In this document: in pieces, positions 1 to 64,000 of the stretch
Layout: the number at the start of each line of letters is the position of its first letter
Numbering within the stretch: position 1 is the first letter of the stretch
NCBI RefSeq assembly: GCF_001719065.1
Contig: NZ_LWAF01000008.1
Span: 1 to 64,000, forward strand
Direction: 5' to 3'
Length of the DNA stretch: 64,000 bases
From: Fervidobacterium thailandense
GTDB lineage: Bacteria > Thermotogota > Thermotogae > Thermotogales > Fervidobacteriaceae
Position numbers and translations under genes: made by a program
The notes under the pieces: generated by a model
What the model saw: the letters and a program-made list of their open reading frames with translations, nothing else
Told to the model about the DNA's origin: nothing
Databases searched by the model: none

Positions 1-201
1 TGAAAACGGAATACTGAAGAAGTCAAGCTGCGAGAGCAGCGGGGATGATGTTTTGGCAAAGCTGAGAAAAACAGTGTTTTTGCGAGCCGAAGGAGATTTC
101 AAAGACCGAAATTCTTGCTGAAGACCGAGCAGTATACCCTTTAGTATCGTACTCTAATCATATCGTCGAACAGACTCCGAATATTTTGGTCGTTTCCAAA
201 C
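1..201. other. Left-edge stretch without an assignable gene
   Basis: No complete gene is visible. Plus-strand bases 2-121 form an open frame of 39 codons that enters from the left edge without a start and ends at TGA 119-121, so it could be the tail of a gene outside the window. The peptide matches nothing I recognise. The remainder, up to the stop codon of the minus-strand gene at 202, shows no hairpin with a T-run. Confidence 0.2.
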
Positions 202-975
202 TCAGAATTGCGCGCTTACTTTCCACAGAAAACCATCTTCACCGTAAGAAATGGATGCATTTAGGAATGGGAAGGAAATGCCTCCCCCGAAGATCCACTT
301 TCCTTCCTTTTGAGACAATCCCACGTACAACAGGTTGCTCAAAGGAAGGGCCAATCCAAACTCGTAATCGAAACTTCCTTCGAGAGCGCCCTTAATACTC
401 TTGAGTAGAAAGTAAAAGTAAAAATAACCGTTTTCGTATGACTCGAGTTTAAGTCGCAGTTGAGCGTCCAACCAGTCTGGATTTTCAACGATGGATAGTG
501 CACCATTTTTGATTTCTAAAAGCCTTGTGTGAATGTAAGAGAGCTCAAAACGACTCCAAGAATTAACAAGTTTATCCGTCTTACGCATGGAAACCAAACC
601 GGCTGATACTTTCAAATCGGAGTAGCTTCCAAGGTTGAATATCTCACTTGAACTGGTCTTCCCGGAAATTCCTAAGTACACGCTTCCAAGGTTCACACCT
701 GCCGCAAGGTATAACTCTTCACCGAACAAGAGGTTACCACTGTTAAAAGTGGCGACTGTACCTGCCGAGAAATTCAAACCGAATCCCGAAATGTGACCCT
801 CAAGCCCCGCAGAAAAGCTGCTTGAATAGTGAGGTAGAACGGTTGCCCTTACATAGTAAGTCTGAGCGATCGCACTCCCAGGATCCGAAGCGTTAACTAA
901 GGAATTCGTGAAAAGGTTACCGAATGTTGTGGAGAACAATAGGAGGACGAGAATTAAAACAGCAGCGCTCTTCAT
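202..975 (-). CDS. Exported beta-barrel-like envelope protein
   Basis: A 257-residue protein of unknown specific function. It opens with a lysine and a hydrophobic stretch (residues about 4-20), a plausible Sec signal peptide. The rest is made of short alternating polar/aromatic strands (YFYFYF, LYVGLS, ASISYG) and ends in a terminal phenylalanine (KVSAQF), the classic C-terminal signature of outer-membrane beta-barrels. An outer sheath (toga) location is therefore inferred. A strong GGAGGTGA ribosome site lies just upstream of the ATG. The gene follows glyS by 34 bases on the same strand and may be co-transcribed with it. No enzymatic motif is visible. Confidence 0.6.
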   Translation of the reverse strand: MKSAAVLILVLLLFSTTFGNLFTNSLVNASDPGSAIAQTYYVRATVLPHYSSSFSAGLEGHISGFGLNFSAGTVATFNSGNLLFGEELYLAAGVNLGSVYLGISGKTSSSEIFNLGSYSDLKVSAGLVSMRKTDKLVNSWSRFELSYIHTRLLEIKNGALSIVENPDWLDAQLRLKLESYENGYFYFYFLLKSIKGALEGSFDYEFGLALPLSNLLYVGLSQKEGKWIFGGGISFPFLNASISYGEDGFLWKVSAQF

Positions 976-1009
976 AAACTTTCACCTCCGTGAATTTTGC
1001 ATCAGACAT

Positions 1010-3028
1010 TTATTTTTGATGCTTCTCTATTAATGTTAGATCGCCGACCTGCAGAAAAAGTTCATCCAAGTTTTTAAGAAATCCGAGCCTGTTCAGTCTA
1101 ATGTCTTCTTCATCGACCATAACAAAAACTTTATCGAAGTAAGCATCTATAAACGGTCGAAGCTTTATGAACTTATCCAAAGCTTCTTTGTAATTCAAGT
1201 GCTTTAACGCCTCAAATACCTTCACCTTGGTGTCCAGGTACTTCTCAAACAGTGTTTTCTCCTCTTCCTGAACGAATTTAGCCGCATCGAAATGTGTGGA
1301 ATTATGCTTCTTACTGATGTTGTGCACCCTCTCAAAGCCAACTATCAGATGCTCGAAGTCCTCGGTCCCAACAAGTGAGGCTATTGCCTTTGCCGATAGG
1401 ATTCCACGAATTGGTACTTTCCATAAGTGCTTTGTTGCGCGCGCGATATCGTACCTGATGTTCGAATTGTAGAGTTCAAATCGTGTTTCAAAGAATTCAA
1501 CAAGCTGCTGCGGTAATTCCTTCCCGAGTAATTTGCAAGCCTCCTTTAGAAGCTGTTCAACGTCTATCTGCCATTCGAACTTTTCGATGATCTTGAAAAT
1601 ATCATCCACCTTACTTCTCAAACCGTACGGATCCTTCGAACCTGTAGGAATGTTTCCAATCAAGAAGTTGCCAACAATCGTATCGATTCTGTCAGCAATG
1701 CCCACAACCGCACCGGTGACCGTGTCCGGATCCGACGAGTAATGTTCTTCTATACCGAATGCAACTTCCCGTGGCTCTCCATCTTTGAGCGCGTAAATTC
1801 GACCCATCGTTCCCTGGAGCTCTGGGAACTCGTAAACAACGTGGGAACCGATGTCGGCTTTACATAGCCTTGCTGTTCTTAATATTTTATCACTTAGCTT
1901 GTGCATTCCCAAAGCCTCTATTATAAATTCTGAGAGTTTTTCGACCCTCAGAACCTTGTCGTGAAGTGTTCCAAGCTCTTTTTGGAAAACGATTTCTTTT
2001 AGTTTCTCATTGAACGTCTCCAGCGGAACTTTGACGTCCTTTTCGTAATAGTATCTCGCGTCTTCCAACCGCGCGTTGATTACCCTCTCGTATCCTTTTC
2101 GCGCGTTGTCTTTGACATCACTCGGTTTATCTATAAAAGCAACAAAAGTGTTCGTCAACTTACAGTCTTTGTGCGTTGTGAAGGCTCGCTGATGATGCTT
2201 TATCGTTGTTCTAATGAGTTCCTCCGGGAGTTCCATGAACTTGGTATCAAACGTTCCAGATATCAGTTTCGGGTATTCAGTCAAAATAGCGACTTCCTCT
2301 ATGAGTTCTTCGTCTTTGTCCACCGTTAAGCCATTTTTTTCAAACTCCAGAAGCTGAGATTTTATAAATTCTATGCGTTGGTTCATCACGGGTATTACGT
2401 AAAATTCTCTCATCTTGTTCAGATAATCATCGACGCTCGATACCTCAAAGTACTCGTCTTTGACGAACCGATGGCCAACCGTCTTGTTCGAACTTTTCAG
2501 ACCAAACAACTCGAACTCAACGACCTCGCCGTTGAATATCGCCAGTACATGGTGTGGTATGCGCACGAACTCGTATTTACCGCTACCCCACTTCATCGGC
2601 TTTCTGAACCGGAGAGCTTCGATCATCTTCGGGATAACTGTTCTCAAGAGCTCCTTTGCCGTTAGGCCTTCCAACTTCTTTTGCACGTACACGTAATTTT
2701 CAACGACTTTAACGTCCTCCAAGCTGGCGCCGGCTGATTTCAGGAACCCGAGCAATGCCTTCGTTGGTTGTCCGTTCACGTCGTACGCGATCTGAACCGA
2801 TGGTCCTTTTTTCTCAATAACCTTGTCGGCAGACCTTTCCGGAAGTCCGCGGAGATAAAATCCCAAACGTCTCGGTGCGAGTATCAAAACCTTCTCATCG
2901 AACGTTAACCCTTCCTCGACGATGTATTTGTCGATCAGTTCATCCAGTTGCGCCAAAATTCCGTGAACTTCCGTCGTTGGAAGTTCTTCTACACCGATTT
3001 CAAGTAGGAATTCGTTTTTGGTATTCAT
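1010..3028 (-). CDS. glyS: Glycine--tRNA ligase beta subunit
   Basis: The 672-residue beta subunit of the bacterial alpha2beta2 glycyl-tRNA synthetase. It begins with the family motif LLEIGVEELPT and carries the central KHHQRAF and DIGSHVVYEFPELQG blocks, followed by a C-terminal anticodon-binding region rich in DALRP-like features. The beta subunit is known to bind tRNA-Gly, while the alpha subunit activates glycine. The ATG overlaps the glyQ stop in a TAATG arrangement, sharing a single base, so the two subunits are probably translationally coupled. The length is close to the usual 660-690 residues. Nothing suggests damage. Confidence 0.96.
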   Translation of the reverse strand: MNTKNEFLLEIGVEELPTTEVHGILAQLDELIDKYIVEEGLTFDEKVLILAPRRLGFYLRGLPERSADKVIEKKGPSVQIAYDVNGQPTKALLGFLKSAGASLEDVKVVENYVYVQKKLEGLTAKELLRTVIPKMIEALRFRKPMKWGSGKYEFVRIPHHVLAIFNGEVVEFELFGLKSSNKTVGHRFVKDEYFEVSSVDDYLNKMREFYVIPVMNQRIEFIKSQLLEFEKNGLTVDKDEELIEEVAILTEYPKLISGTFDTKFMELPEELIRTTIKHHQRAFTTHKDCKLTNTFVAFIDKPSDVKDNARKGYERVINARLEDARYYYEKDVKVPLETFNEKLKEIVFQKELGTLHDKVLRVEKLSEFIIEALGMHKLSDKILRTARLCKADIGSHVVYEFPELQGTMGRIYALKDGEPREVAFGIEEHYSSDPDTVTGAVVGIADRIDTIVGNFLIGNIPTGSKDPYGLRSKVDDIFKIIEKFEWQIDVEQLLKEACKLLGKELPQQLVEFFETRFELYNSNIRYDIARATKHLWKVPIRGILSAKAIASLVGTEDFEHLIVGFERVHNISKKHNSTHFDAAKFVQEEEKTLFEKYLDTKVKVFEALKHLNYKEALDKFIKLRPFIDAYFDKVFVMVDEEDIRLNRLGFLKNLDELFLQVGDLTLIEKHQK

Positions 3029-3876
3029 TACTCCTCACCCTCCATTTCGAGAAAGAGCTTTGCGCATCTGGTAGCCATGCTGCGGATTTCTCTGATGTAG
3101 GATTGTCTTTGCGCAACGCTGATCGCGTTACGAGCATCGAGCAAGTTGAACGTGTGCGAACATTTCAAGAGCTGTTCGTAAGCCGGGAAAAGAAGCCCGC
3201 TACCTATGAGTTCCTCGAACTCTTCTTTGTACATATCGTACATCTTAAAGAGGCGTTCCGTGTTCGCTTTCTCGAAATTGTATATCGAAAACTGGCGCTC
3301 GTTTTCTTTGAAAAGTTCACCGTATTTTACATCTTTGCTCCACATCACGTCGAACACGTTGTCGACACCTTGCAAGTACATCGCGATCCTTTCTATACCG
3401 TAGGTTATCTCAAGCGGTATTTCCTTCAAGTTCAATCCACCGACTTGCTGGAAGTACGTGAACTGTGTAATTTCCATACCATCGAGCCAAACTTCCCATC
3501 CGATACCCCAAGCCCCGAGCGTGGGAGATTCCCAGTTGTCCTCAACAAACCTTATGTCGTGCTCCTCGGGCTTTATACCCAGCGCCCTCAGCGATTCGAG
3601 GTAAACCTCCTGCGACCTTTCCGGATGGGGTTTCATGATAACTTGGTACTGCAAAAACCTTTGCATCCTGTTCGGATTCTCCCCGTAACGTCCATCGGTA
3701 GGCCTTCTACTCGGCTGGACGAACGCAACGTTCCAAGGCCTTTTCCTCAGTACCCCGAAGAACGTCGAGGTGTGGAAGGTTCCAGCACCCATCTCCATAT
3801 CGTACGGTTGTTCGATGAAGCATCCTTGGCTTGCCCAAAATTCGTCTAAGGTTTTTATCACGTCTTGCAAGTACAT
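3028..3876 (-). CDS. glyQ: Glycine--tRNA ligase alpha subunit
   Basis: The catalytic alpha subunit (282 residues) of glycyl-tRNA synthetase, which forms glycyl-adenylate. Class II signatures are clear: [13 protein letters not shown] near the N-terminus, [17 protein letters not shown], the [19 protein letters not shown] block and [16 protein letters not shown] start at ATG 3876 because the protein then begins [14 protein letters not shown], like the T. maritima protein as I remember it, and a GAGGAGG site sits nine bases upstream. The in-frame extension to 3921 has no family match. The gene lies 55 bases after an AEC permease and overlaps glyS by one base. Confidence 0.96.
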
Positions 3877-3931
3877 GGTACCCTTCCTCCTCTCGGATAT
3901 TTCAAAGCTTCTCATTTTCATTGTGTTCGTT

Positions 3932-4867
3932 TTATTTCCACACCTTTTCCAACAAGACAGCCCACAATGGTAGCGTTAGGAGTGAAAGCAGAGTACTCAA
4001 TGCCACGGATATTCCAGCCTTTCCTGCCGCATCACGTTTGAACGCACTCACCACTACTACACTGTTTACCCCAATTGGCATCGCACACTCGAGGATGAAA
4101 ACTTTTGATTCGAGACTGTTAAGACGCAAAGTATTTGACATGTTCATCAGCAAAGTTAGGGAAAACATTATCATTGGTATGACTACCAAACGCTCAAGGC
4201 TCACTAAAGCGTAGGTTTTCAGATCCTCTCTGTTGAACTCTATCCTTGCGATGGCAAGTCCCACTTGGAATAAAAGGAATGGGATAGCCATTTCTTTCAA
4301 CCACATAAAGTAGCTTAAAACACCATTCGGAAGTTGCCTATACGAAATACCCAACTTCCCAAATAACCAACCAACAGCCATGGCGTAGATGAACGGTAAC
4401 TTAAAGATGTTTCTGATTTCAAGTCTACCACTGATGAACGCTGGTAGCAAAGTACTTCCGAACAAAACATTTACAAAAGAGTACACAACTCCAAGTGCAA
4501 GTCCCGGTTCACCCCAAAGGGCGAGCAACACAGGGTACCCCAAATACCCGGAGTTCACATACACATTTCCCGTAAAGATAATTTCTCTGTCCCCCGGGTG
4601 AAGCTTAGAGCTAACGAAAGAGATAACAAACATCAAGAAGAAACCAAAAGCGAACTTCAACAAAATCTCGTATTCGGGCGTGTAATCGTTCACAAAAGCG
4701 TATGTAATGACCGGAGCCATTAACCACGTGGCTACCTTGGTGAAAAGATCAATTCCAACGTTCTTAAAGACCTTCCCGTACACAAAACCTGTGAATATCA
4801 TGAGAAACGACGGTAGTACGGCGTTAAACGCACTCTTGAGCAGATTTTCCACCCCTGCTTCCAACAT
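3932..4867 (-). CDS. AEC-family permease (auxin efflux carrier-like)
   Basis: A 311-residue integral membrane protein with about ten hydrophobic segments in the two-fold arrangement of the AEC (auxin efflux carrier/malonate transporter) family. Recognisable pieces are the N-terminal [16 protein letters not shown], the [14 protein letters not shown] motif with the helix-breaking NxGxxGxP pattern, and near the end [17 protein letters not shown], corresponding to the second broken helix. Such proteins move organic anions or amino acids; the substrate here is unknown. The start has a GAGGT site eight bases before the ATG. It lies directly upstream of glyQ on the same strand, probably by operon read-through rather than functional coupling. 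Confidence 0.82.
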
Positions 4868-4901
4868 GCTTCAATACCTCAGTACACCTTTATGTGCTTG
4901 C

Positions 4902-6362
4902 TCACCAGTTTAAACTCATATCGATCATCAACGAAAGTAGGAAAATTGGAGCGTTGTTACCAGGTTCCGGTCGTAATATTGGGCGTTTCGTTTGGTCGTT
5001 TTCGACGTTGACTGGAACGGAACGGTTCCAAACATAACCAAGTTGAGTGGTTAATTTTAAAGTCAACCAATTAAACACTTTACAAGGAATCAACGCACTG
5101 AGGATTAACCTACGCTCTAACGTGGGCTCGCTCAAAAGATGAGTTCCCGCTGGCGGATTCGAATACTCTCCCCACGCATTCACAGGGGACCGCTCGCCAA
5201 GCAGCACATATTCCACTCCGAATTTCGCACCACGTATTCCAAACATGCTTTCAGGCTCGTACTCGAGGTTGAACGCAACGTTGTTCTCACCGTACTTGTA
5301 GCCCATGTAGAGGAGCTCTAAGGGTAATATGGTATCCTTTCCATCCTGCTGCTTGTACCGAAAATCGGTGTAAACGGTGTAGCCATAAAATTTGTTATTT
5401 CCAAACTCCCCGGAAGGTTGAAATGTGTACTTGGTCGCACCTGCGTGGTAAAACGCCAAACGGCCATAAATTGTATCGAATCGTGTCCCCAAGCTCCAAG
5501 CTATTTTATCGGGATTTTGAAATTCGTTGGGTTTGAGGAATCTATTCATGTTTATATCGTCAATAAGTAGTTGCGAGTAAGCGTAAAAACCTTGGACCTT
5601 GTAATCGGCAAAGAAGCCCATAATAAAATTCGATTCCCCGATTCCTTCTGCGTATGGGCGCCCGGCATCGTTCACGTACTGAATGAAAAACCCCGGAGCT
5701 GGGTTAGCGAAAAACTCAAAGTTAAAAGCCTTTCCAACGTAGACGTTGACCTCCTCATAGCCAAACCTGAAATTCCCCACCTTCAGGGCGTAGGATTTAA
5801 AGTTTGCCCCTCTGAACCGTTCCTGAGCAGGAAGACCGTCGCTTTTCAAGTTCGTCAGCTCGGTCCATCTGGAGATGTAAATGAACCGTTCGTCTTCGTA
5901 TTTGAGTTCGATAAAGTTTCGCGGCAAGTGAGTTGGAGAGACAAATAAAGAATAAGGTGAGTCAACCAAATCACCGCGCTGCCCTTTCCCCAAAGTCACA
6001 CAGAGTGGATTGAGGTTAAAGGTTACGTAGTTGTTGCCAAAATCGAAGTAAAAACCTGCGTAATAGCTATCCATGAACGGATCCGAATAGTGCCGATCAT
6101 TCTTGGCCAGCACAGAGATGTTAAAGTCCAAATTAGCGGTCCTATGAACTATCAAGAACCTAACTTCAGTGCTCGTAGTAGCCGAATATCCGTTATAAAG
6201 ACCGAATAACGAATCACCAAGCTTGAAACTGGTGGCTACGTTGAACGTTAGGGCGTATGAAAAGGCGCTAACGAGTAGAAAAATCCAACTGATGCTCCCG
6301 ATTTTCCGTATCGGTTTGCCGTGAGAATCGTGCTTGGGCATGATCATTCCTGACGTTTCCAT
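4902..6362 (-). CDS. Large exported beta-barrel-like envelope protein
   Basis: A 486-residue protein with an unusually long N-terminal tail (about 24 residues, basic) before a hydrophobic segment (IFLLVSAFSYALTF), read as a signal peptide or anchor. The remainder is dense in alternating aromatic strands (YYAGFYFDFGNNYVTF, KFGVEYVLLG, LNPLCVTLGKGQRGD) and ends in MIDMSLNW, an aromatic C-terminus typical of outer-membrane barrels. Weak resemblance to capsule-assembly Wzi-type barrels is possible but unproven. The ATG at 6362 has a GGGGGA site nine bases upstream and overlaps the end of the preceding small gene by 19 bases; ATG 6347 is an alternative start closer to the signal peptide. Confidence 0.6.
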   Translation of the reverse strand: METSGMIMPKHDSHGKPIRKIGSISWIFLLVSAFSYALTFNVATSFKLGDSLFGLYNGYSATTSTEVRFLIVHRTANLDFNISVLAKNDRHYSDPFMDSYYAGFYFDFGNNYVTFNLNPLCVTLGKGQRGDLVDSPYSLFVSPTHLPRNFIELKYEDERFIYISRWTELTNLKSDGLPAQERFRGANFKSYALKVGNFRFGYEEVNVYVGKAFNFEFFANPAPGFFIQYVNDAGRPYAEGIGESNFIMGFFADYKVQGFYAYSQLLIDDINMNRFLKPNEFQNPDKIAWSLGTRFDTIYGRLAFYHAGATKYTFQPSGEFGNNKFYGYTVYTDFRYKQQDGKDTILPLELLYMGYKYGENNVAFNLEYEPESMFGIRGAKFGVEYVLLGERSPVNAWGEYSNPPAGTHLLSEPTLERRLILSALIPCKVFNWLTLKLTTQLGYVWNRSVPVNVENDQTKRPILRPEPGNNAPIFLLSLMIDMSLNW

Positions 6363-6568
6363 AAAATGTTCCCCCTGTGTGTTATCATCTTAACTTCGGG
6401 TGGCACGCTTATACCCGACTTTATCACTTCCAAGATGAGATCAATCGGAAGCGAGGTCTCAAGCCAAAGCTCCTCGACCTTTATCTCCTCCCAACCCTTG
6501 TCGGCAAATCTTTGAACAACCTTCTCTATAGCCTTCTTGTACTTTTCGATGTCAAGCTGATACTTCAC
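6344..6568 (-). CDS. Small conserved-looking protein, winged-helix-like
   Basis: A 74-residue protein of unknown function. GTG 6568 is preferred as start because GGGGGTG lies seven bases before it; the in-frame GTG at 6589 has no ribosome site. The predicted order is helix (YKKAIEKVVQRFADKG), strand (EIKVEEL), amphipathic helix (SLPIDLILEVIKSG) and a hairpin (KMITHRGNILWK). That order resembles a small winged-helix fold, but there is no recognisable family motif. It lies 30 bases after the NlpC/P60 gene and overlaps the next gene by 19 bases, so it is part of the same transcription unit. Confidence 0.6.
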   Translation of the reverse strand: MKYQLDIEKYKKAIEKVVQRFADKGWEEIKVEELWLETSLPIDLILEVIKSGISVPPEVKMITHRGNILWKRQE

Positions 6569-6598
6569 GATTTGGCACCCCCGTTTCACGTTTTTTGT

Positions 6599-7330
6599 TC
6601 AAGCTTCCATCTTCGGTCGACCAATCTTTGTTATCTTTGATGCAAGATAACGTCCGTAGTCGTCTTTCAATAAATTCGTTATTTCCACGCACATTCCATG
6701 ACCGTTTGCGTGAATAACGCTATCCTCACCAATGTAGATCATCACGTGATCAGGCATGAATAGTAGGTCGCCTGGAAGAGGCTCTTGGACCTTCTCGCAA
6801 AACTCTTCTTGTTTTGTAGAATCTCTCGGTAGGTTAACGTTAAAAAGATCGTACATCCGGTTTGTAAAGCCGGAACAGTCAAACCCGTAACTCGAAGTTC
6901 CTCCCCAGAGGTACGGTACTCCTAAAAACTTTTTCGAAAGCTCGACAATACCGTCGATTTCCGGTGAAGGATCGTCGAGCAACGTGAAATAGCGACCATC
7001 TGGTAAAACAAAGCCGTCCCCGTCGCACAACAACCTGCTTCCAACTGGCAGCATGTACTCTATTGCCCCAGATGTCCTGCAGAAAGGCATTTTAATCTTT
7101 ACGAATCGCTTCGATAAGACGTACTTTGTGTAAGTTTCCGAGTCGATTTTGAGTAGCTGATTTTTGTTAACGTAGCCACTGTAATCGATCCTGAAATCTC
7201 TCACAAACACGTAATCACCGCCTCGGTCTTCTTCCAAAATCTCGACAACTTCCCCGAAGACCAATTGATGTATCCTTTCAGATCTGAATTTAGGCTCTTT
7301 CCTAACGTCAGCAACGGTACAGATAACCAT
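6599..7330 (-). CDS. NlpC/P60 cell-wall peptidase with SH3-like domains
   Basis: A predicted gamma-D-glutamyl-diaminoacid endopeptidase acting on peptidoglycan peptides. The C-terminal half is a clear NlpC/P60 domain: FLGVPYLWGGTSSYGFDCSG with the catalytic Cys, LPGDLLFMPDHVMIYIG with the catalytic His, then VIHANG. The N-terminal 120 residues look like two bacterial SH3 repeats (VADVRKEPKFRSERIHQLVFGE and a second around VGSRLLCDG), as in YkfC-type enzymes. ATG 7330 (243 residues) starts just before the first SH3 repeat. An upstream in-frame ATG at 7378 has no ribosome site but cannot be excluded. No signal peptide is evident, suggesting a recycling role inside the cell. It heads the minus-strand unit running to 202. 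Confidence 0.85.
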   Translation of the reverse strand: MVICTVADVRKEPKFRSERIHQLVFGEVVEILEEDRGGDYVFVRDFRIDYSGYVNKNQLLKIDSETYTKYVLSKRFVKIKMPFCRTSGAIEYMLPVGSRLLCDGDGFVLPDGRYFTLLDDPSPEIDGIVELSKKFLGVPYLWGGTSSYGFDCSGFTNRMYDLFNVNLPRDSTKQEEFCEKVQEPLPGDLLFMPDHVMIYIGEDSVIHANGHGMCVEITNLLKDDYGRYLASKITKIGRPKMEA

Positions 7331-7417
7331 ACCGTATCCCAAATTCACCCATTCACCACCCACCAAACTCCGAAACATTTACAAATTTTTCGGATCGAGT
7401 ACAACGTTTCATGGACC

Positions 7418-7446
7418 ATTTTACCACAAAACCTACAAAGATTGAA
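7418..7446 (-). promoter_or_regulatory. Possible promoter for the nlpC-glyQS unit
   Basis: On the minus strand a TAAAAT (-10-like) box at 7423-7418 lies 17 bases after TTCAAT at 7446-7441. The -10 is good and the -35 weak. The position, about 90 bases before ATG 7330, suits the first gene of the unit. Confidence 0.35.
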
Positions 7447-8912
7447 CTAAATCTCCTCAATAAATCTGCGAGATCTTTCTTTGCCGGCGTACTGACTCGT
7501 CGACCTTAAACGCACCAACCAGTCGGAGGTCATTAATCTACACCTCCTTACAGTGTGCGGAATTAGTAAAAGTTTTTTAGTCTACAGAACTTCAAGGCTC
7601 TAAAGCTCCGCATTTCAATGCAAGAATACTGAGCCGTTAAGTTAATCAGATTCCCCGTGGTATAATCCTTTTGATACTCCTCAAACCGTAGTGATGCTCT
7701 TGAAGGAGTACATAACTAAATCTTTCGTCTTTGACTTGTCAAGAAAAACGCCTAAGAAGCTTGCTATAACTTTCGGACACCTAACATATTCAGCATCCAA
7801 ACTGCGGAATGTTGCTAATTACGAAATAGAGAAGAACGGTGTTTCTATCTACGAACTCGAGCATAAGCTCAAAGATAACTTCTTTGCTCGTAACTTGCAT
7901 TCTCAGAGTGCTCAAGTTGTCCTCTAAAAATTTCAAGTTGCTTGGAAGAATACGTTCGATAAGCATACCAAACGTCCACGATATCAGCCCAAGGACGGAC
8001 ATTTCCCAGTGACTTGGAAACAGAACGGTTTCAAAGTCGTTGGTCGCAAGCTCAGACTGTCTCTCTCAAAGCAAACCAAGGACTACCTCAAATCAGCCCA
8101 CGGAATCGAGTCCAAGTACGTATGGATAGAGTTGCCCAAAACTCTATCGCTCGATTCAGTGAAGATTCAGCAAGTTGAACTTGTTCCGTATCAAGCTTTT
8201 GGAAACATCTCTTATTCGCTCAGGATAATCTACAGGGAACCTATCCAAGATTTCAAAGGCCGGCCAGAGCTAAACGAGCGCAAGATTTTAGCCATCGACC
8301 TGGGTGTTAGCAACTTTGCAACGTGCACCGATGGAATTAAGAGCTTTATCGTCGATGGTAGGATACTACTTTCCAAACTCAGGCTGGTGAACAAGAAAAC
8401 AACTAAGCTAAAGTCCGTGCTCGTCAGACAAAAGCTCAAGACTTCTAAGCGACTACACAGACTCCATCGATACGTACAAAACTACGTTAACGACTTTGTG
8501 CACAAAGCATCAAAGGGTATTGTCGACTATTGTGTCAAAAATGGTGTTGGAGTAATAGTTGTTGGTAAACTTAACCATGGGATAACTAACATCGATATTG
8601 GAAGCCAAAACAACCAAAAGCTTCATCAGATGCCGTATGGTAAGTTTTTGCAAAAGCTAAAATACAAAGCCAAAGCCTATGGTATTCAAGTCATCCAAAT
8701 TGATGAAGCATACACATCGCAAAGTTGTTCGTGTTGAGGGGTACTCTAGAAAGTCAATAGGTGAATTCGAAAATTTGCATGTTGCTTAGATGAATCCTTC
8801 AGTTTTTAAGTTTTTGCCAATACCATATTTTTGCAACTTCTCGTCGCTTACGTGCATTCGTCCTTATCTTCGCTTTAGTTGTTATTCCTGCTTGCTCTCT
8901 CGGTCTTTGAAA

Positions 8913-10042
8913 TTATGCTTTCGTCATGTCAAACGACTCTTTTCTTGTCCATAATATCCATACTAACTCAGCTAATTTCCTCGCTATGGCTATTATCGCT
9001 TGCTTTGGCTTTTTGCCACTTGATATTAGCTCTCGGTATTTCTTCTTGTACTTCTCTATCAACCTTATCGCTCTTATCGCTAAGTTGTAGAATATCCTTC
9101 TCAGCACTTTGTTCCCTTTTTTCGATATTCCCTTGTGTTTTGTGCTTTATATACGAGACAAATTTCTCTTTGCTTTCGAACTTTTCAATATCTCCCACTT
9201 CAGAAATTATCGTTGCTTTTGTCGTATCACCCATACCAGGGATATCAGGGAAGTTTGTTTGATCGAATTGTTCCATCATTTGCTTGATTTGATCATCGAT
9301 GCTTTGGATTTGTTCTTTGATTTGCTTGAGTTGCTGAGTGATCGAGAGGATGATCGTTTGTGCAACTTGGTGTTTGTCTTTCCTACCAATGGAACGTTTG
9401 ATTGCGTTGACAAACGCTTTGGCTTTCTGTTCGTTCCAGTTCCTGAAAGAAGTAAGCAGTTGGATGACTTGTTCTTCGTTCTTGATGATAGCCTGTTTTG
9501 AAGGGAATTTGCTCAGCAACTCAAGCAATACTTTTGAATCAAGCTGAGAGAAGAAGTTGAGTACTTCGGGTAAATAAGAACGAAGGATATCTTTGAATCT
9601 CTTTTGCAAGTTGGCAGAAGATTCAACGAGGGAATATCGAAAGCGAACTAAGTCGCGTAAAGCAAGAGTGTCTTCGTCTAAGTAAGACCATTCAGAAAGC
9701 TTATCGAAAAACCTTGCGCAAGTATCGGCTATTTGCCTTGCATCGATAGGATCAGTTTTTGATTTTGGGGTGGAAAGCTTTCTGACGAAATAAGGATGAA
9801 GGATGAAGGATGAAGACGTTAAAGTTGTGCTCGTTTAGGAACTCGAAGAGGTTGAGAGTAAAAGAGCCGGAAGCTTCCATGGCGATAGTAAGAGGTTCGT
9901 TGAACTTTTTCAAGAAGGTAATGAACTCGGAAAAGCCGTCGGAATTGAAAGGGAAAGACTTTGAGGTGATAAACTTGAACTGTTGGTTGATGACAGCGAC
10001 ATCGAACTTGGTAGTGGAGATATCGACCCCGACGAACAACAT
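8913..10042 (-). pseudogene. IS110-family transposase, frameshifted twice
   Basis: This is a DEDD-type recombinase gene. The N-terminus has MLFVGVDISTTKFDVAVIN (first Asp) and AMEASGS. The middle has KSKTDPIDARQIADTC, and a helical region leads to FPDIPGMGDTTKATIISEVG (Transposase_20 HhH-like). The C-terminus reads GISKKGNKVLRRIFYNLAIR. The start ATG 10042 has AAGGAG upstream. Lesion one: a 7-base unit AAGGATG occurs three times in tandem (9792-9812), and removing one unit joins ILHP to YFVRKLSTPKSKTDP in frame. Lesion two: near 9125-9145 the frame changes and roughly ten codons between FVSYI and KGISKKGN are missing, probably including the conserved Ser/Gly block. The gene is non-functional. 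Confidence 0.87.
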
Positions 10043-10224
10043 GAAACTCAGCTCCTTTCTTCCATACTCCTGTGGATAGATACGAGCTTGGAAGCTCATT
10101 ACTCAAAAACATGTTAAGAAAGGAAGCTAAAACCCCAAAACAAGCTCGAAGCTTAGGAGGTGCACTAGCTTTAAGTAAATTATCACGATTTGTTTGGTAA
10201 GTAACACTAATATCATTTTATACA
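10043..10224 (-). ncRNA. Candidate bridge-RNA region of the IS110 element
   Basis: IS110-group elements encode a structured bridge RNA between the transposase-proximal end and the transposase start. Here the non-coding segment upstream of the minus-strand transposase is 182 bases, similar in size to the known IS621 bridge RNA. It contains several short hairpins (for example GAGCTT/AAGCTC on the minus strand near 10083-10096) and a minus-strand TATAAAAT next to the element end. A TTTTGGGGTTTT stretch at about 10129-10142 partly resembles the interrupted target GTTGTGGGGTAGTTG. Assignment is by position and size only. Confidence 0.35.
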
Positions 10225-10299
10225 GGTAGTTGATAAAACCAACAGGAAACACCGAGGTTTGTATGTTTGCTCAAGCTGTGGGATGGTCTTAAACGCAGA

Positions 10300-10470
10300 T
10301 GTAAACGGAGCGGTGAACACCCTCAAGGAGGTATCTCCGAGATCCCAAAAGGGGATAGGAGTAGGGGCCTTGGCCAGCCCGGTGCGGTTAAGGTTAGTAA
10401 GCTAACATACCGCACGAAGAATCCTCGCACTTTAGTGCGGGGAGTAGGTCAACGAAACTCCAGCTTACAA
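10300..10470 (+). ncRNA. Candidate TnpB guide (omega/re) RNA, copy A
   Basis: TnpB guide RNAs overlap the 3' end of tnpB, run through the right-end hairpin and take their guide from DNA just beyond the element. Here the scaffold would span the tnpB tail and the hairpin at 10423-10442, and the guide would begin at 10453 (CGAAACTCCAGCTTAC). The limits are estimates. No expression signal was identified. Confidence 0.3.
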
Positions 10471-10653
10471 ACCAAAGCTGAGATCAAGGGGAAAGATAGT
10501 CCGGTCACTCAGAGCTAAAACAAAGATTTCGACTACTATACCTTTCAAAGCCTTTCAGAACGCGCCCTTGCGCCTAATTTTGCGTCACGCTTCGTACGAA
10601 ATGGTGAATGTGTATGTTATAATTTTCTTTACCAAGCTTAAGGAGGACAAAAG

Positions 10654-11571
10654 ATGCGTTTTTCGAGGAATGCCACAAAAAAATTTGCCCTTAAAATCCT
10701 TTTACTCATTGCAGCGGTTGTTCTTGGTTTTTGGAACGCTGTGCTAACTCTACTTGTAATCTTTATATTCAACATTCCGCTTATCCGAAAGGCCGTCTTT
10801 GGGAAACTTCCAACGGATCCAGGCCGCAAAGGTTATGCGCGTTCAGAAACTCACGAATATATCACCGGCCGTTTCATCGATATCTACTACCCAGACTGTT
10901 ACAGTCACGCAAAAGGTGTAGTCATGTTTGCACACGGAGGAGGGTGGATCTCCGGATACAAACGACAACCAAATAATATGTCCTGGTACCGTTTTCTATT
11001 ATCTCAGGGATTCATCGTTGCGTCGATCGAATACTCAAGGGGTTACAAGGCTGGAATAGAGCTGCTAATCTCGGAACTCGAAAGTGCGATAAAGTTTCTG
11101 AACGGGAAGTTCCAGACGAAAATATCATTGATGGGACTATCCGCCGGTGGGCACCTGGCACTTTTAACAGCGTCAAGAAATTATCAGCTTGTGAAAAACG
11201 TTATTTCCTACTATGCTCCATCGGACCTTTTGGACATCTGGGAATCCCCTTCGATTTTCGCGCGTATTGCGGCACTCGCAACCCTTAAACGCCTCCCGTC
11301 AAAAGATAAGAACATATACGCAAAATACTCACCTGTAAACAACGTCCACGGCAGTTTCCCTCCCACGTTACTGGTTCACGGTTTGAAAGACGATGTCGTA
11401 CCTTACATTTCTTCGGTGAAGATGTTCAAGAAGTTGAAGGAACAACGAGTGCACGTAAAATTACTTTTGCATCCGTCCGGTGGTCACGGTTTCGAGTTTG
11501 TTCAAAGGGATGGTCGCACGGTTGAAATACTCCAAAAGACGATCGCATTTTTGGAGGAGAAACTATGGTAA
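10654..11571 (+). CDS. Alpha/beta hydrolase (HSL/BD-FAE-type esterase), membrane-anchored
   Basis: A 305-residue serine hydrolase. Residues 10-45 are strongly hydrophobic and form one or two membrane segments, so the catalytic domain is probably tethered. HGGGW (94-98) is the oxyanion-hole motif of hormone-sensitive-lipase-like esterases. GLSAGG places the nucleophile at Ser163, HGLKDDVVP supplies the acid and SGGHGFE the His. These enzymes cleave small carboxylic esters; the substrate is unknown. An AAGGAGG site precedes the ATG and a TATAAT box lies near 10617-10622. It overlaps the next hydrolase gene by seven bases, implying translational coupling. Confidence 0.87.
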   Translation: MRFSRNATKKFALKILLLIAAVVLGFWNAVLTLLVIFIFNIPLIRKAVFGKLPTDPGRKGYARSETHEYITGRFIDIYYPDCYSHAKGVVMFAHGGGWISGYKRQPNNMSWYRFLLSQGFIVASIEYSRGYKAGIELLISELESAIKFLNGKFQTKISLMGLSAGGHLALLTASRNYQLVKNVISYYAPSDLLDIWESPSIFARIAALATLKRLPSKDKNIYAKYSPVNNVHGSFPPTLLVHGLKDDVVPYISSVKMFKKLKEQRVHVKLLLHPSGGHGFEFVQRDGRTVEILQKTIAFLEEKLW

Positions 11572-12572
11572 GTTTTGACTACACCGGTCAAATCACCGAC
11601 GTAACCGAAGGCTTCATCTTTAAGGCCAAGAGGTTTAGGGTGAAACTGGTCAAGTTCAGGTCACTGTACAGGGCTCCGGAGCGTGGTACAGAACACGTCG
11701 AGTACTACCTCTTTGACCCAAAAGAGGAGCCTGCTGGATTACTGTTTCTCCTACACGGCTTGGGAACAACAAACATACCCTTCATACTGTGGATGGCCAC
11801 ACATCTGGCCAACGCCGGGATTCGGGTAATCGTCCCCATCTTACCGGGAAACTTTACACGGGTTGCCCACGGTTCGGTAAGTGGTAAAGATTTTTTTGAT
11901 CCAGATCCAACTCGAGCCACGAAGTTCTGGGAACAATCGGTTGTAGATGTTCTTTCGATAATCGACCATTTGAAGATGACCTCTCAATGGCTCGATAACG
12001 CTTACATGTTCGGCTTTTGCCTGGGAGGAATGGTCGCGGTAATGATAAACGCCGTGAGAGATGTCTTCAAAAAGACGATCCTGATGACCGTGGGTGGCGA
12101 GATGGCCACACTGATGTGGCACTCTCCAACGCTTTCCTTCTTCAGAAGGAGCGTTGAAAAAATAAGAAAATCGGAACGGTTTAAGGAAGATCTTCACGAG
12201 GCTTCGGTGATGAAGGAGGTCTACGCAAAACAACTTGGAACCCTCAAAGAACACCACGATGTAAAATCGCTACAGGAAAGCGATATTCATCCCTATCTAA
12301 AGCTCGATCCTATTGCTTATGCAAAGTACGTTAACAGAGACAAGATCATTTTTGTCGAAGCGCTTTTTGACCGCGCACTCCCGCGAAGAAGTAGGAGGAT
12401 GTTGTGGGAGGCATTGGGAAAACCAAAAAGGTATATCATTCCAAGTGGCCATGTTACCTGGCTTCCGCTTCAATTCTTCGTCGCCAAATTCATCCTCAAG
12501 GTTATGGGTATAAAAGAACTAAAAAAGCACCTTGAGCTCATGAGGAAAATAGAGATAGAAGAGAAGAAGTGA
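11565..12572 (+). CDS. Alpha/beta hydrolase with cysteine at the nucleophile position
   Basis: A 335-residue predicted cytosolic alpha/beta hydrolase. The oxyanion strand reads LFLLHGLGTTNIPF, and the nucleophile elbow is GFCLGGM with Cys152 where Ser is usual, as in dienelactone hydrolases. The acid is probably the Asp in EALFDRALP and the His lies in IPSGHVTW. It is paralogous to the protein at 53894-54853: both carry the HG(L/I)Gxxx(I/V)P opening and the motif DPI(A/S)YAK(Y/F)VN. It overlaps the preceding esterase gene by seven bases. The substrate is unknown, and activity with Cys would need demonstration. Confidence 0.82.
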   Translation: MVSFDYTGQITDVTEGFIFKAKRFRVKLVKFRSLYRAPERGTEHVEYYLFDPKEEPAGLLFLLHGLGTTNIPFILWMATHLANAGIRVIVPILPGNFTRVAHGSVSGKDFFDPDPTRATKFWEQSVVDVLSIIDHLKMTSQWLDNAYMFGFCLGGMVAVMINAVRDVFKKTILMTVGGEMATLMWHSPTLSFFRRSVEKIRKSERFKEDLHEASVMKEVYAKQLGTLKEHHDVKSLQESDIHPYLKLDPIAYAKYVNRDKIIFVEALFDRALPRRSRRMLWEALGKPKRYIIPSGHVTWLPLQFFVAKFILKVMGIKELKKHLELMRKIEIEEKK

Positions 12573-12582
12573 ACTAACGTTT

Positions 12583-12954
12583 TCACTGTTTTCTCAGAAC
12601 TGTTCTCGTTGCAACGATATCCGCACCAGTGCCGAGTATATCCTTAACCAGGACATCTCCCATGGAGACCGGTGCTTCAACTTTGATCGTTTTCAGCAAA
12701 TCCATCATCTGGAACAGCAGCTTTTTAGGTACCGGTTTATTCGTCTTAACCGACACAAGCTCCATCTCACCATTCTCCACCAAAACACTTGTTGTTAGAA
12801 TTCTCTGAGGATCTATCATCTCCTGACGTCCGTATTCGACACCTCTTTGACACTTATGTCCACTCACCGATACATGACCGTCCTCATCGAGAAACACCTC
12901 GAGCCTACACCCCACCGGGCACATGATACAGACCATTTGATCAGTTTTTATCAT
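12583..12954 (-). CDS. DUF1667 cysteine-rich protein
   Basis: A 123-residue small cytosolic protein matching the DUF1667 family. Residues 9-16 give CIMCPVGC and a fourth Cys sits in GHKCQRG near residue 34, a CxxCxxxC...C set that could bind an Fe-S cluster or zinc. The C-terminal half (GTGADIVATRTVLRKQ) is also typical. In other bacteria this family usually lies beside glycerol-3-phosphate dehydrogenase and an FAD oxidoreductase. Here it is alone, between hydrolases and an RNase H gene. An AGGAGGTG site precedes the ATG. It converges on the hydrolase gene with a 10-base gap. Confidence 0.85.
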   Translation of the reverse strand: MIKTDQMVCIMCPVGCRLEVFLDEDGHVSVSGHKCQRGVEYGRQEMIDPQRILTTSVLVENGEMELVSVKTNKPVPKKLLFQMMDLLKTIKVEAPVSMGDVLVKDILGTGADIVATRTVLRKQ

Positions 12955-13432
12955 CAGAACACCTCCTGAGGTTCCGATCTTTGATTGTCATACTGCTAAT
13001 AATCGTTCATTAGAAATTATAGCATGCTTCTCAAAATTTCCGGCACCGAATTTTGAGACCGTTGACTGATTATTAATTATTGACTTGACGTCGTTTTTGT
13101 GGTTGATTAAAATAGTTTCCGGTTGAGAAAGTTCTTCAATACTGCCTTCCCTTGAAATACGTTTTATCTCCATATCGACTATTTCTTTGAGTAGGATACA
13201 TGTAAAAAACAATTTGAACATGCGAAACGGCTAAATTAACGCAAAGAGTTCAAAACGCATAACTCAAAACTACATTATTAAACGATGAAGAGCAACCAAA
13301 AATGCCATTGAGTAGGGTGTTTTGAATAATCTCAACAACGTCCGCAAAAAGTTCCGAACTTGCTTAAGTTACCAGGTTCGAATAAGTACATCTGATAGTT
13401 TATTACCTTAATCAAATCATGGGGGACTATGT
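12955..13432. other. AT-rich intergenic stretch
   Basis: No convincing gene. A 77-codon minus-strand frame (12988-13221) has no ribosome site and an unconvincing composition. An inverted repeat pairs CTCAAAATT (13030-13038) with AATTTTGAG (13049-13057) without a T-run, so it may be an operator or chance. The right end carries the GGGGGA ribosome site (13421-13426) of the RNase H gene. Confidence 0.4.
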
Positions 13433-14572
13433 ATGCTGAAAGTTTTTACGGATGGGAGCTTTAAGAACGGTTATTGTGGTGCAGCTTATATGATAACTGA
13501 CAACGGCGTAGAAGTTGCATTGCAAGTCCAGGTTTGGAAATCAAAAACTAAGTTGCGAAATGTTGAAGCTGAAATCTCGGCTGCAGTGTTTGCTTTTGAA
13601 GAACTTGTCAAAATGTACGGTACCTTGAAAAACGAAGTGGTCGTTGTGGTCCATGATCTCTTCTCTTTAAAGGATCATTTGCAAAACGAAAGTGCTTCGG
13701 GAACTCAATCTCAAAAGGAACTTACTGAATCCGAGAACGAGTTCATATCTCAAATGAGCAAGAGATTCCTGGAAGCAGTGCGACACCTTGAATGTCAACT
13801 TTCTTTTGAAAAAGTTAGAGGTCATAGCCACGTAGTACACAGCAAAGTCGATTTTGCTCTTTCGACTGTAATGGCCAGACGATTATTAATAGAAAGCACA
13901 AACCGTTGCAACGAAAGCTTGGAGAAAAATTCCGAAACTTTCCCGGGAAATCCAAAACAGCGGAGTCGTGTCTTTGTCGATCCAAAGCGTTATTCTGAGT
14001 ACGAATATAATTACATGGGTTTTGTGCTAAATACTTTGAAAAAACTTAAGACACCTGTAACGATTACTGAGCTAAAGCAAAAACTGCTTGAGAAAAACCC
14101 GTATCTACAGGACAAATCAAAGAATAAAAGGGATATCGAGACCCTCATATTTGACATGGTAAGTGAGGGATTTCTCAAACTAAACGAGCATGGATTTCTC
14201 GAATACAAACCCATTAAACTTGCTTACATAAAAACGGAACCTTTTCCGAGAAAATCAAAACGAGTTGTAGAAAAAGCAAAAAGTTCTTTCAACGAGTCTT
14301 TACTGCACTCTAAATACGTGCAAGATTATGTCAGGTTTCTCCAAAAGTTCATTCAATCCATGGGACGCCCCGTCAGTTACGAAGAAATTGTAAGTTACAT
14401 CGAAACAAGGAAAAATCCGTGGAGGCCTGAAAAATTCAACAACACTAGTTTAGAAGAGCTGCTTGAATTCATGGTTTCGTTAGGAAAAATCGAACGAGAC
14501 GAGGTTGGAAGGTATTACGCTATTTCGTTAGGTGTTCGTCTAAAGCTTTCGCAAAACGAATTGCAACAGTAA
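13433..14572 (+). CDS. RNase HI-type protein with two C-terminal winged-helix-like units
   Basis: A 379-residue protein whose first 155 residues form an RNase H fold. FTDGSF holds Asp7, NVEAEISAA holds Glu47, VVVHDLFS holds Asp75, VRGH holds His131 and KVDFAL holds Asp140. These match the DEDD active site and the loop His of E. coli RNase HI, so hydrolysis of RNA in RNA-DNA hybrids is plausible. After a linker, residues about 193-260 and 295-365 form two similar units (helix, (V/I)TxxELK or VSYEEIV helix, then a hairpin) that look like winged-helix nucleic-acid-binding domains. GGGGGA precedes the ATG. It stands alone just upstream of an IS605-family copy. I do not know this architecture. Confidence 0.75.
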   Translation: MLKVFTDGSFKNGYCGAAYMITDNGVEVALQVQVWKSKTKLRNVEAEISAAVFAFEELVKMYGTLKNEVVVVVHDLFSLKDHLQNESASGTQSQKELTESENEFISQMSKRFLEAVRHLECQLSFEKVRGHSHVVHSKVDFALSTVMARRLLIESTNRCNESLEKNSETFPGNPKQRSRVFVDPKRYSEYEYNYMGFVLNTLKKLKTPVTITELKQKLLEKNPYLQDKSKNKRDIETLIFDMVSEGFLKLNEHGFLEYKPIKLAYIKTEPFPRKSKRVVEKAKSSFNESLLHSKYVQDYVRFLQKFIQSMGRPVSYEEIVSYIETRKNPWRPEKFNNTSLEELLEFMVSLGKIERDEVGRYYAISLGVRLKLSQNELQQ

Positions 14573-14646
14573 AACTCGAATGTCCAAACTTGTTGTAAAA
14601 GTCAGTCACCACGAGACTTTGCGAAGTGATTCCAGATAAAGAACAA

Positions 14647-14673
14647 CGCCCCACATGGGGCGAATTTTTGTTT
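14647..14673 (+). terminator. Rho-independent terminator of the RNase H gene
   Basis: CGCCCC (14647-14652), a four-base loop and GGGGCG (14657-14662) are followed by AATTTTTGTTT. The T-run contains the TTAC target at which IS copy B is inserted. Confidence 0.8.
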
Positions 14674-14795
14674 ACAGAAATTTAAGGTTCTAAAGTTTCG
14701 CACTTCAGTGCGTGGATACAGAGCTTTGGTATTTTCATTTGGTATAACATAACCAAGCACCAGCGTTAATTAACAAACATAGAGGAACATCGCAC

Positions 14796-15187
14796 ATGGT
14801 AGAATTAAGTCCTCACGCCACGCAAAATTTTAAATCGCTTATCATTTTCTCAGGATTCCAAAGTATAGAAAGTACCTTTTAAATGCCTACGTTAAAACAG
14901 AACTCAGCAATATAATCAAAGAAATTGCCCAGCAATTTGGTTTTGAAATCTTAGCATCAGAAGTTATGCCAGACCATGTGCACTTGTTCCTTTCGGCACC
15001 TCCAAAGTACAGCCCTGCTGAGATTATAAAAATCGTCAAAGGAACTACTGCAAGAAAGCTCAGAACTAAATTCCCAACACTGCGCAATTCAAAACATTTG
15101 TGGACAGACTCTTATTTTGTTGCAACGCACGGTAACGTATCTGCTGAAACTATCAGGAGGTACATTGAAGAATGCCAGAATTTGTAA
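14796..15187 (+). pseudogene. tnpA: tnpA (Y1 HUH transposase) with a one-base deletion
   Basis: The IS200-type single-strand transposase. ATG 14796 gives MVELSPHATQNFK. One A is then missing at about 14832-14834, and the rest continues in another frame as IAYHFLRIPKYRKYLLNAY. The HUH motif is HVH in PDHVHLFLS and the catalytic Tyr is in TIRRYIEE. Adding one base would restore an about 130-residue protein of normal length. AGAGGA precedes the ATG. The TnpA frame ends inside the start of tnpB, as is common in this family. Confidence 0.85.
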
Positions 15188-16232
15188 CTAAGTGCTTTGT
15201 CTTAGACCTGTCAAGCAAAACAGATAAGAAGCTTGCTATAATTTTCGGACACCTAACATATTCAGCATCCAAGCTGTGGAATGTTGCTAACTACGTGGTA
15301 GAGAAGAACGGTGTTTCTATCTACGAACTCGAGCATAAGCTCAAAGATAACTTCTTTGCTCGTAACTTGCACTCTCAAAGTGCTCAAGCTGTCCTCCAGA
15401 AGCTTCAAGTTGCTTGGAAGAATACGTTCGATAAGCATACCAAACGTCCACGATATCAGCCCAAGAACGGGCATTTCCCAGTGACTTGAATTCGTTGGTC
15501 ACAAGCTCAGGTTGTCTCTCTCAAAGCAAACCAAGGACTACCTCAAATCAGCCCACGGAATCGAGTCCAAGTACGTATGGATAGAGTTGCCCAAAACTCT
15601 ATCGCTCGATTCAGTGAAGATTCAGCAAGTTGAACTTGTTCCGTATCAAGCTTTTGGACACATTTCTTATGCACTCAGGATAATCTACAGGGAACCTATC
15701 CAAGATCTCAAAGAGAGACTAAAAGCAGTGCCTGATAGACAAAACCTCAGGACTTCTAAGCGATTGCACAGACTCTATCGATACAGACAAAACTACGTTA
15801 ACAACTTCGTGCACAAAGCATCAAGGAGTATCGTCGATTACTGCGTTGAAAATGGTGTTTGAGTAATAGTTGTTGGCGAACTTAACCATGGGATAAACTA
15901 ACATCGATATCGGTAGCCACAACAACCAAAAGCTTCATCAGATGCCGTATGGCAAGTTCTTGCAAAAGCTAAAGTACAAAGCCAAAGCCTACGGTATTCA
16001 AGTCCTCCAAATTGATGAAGCATACACATCGCAGACGTGTTCGTGTTGTGGGGTAGTTGATAAAACCAACAGAAAATACCGAGGTCTGTATGTTATCTCA
16101 AGCTGTGGGATGGTCTTAAACGCAGATGTAAACGGAGCGATGAACATACTCAAGAAGGTATCTCCGAGATCCCCAAAGGGAATAGGAGTAGTGGCTTTGG
16201 CCAGCCCGGTGCGGTTAAGGTTAGTAAATTAA
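15172..16232 (+). pseudogene. tnpB: tnpB pseudogene, copy B
   Basis: Homologous to copy A but decayed differently. The first 105 codons are intact (15172-15489). A net 17-base loss follows GHFPVT and shifts frame. A deletion of over 100 bases after EPIQDLK removes the RuvC-I Asp motif, TGA at 15860-15862 replaces a Gly codon, and one extra base follows the GELNHG region. The tail retains CSCCG and NADVNGA, but one zinc-finger Cys (VCSSCG in copy A) is Ile. The protein cannot be functional. Since copy A and copy B have different lesions, both presumably decayed after insertion. Confidence 0.88.
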
Positions 16233-16295
16233 CATACCGCTCGGAGAATCCTCGCGCTTTAGTGCGGGGAGGAGGTCAATGATATTGGTAAAAGT
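16150..16295 (+). ncRNA. Candidate TnpB guide (omega/re) RNA, copy B
   Basis: The same layout as copy A: tnpB 3' end, right-end hairpin, then a guide taken from sequence beyond TCAA, here starting TGATATTGGTAAAAGT at 16280. It diverges from copy A exactly at the element end, which supports the boundary. The limits are estimates. Confidence 0.3.
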
Positions 16296-16324
16296 CCATC
16301 AGAATTTCACACTCTCCACAGTTG

Positions 16325-17269
16325 TTAATAGTTGCATTTAATTTCCATCCCACCTTCCCAAACCTCTCCCAGCACCTCACCATCTAAATTTGAAAGTAAA
16401 TCCAGTGAATGTTCTTTTTTTGTGATTAATAACATTCCGTATCCCATGTTAAACGTTTTCATAGCCTCCTCAACGGTTACGTATCGAAGAACCCATTGCA
16501 TGTAATCCGGTAACTTTCTTATTTCAACTTTCGCTCCCTTTCCCCGCAATACGCGCTTCAACGCCCTCAACAACCCTCCACCGGTAACATGGGCGAGCCC
16601 TTTTATTCTATCGAACATTTGAATCACTTCCGAGTAAATCCTCGTTCCCGCCAGTAAATCAAATGGAAGTTCGTCGGGTGATATATTCTCATCCTTCAGT
16701 ATTTTTCTTATCAACGACCAACCGTTTGAGTGAAAACCAGAGGCCGGTAATCCAATGATGATGTCCCCCGGTTCTATGGTATCGACCGGCAGCTTACGCT
16801 TGAGGATTCCCACACAAAATCCCGCAACGTCCCATTCACGTTCGCTGTAGATCGACGGAATTTCAGCTGTTTCACCCGCTACCAGCGCCATGCCAAGTTT
16901 TGCAAGCTCTTGCTGTAGAAATTCGATGAACTTGTAGTGTACTTGGTCTATGTGATGTACACCAAGATAGTCCACGAACGCCAAAGGTTGGCCCCCGACA
17001 CAAACGATGTCGTTGTAGTTCATAGCAATGAGATCTATTGCTGCCTCGCACAGTCTTCCAAGCTCAATTTCGAGAAGTAACTTAGAGCCTATCCCGTCCG
17101 CCGTTAAAACTATGGGAGGATTTGTAATATTGAGAATTGTTGCGTATCCGGTTGGTTCTTTAATGACCCACTCCGGTAGGAAGACCTCGGATTTTATAAA
17201 ATCGGTGAACTCATCGTTTCTTCCAACATCCACGCCAGAATCAGCGTAGGTGTACTTTTTATTATCCAT
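16325..17269 (-). CDS. purM: Phosphoribosylformylglycinamidine cyclo-ligase (AIR synthetase)
   Basis: PurM (314 residues) converts FGAM to AIR with ATP in purine synthesis. Recognisable blocks are YADSGVDVGRNDEF at the N-terminus, VLTADGIGSKLLLE, the MNYNDIVCVGGQPLAFVDYL motif, VAGETAEIPSIY, GDIIIGLPASGFHSNG and HVTGGGL. The N-terminus is short, as in T. maritima. It is the last gene of the purFNHDM cluster, 23 bases after purD. IS copy B ends only 45 bases downstream, so the insertion spared the coding region. Confidence 0.95.
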   Translation of the reverse strand: MDNKKYTYADSGVDVGRNDEFTDFIKSEVFLPEWVIKEPTGYATILNITNPPIVLTADGIGSKLLLEIELGRLCEAAIDLIAMNYNDIVCVGGQPLAFVDYLGVHHIDQVHYKFIEFLQQELAKLGMALVAGETAEIPSIYSEREWDVAGFCVGILKRKLPVDTIEPGDIIIGLPASGFHSNGWSLIRKILKDENISPDELPFDLLAGTRIYSEVIQMFDRIKGLAHVTGGGLLRALKRVLRGKGAKVEIRKLPDYMQWVLRYVTVEEAMKTFNMGYGMLLITKKEHSLDLLSNLDGEVLGEVWEGGMEIKCNY

Positions 17270-17292
17270 ATTGGATCCCTCCGCTCACTCAT

Positions 17293-18483
17293 CTATAGGG
17301 CAGCTATATCGGTTCTGTAAAACATTCCTTCAAAGTGCACTTTTGAAACGTTTTGGTAGGCTTCTTCCCTTGCCTTTTCCAACGTCGAACCTCTTCCCAT
17401 CGCGTGGATCACACGTCCACCGGAGACGTACAATCTACCGTCAGTTTCCGAAACCCCGGCAAAATAGTAGAAGCCCCCAGGTTCAACGATAATTTCTTGC
17501 CCTTTTCTCGGGAACTCCGGATAACCTTCGGAAGCGATCACAACATCAACTGCGTAGTGATTTGGATAATATTCTTGGAATGGCTCCCCAGCGAAAGCCT
17601 TAAGAACATTTTCAACGAAGTGTTCTGGATCCATGTATACTATCACTTCGGTTTCCGGGTCTCCCAACCGTACGTTGAACTCCAGCACGTAAGGCTCATC
17701 GTTCACAAGCATCAGTCCAGCATAAAGAAATCCCTTATAGAATATCCCTTCCTTCTCCAAGCCGAAAAGTGTTTTTGAGAAAATCTCTTCTATCTTTGCT
17801 TTCAATTTGCCATCAACGTGCACCGGTCCGTAAGCACCCATACCCCCGGTGTTGGGACCCACATTCCCTGTAAACGCACGCTTGTAGTCTCTCGTGAACG
17901 GGAGTAACGCAAACTTGCGCCCGTGGACAATACCAATAGCCGACAATTCCTTTCCCCGAAGGAACTCTTCTACTACAAGTTTTCCGCTAACTCCTTTCAC
18001 GAAATCCCCTTTCATCATTTTTACACCAACTTCGTACGCTTGTTCTTTACCCTGCGCAATGACGACACCCTTTCCTTGCGCAAGTCCGTCGAGTTTGAGC
18101 ACGAAGGGTGGGGTAAATTTCTCCAGGGCTTTCAGGAGACTTTCTTCATCGTCAGCTATCTCGTATCGAGCCGTTGGAATATCGTACTTCATCATAAACG
18201 ACTTTGCGAAACATTTTGAAGCTTCGAGAAACGCACCCTTACTGTCCGGGCCAAATACGTTCGGCCTTCCATCGGCAACCCCCATCGCGAGGTATTCTTC
18301 GGACCCAGGAATCACTAAATCGTACTCACCAAGTGCGTCCCAGGATTCAACCTTCACATTTCGGCCACAACGAGCTGTTCCGGCATTGCCAGGATAGAAA
18401 TCAACCTGAAATCCCGCCTGCAAAAATGCCCAACCTATGGCATGTTCGCGACCACCACTACCAAGTATTAGTACTTTCTCCAC
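17293..18483 (-). CDS. purD: Phosphoribosylamine--glycine ligase (GAR synthetase)
   Basis: PurD (396 residues) makes GAR from phosphoribosylamine, glycine and ATP. It is an ATP-grasp enzyme: VLILGSGGREHAIGW at the start, the PFVLKLDGLAQGKGVVIA ATP-binding strand, GPNTGGMGAYGPV, and GFLYAGLMLV with EFNVRLGDPETEV for metal binding. I use GTG 18483, behind GGGGGTGGAG; the open frame to 18624 runs through purH in another frame and is not real coding. It lies between purH and purM. Confidence 0.95.
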   Translation of the reverse strand: MEKVLILGSGGREHAIGWAFLQAGFQVDFYPGNAGTARCGRNVKVESWDALGEYDLVIPGSEEYLAMGVADGRPNVFGPDSKGAFLEASKCFAKSFMMKYDIPTARYEIADDEESLLKALEKFTPPFVLKLDGLAQGKGVVIAQGKEQAYEVGVKMMKGDFVKGVSGKLVVEEFLRGKELSAIGIVHGRKFALLPFTRDYKRAFTGNVGPNTGGMGAYGPVHVDGKLKAKIEEIFSKTLFGLEKEGIFYKGFLYAGLMLVNDEPYVLEFNVRLGDPETEVIVYMDPEHFVENVLKAFAGEPFQEYYPNHYAVDVVIASEGYPEFPRKGQEIIVEPGGFYYFAGVSETDGRLYVSGGRVIHAMGRGSTLEKAREEAYQNVSKVHFEGMFYRTDIAAL

Positions 18484-18515
18484 AACTCCACCCCCATTGT
18501 GGTGCAATTGTAACC

Positions 18516-19427
18516 TCAGTGCCTGAAAACCCTTACCGGGGACTTGTAGAAAGAAATTCCAGCTCTTTGAGCGTAATCTAAGACCTCCTGGTCTCTTATT
18601 GAGCCAAGAGGTGCTACAACGCATTTCACACCGGCGTTAACTAAAATTTCGAGACTGTCGGTGAACGGGAAGAACGCATCGGAACATGCAACAGCTCCTT
18701 TAGCCTTTTCACCAGCCAAACTCACGGCAATCCATGCGGCCCTTTTTCTCGAAGGTTGACCCCCACCAATTCCCACGGTAACGCCGTTTTTGACGATTAC
18801 TATCGCGTTGGATTTGACTCCTTCGGCAACGATCAATGAAAACATAACTTCATTGATATCTTGCGGTTCACCAAAGAGAAGCTCTGGAGTCCCGTCGAAC
18901 CTGCGCTCCGATACGATAAGACTACCGAACGCAAGCTTCGCGTTGTAAGGAGTGTAGTCCTTCGGCCTTATCAACCTCACTTTTTTCTTCGAGAGTAGTT
19001 GGACAGCGTCATCCTCGAAATCGGGTGCGACGATGACTTCGAGGTATGTTTTTAAAGATTCGGCGATCTCACGGTTTATCGGAAAGGAAGTGGCGAGAAT
19101 CCCTCCGTAACTCGATTCCGCATCAGCCTGTATTGCAAGGTTCACGCAGTCTACACGCGTCCTACCTGGTATCAAATAAGCTGCTCCACATGGATTCTGG
19201 TGCTTTACTACGACCGCGCCTCCACCAATCCGGTTCAGGTTTGAGGCAACTATCCACGCCGCCTCAGCGTCGAGTATGTTGTTGAACGAAAGTTGCTTTC
19301 CCTCGTGGAGTACATCGAACGCAGGAACTCCAAAAACGAAGGCTGTTTCGTGGGGATTTTCACCGTACCTGAGATCCAAAATCGCCTTTTCCAAACATAT
19401 TCGCTCTGCTGAAGAGAAAGACATCAT
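18516..19427 (-). CDS. purH: AICAR transformylase, PurH lacking the IMP cyclohydrolase domain
   Basis: A 303-residue protein corresponding only to the AICAR formyltransferase half of PurH, which formylates AICAR with 10-formyl-THF. Key motifs are DLRYGENPHE, VVKHQNPCGAA with the catalytic Lys-His, SYGGILA, GIGGGQPSRKRAAW, SDAFFPFTDSLE and the terminal VRVFRH. Usual bifunctional PurH proteins are about 450-530 residues, and the N-terminal MGS-like IMP cyclohydrolase domain is absent here. It is not encoded separately in this window. The start follows GAGGAGGGG and overlaps purN by four bases (ATGA), so the short form is the intended product, not a truncated reading. Confidence 0.92.
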   Translation of the reverse strand: MMSFSSAERICLEKAILDLRYGENPHETAFVFGVPAFDVLHEGKQLSFNNILDAEAAWIVASNLNRIGGGAVVVKHQNPCGAAYLIPGRTRVDCVNLAIQADAESSYGGILATSFPINREIAESLKTYLEVIVAPDFEDDAVQLLSKKKVRLIRPKDYTPYNAKLAFGSLIVSERRFDGTPELLFGEPQDINEVMFSLIVAEGVKSNAIVIVKNGVTVGIGGGQPSRKRAAWIAVSLAGEKAKGAVACSDAFFPFTDSLEILVNAGVKCVVAPLGSIRDQEVLDYAQRAGISFYKSPVRVFRH

Positions 19428-20020
19428 AACCCCTCCTCGTCGAGCCAGCGGAATTTCCGACCAACGATTTCAAACGGCCTGTAGAGTAACTCTCGAATAA
19501 CTCTCCAGTACCATTCGTGCTCGATCTGGTGGATTTTTTCTTCAAGTTGCTCCAAACTCCAACTTTCGTCAACTTCTAAGGCCTTCTGGAAGATGATCGG
19601 TCCAGTATCGACACCTTTATCGACGATATGCACCGTAACGCCAGTGACCTTGACCCCGTATTCGTAAGCCTGAACGATGGCATCTTTTCCGGGAAAAGCA
19701 GGTAATAAGGAGGGATGAATATTCACAATCCTCGGAAAATACTTTTCCACGAGGTTCTCCGGGATAATCCGCATAAAGCCGGCAAGAACGATCAAGTGCG
19801 GATTTATTTGATCGATTATCTCATCGAAACTTTTATGCCATGGTTTGGAAAGAAGATAGCTTCTTATCCCAAAATTCCGTGCAATCTCCAAAGCTCCACA
19901 TTCGCGGTCGACTAAGAGACACTCGAGAGTAGCATTCAATAGTCCAGTACTGACTGCCTCGGCTATCTTTTCGAAATTACTTCCCCTTCCGGATGCCGCG
20001 ACCACGATCCTGGGCTTCAC
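19424..20020 (-). CDS. purN: Phosphoribosylglycinamide formyltransferase
   Basis: PurN (198 residues) formylates GAR with 10-formyl-THF. Motifs include VVAASGRGSNFEKI for phosphate binding, LAGFMRIIPE, VNIHPSLLPAFPG with the catalytic Asn and His, and VDKGVDTGPII with the catalytic Asp. I choose GTG 20020, which overlaps the purF stop in a GTGA arrangement and gives a protein starting MKPRIVVAASG, as in relatives. The longer frame to 20074 only adds residues without homology. Overlaps at both ends indicate tight translational coupling. Confidence 0.94.
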   Translation of the reverse strand: MKPRIVVAASGRGSNFEKIAEAVSTGLLNATLECLLVDRECGALEIARNFGIRSYLLSKPWHKSFDEIIDQINPHLIVLAGFMRIIPENLVEKYFPRIVNIHPSLLPAFPGKDAIVQAYEYGVKVTGVTVHIVDKGVDTGPIIFQKALEVDESWSLEQLEEKIHQIEHEWYWRVIRELLYRPFEIVGRKFRWLDEEGL

Positions 20021-21327
20021 TGAACCGGATACTCCAGGTCGAAACAACCTGTACATATACCCTTCACCCCGCATTTTTCGAACACCTCTTTAAAACGCTC
20101 AACCGAAAGGTAGAAAATGCGATCAGCCCCTATCGATTTTGCAAGTTCTTCGATCTCCAAATTAGAAGCGATCAGCTCGCTACGTCTTGAGGTGTCTATA
20201 CCGTAATAGCAAGGGCCTTTAACCGGTGGCGAATGAATACCTACGTAAATTCTTTTAGCACCAGCTTCCCTCACCATTTCGACGATGATTCTCATCGTCG
20301 TACCGCGAACTATGGAATCGTCAATTAAAATGACTTCCCTACCATCGATCACGCTCTTTATGGGAGCAAGTTTCCGCCTCACAATATTTTGTCGATCCTT
20401 CGGCATGATAAAGCTTCGGCCAAGGTAATGGTTACGTATCAGGCCAAGGTCAAGAGGGATACCGGAAACGAGACTGTAGCCAATGGCTCCGGAAAAACCA
20501 CTGTCAAGTACTGGAACGATAACGTCCGCATACACCTTAGACTCTTCAAAGAGCTTCTGTCCGAGTTTTTTTCTAACTTCGTGCACGTTCACTCCGTAAA
20601 AATTACTATCGGGCCTTGCAAAGTAAACGAACTCGAACGAACAGAACCGATCTTTTCGCTCGGCAAACCTGATAACCTTAGGTTGGTTTGTTTCATCGAA
20701 CAGGACCATCGTTCCTGGATCGATTTCAGCGATGTCCGTAGCACCGATAGCATGCAACGCCGCATCTTCCGAAGCCACTACGTATCCATCGTCGTATCGA
20801 CCGTAAAAAAGTGGGCGAATTCCAAACGGATCACGGGCGGCGGCTATGAAGGTTTCATGCATAACAAGGAGAGCATAAGCGGCGGGAATTCTCGAAAGGG
20901 TCCACTGGAGGGAATTTACCGGATCTGTGTATGGCGCGATCGAAAAGTAGTGGATGAACAATTCCGAATCCAGCGTGGTGGAGAATATACCACCATTCTC
21001 CATCACGAACTTTCTTCTGAGCGGTGCATCGTAGATATTCCCGTTGTGGGCAATCGCAATAGTACCCTTGAGGGTGTGTGCGGAAATTGGTTGGATTTCT
21101 GAAATGGAGCCGAAGGTGGAGTATCGAACGTGACCGATACCTTTGGAACCTTCCACGAAGCGTTCATCGGTAAGAACGGATTCTACAAGACCAAGTCCTT
21201 TTACACTCTTGAATCCCTCTAACACAACACCGGCCGCCTGTTGACCACGGTGTTGAAGGGCAAGTAGTAAATCATGAATCACGTTGTAGGAGTCTACAAC
21301 GTTCCATGCACCTGCTATTCCACACAT
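20017..21327 (-). CDS. purF: Amidophosphoribosyltransferase
   Basis: PurF (436 residues) catalyses the first committed step of purine synthesis, making phosphoribosylamine from PRPP and glutamine. The glutaminase domain begins MCGIAGAWN, with Cys2 as nucleophile after Met removal and no propeptide, and continues ALQHRGQQAAG, GHVRYSTFG and AHNGNI. The PRTase domain has the PRPP loop VILIDDSIVRGTT. Cysteines in RFCSFEF, GPCYYG and GICTGC suggest the oxygen-sensitive 4Fe-4S cluster known in Bacillus-type PurF. GGGGGGAC precedes the ATG. It is the first purine gene of the cluster. Confidence 0.96.
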   Translation of the reverse strand: MCGIAGAWNVVDSYNVIHDLLLALQHRGQQAAGVVLEGFKSVKGLGLVESVLTDERFVEGSKGIGHVRYSTFGSISEIQPISAHTLKGTIAIAHNGNIYDAPLRRKFVMENGGIFSTTLDSELFIHYFSIAPYTDPVNSLQWTLSRIPAAYALLVMHETFIAAARDPFGIRPLFYGRYDDGYVVASEDAALHAIGATDIAEIDPGTMVLFDETNQPKVIRFAERKDRFCSFEFVYFARPDSNFYGVNVHEVRKKLGQKLFEESKVYADVIVPVLDSGFSGAIGYSLVSGIPLDLGLIRNHYLGRSFIMPKDRQNIVRRKLAPIKSVIDGREVILIDDSIVRGTTMRIIVEMVREAGAKRIYVGIHSPPVKGPCYYGIDTSRRSELIASNLEIEELAKSIGADRIFYLSVERFKEVFEKCGVKGICTGCFDLEYPVQ

Positions 21328-21390
21328 CTTTGTCCCCCCACGGCTTACTTTTCTTACCCTGTTAATCTATGTGTTGCTTCATTCCCTTTC

Positions 21391-21906
21391 TTAAACAACG
21401 GTGTTTAACAACATTCCTATCAGGAATTCAGGCATCTTCATGCCGAACATCAGTGCGTTCATCGCCATCGTGAGCATTATTATCTGCTCGGATAACTTTT
21501 CACGTTCGAGCGGATCTTTTTCGTAGGCGAGTTTCCGATAGAGCTCGTCTATTTTCTGTTGGATCTTCGATCTTCTTAAATCCTGGTCCGACGCACCCTG
21601 GTCTGTTCCGTTCACCGGTTCGCCGGTATCGCCGGTGTTACCTTTATCTCTACTTCCAGGTACGTAAATCCACACCTTGGTCTTTCCTGCAACAGCAGCG
21701 ATGAACGAACCACGTTTCCGGAGGTCAAGATAAATACCACCCGATATTATAAACCCACCTTGCTCCGCCGCTTCTTTTTTAAAATCTAAATAATTTGCTA
21801 TTTCTTGATTAAGAACTCTCAGAATGCTCTGGCTTGCAGGAGCGCCGGATGCAATCCCAGGTTCACCTGGATCAAGTTTGTATCCCAGAACTGGGTTTGA
21901 AATCAC
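21391..21906 (-). CDS. Hypothetical protein between ruvA and purF
   Basis: A 171-residue protein I do not recognise. It begins with PVLGYKLDPGEPG, followed by a segment with LDFKKEAAEQGGFIISGGIYLDLRKRGSF, a Gly/Asp-rich linker (about 82-108) and a charged helix (QQKIDELYRKLAYEKDPLEREKLSEQI). It ends in a methionine-rich hydrophobic helix (MLTMAMNALMFGMKMPEFLIGML). The start is GTG 21906 with only a weak ribosome site. Its position in the minus-strand unit, 84 bases after ruvA and 63 before purF, argues that it is real. No signal peptide is visible. Confidence 0.55.
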   Translation of the reverse strand: MISNPVLGYKLDPGEPGIASGAPASQSILRVLNQEIANYLDFKKEAAEQGGFIISGGIYLDLRKRGSFIAAVAGKTKVWIYVPGSRDKGNTGDTGEPVNGTDQGASDQDLRRSKIQQKIDELYRKLAYEKDPLEREKLSEQIIMLTMAMNALMFGMKMPEFLIGMLLNTVV

Positions 21907-21990
21907 CGGCGAAAACCTTACGCTCGTAACCGCTCCTACCCCATCGTCTCATCTCCGACAAACTCGGAGGTCACCGCGCTGTTCAACTTC

Positions 21991-22569
21991 TCACATCGAA
22001 CTTTTCGAGATTACCTTCAGTGCTTCCTTTAGAAGTTCCGAAATGTTGTACTTTTTGCCGTCCTTGAAACTTGCCTTAGCATGCTTAACGGCCGTTTTAG
22101 CCACGGAGCGACTGTATCCAAGTGCAACGAGTGCTTCTATGGCCTCCAATTCGTTGTCATCGATTCCCGTGAGTTCGAACTCATCTTTCAGCTCCATAAC
22201 GATACGCTCGGCTGTCTTTTTCCCGATTCCTGGTACAGTTGAAAGCTTTTCAACATCACCCGCCGCGATCATGTTCGCCAAAGCTTCTGGAGACACTGAA
22301 GAGAGTATTTTAACTGCTGTTTTAGGTCCCAGTTTCGACACTTTAATCAGCTTTTCGAATAGATTTCTCTTTTCCTTGGAGTCAAATCCGTAAATCGTCA
22401 CGTCCTCTTGTGATACAACCAGCTTTGCGAAGACAGTGACAACGTCACCAACTGAGGCGTTTGCAAAGCTTTCCGCATCGGTCAGGATTCGAAGAACGAT
22501 ATTTCCAAGATCTATCAACACACAACCTTCTGAACGACCAACGAACTTTCCACTCAGACTCTCCAGCAT
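21991..22569 (-). CDS. ruvA: Holliday junction branch migration protein RuvA
   Basis: RuvA (192 residues) binds four-way junctions as a tetramer and loads the RuvB motor. An N-terminal OB fold (MLESLSGKFVGRSEG onward) is followed by tandem helix-hairpin-helix motifs (LIKVSKLGPKTAVKIL and LSTVPGIGKKTAERIVMEL). After an acidic linker comes domain III (LEAIEALVALGYSRSVAKTAV), which contacts RuvB. I start at ATG 22569, where the protein aligns with other RuvA N-termini and GGAG is upstream; ATG 22593 adds eight unrelated residues. ruvB and ruvC are not in the window. Confidence 0.93.
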   Translation of the reverse strand: MLESLSGKFVGRSEGCVLIDLGNIVLRILTDAESFANASVGDVVTVFAKLVVSQEDVTIYGFDSKEKRNLFEKLIKVSKLGPKTAVKILSSVSPEALANMIAAGDVEKLSTVPGIGKKTAERIVMELKDEFELTGIDDNELEAIEALVALGYSRSVAKTAVKHAKASFKDGKKYNISELLKEALKVISKSSM

Positions 22570-22608
22570 AGCTCCGGCTCCGTCCAACTCCATTCGAAGC
22601 TCGCAAAG

Positions 22609-23433
22609 TTATCGATTTGACTCCCTCAAGCCGAAAATCTTCAACGCATTATCGTGAATTATCTGGACGGTAGTCTCCAGGCTTTGCTCCATTATTTCCG
22701 CGATTTTGGTAGCCACGTAAACCACGTAAGTTGGTTCATTCCTTTTCCCACGAAAGTGCTGGGGTGGTAAGTACGGACAATCCGTCTCGGTGACAACATT
22801 TTCCATTCCTATTATTTTGACCACCTGACGTAACATTTCGTTCTTAGGATACGTGATCGGACCCCCAACTCCAATCAAAAATCCTTCTTTGACAAAAAGC
22901 TTAGCCCAGTGCGTGTCTCCACTGAACGCGTGTACGATGCCTCCTCTACCAATAGGTCCTACAGACTTAATTATATCATAAACCTCTTTATATGCGTCAC
23001 GAACGTGAAGTATTACAGGAAGTCCGAGCTCGTTTGCAAGCAAGAGCTGGTCCTCGAAAACTTTCTTCTGCACGTCTGGTGGTGAAATATTTCGGAAAAA
23101 ATCTAGGCCAATTTCACCTATCGCCACCACTTTTGGATTCGACCTACACAACTGAGCTAATTTCTCGATGTAACTGGGAGAAACGTCCTTCGAATCGTGG
23201 GGATGTACACCTATTGCAACGTACGTGTTGTCAAGCCTTTGGGAAACTTCCAGCGTTGGCCCAATGTCCTCCTCCGACGTGGAGACGTTCACTATGAGGC
23301 TGAGCCGTTTTGAACGCTTGGCAACCTCGTCCCAGTCGTTTTCAAAGTGCCTCATGTGAAGATGGGCATGTGTATCGACGAATGGTAAAGAGTCGATGAG
23401 CTCCTCGATACTATCGTTCGTGGGAAATTCCAT
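22609..23433 (-). CDS. tatD: TatD-family metal-dependent deoxyribonuclease
   Basis: A 274-residue TIM-barrel hydrolase of the TatD/YcfH family, implicated in 3'-5' DNA processing and repair. Metal ligands are in FVDTHAHLH, AIGEIGLDF (Glu), LPVILHVRDA (His), IVHAFSGD (His) and VTETDCPYLPP (Asp). ATG 23433 is chosen because a GGGAGGGA site sits nine bases upstream. The palindromic promoter-like element at 23455-23472 lies directly ahead of it. It is the first gene of the minus-strand unit leading into ruvA and the purine genes. Confidence 0.93.
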   Translation of the reverse strand: MEFPTNDSIEELIDSLPFVDTHAHLHMRHFENDWDEVAKRSKRLSLIVNVSTSEEDIGPTLEVSQRLDNTYVAIGVHPHDSKDVSPSYIEKLAQLCRSNPKVVAIGEIGLDFFRNISPPDVQKKVFEDQLLLANELGLPVILHVRDAYKEVYDIIKSVGPIGRGGIVHAFSGDTHWAKLFVKEGFLIGVGGPITYPKNEMLRQVVKIIGMENVVTETDCPYLPPQHFRGKRNEPTYVVYVATKIAEIMEQSLETTVQIIHDNALKIFGLRESNR

Positions 23434-23454
23434 ACTACAAAATCCCTCCCGTTC

Positions 23455-23472
23455 TGGTATAATTATACCAGG
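23455..23472. promoter_or_regulatory. 18-base perfect palindrome with TATAAT on both strands
   Basis: CTGGTATAATTATACCAG reads the same on both strands and places a consensus -10 box (TATAAT) in each direction, in the gap between divergent tatD (start 23433) and tdk (start 23541). It may act as overlapping back-to-back promoters, as an operator, or both. No clear -35 was found for either side. Confidence 0.6.
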
Positions 23473-23540
23473 TCGTTTCATAACGTCTGTAAAAATCTAC
23501 GAAAAACTCTCCGAAGAATATGTGAAAGTGAGGGATTGCC

Positions 23541-24101
23541 TTGGCCTTCGGTAAACTCACACTAATCGTCGGACCTATGTACTCTGGAAAGACCACCGAA
23601 CTCCTGAACTTTGCCGAAATTTACGAGATCGGTCGGAAAAATATCTTGCTCTTTAAACCGCGCATAGATGAGCGCTACAGTAAGGAACATATTGTGACGC
23701 ACAAACTCTTTAAAGTCGATGCTATTCCCGTGAACTCAGCTGACGGAATACTCGCTCATTACGAAAATTTCAAAGGTAAGGTAGATGGCGTATTTGTGGA
23801 CGAAGTACATTTTTTCGAAACCAATATATGCACAATTGTAAGACAGATAACCCAATATGGGACAGATGTTTATTGTGCAGGTTTGGACATGAATTATCTT
23901 TGGGAACCTTTTGAGACGACGGCTTTACTACTTGCAATGGCTGATGAAGTGATTAAGAAGAAGGCAGTTTGCGAAATTTGTGGTGAGTACAAAGCAACGC
24001 TGTCTTTCAAGAAAAAGTCAAACGGTAATATTTTCGACGTTGGCGGCAAAGAAAAGTACATAGCTGTGTGCAAGGAATGTTACAGTAAGCTGCAAAAGTA
24101 A
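23541..24101 (+). CDS. tdk: Thymidine kinase
   Basis: A type II thymidine kinase (186 residues), which phosphorylates thymidine in the salvage pathway. The P-loop is GPMYSGKTTELL, the magnesium site is VFVDEVHFF, and the lasso region DVYCAGLDMNYLWEPFE is followed by CEICGEYKATL and CKECY, whose four Cys bind structural zinc. The C-terminus resembles the T. maritima enzyme as I remember it. The start is TTG 23541 behind GAGGGA; no ATG fits. It begins the long plus-strand run to 35697. Confidence 0.95.
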   Translation: MAFGKLTLIVGPMYSGKTTELLNFAEIYEIGRKNILLFKPRIDERYSKEHIVTHKLFKVDAIPVNSADGILAHYENFKGKVDGVFVDEVHFFETNICTIVRQITQYGTDVYCAGLDMNYLWEPFETTALLLAMADEVIKKKAVCEICGEYKATLSFKKKSNGNIFDVGGKEKYIAVCKECYSKLQK

Positions 24102-24131
24102 TAAAATGTTCGGAAAAAGGAGGGCGAAACC

Positions 24132-25916
24132 ATGAAAATTAGGAGTCTAAGGATAACAGATGCTCTGACTATCTTTCTAACCCTGTTGGTCCTGGTCTTT
24201 CCAACCTTTGTTTTTAGCAGTAGTTCCCTCCAGTCGAAGCTTGTCATCGTCCACACAGCCAACCTTTATGGTGACCTCATACCAACAAATTACTTTACAG
24301 GTAGTTTTGAGCGCAAAGGTGCTCCTTACTTTGCAAGCTATTTAAGAAATGTGAGAGAAAAATTCGATTCAGTTCTGACGATAGATACCGGTAATTTTCT
24401 TTACGGTTCAGCTTTTGGTGACTATTACCTCAACCTTGCCGACAATCCCGTTGTAAAAGTGTTCAACCTACTTGGCTATGACTTTTTTGTTCCTGGGACT
24501 TTTGAACTCGGACTAAGTAAAAACCAGCTTGAAGAACTTGTAACAGGCCTGAAAGCTAAGACGATCGCTGCGAATCTTAACGGCGTCAAGGGAGTAACTG
24601 CATATAGTATCAAGACCATGAAAAACGGCGTACGAGTAGCAGTAGTTGGAATCGCTGTTGAATACGGTACTCACTCGTTTACACCTTACTTGGCGGCCGC
24701 TAAGAAAATTATCGAAGATATAAGGAAAAATCGAAAGGCAGATGTGATAGTTCTTGCAACCAGCTCCGGAATTCGAATTTCTCCAGCCACATCTGCCACA
24801 CGTTCAAGCGAATCGAAATTTGCTTTTGGAGACGAGTTGATCAAAACATTCTCTGACAGCGTTGACGTATTTCTTTTCGGGAATCAAACGCTGAGATTAG
24901 CTTTTGGTGAAAAAAACAAGGTATATTCTTTGCCACCATCAAACGGTCGTGGCGTCAACCAAATAGAAATAGTACTATCACACGACGGAAAAAAATGGGA
25001 AATCTCAAACGCTCAAGTGAAAACTGTTTATTTCGAGAACACAGAACCAGACGAAGTCATGCTGGAAGTCTTGAAAAACTACGAATCAGCATTAGAAAAA
25101 TGGCTGGATGAGCCCGTAGGAAGCGTATCCTTTAATGTACCATTCCACAAATACATGGCTTTGATAGAGGATAATGCAGCTATAGAGTTTGTAGCACGTA
25201 ATCTTATGATAGCGACCCGATCGGACTTTGCTATTTGGAATGTCTTTAACCCGAGTTTTTCCGGTTTACCTGCGGGTAGCTTAACTCGAAGATCTGTTTA
25301 CCAGCTTATTGGCCTTACAACAACAGTAAAGGTACTCAAGATTAAAGGAGCTGAGCTCGAAAAGTTACTTTCCCAAACACTGAAATACATGAAATACGTT
25401 GATGGTATTTTGGTTTTTTCCAAGGATGTACTTAACTCACCTTGGAAAGTGGATCTTGTTGAGGGACTACAGTACGATTTAATAGTGAATAAGGGAAAGA
25501 TAAGAAACATTTCAATTAAAGGTAAAAAGTTAGATCCTGATAGAGAATACACAATTGTCGTTCCAACCTTCAGGACCTTAGGAACTGATCGAATAAATAT
25601 TGGTAGGGTAGTCATGGAAATTGAACGGCCTGTCTCTTCCATATTGTTTGAAACGCTACTGTTGCATGGTAGTGGACTAAGCTTTACACGAGATTTCAAT
25701 AGAAGGACTCTGGTGGAGTTTGAGTACACGGTTCAACCGGGAGATACTCTTAAACAGCTTGAAGGGCGTTTTGGAGTTTCCATGTCTGAACTTATACGCG
25801 ATAATACGATAATAAAAAATCCTAATCTGTTGAGACCAGGTTGGAAAATTATTTACTATCGAAACTACCTTGAACTTGTTCCACCACTTGCGAACTTTTT
25901 CGTGTTCGAAGATTAA
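24132..25916 (+). CDS. Exported UshA-like protein with degenerate metal site and LysM domain
   Basis: A 594-residue secreted protein with a signal peptide (residues about 10-30). The layout is that of 5'-nucleotidase/2',3'-cyclic phosphodiesterases: a metallophosphoesterase domain, then a 5'-nucleotidase C-terminal domain (about 335-530, VPFHKYMALIEDNA to YTIVVPTF). The metal motifs are altered. The usual HTNDxHG is HTANLYGD (41-48), the usual DxGD is DTGN (85-88), the GNHEFD site is GTFELG (122-127), and no GHTH motif is seen. A dead or binding-only phosphoesterase fold is inferred. A LysM domain (YTVQPGDTLKQL to WKIIYY) near the C-terminus would tether it to peptidoglycan. Confidence 0.8.
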   Translation: MKIRSLRITDALTIFLTLLVLVFPTFVFSSSSLQSKLVIVHTANLYGDLIPTNYFTGSFERKGAPYFASYLRNVREKFDSVLTIDTGNFLYGSAFGDYYLNLADNPVVKVFNLLGYDFFVPGTFELGLSKNQLEELVTGLKAKTIAANLNGVKGVTAYSIKTMKNGVRVAVVGIAVEYGTHSFTPYLAAAKKIIEDIRKNRKADVIVLATSSGIRISPATSATRSSESKFAFGDELIKTFSDSVDVFLFGNQTLRLAFGEKNKVYSLPPSNGRGVNQIEIVLSHDGKKWEISNAQVKTVYFENTEPDEVMLEVLKNYESALEKWLDEPVGSVSFNVPFHKYMALIEDNAAIEFVARNLMIATRSDFAIWNVFNPSFSGLPAGSLTRRSVYQLIGLTTTVKVLKIKGAELEKLLSQTLKYMKYVDGILVFSKDVLNSPWKVDLVEGLQYDLIVNKGKIRNISIKGKKLDPDREYTIVVPTFRTLGTDRINIGRVVMEIERPVSSILFETLLLHGSGLSFTRDFNRRTLVEFEYTVQPGDTLKQLEGRFGVSMSELIRDNTIIKNPNLLRPGWKIIYYRNYLELVPPLANFFVFED

Positions 25917-25937
25917 TCGCTGACGGAGGTGCAAGCG

Positions 25938-27902
25938 GTGAGCAAAGGTTTCTACATCACAACGCCAATATATTACGTCAACGCCGAACCTCACATAGGT
26001 AGCTCGTATACAACGATCATCGGCGACATTATCGCCAGGTACAAGAGGCTGATGGGTTACGAAGTTTTCTACCTCACCGGTACCGACGAACACGGTCAGA
26101 AAATAGCCCAGGCTGCAAAGGAAAAAGGCGTTGAACCGCAACAACTTTGCGATGAATTAGCCGAAAAATTCAAGGAGCTCTGGAAAGATCTCCAAATCAC
26201 GAACGACTATTTCATTCGTACAACGGACGAGTACCACATGAAGACTGTCCAGTATTTTGTACAAAAAATGATGGAGAACGGTGACATCTACAAAGGAGTG
26301 TACGAAGGTTGGTACTGTGTTCCATGTGAAACGTACTGGAACGAGGATGAACTTGAGCACGACGAACATGGTAGAAATCTTTGCCCTTCGTGCAAGAGGG
26401 AAGTGCAATTACTCAGAGAAGAGAATTACTTTTTCAAACTTTCAAAGTACACTGAACCTCTTTTGAAACACTTTCGCGAAAATCCCGATTTTGTGGAACC
26501 TGATTTTAGAAGAAACGAGATGATAAAGATCCTCGAATCTGGTCTGAAGGATCTTTCTATCACGCGCACAACGCTCAAGTGGGGAATCCCGATGCCAAAC
26601 GACCCTGAGCATGTAATTTACGTTTGGGTCGACGCGCTAATAAATTACATCTCAGCGATAGGTTACCCGAACGACGAAGAAAGGTTCAAGAAATGGTGGC
26701 CTGCCGATGTGCACCTGATCGGTAAAGAGATAAATAGGTTCCACAGTATAATCTGGCCAGCAATGTTGATGTCAGTTGGACTGCCGTTACCGAAGAAGAT
26801 CTACGCGCATGGTTGGTTGACGGTTAACGGTCAGAAGATTAGTAAATCGCTCGGAAACGCAATAGATCCACGTGAATACGTGAGAAAGTATGGTAACGAT
26901 GTGGTTAGGTATTACCTTGTTCGAGACATCGTGTTCGGTAAGGACGGCGATTTTTCGGAAGAAAATCTCGTAAAAAGGTTGAACTCGGACCTTGCAAACG
27001 ATTACGGCAACTTACTTCACAGGACGCTCGCTATTGTTCAAAAACAGTTCGGTTCCGTGATGCCAGGTTACGCCGAATTTGAGGACATCGACCGGAAGCT
27101 GATGGATGAGTACGAAAACGTAAAAAATGAGTACCTCGCACTGATGGATAGTTATAAGCTTACGGAAGCCTTGGAAAGGCTTTGGAACTTTATTGCAACG
27201 CTGAACAAGTATTTTGACGAAACTAAACCATGGGTACTTGCAAAAGAAGGAAAGATGGAACGTTTGGGAACGGTGCTAAGGCTTGTCTCAGAGTGTATCC
27301 TGAAGGTAGCAACTCTCGTTTCACCCGTGATGCCCAACACTTCCGCGGAGGTGTACAGAAGGCTTGGACTGGAACCAAGCTTCTCAAAAGAATTTCTCGA
27401 TGGTTGGGATAAGCTCGGCGGACGGAGGATTACGCACGGTGAACCACTCTTTAAGAAGATAGAAAAACTTGAGAAAGTTACTCCACAGCCTGATGTAAGA
27501 GTCGAGAAAACTGAGAAGGCGGGGGAGAGGACGGTGCAACAGGGTACTCCGAATCTGGAGAATGTTGTAACAACAGATTTGATAGACATAGATTACTTCA
27601 AAAAGATTGATCTTAGGGTTGGCAAGGTATTGGAAGCTGAACGCGTGGAAAAATCTGAAAAACTCGTGAAATTGAAAGTCGACCTTGGAGAACTCGGCGT
27701 GAAGCAAATCGTTGCAGGTATTGCAAAATACTATCAGCCAGAAGAATTAGTCGGCAAGTTGATAATTGTGGTTGCAAACTTGAAACCAGCTAAATTGATG
27801 GGCATTGAATCTCAAGGGATGCTTTTAGCGGCAAAGTCTGGCGAAAAATTGATACTCTTAACGGTTTCAAGCGAAATAGATCCCGGAGCAAAAATATCGT
27901 AA
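25938..27902 (+). CDS. metG: Methionine--tRNA ligase
   Basis: MetRS (654 residues), a class I synthetase. It has [18 protein letters not shown] (HIGH-type motif), a connective domain with C127xxC130 and C149xxC152 for zinc, the WVDALINYI block and KISKS (KMSKS variant). An anticodon-binding helical domain is followed by a variable linker (about 500-550) and a C-terminal Trbp111-like tRNA-binding domain ([20 protein letters not shown] to GMLLAA). I prefer GTG 25938, seven bases after GGAGGT, over GTG 25929, which overlaps that site. It is followed after a short gap by gyrA. Confidence 0.96.
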
Positions 27903-27931
27903 TTTGGTTTTTGAGCAAGGAGGTTTCGCTT

Positions 27932-30379
27932 GTGGAAGAGGAAATCACTCAAAAAAGTACCGAAAACGTGATTGATAGAGTTCTCGAAGAGGAGCTGGTA
28001 AAGTCTTATCTCAGTTATTCAATGAGTGTCATCATAGGTCGCGCCATCCCGGATGTGAGAGATGGACTAAAACCCGTCCAGCGACGTATATTGTACTCTA
28101 TGTACGAATTGGGACTCACGCACAACAAGCCATTCAAGAAATCAGCCCGTATCGTCGGTGAGGTCATGGGTAAATACCACCCACACGGAGATGCTTCAAT
28201 CTACGAAGCACTTGTCAGGATGGCTCAACCGTGGGTGATGAGGTATCCGCTGGTTGAGGGACAGGGTAATTTTGGTTCTGTAGACCGTGACCCACCCGCC
28301 GCGATGCGTTACACTGAGGCAAGACTTCAGAAAATAGCTGAAGAGATGCTTGAGGATATAGACAAGCAAACGGTGAATATGCTTAAAAACTTTGACGAAA
28401 CGCTCGAAGAACCGGAAGTTTTACCAGCAAAGGTTCCCAATTTGTTATTGAATGGTGCGAGTGGTATCGCCGTGGGAATGGCAACGAACATCCCTACGCA
28501 TAACCTGTCCGATGTCGTTGATACAATAGTAGCTTATATACAAAATCCGAACATTAGTCCTGAGGAACTCGTCGAAAAGATTAAGGGACCCGACTTCCCA
28601 ACCGGCGGTGTCATAATTGGGAAAGCAGGCTTGCGTGAGATGTATTTGACCGGTAAAGGTAGTTTCACAGTACGTGGTAAACTTGAGATAAAACACGAGA
28701 AGAAGCGCAAGTTGATTATCATTACTGAAATTCCTTACAACGTGAGTAAGGCAGAACTGATCGAACAAATCGCCGACTTCCTACAACACGACGAAATTCC
28801 TGTGAAGGACCTCAGGGACGAAAGTGATAAGGATGGTTTGAGAGTTGTTATAGAATTGCCCGAAGACATCAACGAGGAGGTTATAATTAATAACCTATAC
28901 CAGCGAACGAGCTTACAAGTGCGCTTCAACGCAAATTTTCTCGTTATTGACGCGGATAAGCAGCCAAAATTGATGAACCTCAAGCAAATTATCGAAGCTT
29001 ACGTTAAGCACCGGTTTGAGGTTGTCCGAAGAAGAACACAACACGCTTATTTGCATGATTCTAAGCGCGCACATATTGTTGAAGGTCTCATAAAAGCCTC
29101 ACGGGCAATCGACACGGTAGTAAGCATCGTTCGTAGTGCGAAAGACAGTGCCGAAGCCGTTGCTCAACTTGTCGAAATTCTCGGGCTGTCCGAGGAGCAA
29201 GCAAAAGCTGTACTTGAAATGAGACTTGGTCGGTTAACGAACCTGGAAGTCAACAACCTCATGCAAGAATACAAAGAACTGATCCAGAGAATCGAAAGGG
29301 AAAAAGAATTACTCGCCCGCGACGAAAAGGTCTACGAGGTTATCGTTCAGGAACTTCTTGAGTTAAAAGAAAAATACGGAGATAAGCGATTAACGGAAAT
29401 CCTTGAGCAAGAGGAGGTTACAACTAAGTTTGACAAGAAGGACCTCGTAGCGAACAAAGACGTCGTCATAACGCTCACAAGGAAAGGATTCCTAAAATTG
29501 ATGGACTTAAACGTTTTCCGCACCCAGAGGAGAAACGGGAAAGGCATAGCGGGTGCGAACCTCATGGAAGACGATATAATCTCGCTGATTACTTACAGTA
29601 AACTCCACAACAAAATGCTTTTCTTCACGTCATTTGGAAAAGTGTACGAACTCGAGAACATAGACATCGAGGAAAGCGGGCGGAATACTAAGGGTAAGCC
29701 CATCACAAAATATTTGAAGCTCGAGCCCGGCGAAAAGGTGCTCAGTATGATAGATATATCCGACTACAGTGGAGATCTTTTCTTCGTCACGAAAAACGGA
29801 TTCGTCAAGAGAACGAGTTTAGAAGACTTTAAAAACATAACGTCCAAGGGGATTCGTGCGATAAGCTTCAAGGAAGGCGACGAGCTCGTGTCAGTTCTGA
29901 AAGTTTCCTCGGAGGAAAACACAGTCCTCATTTCAACGAAACTCGGCATGAGTATAAGGTTCAGTGTTTCGGAAGTACGCACAATGGGGCGTTCGGCAGC
30001 TGGTGTTCATGGAATAAGGTTGAGAGAAGGTGATGAAGTGATATCGGCTACGATTCTTGACTCTGATGACGGCTATATTCTAACGATCACGGAAAACGGC
30101 TACGGAAGGCTCAGCGAGGTTACCGAGTACAGGAAACAATCCAGAGATGGCCTCGGCATTAAGAATATTGGGGAAATTGAGAAAACCGGTCCCATAGTGG
30201 GTGTTTCGCACGTGTACGGTAATGAAGAAGTTGTTCTCTTCACTAAATACGGGACGAGTCTCAAGTTCAAAGTGTCCGACATTCCCGTCCGGAGTCGAAC
30301 TGCTCAAGGAGTAAAGGTCATGCATCTAGCCGAGGGTGATGCAATCGCAGACTTTGCCGTTATCAAGGAAGAAGAGTGA
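27932..30379 (+). CDS. gyrA: DNA gyrase subunit A
   Basis: GyrA (815 residues) cleaves and rejoins DNA in the gyrase A2B2 complex. The catalytic Tyr127 is in [10 protein letters not shown]. The C-terminal beta-pinwheel carries the GyrA box QRRNGKG (about 532-538), which separates gyrase from topoisomerase IV. In the quinolone region [12 protein letters not shown], Ala88 and Glu92 stand where E. coli has Ser83 and Asp87. The start is GTG 27932, seven bases after AAGGAGGT; the TTG at 27911 lies before that site. gyrB is not in the window. The stop overlaps no gene, and archease follows 23 bases later. Confidence 0.96.
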
Positions 30380-30402
30380 AGAAACAAGAGCGAGGGTCAA
30401 CG

Positions 30403-30804
30403 ATGTTTAAGGACATTTCTCACACAGCAGACCTTGCTTACGAAGTTGTCTGTAGGGACGGGGAAGAGTTACTTAAAGATGTGATCGAGATTGTACGGAC
30501 GCACACCGAGTTTCAGGAAGAGGCAGTACGGGGTAAAAACGGGGCAAAGGTGCAAAAATCGAAGAGAAAATGTTATAATAAGTTGAGGAATCTGGATAAC
30601 GTTGACGAAGATTTGCTGTTCGACATTGTGAATGAAATAATCCTAATCATCGATACGGGATACTTTCCGACAAAAGTTGAAGGAACCTGTGTGTATTTTG
30701 AATCACGAAAGGCAGTTTGTAGGTTAAAAGCACTCACGTACCATATGTTGACGATCGAAAAGGAAGGAGATAACTTCCGAATTAGGATGGTGTTTGACGT
30801 ATGA
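30403..30804 (+). CDS. Archease family protein
   Basis: A 133-residue small protein of the archease family, known as an activator of the RtcB RNA ligase in archaea and eukaryotes. The N-terminal FKDISHTADLAYEV contains the conserved metal-binding Asp10, DIVNEIILIIDTG matches the middle strand-helix, and the C-terminal FRIRMVFDV supplies the late Asp. A lysine-rich central insertion (about 48-62) looks divergent. ATG 30403 follows GAGGGT. rtcB is not in the window; the stop overlaps lexA by four bases. Its role in this organism is unknown. Confidence 0.82.
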   Translation: MFKDISHTADLAYEVVCRDGEELLKDVIEIVRTHTEFQEEAVRGKNGAKVQKSKRKCYNKLRNLDNVDEDLLFDIVNEIILIIDTGYFPTKVEGTCVYFESRKAVCRLKALTYHMLTIEKEGDNFRIRMVFDV

Positions 30805-31397
30805 AAGATTTGACGGAAAAACAAGCAAAAGTGTACGAGTTTATAAAAAATTACATCCTTTTAAAAGGCCATTCACCCTCAATTCGAGATATCGCACGTC
30901 ATTTCAAAATGACCCCGCGTGGTGCGCAACAACACGTAATCGCCCTTGAAAAGAAAGGCTACATAAAGCGTAGTCACGGTGCTCGGACGATATCGCTCAT
31001 GGATCGAACTGAGAGTATTGCCATCCCTGTGAAAGGGAAGATCGCCGCAGGACAAGCAATAGAAATGTTCGAAGAAGTTGGAGAAGAAATCGAAGTCCCT
31101 GTTATGATGCTAAGAGGCTATGGGGAATACTTTGCCTTGAAGGTGCAGGGTGATAGTATGATAAACGCTCATATAGTTGACGGCGATTATGTTATACTGA
31201 AAAAACAGCACACGGCGGAAAACAACTCCATAGTGGCGGTTGTAGTTGACGATAAGATCACTTTGAAGAGGTTCATCCTGAAAGACGACCACGTTGAGCT
31301 TGTTCCCGAAAACGAGAACTTCGAGATTATCAAAGTGGATCCGAAGAAAGTTCGAATCTTAGGGAAAATGGTTGGCTTGATCAGAATTCTGAAGTGA
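30801..31397 (+). CDS. lexA: LexA-type SOS repressor
   Basis: LexA (198 residues) represses SOS genes until RecA stimulates its self-cleavage. An N-terminal winged helix (SPSIRDIARHFKMTPRGAQQHVIALEKKGYI) is followed by a cleavage site at Ala83-Gly84 in IAAGQA. The peptidase dyad is Ser119 in GDSM and Lys156 in TLKR. The recognition helix (TPRGAQQHV) differs from the E. coli and Bacillus types, so its operator is probably different and I could not define it. It overlaps archease by four bases. Confidence 0.93.
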   Translation: MKDLTEKQAKVYEFIKNYILLKGHSPSIRDIARHFKMTPRGAQQHVIALEKKGYIKRSHGARTISLMDRTESIAIPVKGKIAAGQAIEMFEEVGEEIEVPVMMLRGYGEYFALKVQGDSMINAHIVDGDYVILKKQHTAENNSIVAVVVDDKITLKRFILKDDHVELVPENENFEIIKVDPKKVRILGKMVGLIRILK

Positions 31398-31433
31398 AAA
31401 CGACAATCGGAGATACAGTTCGGGGGGAAGGCC

Positions 31434-31769
31434 ATGAATTACGAGATAATCGATGGCATTATGAAAATCTACGTCCCAGAGGAGCTGGAACTGAACAACG
31501 CTCAAGACGTTAAAAGATTTGTTTACGATCAGGCCTTTGGTAAGGGTTACAAATACGTTATTTTGGACTTTTCCCGGACGCATTATATCGACAGTACCGG
31601 GATAGGAGTCATCGTCGCTCTTCACAAACAAGCCTTAGTGAATGCCGGAGCGGTGGCTTTTGTGAACATAGATCAGAATATAAAGAGCCTTCTCAGGATG
31701 ACTGCATTGGACCGCGTGCTCAACATTTTTGACTCCGAAGAGGAAGCTTTAAGGTTTTTAAAATCTTAA
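31434..31769 (+). CDS. STAS-domain anti-sigma factor antagonist, first of a pair
   Basis: A 111-residue single STAS domain like SpoIIAA/RsbV. The phosphorylatable serine is Ser54 in YIDSTGIGVI, the usual target of a partner switch kinase. VILDFS precedes it and LLRMTALDRVLNIFDSEEEAL closes the domain. It should bind and neutralise an anti-sigma or other histidine-kinase-like switch protein, but no such kinase gene is in the window. A GGGGGGAA site lies just before the ATG. A paralogue follows 34 bases downstream. Confidence 0.87.
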   Translation: MNYEIIDGIMKIYVPEELELNNAQDVKRFVYDQAFGKGYKYVILDFSRTHYIDSTGIGVIVALHKQALVNAGAVAFVNIDQNIKSLLRMTALDRVLNIFDSEEEALRFLKS

Positions 31770-31803
31770 AGAACGGAGAGATTTGGAAGGAGGGGGATAA
31801 ACG

Positions 31804-32139
31804 ATGTACAGGTATACCGAACAAATGGGTGTCGCGATCGTGGCTCTCGAAGGTGATATTAGCATGCAGAACGCTATGAGCTTGAGGAATTGGGTTGTCG
31901 ATAACTTGATTAAGGCGGGAAAGACCAAGATCGTCTTCGACTTTTCCAAAGTCGGCGCCGTTGACAGCTTCGGGCTTGGAACGTTTGTCAGTATTCACAA
32001 AACGGCTGTATCCAACGGTGGTTCAATTGCGTTCGCTTCCGTCAACGAGAATGTCAAAAAATTACTGTCTTTGACAGCACTCGACAAAGTAATCAGAACA
32101 TTCGATAGCGTGACTGACGCAGTCAGTGCTATCAGGTAA
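31804..32139 (+). CDS. STAS-domain protein, second of a pair
   Basis: A 111-residue paralogue of the preceding gene, with the same length and the same end (LLSLTALDKVIRTFDSVTDAV). The phosphorylation site reads VDSFGLGTF: Ser55 is kept but the next residue is Phe rather than Thr/Ser, which may change kinase recognition. It begins with MYRYTEQMGVAIVALEGDIS, the usual first strands. AAGGAGGGGG precedes the ATG. The tandem pair suggests a partner-switching cascade with two antagonists, or division of labour after duplication. Confidence 0.85.
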   Translation: MYRYTEQMGVAIVALEGDISMQNAMSLRNWVVDNLIKAGKTKIVFDFSKVGAVDSFGLGTFVSIHKTAVSNGGSIAFASVNENVKKLLSLTALDKVIRTFDSVTDAVSAIR

Positions 32140-32167
32140 TTAATCCGTTACATTGTGAGGTGTTTTA

Positions 32168-32605
32168 ATGAGGATAGCCATAGGAAGTGACCATGCTGCG
32201 TTTGAGCTTAAGGAGAAGGTAAAGGAGTACCTCCAAAAGAAAGGTATCGAAGTTCTGGATTGTGGAACCTACTCTATCGAGAGTGTTGATTATCCCGACT
32301 ACGCGAAGAAAGTTTGCGAGAAAGTGGTCAACAAAGAGTGTGATTTCGGAATCCTTATGTGCGGTACCGGGATAGGAATGTCAATAGCGGCGAATAAGTT
32401 CAAAGGTATTAGGGCCGCACTTTGTTTGTTCCCCGAAATGGCTCAATACGCGAGGCGGCATAACGATGCAAACGTGTTGGTACTTCCTGGTAGACTAATG
32501 GGCTCAGAGCTTGCAAAGTGGACGGTGGACGCGTTCCTGAATTCGACCTTTGAAGGTGGTCGTCACGAAAGAAGGGTGAAAAAAATCGAAGAATTGGAGG
32601 GTTGA
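32168..32605 (+). CDS. rpiB: Ribose-5-phosphate isomerase B
   Basis: RpiB (145 residues) interconverts ribose 5-phosphate and ribulose 5-phosphate. It begins MRIAIGSDHAAFELKE and has the catalytic Cys in ILMCGTGIGMSIAANK and the phosphate-binding RRHNDANVLVLPGR. The C-terminus EGGRHERRVKKI is typical. GAGGTG lies seven bases before the ATG. The last codons overlap the next gene by four bases. Confidence 0.95.
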   Translation: MRIAIGSDHAAFELKEKVKEYLQKKGIEVLDCGTYSIESVDYPDYAKKVCEKVVNKECDFGILMCGTGIGMSIAANKFKGIRAALCLFPEMAQYARRHNDANVLVLPGRLMGSELAKWTVDAFLNSTFEGGRHERRVKKIEELEG

Positions 32606-33600
32606 AGACGAAGACGCAAGAAATTGTTGTGTTTGCCGAGCTAAATCTCAATTTTCGGCCTACGAAAGAAATAGATAACGGAAGGTTCATAAGGAATCCC
32701 GAGAGACCTTCGAGGTTAAGGTTTATCCTGGAGTTCTTAGAGAAACACTTTCCCATAGGACAAGTGCGAAGTTTTCCCGAAGAAGTCTTGAGTTTGGCGC
32801 ACAGCGTTGAGTACATCGATTACTTGAAAACCAAGTGTGCCCAGGTGGAAAGTGAGTACATACCGGAAGTCTTTTTCTTAGACAAGGTTTTCGACACAGG
32901 CACACCGATTTTACGCCAGACTTTCGATGCAGCCAAAAAGGCTGTTGATGCTACACTCTCAGCGGTAGAGTACACCTTGGTCACTAATCGAATGACCTAC
33001 GCCCTGACCCGACCTCCCGGGCACCATGCGATGAAATCCTACGCTGGAGGGTATTGTTACTTCAACAACGTTGCGATTGCTGGCAGGTACCTCGAAAGTA
33101 GGGGTATGAGGGTTGCTATTCTCGATTTAGATTTTCACCATGGTAATGGCACACAGGAAATTTTTTACGAAGATCCCAACGTACTCTTTGTTTCCATCCA
33201 TGGAACTCCGAAAGAATTTTACCCGTGGTTCTCCGGCTTCGAAAACGAGGTTGGTGCAGGACAAGCTGTCGGCTTAAACGTGAATATCCCACTACCGAGG
33301 GGGACAAACGGGAGTAGTTACTTGGAAGCTTTAAGAACGGCTATTGGGAAAATAGAGGACTTCAGACCTGATTACGTCCTCATCTCCCTTGGAACGGATA
33401 CTCATATAGAGGATCCTGTGGGAAAATTTTCACTGATCGATAGAGATTACGTTTCAATCGGTGCCGAGCTTTCAAAACTGCGTGAACGTGTCTCGTTCCT
33501 CACTTTTGTACACGAAGGTGGTTACAATCCACGAGCCAACGCGAGAGCCGTGAAGAATCTTTTGCAAGGATTTTTGGGAATTTTTTCGATGGAGGGATGA
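32602..33600 (+). CDS. Histone deacetylase-family amidohydrolase
   Basis: A 332-residue zinc-dependent deacetylase of the HDAC/acetylpolyamine amidohydrolase superfamily. RPPGHHA supplies the two active-site His, GGYCYFNNVAIA follows, and DLDFHHGNGTQEIF gives metal Asp and His. SLGTDTH supplies the second metal Asp and VHEGGYN the late Gly-rich strand. Bacterial members act on acetylated small amines or acetyl-lysine; the substrate here is unknown. The start TTG 32602 overlaps rpiB but leaves the GGAGG only one base away, so initiation may depend on coupling, or the true start may be slightly downstream. Confidence 0.88.
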   Translation: MKTKTQEIVVFAELNLNFRPTKEIDNGRFIRNPERPSRLRFILEFLEKHFPIGQVRSFPEEVLSLAHSVEYIDYLKTKCAQVESEYIPEVFFLDKVFDTGTPILRQTFDAAKKAVDATLSAVEYTLVTNRMTYALTRPPGHHAMKSYAGGYCYFNNVAIAGRYLESRGMRVAILDLDFHHGNGTQEIFYEDPNVLFVSIHGTPKEFYPWFSGFENEVGAGQAVGLNVNIPLPRGTNGSSYLEALRTAIGKIEDFRPDYVLISLGTDTHIEDPVGKFSLIDRDYVSIGAELSKLRERVSFLTFVHEGGYNPRANARAVKNLLQGFLGIFSMEG

Positions 33601-33604
33601 AGGA

Positions 33605-34054
33605 ATGGCTTTGAAGGAGAGGATTCTCAACGATCTTAAGGAAGCGATGAAATCTAAGGACGAGTTGAGGTTAAAAGTGCTCAGAGCTATAAAGACCGCT
33701 ATAGGTTATTTCGAGGTCGAAGGTGAGAAGAGGGAAGCAACAGACGAGGACGTGCAAAAGCTTATCTTGAAGGAGATGAAGAAACGTCAGGAAGCAATAG
33801 AGGAGTACAGAAAAGCTGGTAGAGAAGATCTTGCAGCCAACGAAGAAGCGGAACTACGAATTTTGGAAGAGTACGCCCCGAAGATGATGAGTAAGGAGGA
33901 GATTGAGGCTGTTGTGAAAGAAATCATCGCCGAGCTGAACGCCACCCAGAAAGATTTCGGGAAGGTAATGAAAGAAGCGATGGGCCGTTTGAAAGGGTCG
34001 GCCGATGGGAAACTGGTTAACGAAGTGGTAAAGGAGTTGTTGAGTGGTCGGTGA
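33605..34054 (+). CDS. GatB/YqeY domain protein
   Basis: A 149-residue all-helical protein of the YqeY family, related to the C-terminal tRNA-binding domain of GatB. It begins LKERILNDLKEAMKSKDELRLKVLR and ends with GKVMKEAMGRLKGSADGKLVNEVVKELL, the family signature. Members are thought to bind tRNA or modulate amidotransferases, but their role is unsettled. GGAGGG lies just upstream of the ATG, close behind the deacetylase stop. The last bases overlap the radical SAM gene start (GTGA). Confidence 0.9.
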   Translation: MALKERILNDLKEAMKSKDELRLKVLRAIKTAIGYFEVEGEKREATDEDVQKLILKEMKKRQEAIEEYRKAGREDLAANEEAELRILEEYAPKMMSKEEIEAVVKEIIAELNATQKDFGKVMKEAMGRLKGSADGKLVNEVVKELLSGR

Positions 34055-35031
34055 GCCATACCGCAAATGCTCCGAAGATATTCCCACTGTTTCTATCAAA
34101 CTTCGGCTGCAAAGGTCGATGCATTTACTGTAATCAAAGAATAATGACCGGAGAAAGTCCAATAACACCTAAGGAACTTAGTGGGGTTGATTTTTCTAAA
34201 GTGGACGAAATAGCGTTCTATGGTGGAACCTTTACATGGCTCGATCCAAAACTGATTGAGGATTACTTGAGGGTCGCACCGGAGAAACCGAAAAGGGTTT
34301 CAACCAGACCAGATGCGATTACCGACGAGATGTTGGAAATACTTAAACGATACAACGTTAGAACTGTGGAGCTCGGTGTTGAGAGTCTTTTCGAGGACGT
34401 TTTGCACGCTTCGAAGAGATTTTACAACGCGGAGATCGTTCGCAAAGCGATAGAAAAATTGAAAAGTAACTTCAACGTGGTCGTACATCTGATGACGGGT
34501 TTGCCCGGAGACACGACAAAAAAGAGTCTTATCTCCACGCTAAAGCTTTTGAACTGGGGTATCAAGGTTTTTAGGATACACCCCACTTTGGTTTTTTCCG
34601 ATACTGAGCTGGAGAGGATGTACAAATCCGGGCAGTACACCCCGCAGCCACTCGAAGAGGCAGTTCACACAGTCGCCCAAATGCTCGCCGTAGTAGAAGC
34701 CTACGGAGGTAGGGTTATTAGGATGGGATATCACGTTCCGAATAGCCAAAAACCGTACATTGTTGCCGGGCCATACCATCCATCTTTCGGGGACCTGGTG
34801 CGTGCAAGGCTGGTGAGGGAGATAATCAATTTCTTGGGTGTGAGGAATGTTAAAGTACCAAAAAGGTTCAGAACTTGGTTTACAAGTTACGGAAACAATG
34901 GACTGGGATTTTCGATAGAATTGACAGATAGTGAAGAAATTATCCTCGGTGCGTATACTTTCAAGGAAGCCGAAACTCTCTACGTTGAGAGAATCGTAAA
35001 ACCAGCGATCGAATCACCGAACATTGTTTAG
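34051..35031 (+). CDS. Radical SAM protein, Elp3-like N-terminal domain
   Basis: A 326-residue radical SAM enzyme. The 4Fe-4S motif is C20xxxC24xxC27 in NFGCKGRCIYCNQR, followed by the SAM-binding IAFYGGTFTWLD and the Elp3-type RPDAITDEMLEILKRYNVRTVELGVES and LMTGLPGD. It matches the Elp3/MiaA-B-like radical SAM fold without a GNAT acetyltransferase domain. The C-terminal part ends in a region with LTDSEEIILGAYTF that I cannot name. Its substrate is unknown. GTG 34051 overlaps the yqeY stop. Confidence 0.87.
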   Translation: MSHTANAPKIFPLFLSNFGCKGRCIYCNQRIMTGESPITPKELSGVDFSKVDEIAFYGGTFTWLDPKLIEDYLRVAPEKPKRVSTRPDAITDEMLEILKRYNVRTVELGVESLFEDVLHASKRFYNAEIVRKAIEKLKSNFNVVVHLMTGLPGDTTKKSLISTLKLLNWGIKVFRIHPTLVFSDTELERMYKSGQYTPQPLEEAVHTVAQMLAVVEAYGGRVIRMGYHVPNSQKPYIVAGPYHPSFGDLVRARLVREIINFLGVRNVKVPKRFRTWFTSYGNNGLGFSIELTDSEEIILGAYTFKEAETLYVERIVKPAIESPNIV

Positions 35032-35046
35032 CTCAGGGGTGAGCAC

Positions 35047-35697
35047 ATGCAAGAGTTAATTTTTTGGATCATTTTCCTAACCGTAAGTATCTCGCTGTTA
35101 ATTTCTCAAAGTCTTGTCAAAGTAGAAAAACCCGTTGTACCGGTCCCACAGGGAACTTTAATCGAAACACTCCCGGACCCGAAAAAAGAAGATCCCGCGC
35201 TTGTGTTAGAGTATGAAAGTGTCATCGTTCGCGAAAGATTAGCTGAGCTTGACAGAAACACAAGCTTGGTGTACGGTTTGGGAAAAAGCTCTGGTCCCGA
35301 CCTTAACGTGCCTTTGATAAAAGAAAGCTCGAGACAACTTGCGCTTCAACAGATAATCTCAAAACTCGAGACGAAAAAAAGTATAATTAAGGAATTTCTT
35401 CGAAAAGGCATCCCCGATCAAGATTACTTAGCAGAACTTGAAAGTTTAACGGAAAAGGCGTTCTGGCAACTGTATTCGGTGATAGCTTTTGAGGAAGGCA
35501 CATTGATTAGCACCTTCAGGATATGGACGAAAACAGAAAAACAAATCGTGACCTACTACTCCCTTATCGTCTTTAACCACGACTACGCTCTGAGTTACGT
35601 ACTTTCACTCTACCCTGAGCTTGCGGTAATCGCATACAGTGGTAAACAAATGTCATTTGAAACGTTATGGTTGGCCGCTTTTCGAACGGAACAGTAG
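35047..35697 (+). CDS. Membrane-anchored protein of unknown function
   Basis: A 216-residue protein with an N-terminal hydrophobic segment (residues 3-22, LIFWIIFLTVSISLLISQSL), either signal anchor or signal peptide, and a proline-rich linker (VEKPVVPVPQGTLIETLPDP). The remaining 150 residues are charged helices (SSRQLALQQIISKLETKKSIIKEF) and a C-terminal part with aromatic strands. I recognise no family. A GGGGTGAG site precedes the ATG 16 bases after the radical SAM gene. It is the last gene of the plus-strand run. Confidence 0.65.
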   Translation: MQELIFWIIFLTVSISLLISQSLVKVEKPVVPVPQGTLIETLPDPKKEDPALVLEYESVIVRERLAELDRNTSLVYGLGKSSGPDLNVPLIKESSRQLALQQIISKLETKKSIIKEFLRKGIPDQDYLAELESLTEKAFWQLYSVIAFEEGTLISTFRIWTKTEKQIVTYYSLIVFNHDYALSYVLSLYPELAVIAYSGKQMSFETLWLAAFRTEQ

Positions 35698-35735
35698 ATG
35701 AACTCACAAATGTTCGAACTTGGAAAAAATAAAAA

Positions 35736-35824
35736 TGGCGGAGGCGGTGGGACTCGAACCCACAAGGACCGAGAGGTCCACCGATTTTCGAGACCGGCTC
35801 CTTAGCCAGTTCGGACACGCCTCC
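35736..35824 (-). tRNA. tRNA-Ser (anticodon CGA)
   Basis: An 89-base class II tRNA on the minus strand. The acceptor stem GGAGGCG pairs with CGCCTCC, and discriminator G and CCA are encoded. The anticodon stem CCGGT/ATCGG closes the loop CTCGAAA, giving anticodon CGA for the UCG codon. The long variable arm pairs GGACC with GGTCC, and the T arm is GTGGG/CCCAC with TTCGAGT. Confidence 0.95.
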
Positions 35825-35914
35825 GACCTTATTTTACTCACGAACTTTACCAGAACAAGATTATAACATCACTCACGGATTTTTTCAAGAGGTAGACCGG
35901 GGAGGAGGATTTGC

Positions 35915-36601
35915 TTGAATAAGCCAAAGATCATGGTTGTTGAGGATGATAAAAAACTGCGCCGTCTTTTAGAACTGGAACTCCAGCACGCGGGTTACGA
36001 AGTTGTTAGCTATGAAGAGGGGTTTGAGGCGATAGAAAATTTCGGAACAGATAAACCGGATCTGGTCATATTGGACATCATGTTACCAGATACGAGCGGA
36101 TACGAGGTCGCCACTGAACTGAGGAAGCTCAGTCCGGATGTTCTCATACTGATGCTGACAGCGCTCGGAATGAAAAAGGACAAACTCACGGGTTTTGAAT
36201 CAGGTGCTGATGACTACCTCACAAAACCATTCGATACGGAAGAGCTATTGGCGCGCATTCGGGCTTTGTTGAGACGGAAACACATAAGCATTAGCAAACC
36301 GTTGGTCGTTGGGAAATTGGAAATCTACGAAAACGAGCGACGGGTTATTTATCGCGGTCGGGAAGTTGAGCTGAGTAAGACGGAGTTTGATCTGTTGCTT
36401 TACCTTGCAAAGAACTCTAACCGTGTGGTGAGCAAGGAGGAAATATTAAATTCGGTCTGGGGAATAGACTATTATGGTTCGGATAACACCGTCGAAGTTT
36501 ACGTCAATTACATCAGGAAAAAACTTTCACCTGAGGTTATAAAGACGTACAGAGGGCTTGGATACAAATTAGTGGAGGAAAACGATGAAACTTCAAACTA
36601 A
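35915..36601 (+). CDS. OmpR-family response regulator
   Basis: A 228-residue response regulator. The receiver domain (residues 5-120) has the acidic pair at Asp11-Asp12, the phospho-acceptor Asp54 in VILDIMLPD and Lys in LTKPFD. The C-terminal winged helix (about 130-225) of the OmpR/PhoB type ends with VEVYVNYIRKKLSPEVIKTYRGLGYKL, the recognition helix and wing. The TTG start follows GGAGGAGG at good spacing. It overlaps the kinase gene by 17 bases. The stimulus and target genes are not deducible from the sequence. Confidence 0.93.
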   Translation: MNKPKIMVVEDDKKLRRLLELELQHAGYEVVSYEEGFEAIENFGTDKPDLVILDIMLPDTSGYEVATELRKLSPDVLILMLTALGMKKDKLTGFESGADDYLTKPFDTEELLARIRALLRRKHISISKPLVVGKLEIYENERRVIYRGREVELSKTEFDLLLYLAKNSNRVVSKEEILNSVWGIDYYGSDNTVEVYVNYIRKKLSPEVIKTYRGLGYKLVEENDETSN

Positions 36602-37784
36602 GATCTCTGTATCCAATACAATCGCGAGTGTGGCGATAGTCTTAGGCGTCTTCTTTGTCATTTATCAGTTCTTCCACGTGTCGGCAAACAGGAGTATCAA
36701 AAGTGAGCTTGCCAACGCCGAGCGGACGGTTACCGTCGTTAAAACCCCCTTCGGCATCCAGTACATTGTCAGAAGATGGGATCTGTACGTAGCTCTAACT
36801 GATGAACAAACTATCCTGAACGATCCATACGGTATAGGGTATGTTGAGGCGGAAGGTCTTCAAAAACTAGGAGATAGGTACGTTTATTTCTCCAGATCCG
36901 GAGAGCTGGTTTTCGGGAAGGACGTAACTTCATCGATACGTTTCTTGAACCTGCTCAAACTGCTCTTTACGTTTTCACTTTTGGCACTCGGATTGGCAAT
37001 ATTTATCACTAACTACATCATCTCCCAGAAAAGTGTCAACGATTTGAAAGAGTTCGTCACCCAGCTTGAGCAACTCGGAGGGAAGGATGTCACTTTTCGT
37101 GTTAAAACGAAGCCCAGAAGCGACGAGGTTGAAGAGTTGATAAACAAGTTCAACGACCTAATGGACAGGATCGAACGCACTTACAAATCGCAGGAATCTT
37201 TCGTAGCGGCGGTTTCCCACGAGCTAAGAACTCCAGTTGCGAACCTGATTGGGTATGTGAACATGCTAAAGAGGTGGGGCACGAAGAATCAGGAAATATT
37301 GATGGAAGCAATCGCAGCAATTGAAGAAAGTAGTCGCGAGATTAAGGACATCATTGAGAACATGCTTTTGATCGCGCGGGTTGAAACTTTAACCAAGGAA
37401 AAAATCGACGTTCGAGAATTGCTCGAAGACATTGTGAGACAGAAGTTTAAAGATTTCGATATCCAGCTCGAAGGAACTGGTGTTATAGAAACCAACAAAG
37501 AGGGGCTTTCTATAATTGTTTCAATTCTGATCGACAACGCGATAAAGCACGGTAGACCTCCTATAAAACTGGTTGTGTCGGACGGTAAGATCGATGTTGT
37601 TAACCACGGTGATATGATTCCCGAAGAAGAGATTCAAAAAATTTTCGAGCGATTTTACAAGGGAAAGAACTCCGAAGGTACAGGTCTTGGCCTTTACATA
37701 GCGAACGAGATAGCCAAGAAGATCGGTCTTAAAATCACCGTGAGTAGTACTCCAGAACGTACGGTTTTCTCTGTGCACCTTTGA
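36585..37784 (+). CDS. Sensor histidine kinase
   Basis: A 399-residue membrane histidine kinase, partner of the preceding regulator. Transmembrane helices at about 10-30 and 120-146 flank an extracytoplasmic sensor of some 90 residues, followed by a HAMP-like linker and a coiled coil. The phospho-acceptor His212 is in AAVSHELRTPVANLIGY. The ATPase motifs are LIDNAIKHG (N box), VNHGDMIP, FERFYKG (F box) and GTGLGLYIANEI (G box). GGAGG precedes the ATG within the regulator gene. The pair ends at the terminator at 37813-37842. Confidence 0.93.
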   Translation: MKLQTKISVSNTIASVAIVLGVFFVIYQFFHVSANRSIKSELANAERTVTVVKTPFGIQYIVRRWDLYVALTDEQTILNDPYGIGYVEAEGLQKLGDRYVYFSRSGELVFGKDVTSSIRFLNLLKLLFTFSLLALGLAIFITNYIISQKSVNDLKEFVTQLEQLGGKDVTFRVKTKPRSDEVEELINKFNDLMDRIERTYKSQESFVAAVSHELRTPVANLIGYVNMLKRWGTKNQEILMEAIAAIEESSREIKDIIENMLLIARVETLTKEKIDVRELLEDIVRQKFKDFDIQLEGTGVIETNKEGLSIIVSILIDNAIKHGRPPIKLVVSDGKIDVVNHGDMIPEEEIQKIFERFYKGKNSEGTGLGLYIANEIAKKIGLKITVSSTPERTVFSVHL

Positions 37785-37812
37785 AGCTTCTCTGAAATAT
37801 GCGAAGAATAAT

Positions 37813-37842
37813 AAGTGCGGAGCTTAAATGCTCCGCACTTTT
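37813..37842. terminator. Bidirectional terminator
   Basis: An 11-base-pair stem, AAGTGCGGAGC (37813-37823) with GCTCCGCACTT (37830-37840), has a six-base loop and T-rich sequence on the plus-strand exit and A-rich sequence on the other side. It serves the kinase gene and probably the convergent gene ending at 37864. Confidence 0.88.
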
Positions 37843-37863
37843 CTATTTTCGACAATTTTCCCG

Positions 37864-39207
37864 TTACTTTAACAAACCTTTATCTTTCAAGAAGTCAGTA
37901 AGTACCTGTTCGAGCGTTGGCTCACCAATTTCTTGGAGCTCGTACCTAACCCTAACGGCTGGTTTGTTAAGTTTGAGTACCCTTCTCAAATCTATAGGTG
38001 TTCCAATGACCACCACGTCGGCGTCGGATCTGTTGATCGTCTCTTCAAGTTCTTTCATCTGCTTTTCTCCGTAACCCATAGCCGGAAGTATGACGTCCAA
38101 GTGGGTGTACTTGTTGTAAGTATCGATGATTGAACCTACCGCGAACGGTCTCGGATCGACGATTTCCTTTGCTCCGAATCTCTTGGCTGCCACGTAACCT
38201 GCACCGTAGCGCATGTCACCGTGTGTTAGAGTTGGACCGTCTTCAACAACAAGGACGCGTTTTCCCTTGATGAGTGATGGATCGTCGACGAATATTGGTG
38301 AAGCGGCATCGATGACGATTGCCTTTGGATTCCATTTAGCAATGTTCTTTCTGACTGTTTCAATGTCATCTCTGTTTGCCGTTTCTTCCTTGTTTATTAC
38401 AATGACGTCGGCCATGAGTAAGTTCGTCATACCGGGGTAGTACGTTACCTCGTGACCTGGTCTGTGCGGATCGACCACAACAATATGGAGGTCAGTTTTG
38501 TAGAACGGGAAGTCGTTGTTTCCACCATCCCAGAGGATCACATCCGGGTTTTCTGCTTCCGCGGACCTGATGATCGCTTCGTAATCAACACCGGCGTAGA
38601 TTACGCTCCTACGGTCGATGTGAGGTTCGTATTCTTCCCTTTCTTCAATTGTACAATTGTACTTGTCAAGATCCGAGTAATCCGCAAATCTTTGTACTTT
38701 TTGAGCCACGAGGTCACCGTACGGCATCGGATGTCTGATGGAAATGACCTTTAAACCTTTACTTCTCAAGATATCGAGTACTCTTCTGGTCGTCTGGCTC
38801 TTACCACATCCAGTCCTAACGGCGCAGACGGAAACAACAGGTTTAGTTGATTCGATCATCGTAGCCTTCGGTCCCATTAGTTTGAAATCAGCACCAGCAG
38901 CAAGTGCAATAGCTGCTCGTTCCATAACGTACTGGTGGGAAAGGTCACTGTAAGCAAGTATCACCTCGTCAACATCGTACTTTTTGATCAACTCAGGTAA
39001 GTTCGCTTCGTCTTCAATTGGAATACCGTTTGGATAGAGTGGTCCTGCAAGTTCAGGTGGATAGATTCTTCCGGCAATGTCCGGTATCTGAGTAGCAGTA
39101 AAGGCTACGACTTCGTAATCCGGGTTGTTGCGGAAGAAAGTGTTGAAGTTGTGAAAATCTCGACCGGCGGCACCAAGTATGATAACTCGTCTTCTTTTCT
39201 TCTCCAT
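37864..39207 (-). CDS. Cyclic 2,3-diphosphoglycerate synthase family protein
   Basis: A 447-residue protein resembling archaeal cyclic 2,3-diphosphoglycerate synthetase, which makes a thermoprotective metabolite from 2,3-diphosphoglycerate with ATP. It has an N-terminal Rossmann-like region (RVIILGAAGRDFHNFNTFFR) and a P-loop-like SVCAVRTGCGKSQTTRRV. WDGGNNDFPF, VVVDPHRPGHE and VVEDGPTLTHGDMRYGAGYVAA follow. Some databases call such proteins GTPases. The start is ATG 39207, behind GGAGGTG; GTG 39216 lies inside that site. It converges on the histidine kinase, sharing the terminator. A minus-strand TATAAT near 39254-39264 may be its -10. Confidence 0.75.
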   Translation of the reverse strand: MEKKRRRVIILGAAGRDFHNFNTFFRNNPDYEVVAFTATQIPDIAGRIYPPELAGPLYPNGIPIEDEANLPELIKKYDVDEVILAYSDLSHQYVMERAAIALAAGADFKLMGPKATMIESTKPVVSVCAVRTGCGKSQTTRRVLDILRSKGLKVISIRHPMPYGDLVAQKVQRFADYSDLDKYNCTIEEREEYEPHIDRRSVIYAGVDYEAIIRSAEAENPDVILWDGGNNDFPFYKTDLHIVVVDPHRPGHEVTYYPGMTNLLMADVIVINKEETANRDDIETVRKNIAKWNPKAIVIDAASPIFVDDPSLIKGKRVLVVEDGPTLTHGDMRYGAGYVAAKRFGAKEIVDPRPFAVGSIIDTYNKYTHLDVILPAMGYGEKQMKELEETINRSDADVVVIGTPIDLRRVLKLNKPAVRVRYELQEIGEPTLEQVLTDFLKDKGLLK

Positions 39208-39402
39208 CAACAACACCTCCTACGTTCAAATGTTCTGGGGGGACTCTGTAGTATTATACTATTGCCAACGTGAAAAATTGGAAGCCTTCGTGTTCGACTC
39301 TTCTGACAGCCGAAACGTATTATAGTTCAGCAGGCCAATTTTTTCAAGAACGTGGATCGATGATTAGTTGAAATTGCCGAGTCATTTTGTTGTTATGCTC
39401 CG

Positions 39403-39422
39403 GTATGCGAAAGTATGCGAAA
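39403..39422. repeat. Two tandem copies of a 10-base unit
   Basis: GTATGCGAAA occurs at 39403-39412 and again at 39413-39422. A 10-base period places both copies on nearly the same face of the helix, about 65 bases upstream of the malE -35. It may be a regulator site. Confidence 0.5.
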
Positions 39423-39471
39423 TTTTGTTGTCTCAATTCGCACTTGTCAAGAATTTTAGGCTCGTTATGGA

Positions 39472-39516
39472 AACTTTTCCAAAAGTTGTTTACTTTAGGT
39501 CCCGTTGTTGTATAAT
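39472..39516 (+). promoter_or_regulatory. malE promoter with overlapping palindromic operator
   Basis: TATAAT (39511-39516) lies 16 bases after TTTACT (39489-39494). A perfect inverted repeat, AACTTTT-CC-AAAAGTT (39472-39487), sits immediately upstream and abuts the -35. A bound repressor or activator there would control malE. The regulator is not identified. Confidence 0.65.
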
Positions 39517-39579
39517 ATTGGTGGTACCTGCCAGAATTTCTTTTTCCCAAAAACCACTTTGAAAGGGGAGGTAGAGCGT

Positions 39580-40770
39580 ATGAGGAAATTCCTGACGGTG
39601 TTGTTGGCTGCCCTGTTTGTTTTCCTGGCATTTGCTCAAGCCAAGAAGATCACTATCTGGACATCGGAAGCACAAGTGCCTATCCTCAAGAAACTTGCCG
39701 ACCAGTACAAAGCCAAGTACGGTATCCAAGTTGATGTTATCCAAGTGAACTTCAGTGACATCAAACCAAAATTCCTCACGGCAGCTCCAGCCGGTGAGGG
39801 TCCGGACATCATCGTCGGTGCGCACGACTGGGTTGGAGAACTCGTTGCAAACGGTTTGCTTGAACCAATTCAGAACTTGCCGGAGAAGGATAAATACTTC
39901 CCAACGCCACTTGAAGGTTTCACCTACGGTGGAAAACTGTACGGAATTCCGTACGCATTTGATGGCCCAGCTCTAGTTTACAACAAGGATTACGTGAAGA
40001 CACCACCGAAGACATTTGACGAACTCATAGCACTTGCGAAGAAGATCGAAAAGGATTATGGTGGAGAGGTTAGGGGTTTCATTTACGATTACAAGAACTT
40101 CTACTTCAGTTCGTTTGCGTTCTTCGGAATGGGTGGTTACGTGTTTGGTAGGGACAAAACCGGAAAACTCAACGTCAAAGACATTGGTCTGGCGAACCAG
40201 GGTGCTATCGATGCTCTCAAACTCCTCAAGAGACTTGTCGATGAAAAAATACTTACACCCGGTGACAACTACAACACGATGGACGGTCTCTTCAAAGATG
40301 GTCTTGCTGCTATGATCATCAACGGACCATGGGCAGTCCCCGGTTGGAAACAAGCTGGTATCAACTTCGATGTTGCTCCGATTCCGGATCTGCCCGGTGG
40401 AAAGAAACCAAGGCCATTCTTCGGTGCACAGGGATTCATGGTGAACGCCAAGAGCAAGAACAAGCTCTTCGCACTCGACTTCCTCACAAAGTTCATTGCA
40501 ACGAAGGAGATCATGTTCCAGATCTGGCAAGCTGATCCGAGATGTCCATCAAGGATCGACGTCAACGAAGAAGTCATGAAGAGAGATCCTATCACAAAGA
40601 AATTCGCCGACTTCCTTGGAACCTACGGTTTGCCAATGCCGAACGTTCCAGAAATGGCAGCAGTCTGGGGTGCGATGGGTGATGCTCTTGCTAAGGCACT
40701 TGACCAAGGCGTAGCTCCCGAAAAAGCACTTGCCGACGCAGTTGCACAAATCAGGGCGCAAATCAAATAA
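39580..40770 (+). CDS. malE: Maltose/maltodextrin-binding protein (ABC transporter)
   Basis: A 396-residue periplasmic solute-binding protein of the MalE family. The signal peptide is MRKFLTVLLAALFVFLAFA, with cleavage after AQA. The mature part has ITIWTSEAQVPILKKLADQYKAKYGIQV, the family motif GPDIIVGAHDWVGELVANGLL, GKLYGIPYAFDGPALVYNKDYV and AMIINGPWAVPGW. Maltose or longer malto-oligosaccharides are the likely ligand, given malF and malG downstream and a secreted amylase elsewhere in the window. ATG 39580 follows GGGGAGG. A strong terminator after the stop should limit read-through into malF, giving more binding protein than permease. Confidence 0.93.
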   Translation: MRKFLTVLLAALFVFLAFAQAKKITIWTSEAQVPILKKLADQYKAKYGIQVDVIQVNFSDIKPKFLTAAPAGEGPDIIVGAHDWVGELVANGLLEPIQNLPEKDKYFPTPLEGFTYGGKLYGIPYAFDGPALVYNKDYVKTPPKTFDELIALAKKIEKDYGGEVRGFIYDYKNFYFSSFAFFGMGGYVFGRDKTGKLNVKDIGLANQGAIDALKLLKRLVDEKILTPGDNYNTMDGLFKDGLAAMIINGPWAVPGWKQAGINFDVAPIPDLPGGKKPRPFFGAQGFMVNAKSKNKLFALDFLTKFIATKEIMFQIWQADPRCPSRIDVNEEVMKRDPITKKFADFLGTYGLPMPNVPEMAAVWGAMGDALAKALDQGVAPEKALADAVAQIRAQIK

Positions 40771-40794
40771 TCCGTCTTAAAATAACTCAGGGGG

Positions 40795-40821
40795 GCACGG
40801 GGCGTTGCCCCGTGCTTTTTT
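40795..40821 (+). terminator. Intercistronic terminator between malE and malF
   Basis: A perfect nine-base-pair stem, GCACGGGGC (40795-40803) with GCCCCGTGC (40807-40815), has a three-base loop and six T residues. malF follows in the same direction, so partial termination would set the MalE-to-permease ratio. Confidence 0.9.
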
Positions 40822-40870
40822 AAAAGTCAAAACCGGGATTTTTCAAACCTCGTCAAGGAGGAGAAAAGTG

Positions 40871-42577
40871 ATGAAACTTTTTCGGATTCTAGGATGGAGT
40901 CTCCTAGTGTTGTTCACCATTTTTTCCATCTTAGGAGGTATATTTCTATTTACTAAGGGATTTTATGAACTCTCCGTTACCCTGTTCGCCTTGATTTTCT
41001 TGATAGACTTTTTTATCATCAACAGGAACGCGTACCCTTATAGGTACATGATTCCCGCTCTCATACTCTTGTTCATTCTTGTCCTCTATCCGATCGCGTT
41101 TACCATTCGAACGGCATTCACAAATTACGGTACTGGTCATATCTCGACAAGGCAAGAAGTGATCGAACGCCTCTTGGTAGATCCTATTTACACATACGTT
41201 GTTGAGGATGGCAAGCAATTCAGTTACTCGATCTATGTGCGGTACGAAGGCACACGTCCGACGCAAGAGTTCAAAATCATCTTGAACGACGGAAACGATA
41301 CGTTCATCGCAAGGGATTACAAGGTTTTAAAAAGCGAAGCTGGAAGCATAATTCTCGCCGAAGCCGACTTAATTAAACTCAACGAAAGCGGCCTCCGCGT
41401 TGAAAGACAGGAAGGTCGTATCGAATTCATTTTTGACGCAGGAAAAATTTTCAAGTACTTCTACTCTCCGGATGATCCGGAAACAACGATTAATGAAGAC
41501 TTTTTCAGGTACCAAATTTTGTTCCCAGTCTTGAGTAAGATTGAATTTGTTGACTCCGCTCAAAACAGGTTTGCCATTCGTCAATTTGAAGATGGTACGT
41601 TCAGACTCGTACAAATAAACCATTTGTACAAGCTCGGACTCGCTGAGGTCATAGAGAAAGGTAAGAGTATAGTTAAAGTAGTTCTTATAAACACGAAAAC
41701 CGGAAAACCACTAATCGAAGAAAATGGTACGATTTACGATATAAACGAAAAAGGTGAACGTTTTGCGGTTGCTGGATATATTTCAGGATACGGCCTTAAG
41801 AACTTCACACGCATCTTTACGGATCCAACAATCTCGGGCCCCTTTGCGAGGATATTCGTCTGGAATTTCACATGGGCAGCTCTTAGTGTCCTGTTCACGT
41901 TTGTGATCGGACTCTCCCTGGCTTTGGTGCTCAACAATCCGAACCTTAGAGGAAGAACGATATACAGGTCACTTTTGATAATTCCATGGGCAATTCCGGC
42001 GTTCATTTCTGTGCTCGTTTGGAAGAACGGATTCTTTAATGAAACCTACGGTATCCTGAACAAATTCATTATCACAGGATTGTTTGGGCGCGAACCTATC
42101 AGATGGTTCAACGACCCCTTTTGGGCAAAGGTTGCGGTACTGACGGTGAACACGTGGCTTGGGTTTCCGTACATGATGGTTGTTTCACTTGGTGCGCTTC
42201 AAAGTATCCCGGAAGATTACTACGAAGCGGCCGCTATTGACGGTGCAACGAAATGGCAACGATTCTGGAAGATCACTTTTCCGCTCCTCATGACAACGGT
42301 TGCTCCACTACTTGTAGGAAGCTTCGCGTTCAACTTCAACAACTTTGTCAATATCTACCTCCTAACCGGTGGAGGTCCCGCCATGCCCAATACGACAACA
42401 CCGGCCGGTGCCACGGATATCCTGATATCATACACTTACAAACTCGCTTTCGAAGGTGGAAGGGGACAGGACTTCGGATTTGCGTCCGCAATTTCAATCC
42501 TGATATTCCTCATTGTAGGTAGCTTGAGCTTCATTAACTTCAAACTATCCGGTTCGTTTGAAGAGGTGAACAGGTGA
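40871..42577 (+). CDS. malF: Maltose ABC transporter permease MalF
   Basis: A 568-residue integral membrane permease. Three N-terminal helices (about 5-100) precede a large extracytoplasmic domain (about 105-320), corresponding to the MalF P2 loop that contacts MalE. The conserved transport core (about 330-560) follows, with the EAA motif EAAAIDGATKWQRFWKITFPLL that docks the ATPase MalK. GTGHIS and ENPDLRG-like residues fit MalF. ATG 40871 follows AAGGAGGAG; the open frame from 40805 runs through the terminator and is not the start. No malK lies in the window. The stop overlaps malG as TGATG. Confidence 0.92.
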   Translation: MKLFRILGWSLLVLFTIFSILGGIFLFTKGFYELSVTLFALIFLIDFFIINRNAYPYRYMIPALILLFILVLYPIAFTIRTAFTNYGTGHISTRQEVIERLLVDPIYTYVVEDGKQFSYSIYVRYEGTRPTQEFKIILNDGNDTFIARDYKVLKSEAGSIILAEADLIKLNESGLRVERQEGRIEFIFDAGKIFKYFYSPDDPETTINEDFFRYQILFPVLSKIEFVDSAQNRFAIRQFEDGTFRLVQINHLYKLGLAEVIEKGKSIVKVVLINTKTGKPLIEENGTIYDINEKGERFAVAGYISGYGLKNFTRIFTDPTISGPFARIFVWNFTWAALSVLFTFVIGLSLALVLNNPNLRGRTIYRSLLIIPWAIPAFISVLVWKNGFFNETYGILNKFIITGLFGREPIRWFNDPFWAKVAVLTVNTWLGFPYMMVVSLGALQSIPEDYYEAAAIDGATKWQRFWKITFPLLMTTVAPLLVGSFAFNFNNFVNIYLLTGGGPAMPNTTTPAGATDILISYTYKLAFEGGRGQDFGFASAISILIFLIVGSLSFINFKLSGSFEEVNR

Positions 42578-44994
42578 TGGTCAAAAAGGAAAGAAAATTA
42601 CTCACGCATATCGTACTCATACTTGTATGTTTTGTCGTTCTCTTCCCCATCGTCTGGGTCGTTTCCACGTCACTTAGGCGTGATAACGCCGCGTTCTCAA
42701 CCAAACTCTTTAGTACACGGTTAACATTGCAAAATTACATCGACCTGCTTGCTCCTGAAAAGAACGGTCCGAGACTCGTTTCTGATATAGATGCACTCGT
42801 TCTAATGGCACCACCTCATGAGAATATATCAATCGAGCAAGCGAAGAAACTTTTCGCGTCCGACATTGAAAGGTTCAAGAAGTACATCAACGAAACGGAG
42901 AATTTGAAAAAAAGAGTAGATTCCGAGATAAAGTTTCTAAAAGATTACTTCGAAAAGAACTCTGGTAAATTGACTGAAAAGTTCATCCGTGACGTGGAAA
43001 ACATCATTTCGCTTCTGAAATTCCAAAAACCGGATAGATATCTAAACGTGGCAGCGTACGATCTCCAGACTTCGGGTTTCGAATTGGAACCCCTTGGTAA
43101 TCTCGTTTCACCAGCGGACGGTGAGAGTGAATGGTACAACATGATAGGTACGAGAAAGGAAAAGCTTAATAACCTAAAAACCGAACTTGCCAATTTAGAA
43201 TCCGAACTCCAGCCGATCGAGAAAACTTACTACTCATTGTTGGCACAATTTAGGACACAATATAAGACTATAGAAAACCTCCTTCTACCCCAGCTGGAAG
43301 AATACACAAGAGCATTAGCCGTTGCGGAGGAACTCTTAGACCGTTCGGCAAAGTCTGAACTAATCGCGGAAAGCATACCCGATGAGAACAGTATAAGGGA
43401 GCACTTTGTAACCGCTTTATCACAACTTGCCGAGCTCCAACTGCAGATAGAGCGGTACGAGCCACTCCAAAAAGTGGTGGATACACTGAAAAAATTTCAG
43501 GAAACTTACAGAAATATTCTGAAGAAGTGGGAAAATAACCTTGGCAATCAAACTACCATATACGCGGACTTCCTGAACATGATAGAAACCTTCACAATAA
43601 GGGTTTCCTCTACGATCAAAGAGAGTGCAAGTTTGATTCGGAGACTTGACATAACAACGGCCAGACTGTTGAACGTCCAAAGACAACAGGAGAGCCTAAA
43701 ATCCAGAATTCAGAGCGTCCGATCCCAGATGGAGAAGGTAGAACTCGAATTGTCAAGGGCGTACGAGGAGTTAAAACCTGCCATCGTGTACCTGCGTTCA
43801 GAGTTACTCAAAAAAGCCCTTGCGGAGATAAAGGACAAGGTTAAGGACCTGAAGCTTCCCGATCAGCTCCAAGTTTTCAACTTGCAATCCAGGAAGGTAT
43901 TCGGTCTTGTCACCGATTTTGCGGCACTATTACCCGACGGCTCGAAGGAGCAAAAAGCTTTGCGAAACTCGGTGCGTAATATCGACTGGCCTGGCATAGC
44001 ACGCGACATATTCAACAACTACGAACTCTTCTCGGAAAATTATGAACCATTTATTAAGGATTTGAAGAACTACTTAGCTCAGGTCGAACAAATAGGTCCA
44101 AAATTCATGCCCACATCGAAGTCGGGTATAAAGGTTAGACCTGTGGCTTTGGAAGGACTTATCGATACCGTGCTCTCCACTTACAGAAACAACGTTGTGC
44201 CAAACATGAACGTCATGTCCAGGAAAGCTTCGGAACTTTCTGATAAGCTAAAAATAAAAGAACTGAGCAGCTCGCTTAAATCAATAGATGCGGCAACGTT
44301 CAGAATTGACCAGATTTGGCAACGTAAACCAGATCATTACTTGCTTAGGTGGATAATGAACAGTGTGATTGTTTCCTTGAGCGTTGCCGTCATCATCACT
44401 GTTGTCACGGCTCTCGCTGCGTATCCTTTCAGCCGTATGAGATTCAAGGGTAGGAAATACGGTATCATGTCTCTCTTACTCATCCAAATGTTCCCGGCGA
44501 TCATGTACATGATAGCGATTTACACGTTTCTCTCGTTTGCCGGAAAGTACATCCCAGGATTCGGTTTGAACAAGCTTTCCGGATTGATCTTCGCATACCT
44601 TGGAGGAATCGCTTACAACATGTACCTCATCAAAGGTTACTACGATACGATTCCGGACTCACTTGAAGAGGCGGCGATGATCGACGGTGCAACCAGATGG
44701 CAAACTTTCGTTAAAATCGTGTTGCCACTCGCCTCTCCAATATTGGCAGTTATTGTGATTCTTACGTTCATGAGTACATTCAACGAATTTGTCCTTGCAA
44801 GGATCATCCTCCAAGACGTTAAACAGTACACCTACGCGATAGGTCTTTACACGTTCTCGACAGGTCCGTTTGAAACGCAGTGGGGCCTTTTCACAGCTGC
44901 TGCGCTCATCGGTATGGTACCGATGGTCATATTGTTCCTCCTGATGCAGAAGTACATCGTCGGTGGACTTGTTAAGGGAGCGGTTAAGGGATAA
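42577..44994 (+). CDS. malG: Maltose ABC transporter permease MalG with large coiled-coil insertion
   Basis: An 805-residue protein, against about 280-300 in most bacteria. After the first membrane helix (residues about 10-32) and FSTKLFSTRLTLQNYIDLL, some 500 residues of charged heptad-rich helix are inserted, with stretches such as RKEKLNNLKTELANLESELQ. The normal MalG core resumes near residue 592 (WIMNSVIVSLSVAVIITVVTA) with the EAA loop EEAAMIDGATRWQTF. T. maritima MalG is similarly oversized, so this is probably a lineage trait. The insert should project into the periplasm. ATG 42577 follows GAGGTGA; GTG 42574 is less likely. Confidence 0.92.
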   Translation: MVKKERKLLTHIVLILVCFVVLFPIVWVVSTSLRRDNAAFSTKLFSTRLTLQNYIDLLAPEKNGPRLVSDIDALVLMAPPHENISIEQAKKLFASDIERFKKYINETENLKKRVDSEIKFLKDYFEKNSGKLTEKFIRDVENIISLLKFQKPDRYLNVAAYDLQTSGFELEPLGNLVSPADGESEWYNMIGTRKEKLNNLKTELANLESELQPIEKTYYSLLAQFRTQYKTIENLLLPQLEEYTRALAVAEELLDRSAKSELIAESIPDENSIREHFVTALSQLAELQLQIERYEPLQKVVDTLKKFQETYRNILKKWENNLGNQTTIYADFLNMIETFTIRVSSTIKESASLIRRLDITTARLLNVQRQQESLKSRIQSVRSQMEKVELELSRAYEELKPAIVYLRSELLKKALAEIKDKVKDLKLPDQLQVFNLQSRKVFGLVTDFAALLPDGSKEQKALRNSVRNIDWPGIARDIFNNYELFSENYEPFIKDLKNYLAQVEQIGPKFMPTSKSGIKVRPVALEGLIDTVLSTYRNNVVPNMNVMSRKASELSDKLKIKELSSSLKSIDAATFRIDQIWQRKPDHYLLRWIMNSVIVSLSVAVIITVVTALAAYPFSRMRFKGRKYGIMSLLLIQMFPAIMYMIAIYTFLSFAGKYIPGFGLNKLSGLIFAYLGGIAYNMYLIKGYYDTIPDSLEEAAMIDGATRWQTFVKIVLPLASPILAVIVILTFMSTFNEFVLARIILQDVKQYTYAIGLYTFSTGPFETQWGLFTAAALIGMVPMVILFLLMQKYIVGGLVKGAVKG

Positions 44995-45031
44995 GAGCTC
45001 CGATAACGGTTTCCCGTTAGGAGGGAATCGC

Positions 45032-47615
<2,584 letters not shown>

Positions 47616-47632
47616 AAAAAGGGTGACAAGCC

Positions 47633-48787
47633 ATGAAGATACCCGAAAGATATCTCGATCCGACGGTGGAAATTCGTGAGGTTAAACGTACTGATGGGAA
47701 GACGATCTTGGTGGCAACCAAGTGTGGACTATATCCCGATGGAAAAGGAGGACAGCTGGGCGATCGTGGGAAGTTAAACGGGGCAACGATTTTGCGCATC
47801 TTTGAAAACGGAGAAGAAACAATTGTGGAAGTTGAGGGAATTGTCGAACCGGGAGTTTATAAAACGGAACCGGATTTATCCCGTAGAATGGATATTGCAC
47901 AGCAGCACACGGGTCAACACATTCTCTCCGCAGCCTTTGTACACCTCGCCGAAATTGAAACGGTCAGTTTTCACATGGGGGAAGAGTACTTCACGATTGA
48001 CGTTGACGTACCGTACATTGAGCCTTCCGTTTTGAAAGAAGTTGAAGATCTGGCAAACAAGGTGGTCCAGCGAGATTTGGTCGTTGAGGAAATCTTGACC
48101 ACGGCTGAACAAGTTGGAAATTACAATTTACGTAAGCCACTAAGTGAGAAGATAAACGGTCCCGTCAGGTTGATAAAAATAGGGGATTTTGATGTTTCCG
48201 CATGTGGAGGCTTTCACACTGACACCACCGGGCAAGTGGGAATGATTAAAATCATCGGGACGGAAAAAGTAAAAGGTGAACTAACACGAGTCTACGCGGT
48301 GTCGGGTTTGCGGGCGCTGAGGTATTTCCAAAAGTACACGGATGTGCTAAAGGAACTGTCAAAACAACTAACCGCATCTGTGGACGAGCTCCTTATCAGG
48401 GTTAGAAAGCTTCAGGAACAAGCAAGAGAGAGGGGACTATTGCTTTCAAAGCTTTCGGAAGAATACGCACAGGTGCTTGCGTTAAAACTACGTGATGAGA
48501 GTCAAGAGAAGTTACTTTATCTGGAGGGTTACACTGAAGTCGGTAATTTTTTGGTAAGGTACGTGGATTTGAACGGTAGATTGTTAGTTTTCTACGATGG
48601 TAGTAAATACATGTTTGCGTCAAAATCCTACGACGTTAGACTTCTCGTTGAAAGCCTCAAGCAAACCTACGGTGGAAAAGGTGGCGGAAAAGCGGATCTT
48701 GCAAATTACCAACCCGATAGGCCGGTCAGACAGGAAGTATTTGTAGAATTGTTCAACAATCTCTACCAACACGTTCAGGAGGTGTAA
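47633..48787 (+). CDS. AlaX-type alanyl-tRNA editing protein with DHHA1-like tail
   Basis: A 384-residue free-standing editing protein that hydrolyses mischarged Ser- or Gly-tRNA-Ala. The zinc site is QQHTGQHILSAAF (HxxxH) and SACGGFHTDTTG (Cys and His). The N-terminal part begins TDGKTILVATKCGLYPDGKGGQLGD, as in AlaX-L. A helical coiled-coil linker (about 245-290) leads to a C-terminal DHHA1-like domain with YGGKGGGKADLA. ATG 47633 follows AAGGGTGA. Co-location with gltX suggests a translation-quality operon. Confidence 0.88.
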   Translation: MKIPERYLDPTVEIREVKRTDGKTILVATKCGLYPDGKGGQLGDRGKLNGATILRIFENGEETIVEVEGIVEPGVYKTEPDLSRRMDIAQQHTGQHILSAAFVHLAEIETVSFHMGEEYFTIDVDVPYIEPSVLKEVEDLANKVVQRDLVVEEILTTAEQVGNYNLRKPLSEKINGPVRLIKIGDFDVSACGGFHTDTTGQVGMIKIIGTEKVKGELTRVYAVSGLRALRYFQKYTDVLKELSKQLTASVDELLIRVRKLQEQARERGLLLSKLSEEYAQVLALKLRDESQEKLLYLEGYTEVGNFLVRYVDLNGRLLVFYDGSKYMFASKSYDVRLLVESLKQTYGGKGGGKADLANYQPDRPVRQEVFVELFNNLYQHVQEV

Positions 48788-48792
48788 AAAAG

Positions 48793-50022
48793 ATGCTTAA
48801 GAGAACTCTTAGATTTAAACTTTCGATAGTCGCACTTGTAATACTCACAACCCTCGTCAGTGCCAACGCGCTGAGGTTCTTACCCAAGAATTATGCGACG
48901 ATTCTTTACGTTCCAGACTTACCGAAGGCTTACGACGCGTTCAAAGCGACCCCAATCGGTCAGACATTACTGTCTGACACTGGAATCGGCTTTGAGTCGC
49001 TGGTTACCGGTATCATCGAGCAACAACTCCTCTCTATGAAGTACACGAAAGATGATTTCGATCTTTTCCAGAAAGAAATGATGTTTGCTGTGGACGTTGA
49101 CGGAAAAGTCACACTCGCACTCGGACCTGTGAAGAACCCGACAAGAATGCGTAAGATTCTCGAAGGTTTTCTTGAGGCAGATACTCTTAAGAACGTCAAG
49201 TTCGTTGATAATTACTTTGTATATTCGGAACTATCGCAAGTCGGTGGTGGAAAGGCCCCTTCAAACCTCACGAATATGCTCCAAGGTAATCTTGCGGTTA
49301 TGTACAGTAACATAAACGATGGAAAGGCGCAGTACGAAGGTTACGGCTACGTGAAAATCGAGAACAACGGATTAGTTGTCTATCAAAAACTCGATCCAAA
49401 GAACGCGGAAGCAAAGAACCAAGTTAAGCAACTTCAGGCAACCAAGCCTATCGACATATTCTCCGATAAAAATGTTGGTGGCGATTTTCTCATGTTCGTG
49501 AACAGACCAATGCCAGACGCGCTAAGGAAATCGTTAATTCAGCCATTCCAGAATGCTCTCAACCTCCAGGGAGCCACGATAACTGGTGTCATGTACATGT
49601 GTGCGGACATAGGTTCTGCACTTGCACAAATGTTGAATCAAGATTCACAATCCCAGGCGAATATCAGTATCTCATCTTACGGTGTCGTTTTTGGCACAAA
49701 TTTGAAGATGCCAGCAGAAGTGAAAAAGTACGTCACAATTGCGAATGAACGGTACGGGGTAATCACCAGTGAGAACGGGATGGAAACGTACATCTTAATC
49801 AAGCCGGATAGGATGATAACCTACACGGTCGCTCCAAACAAGTACAAACCTGGTGACAGAACGTTCTTCACGTCCGTCTACGATCCTAAGTACATCGCCG
49901 GTGTCTTCATCAATTTAGAACCACTCATCAATTCACTACTTGGGAAGAAGGTCAAATCATCGGCAACCATCGTAACGTTCATCGATGGTGAATCGATAAT
50001 TACTCGAGGAGTGGTGAAGTAA
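48793..50022 (+). CDS. Exported protein of unknown function (DUF3352-like)
   Basis: A 409-residue protein with a signal peptide (residues about 8-26, LSIVALVILTTLVSANA). It begins after the signal with LRFLPKNYATILYVPDLPKAYDAF and continues with alternating strands and helices. The plan resembles proteins annotated DUF3352, of unknown role, with repeated units such as QGNLAVMYSNI and GGDFLMFVNRPMPDALRKSL. I cannot assign a function. AGGAGGTG precedes the ATG, five bases after alaX, so it belongs to the same transcript. A strong hairpin follows. Confidence 0.65.
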   Translation: MLKRTLRFKLSIVALVILTTLVSANALRFLPKNYATILYVPDLPKAYDAFKATPIGQTLLSDTGIGFESLVTGIIEQQLLSMKYTKDDFDLFQKEMMFAVDVDGKVTLALGPVKNPTRMRKILEGFLEADTLKNVKFVDNYFVYSELSQVGGGKAPSNLTNMLQGNLAVMYSNINDGKAQYEGYGYVKIENNGLVVYQKLDPKNAEAKNQVKQLQATKPIDIFSDKNVGGDFLMFVNRPMPDALRKSLIQPFQNALNLQGATITGVMYMCADIGSALAQMLNQDSQSQANISISSYGVVFGTNLKMPAEVKKYVTIANERYGVITSENGMETYILIKPDRMITYTVAPNKYKPGDRTFFTSVYDPKYIAGVFINLEPLINSLLGKKVKSSATIVTFIDGESIITRGVVK

Positions 50023-50062
50023 AATAAGCGGCCTCCCGGTTCCTCGGGAGGCCGTTTGCTTA
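50023..50062 (+). terminator. Large intergenic hairpin, probable terminator
   Basis: GGCCTCCCG (50030-50038) pairs with CGGGAGGCC near 50045-50053, and outer AATAAGC pairs with GCTTATT. There is no long T-run, only GTTTGCTTATT, so it may work as a terminator or as an RNA-stabilising structure. Confidence 0.65.
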
Positions 50063-50160
50063 TTCGCTCGAAGGAGAACCCCACACTTTTGACCTTTGCA
50101 AACCGCCCCGAGTGATTAGCAACTGAGTCAGACGTTGAGTCTAAAGGGGGGTTGGAAAAT

Positions 50161-50676
50161 TTGAGTGAGAAAAATATGAATCCTGGAAATGAAACAGGAA
50201 AGTTCTTGCAAGGATGTATTACCGCGATTTTTGTGATCGTGCTCATCGCCTTCTTGATACCACTTCTTGCGGTCGTCATTTACACCGTTAGACTCTTCGG
50301 TATCAACATAAGGAGCCTGATACCAATATTCGTACTCTTCGTCTTCGCATCTAGCTTTGTTCAGATCATTCGAGCCAGGCTCAAGCGCCAAAGAAGGGCT
50401 CGTCCAATTTACAAACCCGAAGAGGGTGAAAGCCGCAACATCGGCAAGCTCGAGGAGTCCAAAGACATCCCCGAGGATATGTTGGATGTTTACAAAGCTT
50501 TCTCCTTGCTCAAAGCTTCTCCGGAGATGACCTACACTCAAGTGAGCCAGAAATACTACGAACTTGTGAAGAAAGTAAACCAGTTAAAGATCGACGAAGA
50601 GGAACGAAACCGCAAACTAAAGGAACTGGAAGAAGCTTTTGAGAAAGTGACCAAGTACTATTCCGAACGTTCGTAA
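50161..50676 (+). CDS. Membrane protein with degenerate J-like C-terminal domain
   Basis: A 171-residue protein. Two hydrophobic helices (about 18-45 and 50-72) are followed by a basic stretch (RARLKRQRRARP) and a C-terminal helical domain (DVYKAFSLLKASPEMTYTQVSQKYYELVKKVN and LKELEEAFEKVTKYYSE). The pattern recalls the helix II/III arrangement of a J domain, but the HPD motif is missing, so Hsp70 stimulation is unlikely. TTG 50161 is preferred because GGGGGG lies eight bases upstream; TTG 50152 is too close. Its 3' end overlaps the convergent metH by 19 bases. Confidence 0.6.
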   Translation: MSEKNMNPGNETGKFLQGCITAIFVIVLIAFLIPLLAVVIYTVRLFGINIRSLIPIFVLFVFASSFVQIIRARLKRQRRARPIYKPEEGESRNIGKLEESKDIPEDMLDVYKAFSLLKASPEMTYTQVSQKYYELVKKVNQLKIDEEERNRKLKELEEAFEKVTKYYSERS

Positions 50677-53027
50677 CGTATCGCGTGTTCCATTAACCGC
50701 TTGCACACTTTGACAGCTTCCTGGGCATCACGTGCATAATGGCAGCCAAAGCGCTGTGCAAGTTCCTCGTTCATCGACGCACCGCCAGCAATGATGGGAA
50801 TGTTGATTTTTGCCTCCCTGAGCGTCTTCACGACCTTTCCGACGTTCAACACGGTTGTTGTCATCATGGCTGAAAGCCCAACGATATCTGGCTTGTAATT
50901 TTTCACAGCTTCAAGGATCTTTTCAGCAGGTACGTCCTTCCCAATGTCAACCACTTCAAAACCGTTGCTTTCCAACACGGTTGCCACTATCCGCTTTCCT
51001 ATGTCGTGGATATCACCCTCGACAGTGGCAAGCAACACCTTTCCCAACTTCACCGAGTTCACGTTCCCCACCAAATCGAGAAGTTTAGTTAGAACCGGTT
51101 TAATCGTCTCCGCCGCTAAAATCAAGTGCGGTAGGAAAATTTTGTTTTGCGCATACAACTGACCTATCTTCTCCATCGCGTCGGTAACGATTTCCTGAAT
51201 GACTCCCAGTGGTCCCATCGTTTCAAGGAACGAAAAACAGAACGCTTCGGCATCTTTAACACTTCCTCGGAGTAAAAAGCTGACGAGATCGTTTTGATTA
51301 CTCTCGACTTTTACCGTCAAATCTTGGGCAAACTTCAACATTTTCATACCGCTAAGTACCTTCATAGTCGCGTATTCTTTTGTGTTCAGAATTGCAGCGG
51401 TCAAGCCGCGGTCCAACGCCATCGCAAGGAATGAAGCGTTTAGTGCTTCCCTATCGGGCAAACCAAAACTGAAGTTGGATAAACCAATAATTGTTTGGAT
51501 TCCCTCTTTCGAGAGCATTTCGATAGTGTTCAGTGTAACTTTGAAATCTTTCTTCGCACCAAATGGCATGACAAGTGGGTCAACAAAAACTCTCTCTCTC
51601 GAAATACCTGCGAACTCAAGGTACTCAACAGCCCATTTTCCAAGCCTGTACCTTTCCTCCGCACTCTCGGGAATCTCGTTATCCATTGCAAGTACGACGA
51701 GCATACCTCCGTACCGCTTTAGAAGCTCCACTTTTTTATCGAGCTGACGTTTGTTTGCCTTTGAAGAATTGATCAACGGACGTCCTGGATACTCAAAAAG
51801 CGCAACGTCTAAGAACTCATCGTTCTGAATATCGAACGAAACTGGTGGGGAAACGTATCTATCAAGTTCTTGTATAACCGTCCTGAAATGTTCATCACCA
51901 AGGGTAGCCTCGATACCGAAGTTCACGTCGATAACTTGGGCTCCTTCCTCTTCTTGCTCCTTTGCTAACTTCAGCACCGGTTCGAGGTTGAACATTCTGA
52001 TGTGCTCGTGCAACTTCTTTTTACCGGACGCGTTTATCCTCTCACCGATAATCAAAAACGGCGAAACGTTAACCATGTGTGTTCTATCCGTTAAAACGTT
52101 CAGTTTTTCAACGTTTCTCACCCTCGGACGTCTTTGACCTATGAGTTCCACCATGTAAGCGATATGCTCCGGCCCTGTGCCACAACATCCGCCAATGATA
52201 TTCGCCCCGAGCTCCGCGTAGTCTTGCACGTAGAGTCCGAACTCCTCTGGTGTCGTCTTGTACACTAACTTTCCATCCGGAGTTAGCGTCGGTTTTCCGG
52301 CGTTCGGTTCAATAAAGATGGGCTTAACCGAGTATTTTGCAAGACGCTTGAGAATATCGAGCATTTTGTCGGGAGTTAACGTACAGTTCGCACCTATTGC
52401 ATCAACATCGAGCTCATTGAAAAGCGCAACGTAATTCTCAACACTTGTGCCCGTAACACTCACACCCGTTTCTTCAAAAGTCATACTCACAAGTAGCGGA
52501 ACGTCGGGAGCAACATCCCTTATCGCCAGATAAGCGAGCTTCAGCTCCTTTATGTCACTCATTGTCTCGATTATGAATCCATCGACACCAGCCTCGAAAA
52601 GTACTTTGGCCTGTTCCTTGAAGATGTTGTAAACGTACCTCGAGTCGAGATCACCCAAAGGTTTGACCAAACCGCCAGTGGAAGATATATCTCCAAGTAC
52701 GAAAACCGGCTTTTTTCCTTGTTCGGCTGCCTTCCTGGCCAGCTCCACGGCTTTAACGTTTATTTCCTCAAAATGCTCTTCACACCTCAAGCTGGCAAGC
52801 TTGTGCCTATTCGCACTAAAGGTGTTCGTCAGCAAGAAATCAACGCCAGCTTGCACGTACTCCGACTGTAGCTGAAGAACCGCTTCGGGGTTATTTATAT
52901 TGAGTAGTTCGATAGGTTCCTTCGAACCTACCAGTCTTCTCTTGAAAAACTCGGTCCCGTAAGCACCATCAAGAAACAACACTCGCTCTCCAAGAAGTCT
53001 CTTAAAATCCTCCCTACTCAACCCCAA
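50658..53027 (-). CDS. metH: Cobalamin-dependent methionine synthase, short form
   Basis: MetH (789 residues) methylates homocysteine from methyl-THF through cobalamin. The homocysteine domain has FLDGAYGTEF and the zinc ligands GANC and GGCCG. The pterin domain has LIIGERINASGKKK. The B12 cap and binding domains include EGDIHDIGKRIV, with the DxHxxG His that ligates cobalt. The C-terminal SAM-dependent reactivation domain of full-length MetH (about 1,200 residues) is absent, as in other Thermotogales. TTG 53027 is chosen because GGAGG lies nine bases upstream; TTG 53069 has none. Confidence 0.92.
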   Translation of the reverse strand: MGLSREDFKRLLGERVLFLDGAYGTEFFKRRLVGSKEPIELLNINNPEAVLQLQSEYVQAGVDFLLTNTFSANRHKLASLRCEEHFEEINVKAVELARKAAEQGKKPVFVLGDISSTGGLVKPLGDLDSRYVYNIFKEQAKVLFEAGVDGFIIETMSDIKELKLAYLAIRDVAPDVPLLVSMTFEETGVSVTGTSVENYVALFNELDVDAIGANCTLTPDKMLDILKRLAKYSVKPIFIEPNAGKPTLTPDGKLVYKTTPEEFGLYVQDYAELGANIIGGCCGTGPEHIAYMVELIGQRRPRVRNVEKLNVLTDRTHMVNVSPFLIIGERINASGKKKLHEHIRMFNLEPVLKLAKEQEEEGAQVIDVNFGIEATLGDEHFRTVIQELDRYVSPPVSFDIQNDEFLDVALFEYPGRPLINSSKANKRQLDKKVELLKRYGGMLVVLAMDNEIPESAEERYRLGKWAVEYLEFAGISRERVFVDPLVMPFGAKKDFKVTLNTIEMLSKEGIQTIIGLSNFSFGLPDREALNASFLAMALDRGLTAAILNTKEYATMKVLSGMKMLKFAQDLTVKVESNQNDLVSFLLRGSVKDAEAFCFSFLETMGPLGVIQEIVTDAMEKIGQLYAQNKIFLPHLILAAETIKPVLTKLLDLVGNVNSVKLGKVLLATVEGDIHDIGKRIVATVLESNGFEVVDIGKDVPAEKILEAVKNYKPDIVGLSAMMTTTVLNVGKVVKTLREAKINIPIIAGGASMNEELAQRFGCHYARDAQEAVKVCKRLMEHAIRYERSE

Positions 53028-53080
53028 CGCTGATCGCCTCCATCTGTAATTTTCTGATTCCTGGATCAAGCTTTAAAATA

Positions 53081-53109
53081 AATATACAACAGTGTGGCCT
53101 CAATTTCAA
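53081..53109 (-). promoter_or_regulatory. metH promoter
   Basis: On the minus strand TTGAAA (53109-53104) and TATATT (53086-53081) are separated by 17 bases. Transcription would begin about 50 bases before TTG 53027. No SAM or cobalamin riboswitch could be recognised in that short leader. Confidence 0.65.
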
Positions 53110-53145
53110 GGAGTTGTCGCCACGGTGGATTACCCTAACCAAGTG

Positions 53146-53173
53146 TTGAAATTCTTCTGGAGAGTCATATAAT
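53146..53173 (+). promoter_or_regulatory. Promoter of the PAP2 gene
   Basis: TTGAAA (53146-53151) and TATAAT (53168-53173) are separated by 16 bases. The ribosome site begins about ten bases later, so the 5' leader should be extremely short. Confidence 0.7.
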
Positions 53174-53191
53174 AATCTTGGGGGTGTGAAT

Positions 53192-53845
53192 GTGAGAAAA
53201 TATTTTCTTTTACCTATTTTGGTACTCGTTCTCATATTTTCGTTCGCTTTTGACATTACAACTCCCAACTCTCAACAGGACCAAATGCCGAAAATATCGA
53301 ATAACACCACTAGTTTGTTCCACTCGTCTAACGCAACGGACTATCTGCCGTTTCTCGCACCACTTTTGGTAATTCCTTTAGATGAAACGGTCAGGCTTTA
53401 TGTACCAAAATTAAAATTCCTTGAATCGCTTGACCACCTAGAGTTCGAGCACTTCTTCATTCTTGCCGCGAGTACATCGCTATTCATAAGTTACTACGAT
53501 GTAAGTGTTGCTCGCGCCATTGCTCAAAGCTTTATAGCTACTTCAACAGTAACCGCGCTTTTGAAGTTTATAATTGGAAGAGCAAGACCTTACGTAAACA
53601 TCGGTGCACTAACTTTTAACCCCTTCTCATTTTCAAAGTCTTTTCAGTCATTCCCTTCCGGTCATGCCTCGCTTTCTTGGACGATCTTCACACCAATTGC
53701 TCAAAATTTTGGCGCTCAGTGGTATTTCGTTCCGGTAATCCTTTCGACCCAGAGACTTTGGTCGGACGAACACTGGTTGTCGGATGTTATCTTCGGTTCG
53801 GTTCTCGGTTGGTGGATCGCAAATCGCATCCAATCGGAAAAATAG
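53192..53845 (+). CDS. PAP2-family membrane phosphatase
   Basis: A 217-residue exported or membrane phosphatase of the phosphatidic acid phosphatase 2 family. There is an N-terminal hydrophobic segment (about 4-22) and four or five more membrane helices. The tripartite active site is complete: KFIIGRARP, FPSGHAS and QRLWSDEHWLSD (Arg-x5-His-x3-Asp). Lipid phosphates or undecaprenyl pyrophosphate are likely substrates. GTG 53192 is chosen over GTG 53186 because GGGGGTG is better spaced. The next gene begins 48 bases later on the same strand. Confidence 0.87.
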   Translation: MRKYFLLPILVLVLIFSFAFDITTPNSQQDQMPKISNNTTSLFHSSNATDYLPFLAPLLVIPLDETVRLYVPKLKFLESLDHLEFEHFFILAASTSLFISYYDVSVARAIAQSFIATSTVTALLKFIIGRARPYVNIGALTFNPFSFSKSFQSFPSGHASLSWTIFTPIAQNFGAQWYFVPVILSTQRLWSDEHWLSDVIFGSVLGWWIANRIQSEK

Positions 53846-53893
53846 ATAGTGAACTACTGCAAAATACCGCGAAATTCCGAGGGGGAAGAATAT

Positions 53894-54853
53894 ATGAAGA
53901 TCTACGAATACGATAAAGAAATTCCTTTTAACTTGAACATTTCAAAATTCGAAAAGGGCGAAGTATTAACCTTTGACACGGTTTACGAACCGGATATCCC
54001 GGAATCAAAGAGAGTATACGTTTATAGGTTCACCACCACTCAACCCTGGGCAAGGTTAATATTCCTCCACGGTATCGGTAACGGCCACGTACCCTACCTC
54101 ATGTGGTTCGGCGAAAAATTTGCCGAGCAAGGTGTAGAGACGTTCTTTCTTATCCACCCGTACCACTTACAACGCGGGAAACCGGACTGGGAAGGTGGGG
54201 AACCGTTTTTCCACCACTCACCTGCCCATTGTATCATCAGATTCCATCAGGCAATTAAGGACGTGAGGAGGACCATTGATCTCATCGAAGCTGAAGAAAA
54301 AGCTGGAAGATTTCACTCACTTCCGTTAGCCATCATGGGGTTCAGTTTTGGTGGCATGATCGCCACTATGACACTAGCACTCGATAAACGCCTCTCAGCC
54401 GGCATATTAGCATTCACCGGCGGTGACTGGAGATGGATAAATTGGTACTCACCGTACGTTGAACCGGTTCGCCGAGGATACGCTCTCTACAGTAACGAAT
54501 GGGGATGCAAAGACGAAGATACGTGCAAAAAATTGAGGGAAGAGAGCAGAAAAAAAGTACACACGCTCAAAACCATCGACGAAATATTTTTGCTAAAGCC
54601 AACCTGTTTTCATTACGACCCCATCTCCTACGCGAAGTTTGTGAACCAACCCGTACTGATGTTCCAAGGTGTCTTTGACAAAGTAATACCTCAACGGGCC
54701 TCGAACGGATTATTTAGACTCTTGCCGAATGCGAGGAAATTTGTCGTACCATCGGGTCACAAAAGTTCTTACCTCTTCAGACGGATCATCTTACGTAAAA
54801 GCCTACAGTTTTTGGAAGAGGCGTTAGCTAACCGGAAGCTAACTGTTGCCTGA
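53894..54853 (+). CDS. Alpha/beta hydrolase with serine nucleophile, paralogue of 11565-12572
   Basis: A 319-residue cytosolic alpha/beta hydrolase. [18 protein letters not shown] is the oxyanion region, GFSFGGM holds Ser151, GVFDKVIP holds the likely acid and VPSGHKSS holds the His. It shares overall plan with the protein encoded at 11565-12572, including [10 protein letters not shown], but has the normal Ser nucleophile. ATG 53894 follows AGGGGGAAG; the in-frame extension upstream lacks support. Its end overlaps the convergent uvrB by 26 bases. Confidence 0.85.
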
Positions 54854-56813
54854 CTTTGAACAGCTCATCCCTCAACCTTGCGGCATCCTCGTACCTGAGC
54901 TCTGATGCCGCTTTGTACATCTCTTCCTCAAGCAGCGCGGCGTATTCCTCGAGAGTTAATGCATCTTTCAGCTGGAATATGCTGTCCTCGTACAGTTTAT
55001 ACATCTCCTCTTCTTTATCACGGAACGGTGCAAAGATGTCTTCCATCATGGGCTTTACTATCGTTTTTGGTTTGATACCGTGCTTTTCGTTGTATTCCAT
55101 CTGAATTTTTCTTCGCCTGTTAGTTTCATCGATTGCGCGTTGCATCGCCGGAGTGACTCTATCGGCGTACATGATCACCTTACCATTTTCATTACGTGCC
55201 GTTCTACCGATAATCTGTATAAGCGTGGTTTCACTCCTCAAAAAACCCTCGGTGTCCGCATCGAGAATCGCCACAAGTGAAACCTCCGGAAGGTCCAGTC
55301 CCTCCCTGAGGAGATTAACACCTACCACGACATCTATCTCTCCAGCACGTAGCTTCTTTAACACCTCCACACGCTTGATCGCGTCAAGTTCGGAGTGTAA
55401 ATAGAGAGCGCGGATGTTGAATTCCACAAGATATTCGGCCAACATTTCCGCCGTCTTCTTTGTTAGAACCGTTACCAACGCCTTTTCACCGCGTTTCTTC
55501 ACTTCCACGATTTCTTTTACCAAGTCGTCCACCTGGTACCTTGTGGGCCTAACCTCAACAAGCGGATCGACAAGTCCTGTTGGTCTGATGATTTGCTCGA
55601 CGATTTGTTCGGATACCTCAAGTTCGAAAGGCCCAGGTGTTGCCGACACAAAAATCACCTGGTTGACCATCTTAAGGAACTCTTCAAACTTGAGCGGCCT
55701 GTTATCGTACGCACACGGTAACCGGAAACCGTACTCTACAAGGCTTTTCTTCCGTGACATCTCACCATGGTACATGGCTCTCAACTGGGGAATCGTTATG
55801 TGCGACTCATCTATGAAGAGCAAGAAATCCTTATCGAAATAATCGAGCAAAGTGTACGGTGGCTCCCCAGGTTTCCTTCCATCGAAATGCCTTGAATAAT
55901 TCTCGATTCCTGTACAATAACCGAGTGTCGACAAAAGTTCTATATCGTTCATTGTTCTCTGGTACAACCGTTGTGCCTCCAATTCCTTACCCATCGCCTT
56001 GAGTTCGGCAACGCGTTCGTCAAGCTCCTGTTTTATGGTCTTCACAGCCCTGGCTATCTTTTCCTCGGTCGTAACGAATTCCTTCGTCGGATAGATGGTT
56101 ATCCTATCCAGTTCCTCGATGACGGTCCGGTTGAGCCTATCGAACGTGAATATGCGATCGACCTCGTCACCGAAAAACTCGATCCGAATGCCCTCGTCCT
56201 GGTACGTGGGGAAGATCTCCAGCGTATCTCCACGTAACCTAAAGCTACCAGTTAGTCCCACATCTTCTTTCCTCTCGTAACCGATTTTCACAAGTTTTTT
56301 CGGCAGCTCTGACAAATTAACTTGTTGCCCAACCTCAAGCTTGATGTTTAATTGGTCGAAATCCATCGGATCACCACATGCGTAGATAGCTGAAACACTC
56401 GCAACGACGATTACGTCCCTTCTTGTCATGATAGACTTTATGGCACTCATCCTCATTCGTGCTATGACTTCATTTATATCTGCACTCTTCTCGATGTACA
56501 AATCCTTAGCTGGAACGTACGCCTCGGGTTGATAGTAATCGTAATAGCTTATAAAAAACTCAACTTTATTGTTCGGAAAAAACGACTTAAATTCCGAATA
56601 GAGCTGAGCTGCAAGTGTCTTGTTCGGAGATATGACGAGTACTTGCCTGTTCATTTCCTTTATCACGTTCGCCATGGTAAAGGTTTTACCACTACCGGTC
56701 ACACCCAAAAGAGTCTGAAACCGGTAGCCTTTTCGTAAGCCCTCAACGAGCTTCTCAATCGCTTGCGGTTGGTCACCCATAGGCTTGTACTCACTAACCA
56801 ATTCAAACGGCAT
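54828..56813 (-). CDS. uvrB: UvrABC system protein B
   Basis: UvrB (661 residues), the damage-verifying helicase of nucleotide excision repair. The P-loop is [14 protein letters not shown], the beta-hairpin is [19 protein letters not shown], and [14 protein letters not shown] is the DEAD-like box. Motif V/VI is [17 protein letters not shown] and QIIGRTARN. The C-terminal UVR motif is [18 protein letters not shown] 56813 follows GGGAGG at ten bases; the frame to 56873 adds residues unlike other UvrB proteins. uvrA is not in the window. Confidence 0.96.
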
Positions 56814-56989
56814 GCGGGAAACCTCCCGAAATGTTGAAACCCATTCGCGATTCATATGATCATTCTTAATCAAATTATATCACACTCTAAACCTTCGCTT
56901 TTCATTCAGTTCACCAAAAAACACCGTGAAAATTGCGAGATTTCAGCTAAAATAACCGTGTGAGCACTACAAGTGAGGAGAGTGGTAAC

Positions 56990-58705
56990 ATGGTTCAGTT
57001 CAAGGTGTACTATCCCTCACAAGTAGCAAAAAGAGTACTTGCACTAATCCTACTGGTTGACCCGCTCGCACTGCTCGTAAGTTACTACGGATTTGCTGGG
57101 ATTGGAAACTATCCGATTCACGTCATATTGCTCGGCTACGCGCTTGCAGTCGTTACCGTCGGACTTCCCATTTTGTTTGCAAGCAAATACATAGCCAGAA
57201 AAGTTTTCGATAGCTTGAACGTCAACGTCCCTGTCGTTACATCGCTCTTGGTATTTTTGGGGAACTTTTTCGCAGCAACACTGATTGGAATAGTATCGAA
57301 GGCCATCGCTCCGATGCCAGAGAGTACGCTAATCCTCAGGCTTGCTGGAGCGCTCGCAATAAACGTCAACATACTGGTAATCTACGTATGGTTGCTCTCC
57401 ACGATTAGATCTCCCGACGAACTTGACGAAGATTTGTTCAGGAGAATCCAAATTCCAATCGTTCTGAAACTCGTACTCGGTGTCTTGTCAATCTCCATGT
57501 GGATCGGTCCAATATTGCTAAAAGCTCTACTCCGACGCGTTGAAGTTGAATACTCCTTGCAGAGAACACTGGTCTTCATCTCGGTGATACTGAACGTAGC
57601 CCTTGCTGTGGGTATAACACTCCTCACAAGAAGGATCCTTAACGGTGTTCCCAAACTGGTGGGAACGCTTGTTAAACTATCCAAAGGTGACCTCACAACC
57701 TCGTGGATTGCTCAAAGTTCCGACGAGTTCAAAATTATCTCAAAAGCCCTCAACAACGCAATCGCCGGACTGAGGCAGTTACTATCGAAAGCCGCGGAAA
57801 CCTCGATCATGAGTGTAAACCTTTTTGGTGAAGTTAGAAAGAATTTCGAACAATTCGAAGGAAGAACTACCAAGATGGTCGAAGACGTCCAGAATCAGCA
57901 ATTACAGTTGGAACGCATCACCAGCTCAATCGAAGAAATCACCGCGAACATAGAAGAGCTCTCCGCACAAGCTCAAAGTTTGGCACAACTTGCCGAAAAC
58001 ATTATGAGGAGTGTTAACAACGTCAGCGAAAAGTCCGCCCAAGCGCTTGACATGACGAAGAGGGTCAAGGAACTCACCGCCGGATTTCTGAGAGAGTACG
58101 AAAACCTCGAGAAAAACATAAACATCATGAGTGAAAACACAAAGAATATTGGAAGCATTGTCGAAACAGTTAGGGCTATCGCTGAGCAAACGAACCTTCT
58201 CGCCTTGAACGCAGCGATCGAAGCGGCACGTGCTGGGGAAGCTGGACGTGGCTTTGCGGTAGTTGCCGATGAAATTAGAAAACTTGCCGAGCAAACAAAG
58301 GCCTCAACGGATATGATTTCCAAAACGATCCTGGCCATCGAAGAGTCCTCGAGAACGCTTTCCGAAGGTGTCAGAAACTTAAAGGCCGAGGTAGTCCAAA
58401 CGGAACAAGGTTACAACGCGGTCATGGAAACCTTCGAATTTCTGAATGACGTCATCAAAAACCTCACCGGTGTCGTTGACACGCTGGCTGCACACAGCGA
58501 GGAGCAAAGTGCGAGTGCCGAAGAGATGCGCAGTGGTGCACTGGAAATCTCCAGCAGCGTCTCGATGATTTCGGAAACCGGCCAAAAGATTGTTCAGAGT
58601 GCCTCAAACAACTTACAGGAACTCTCATCTATTTCTAAGCAACTCGCAACCGTAACCGAAACCTTAAGAGAGCTGAAGATGCGAATAGAGGTCTTCAAAT
58701 ATTGA
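56990..58705 (+). CDS. Methyl-accepting chemotaxis protein
   Basis: A 571-residue chemoreceptor. Six hydrophobic helices fill residues about 15-215, with very short loops and no extracytoplasmic ligand domain, so it probably senses via the membrane or from inside. A HAMP-like segment (about 215-265, [25 protein letters not shown]) is followed by the long cytoplasmic coiled coil. The hairpin tip is [20 protein letters not shown] and [18 protein letters not shown], which binds CheA/CheW. ATG 56990 follows GAGGAGA; GTG 56960 is a less likely start. Confidence 0.9.
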
Positions 58706-58736
58706 AGCTGAACTTTAATTGAGTCAACTAGAAGAT

Positions 58737-58758
58737 AAGGCGGGCACGTGCCCGCCTT
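58737..58758. terminator. Bidirectional terminator between the chemoreceptor gene and fliI
   Basis: A perfect 22-base palindrome with AAGGCGGGCAC as its left half. It forms a GC-rich stem with a small loop, between the chemoreceptor gene (plus) and the end of fliI (minus), flanked by AT-rich sequence. Confidence 0.75.
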
Positions 58759-58776
58759 AAATTCAAACTAATTAAA

Positions 58777-60105
58777 CTAACTGGCCTTTCTCGCAAGGCT
58801 GATTAAATATTCGATTGTGTCATCGAAGGACATACGTTCCCTGATTCCCTGTCGCAAGAATTTGTTCACTTCATCTATCAATTCGATGGCCTTATCGATC
58901 TTGGGATTCGTCCCTTTTTTATACGCTCCCACATCGATCAAGTCCTTCGCATCGTTGTAAGTGGCCATCAAATCTCTCAAAGTTCGCGCCGCGTTGAGAT
59001 GCTCAGGTTTGACAATATCGACCATTAACCTACTGATGCTCATGAGCACATCTATCGCCGGATAGTGGTTCGATTCCGCAAGTTTCCGTGACAGAATGAT
59101 GTGTCCATCCACGATTCCGCGCACCGTGTCGGATATTGGCTCGTTGAAGTCGTCAGCCTCCACCAAGACGGTGTATATACCGGTTATACTCCCCTTATCG
59201 GAATTACCCGCACGTTCAAGAATCTTCGGCAGCGTTGCAAATACGCTCGGTGGATATCCACGTGTAGTTGGAGGTTCCCCAATCGCCAAACCTATTTCGC
59301 GTTGCGCCATGGCCCACCTTGTCAGTGAATCAACCATCAGCATCACTGTGTAACCTTTGTCGCGGAAATACTCCGCGATCGTTGTTGCCGTGAGAAGTGC
59401 CTTAACCCTCAACAACGCTGGTTGATCGGAAGTTGAAACGACCACTACGGATCTTTTCAAACCATCCTCTCCAAGGTCCTTTTCCATAAACTCCCGCACT
59501 TCCCTACCACGTTCACCTATCAACGCAATTACATTTATATCCGCCGTTGTATTCCTCGCGATCATACCCAAAAGTGTACTCTTTCCAACCCCACTTCCCG
59601 CGAAGATACCGATCCTTTGGCCCTTCCCAAGTGTCAGAAAGCCGTCGATCGCCCTGACACCAACTGGTAGCGGTTCTAAGATTCTCTTTCGAACGAGAGG
59701 GTTCGGGGCCTCGTTTACTATCTGTCGGTAGTCACGAGCGGTGAGTGAACGTCCATCTATGGGGCGTCCCAGTGCATCGATAACCCGACCTTTCAAATCC
59801 TCACCAACCGGCACACTCACGGTTCGACCGGTGCGGATTACCTCGCACCCCTTTTTTAGACCTGTGACATCTTCTAGTGGCATGAGGACCGTCATGTCCT
59901 CTTTGAAACCAACCACTTCGGCTAATGTCTTCCTCCGTCCAACCAGTATCTTGCATAACTCACCAAGTGCTGCGTCCGGTCCCCGGGATTCTATCGTCAA
60001 GCCGATGATTTTCTGGACCTCGCCGATGTAATCGTAAGGTTGGAGGGCTTCAACCTTGCTAACCAAAAAGTCCATTAACGAAAGGTGCTCATTGATTTTG
60101 TGCAC
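58777..60105 (-). CDS. fliI: Flagellum-specific ATPase FliI
   Basis: FliI (442 residues), the ATPase that drives flagellar type III export. The P-loop is GIFAGSGVGKSTLLGMIARN, the F1-like Walker B region is VMLMVDSLTRWAMAQREI and a LIGERGREVREF motif lies between. The family's EPPTTRGYPPSVFATLP is present. GTG 60105 is chosen since GGAGGGG lies just upstream; the frame to 60156 only runs through fliH. It overlaps fliH by 17 bases. Other flagellar genes are outside the window. Confidence 0.95.
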   Translation of the reverse strand: MHKINEHLSLMDFLVSKVEALQPYDYIGEVQKIIGLTIESRGPDAALGELCKILVGRRKTLAEVVGFKEDMTVLMPLEDVTGLKKGCEVIRTGRTVSVPVGEDLKGRVIDALGRPIDGRSLTARDYRQIVNEAPNPLVRKRILEPLPVGVRAIDGFLTLGKGQRIGIFAGSGVGKSTLLGMIARNTTADINVIALIGERGREVREFMEKDLGEDGLKRSVVVVSTSDQPALLRVKALLTATTIAEYFRDKGYTVMLMVDSLTRWAMAQREIGLAIGEPPTTRGYPPSVFATLPKILERAGNSDKGSITGIYTVLVEADDFNEPISDTVRGIVDGHIILSRKLAESNHYPAIDVLMSISRLMVDIVKPEHLNAARTLRDLMATYNDAKDLIDVGAYKKGTNPKIDKAIELIDEVNKFLRQGIRERMSFDDTIEYLISLARKAS

Positions 60106-60820
60106 CAATATCCCCTCCGAGGGATTGATTTCCAGCAAACTCCTCGAATATCTCATCGAGCATCGTCATTTGAAAATCGAGGGTAGTATCGATCGTACCA
60201 ATGTCAGTTTCGGCTATCACTCCGTTTTTGATCGTGGGATCGGAAACGATTTCAAATCCCTTCATTCTGATTTCTTGGAGAAGTTCGGGAGGGAGTATTT
60301 TCATATCCTCCGGATTGATTCGAATCTTCACTTTCGTGGCACTAACGAGATGAACGAGCACCTTGTCCAATTTGCGTTTCGTTAGCTCTGGATCAACTTC
60401 TTTTTCCAAAAACTTTGCAACCAGTGCCCTCACCATTCGCAACAGCTTTGTGGAATACGCTTGCAAAATATCGTCGAGCGTCTTGTCAAAATCTTCGAGA
60501 ACTTTTGACAAGCGTTGATTGAATTCGTTGAGCATCGCGTCCTTTTCCCGCAAAGCTCCCTCGAGAATTTGCTTTGCCTGTTCGTTGGCTTGGTTGAGAA
60601 TCAGATTGTATTCCTCCTGGGCCCGTTGCAAGATCTCATCAGCCTGCCTTTTGGCTTCCAAGACGATTGCCTCCGCTTCCCTGTTTGCCTTGGCGACAAC
60701 TTCCATAAGCTCCCTTTCTTTGGAGGAAACGATGTTTTCATCTTCCGTTTTCCCGAAATGTTTCTCCACTTCGATCTTCAAAGGTGCGTCGATGTACACA
60801 TACCGTTTCTTTATGATCAA
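60089..60820 (-). CDS. fliH: Flagellar assembly protein FliH
   Basis: A 243-residue FliH-like regulator that binds FliI and restrains its ATPase. The N-terminal half is a long charged coiled coil (about 35-120, EVVAKANREAEAIVLEAKRQADEILQ split over several heptads). The C-terminal domain (about 125-220) resembles the V/F-type ATPase E/delta subunit (VRALVAKFLEKEVD, TDIGTIDTTLDFQM). TTG 60820 has GAGGTGA upstream; GTG 60829 is an alternative within that site. It is placed by its position just upstream of fliI more than by strong motifs. Confidence 0.85.
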   Translation of the reverse strand: MIIKKRYVYIDAPLKIEVEKHFGKTEDENIVSSKERELMEVVAKANREAEAIVLEAKRQADEILQRAQEEYNLILNQANEQAKQILEGALREKDAMLNEFNQRLSKVLEDFDKTLDDILQAYSTKLLRMVRALVAKFLEKEVDPELTKRKLDKVLVHLVSATKVKIRINPEDMKILPPELLQEIRMKGFEIVSDPTIKNGVIAETDIGTIDTTLDFQMTMLDEIFEEFAGNQSLGGDIGAQNQ

Positions 60821-60868
60821 CTTCTTCACCTCGCACGATGACGGCTCCAGAATAAATTATATCACCCT

Positions 60869-61390
60869 TCACCTTGAAAAGAGGAAACTGAAAAGTCCAA
60901 AAACCAGCATGAGAGCCACTGTGTCTACCCGGAAGAACAAAAGAAGTACGAAAGAAAGAATTGTCGCAAGTATCCCGAAAGAAGTTCCAAAAGCTACTTT
61001 AAGAAATCCAAAACTCGCTGAAGCTATCATAGCAACAACCACAGGTCGAAGTTTGTTCAACATAGTTGAAATCAAAGCACTGTCGCTTTTCTTAAGGTAG
61101 AACCTATACACAGAAACTGACAGGATGACAGGGATTAAAATAACGGATAACGTTGCCAGAAAAGCTCCAAACACGCCTCCAATCTTGAATCCCACGTAAG
61201 TGGCGGTGTTTATACCTATGGGACCTGGCGTTGTTTGGGATATAGCAACAATTTCGTTGAACTCATCGAGTGTGAGCCACTTGTTTAAATCGACAACGTA
61301 GTGAGCTATAGCTTTGATAACACTGTATCCACCACCGAAGCTCACCGCACCGACTTGAAGGAATGTAATGACAAGTTTCAGCAGGTCCAT
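60869..61390 (-). CDS. ChrA-type chromate transporter, half-size protein (second of pair)
   Basis: A 173-residue membrane protein with a single CHR domain. The signature is VSFGGGYSVIKAIAHYVV, followed by ISQTTPGPIGINTATYVGF with a PGP motif, and four or five further helices. Short ChrA proteins work as heterologous pairs in other bacteria; together the two resemble the halves of full-length ChrA (about 400 residues). Chromate efflux is the annotated role, but sulfate-like anions are possible. ATG 61390 follows GAGGTGG; GTG 61411 would overlap the preceding gene but lacks a site. Confidence 0.87.
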   Translation of the reverse strand: MDLLKLVITFLQVGAVSFGGGYSVIKAIAHYVVDLNKWLTLDEFNEIVAISQTTPGPIGINTATYVGFKIGGVFGAFLATLSVILIPVILSVSVYRFYLKKSDSALISTMLNKLRPVVVAMIASASFGFLKVAFGTSFGILATILSFVLLLFFRVDTVALMLVFGLFSFLFSR

Positions 61391-61407
61391 TTCGCAAATG
61401 CCACCTC

Positions 61408-62010
61408 TCACGCTTTTCGCCGTTTCTCCACACCCGTGTTTCGACCGTTCCGGTCCCTTCGAACTTTGTACCTGAAAGAATACGACAGACCGGAGTACAA
61501 GACGGCCAGCGAAATAACTATAACGGGGTTGACTTTAAAAACCGAAACAAAGACGAGTGAACCAGAGAACAATAAAAGCTCCTCCAAGTTTCTGACGTTC
61601 TTTCTCCACATTCTAAGCACAGTGAGAACAAGTATAGCAAACAAAGGAACCTTCATACCGCGCACAAAAGGAGCTAAGAACTGGTAGTGGGCTTTGAGTA
61701 CCATTGCGATCGCAAGAATGATTGCGAAGGGGAACATGATTGAACCACATACGGAGACAACGGCCCCAGTTAACCCAAAGAGCCTGTATCCTGCCATCGC
61801 AGAGGTATTCACCGCGATCGGTCCAGGTAACGATTGTGCGAGCGTTATTATCGCTGAGAATTCTTCATCGGAGAAGAACTTCTTTTTTCTAACAAACTCA
61901 TCCTGCATTACCGGAACCATCGCGTATCCTCCGCCGAACGTGACACCACCGATCTTCGCGGTGGTGAGGAACAAGGCAAGGAGGGTCTTCGGATCACGTT
62001 TACTTTCCAT
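61408..62010 (-). CDS. ChrA-type chromate transporter, half-size protein (first of pair)
   Basis: A 200-residue membrane protein with one CHR domain: VTFGGGYAMVPVMQDEFV followed by LAQSLPGPIAVNTSAMAGY. It then has hydrophobic helices up to about 175 and a basic tail (RYKVRRDRNGRNTGVEKRRKA), probably cytosolic. It is the partner of the downstream half-size protein, with which it shares the GGGY and PGP motifs. ATG 62010 follows AGGGAG. The pair is 17 bases apart and divergent from the amylase gene. Confidence 0.87.
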   Translation of the reverse strand: MESKRDPKTLLALFLTTAKIGGVTFGGGYAMVPVMQDEFVRKKKFFSDEEFSAIITLAQSLPGPIAVNTSAMAGYRLFGLTGAVVSVCGSIMFPFAIILAIAMVLKAHYQFLAPFVRGMKVPLFAILVLTVLRMWRKNVRNLEELLLFSGSLVFVSVFKVNPVIVISLAVLYSGLSYSFRYKVRRDRNGRNTGVEKRRKA

Positions 62011-62145
62011 ATTGACACTCCCTACGCCAGTCTCACTAACGCTCACTTGGACCTGTACAGAAAAATTATACATCCCACCGTTGAGTAGTACAACTGAAAC
62101 GTTTTACGTGTTGAGCGTCCCTACTCTAACCGAAGTGTTAAATGC

Positions 62146-62151
62146 TATAAT
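62146..62151 (+). promoter_or_regulatory. Possible -10 box of the amylase gene
   Basis: TATAAT lies about 43 bases before the TTG start, in the divergent gap with the chrA pair. No good -35 is seen, so this may depend on an activator or be a chance match. Confidence 0.4.
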
Positions 62152-62193
62152 ATAGATAGCTTGTAGCCAAAAAAAAACCTGGAGGTGTTTGCC

Positions 62194-64000
62194 TTGAAAA
62201 ACGTGTGCCGGTTCAATCTACTTAACTTGCTTTTACTCTCGCTTTTACTGATCTCTTCCATCAGCTACTCCGATGTTCTCACAAGCTTTCGAGACGGGTG
62301 GGCGGACAAAGTATTGTACATGATCATGATCGACCGGTTCAACGACGGCGATCCGTCGAACAATAACCTCGCCGGAATAGAGTACAACCCGCGAGACGGA
62401 GCAAAGTACAGTGGCGGAGACTTAAAAGGGATTATTCAGAAACTCGATTACATTCAAGGTCTGGGTGTCGACGGTATCTGGATAACACCACCAGTTGCGA
62501 ACCAGTGGTGGGATCCTTGGGTAAACTACGGTGGTTACCATGGTTACTGGGCTAGAAACTTCAAGGAAATCGATGAACACTTCGGAACAATCGAAGATTA
62601 CCGAAAACTTGCAAACGAGCTCCACAAAAGGAACATGAAGCTAATTCAGGATATCGTCGTTAACCATGTTGGAAATTATTTCCGATTTCGCAACGGAAAG
62701 TTCGAACTCAACTCCGGAAGTGTACCAACATCAGCACCCACTCAATATCCGTTCAATTTAAACAACTACAACGATCCCGAGCAAAGGAAGAGAGCTATTT
62801 ACCACTGGACGCCCGACATTTCGAACTATGCCGACCCGGAACAGCGGCTAAATTACCAGCTCAGCGGACTTGACGATTTGAACACGGAAAACCCTGAAGT
62901 GGTGGAGGTTTTGAAAGATTCCTACCATTTCTGGATAAAGGAAGTCGGTGTGGACGGTTACCGTATCGATACTGCTATGTACGTTCCAAAAACGTTCTTC
63001 GACGAGTTTCTCAAGGCGCTGGATGGAATACTAAGTCAAAAGAAGGATTTCCTCGTCTTTGGTGAGGCGTGGTTGACCTCAAAACCGTACGAAAATTCAG
63101 CGGACTTGGAAATCGCATCTTACTTCGATCACGGGTTCAACGGCATGCTCGATTTTCCGTTGATGGAAGACATAAAGAGAGTTGTCAAGGGAGAACAACC
63201 AACGGACTTCTTGGCTTACAGACTAACCGTTAGAAACGAGATCCTAAAGAGAGGATTACTCGTTACATTCATTGACAATCACGACATGGAAAGATTCGCC
63301 AAAGGTGTAACCCCTCACATTGTCCAGCAGGCGCTTGCACTGTTGCTCACTCTACCTGGCCTTCCGGTCATTTACTACGGTACCGAGCAATCTTTTGAAG
63401 AAACCCGCGCTTCGATGTTTGCAGGTGGTTGGGGTTCCTTTGGCGAGGACCATTTTAACACAAATCACCTGCTGTATCAATTTATACGCGAAACAATCGA
63501 GTTCAGAAAGAAACATCCAGCTACGCGCTACGGTGAAGTAAGAGTATTGCTTTCCGAACGACGCAGTGCCGGATTGCTCGTTTACGAGCTAAAATGTTCG
63601 GAGGAAACTCTCATTGTTGCTTTAAACACCGCAAACGAGCCCCGCATAGCCAATTTCAAAATTCCATACACACCGGGAACTGTGTTTGAACCAATCTACA
63701 ACACACTCGCTGGGACTAACCTCCCACTGACCATCAGAGAAGACGGACACGCACTCTTAAGACTACCGGGCAGAGCTTTCACCGTGTTCGCACTCAGTAA
63801 CGAAACGTCCGAACTATTCCAGCCAAACGTCTCGCTGTCGTTGAACCTCAAGAGTGGAGATGTTGTGAGAGAACGCAAGGTGGTTTTTGGGGAAACGAAC
63901 GCCAGAACTGTGTACCTGTACTTTGACAGGAAAGTTGAATCGGAACTCAAGATCGAACCAAAGGATGGTAAATTCTCCTTTGAAATCGATCCACTTAAAT
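62194..64000 (+). CDS. Secreted alpha-amylase (GH13), 3'-truncated by window edge
   Basis: The first 602 residues of a glycoside hydrolase family 13 enzyme, open to the right edge. A hydrophobic signal segment (residues about 8-25) lacks a lipobox Cys. The four GH13 regions are present: DIVVNH (153-158), GYRIDTA with nucleophile Asp259, VFGEAW with acid/base Glu291 and FIDNHD with Asp364. After the barrel a beta domain C (about 450-540) leads to a further strand-rich module (LSLNLKSGDVVRERKVVF). The start is TTG 62194 behind GGAGGTG. The enzyme would release maltodextrins for the malEFG transporter. Confidence 0.92.
   Translation, partial: MKNVCRFNLLNLLLLSLLLISSISYSDVLTSFRDGWADKVLYMIMIDRFNDGDPSNNNLAGIEYNPRDGAKYSGGDLKGIIQKLDYIQGLGVDGIWITPPVANQWWDPWVNYGGYHGYWARNFKEIDEHFGTIEDYRKLANELHKRNMKLIQDIVVNHVGNYFRFRNGKFELNSGSVPTSAPTQYPFNLNNYNDPEQRKRAIYHWTPDISNYADPEQRLNYQLSGLDDLNTENPEVVEVLKDSYHFWIKEVGVDGYRIDTAMYVPKTFFDEFLKALDGILSQKKDFLVFGEAWLTSKPYENSADLEIASYFDHGFNGMLDFPLMEDIKRVVKGEQPTDFLAYRLTVRNEILKRGLLVTFIDNHDMERFAKGVTPHIVQQALALLLTLPGLPVIYYGTEQSFEETRASMFAGGWGSFGEDHFNTNHLLYQFIRETIEFRKKHPATRYGEVRVLLSERRSAGLLVYELKCSEETLIVALNTANEPRIANFKIPYTPGTVFEPIYNTLAGTNLPLTIREDGHALLRLPGRAFTVFALSNETSELFQPNVSLSLNLKSGDVVRERKVVFGETNARTVYLYFDRKVESELKIEPKDGKFSFEIDPLK

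Follow-up and report, generated by a model that had tools for sequence, protein, structure and literature searches.

A divergent RNase HI lineage of Thermotogota found largely at type III CRISPR-Cas loci, and its form fused to two predicted winged helices

Introduction

Type III CRISPR-Cas systems target RNA as it is being transcribed, and RNA-DNA hybrids in the transcription bubble need handling. Among the closest described accessory nucleases are the CRISPR-associated NYN ribonuclease of Bacteroides, which accompanies type III-B systems (PMC11346440) but has a PIN/NYN fold and belongs to another phylum, and the DUF3800 protein associated with types VI-F and V-A2, which, according to the main text of a 2025 CRISPR classification, has an RNase H fold and lies in CRISPR loci but is of a different family and belongs to class 2 systems (PMC12669027). 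DUF3800 is also the sole RNase H fold that this main text names, and a 2024 survey of type III effectors mentions no RNase H accessory in its main text (PMC11229360). We found no dedicated type III RNase HI in the part of the literature covered, which does not by itself show that none has been described. With regard to winged helices of the LOTUS/OST-HTH type, a 2010 survey reported that those of bacteria are almost all fused to a DUF88/LK-nuclease, with no CRISPR linkage (PMC2848206).

Here we describe a gene of Fervidobacterium thailandense whose product joins an RNase HI catalytic domain to two winged helices, together with its relatives in other Thermotogota. The whole 64,000-nucleotide stretch of DNA that was analysed is called the window; its genome is designated G000 and its contig C8, and G001 is a genome of the same genus. 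RNase HI itself is known; what we rate as new is the fusion in which it occurs here and its genomic context.

The window gene and its RNase HI domain

The gene (13433-14572, forward strand) is an intact open reading frame with an ATG start that encodes 379 amino acids. A probable ribosome-binding site, GGGGGA, can be read from the sequence 6 nt upstream of the ATG (13421-13426, forward strand), and an intrinsic-terminator-like hairpin with a T-run follows the gene (14647-14672, forward strand; scan: CGCCCCACATGGGGCG AATTTTTGTT). The hairpin proper (14647-14662) has six G-C pairs and is succeeded by AATTTTTGTT, in agreement with the initial annotation, made from the letters alone, which had credited the gene with its own terminator.

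The same annotation had recognized an RNase HI catalytic domain with the DEDD residues, and both points hold. An AlphaFold2 model of the window protein (mean pLDDT 77) matched E. coli RNase HI in a Foldseek search of the PDB (E about 4e-7), and the family profile matched the solved RNase-H-related protein 2kq2 (E 1e-11); these searches and the DEDD alignment columns delimit the domain to residues 1-158 (13433-13906, forward strand). The window protein itself matched neither Pfam RNase_H nor NCBIfam ribonuclease HI, and two of its homologues (L015 and L018) exceeded the Pfam RNase_H cutoff. All four catalytic residues are present in the alignment columns, namely Asp7 (codon 13451-13453), Glu47 (13571-13573), Asp75 (13655-13657), and Asp140 (13850-13852), all on the forward strand. 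None of D7, N43, E47, D75, and H136 varies among the seven full-length members of the family; D140 is found in six of them, and G001 has His instead. The window protein resembles RNase HI (rnhA) and 2kq2/2kw4 in its fold, its DEDD residues, and the region around E47, whereas it differs from RNase HI in having no N-terminal hybrid-binding domain, in carrying the additional winged helices, and in that residues 87-93, which are not basic, are disordered in the model. On alignment and modelling, we predict that the window protein adopts an RNase HI fold and would cleave the RNA of RNA-DNA hybrids.

Tandem winged helices

Structure prediction and HMM comparison were carried out for both C-terminal repeats, which had been read from the sequence as winged helices binding DNA or RNA. 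The AlphaFold2 model indeed contains two winged helix-turn-helix units, each preceded by a low-confidence linker: WH1 at residues 186-265 (13988-14227, forward strand; also covered by a sub-threshold match to Pfam DUF4777 and by hhalign) and WH2 at residues 288-364 (14294-14524, forward strand). The two resemble each other (BLASTP, 9e-6; hhalign, 97.7%, 1.6e-12), and on these alignments WH2 is a tandem duplicate of WH1. Matches of the winged helices to sequence models were weak (DUF4777, TFIIE beta, and the Egalitarian winged helix, WH_Egal), and another weak sequence relative is the N-terminal winged helix of a putative RNase R. In Foldseek, complexes of Egalitarian with RNA ranked at the top (best E 0.02), and the TDRD7 LOTUS domain (0.14) and RNase R were also among the structural matches, none of which was individually significant. 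Pfam OST-HTH did not match the winged helices, and no OST-HTH model or structure reached significance. Matches to Pfam TBCA_PH and to antibody chains were dismissed as chance.

In the model the winged helices share with the LOTUS/OST-HTH and Egalitarian type a winged-helix fold arranged in tandem, but no match of the window protein to that type reaches significance, and a LOTUS/Egalitarian-like identity, which leans on sub-threshold matches, is probable. RNA binding is favoured by the combined sequence and structure neighbours, so that the suggestion of DNA or RNA binding can be narrowed towards RNA (Egalitarian, TDRD7 LOTUS, and RNase R, none significant individually). The clearest relative of WH1 is the central winged helix-turn-helix of NYN-domain proteins from Thermotogota (profile search, 3e-6; hhalign, E 5e-7, probability 92), which are homologous to the window protein over WH1 and share a SEYExNYM motif with it but carry another nuclease domain. 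These conserved proteins, whose central winged helix is related to WH1, were encountered at L023:8708-10030, L099-L103, and L111; in the single one scanned, Pfam OST-HTH was absent.

A distinct RNase HI clade in Thermotogota

When 103 Thermotogota genomes were searched with the RNase H profile of the family, nine loci in six genomes scored 102-237 bits, and all other RNase H matches in these genomes remained below 55 bits. In a maximum-likelihood tree the nine loci form one clade (support 98/95), apart from ordinary Thermotogota RNase HI and separated from it by a long branch (1.59 changes per site). The sequences give good support to a divergent, fast-evolving RNase HI lineage that is distinct from housekeeping RNase HI. 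Short forms of the clade consist of the RNase H domain only, and long forms add the two winged helices. The long architecture extends from the window protein to homologues in G012 (contig C11), G002, and G017, and these four proteins make up a subclade (97/91), which is consistent with a single fusion event. The architecture had been flagged at the outset as unusual, and so it proved.

Outside Thermotogota, a single-protein scan of genome contigs detected no relatives, and a profile scan of genome contigs returned only the known clade member L058 and distant RNase H proteins. Viral contigs and plasmids yielded no clade relatives, the generic phage RNase H found there being only 31% identical. 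An RNase H protein of Lutispora was considered as a clade member and set aside, as its placement in the clade has weak support (77/69) and its branch is very long.

Genomic context of the clade

The search for defence genes around the relatives across Thermotogota revealed that cas genes, CARF genes, or arrays recur beside them. Of the nine clade loci, five have Cas10 no more than 13 kb away, versus 2 of 74 other Thermotogota RNase H domains (Fisher, 8e-5), a comparison that represents about four or five independent CRISPR contexts in a small clade whose two genera are related. Altogether, most of the clade (seven of nine loci) is situated at cas genes or arrays, when the two copies beside Cas1 in G009 are counted. 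In the window's own genome, a short paralogue on contig C4 lies within a Cmr (III-B) operon, on the same strand as and between the genes for a TM1812 CARF protein and a CARF-CYTH-HD protein, and a short form in G001 (contig C22) occupies a Cmr operon with the same gene order; both are separated from their neighbours by approximately 400-550 bp and are hence loosely coupled. The short form on contig C10 of G012 belongs to a Csm (III-A) operon, 80 bp upstream of a CARF-HEPN gene. Of the two clade copies in G009, one lies 60 bp before Cas1; next to both RNase H genes and Cas1, the stretch L019:6497-9546 encodes a DUF2828/DUF7788 protein along with two small proteins to which Pfam assigns no family.

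The long forms of G002 and G017 adjoin a CRISPR array that has at least 76 repeats and is flanked on its far side by a Cmr operon. Here a truncated RNase H-WH open reading frame (L016:8261-9295 and L017:8085-9119) takes its ATG from the terminal CRISPR repeat, the point at which array and gene meet. Because the first strands, D7 included, are missing, these two proteins cannot be ordinary RNases H. Between the two genomes the truncated gene shows four synonymous and four non-synonymous changes, a small count. A broken long-form remnant was also seen in G015, between a Csm/CARF operon and, at the contig end, an apparent CRISPR repeat recognized by eye. A separate short RNase H lineage is represented in G008 by L067:9567-10004, which follows the cas6 gene of a Csm operon at a distance of 11 bp and is one of the two "other" domains near Cas10 counted above; its relatives in G005 and G011 lie by a zinc-ribbon-like protein, outside CRISPR loci.

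The remaining two long forms are orphans outside any CRISPR locus: there is no CRISPR array or repeat in the window and no Cas10 on its contig, and the stretches analysed around the G012 copy on C11 carry no CRISPR gene. The window's own genome has both Cas10/Cmr2 (C4) and Cas10/Csm1 (C30), and its CRISPR arrays reside on contigs C7, C13, C25, and C27. On C25 (L134:1664-7569) the array is followed by Cas1, an MpAgo-like Argonaute, a radical-SAM-like protein, Cas2, and a CAPP-like primase. No CARF or SAVED (cyclic-oligoadenylate sensor) model matched the window protein; such a sensing domain is not universal among type III accessories. Neither the long nor the short forms were matched by PADLOC, and NCBIfam gave none. 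A reverse-transcriptase partner for spacer acquisition from RNA was rejected for the clade, since PF00078 is absent from all six clade genomes.

The mobile insertion around the window gene

Alignment with the same-genus genome G001 places the window gene in an insertion (12967-16397, no strand assigned) of 3.4 kb where G001 has 309 bp, which bears out the earlier description of a mobile island. The insertion contains the window gene and a decayed IS200/IS605-family element with fragments of Y1 transposase and TnpB (14672-16290, forward strand, right boundary approximate), whose remnants, in separate open reading frames, matched Pfam models (Y1_Tnp, 5e-24; OrfB_IS605, 3e-6; TNB, 8e-25) and whose left end recurs at three places in the genome. 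The GC content of the window gene (39%) is the second lowest among 43 large open reading frames (mean 45.2, sd 2.3). A role in transposition, one of those raised initially, found no link here, the element being a decayed neighbour. A second fragment resembling the C-terminal end of TnpB and the flank of this element occurs at 10267-10518.

Discussion

The function of the protein had been left open between host R-loop processing, defence, and transposition; the linkage of the clade to type III CRISPR loci favours defence. We give close to an even chance to the proposal that the divergent RNase HI lineage serves type III CRISPR-Cas systems as an accessory nuclease in these heat-loving Thermotogota. 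The RNase H of the clade would cleave the RNA strand of RNA-DNA hybrids at a transcribed invader engaged by type III complexes, such hybrids perhaps coming from nascent transcripts re-annealed to the template or from primers, and removal of the RNA may expose the DNA to Cas10 and other nucleases. In the long form, to which one fusion would have added two LOTUS/Egalitarian-like winged helices, these probably hold the enzyme on structured RNA or on a ribonucleoprotein, and the window copy might work in trans with the type III systems encoded on other contigs of its genome. More tentatively, a dedicated RNase HI could be a recurrent and unrecognized component of type III systems, a fused LOTUS-like form included, with hybrid clearing as a distinct step of interference or adaptation. 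With a nuclease found repeatedly next to Cas10, CARF effectors, and Cas1, a hybrid-handling step becomes testable, and a LOTUS/Egalitarian-like fusion would tie a domain of animal germ-granule RNA biology to prokaryotic immunity.

It is also conceivable, although unlikely, that the clade serves adaptation, stripping RNA from RNA-primed DNA or hybrids before integration by Cas1-Cas2, together with CAPP and the MpAgo-type Argonaute. Both G009 copies stand beside Cas1, and a CAPP-like primase, Argonaute, Cas1, and Cas2 are found together in G000, G001, and G012 (families confirmed for G000), the co-occurrence with the clade giving p values of 0.006 for Argonaute and 0.012 for CAPP, uncorrected for relatedness. 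However, both CAPP and Argonaute are missing from G002, G009, and G017, the clade genomes have no reverse transcriptase, and most clade loci adjoin effector or signalling genes rather than Cas1. The biochemistry of CAPPs bears on both sides, as they use a ribonucleotide to start primers and elongate RNA primers on a DNA template but are poor at copying RNA templates (PMC8211822).

The alternative that the protein is a general host nuclease for R-loops or replication, or cargo of a mobile element, with CRISPR proximity arising as a by-product of clustering in defence islands, is likewise improbable. The two orphan long forms and the position of the window copy in an insertion with IS200/IS605 would suit it, but the immediate neighbours of the clade are repeatedly cas or CARF genes and not mixed defence genes. 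An ordinary RNase HI is separately encoded in the same genome (G000:C4:19881-20273) and the clade is patchy (6 of 103 genomes), both of which lower the likelihood of a housekeeping function at R-loops; the separate enzyme also makes a specialized role likely for the clade member.

RNase HI enzymes normally require RNA-DNA hybrids, and the clade members within effector operons have no winged helices, both of which count against an RNA-processing role. RNA processing or trimming of crRNA, for which the winged helices would recruit structured or duplex RNA by analogy with the NYN-winged-helix proteins and the CRISPR-associated nuclease of Bacteroides, is quite improbable, even with the homology of WH1 to the central domain of Thermotogota NYN proteins, the loci that adjoin arrays or cas6, and the proposal that the Bacteroides enzyme trims crRNA 3' ends (PMC11346440).

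Apart from the accessory-nuclease lineage, proteins of approximately 740 residues were noticed in several Thermotogota (L115:1566-3830, L114:3848-6037, and L117:2043-4265), and the one scanned, at L115, has an RNase H at its C-terminus, joined to a PIF1/RecD-like helicase and a TBP-TOTE domain.
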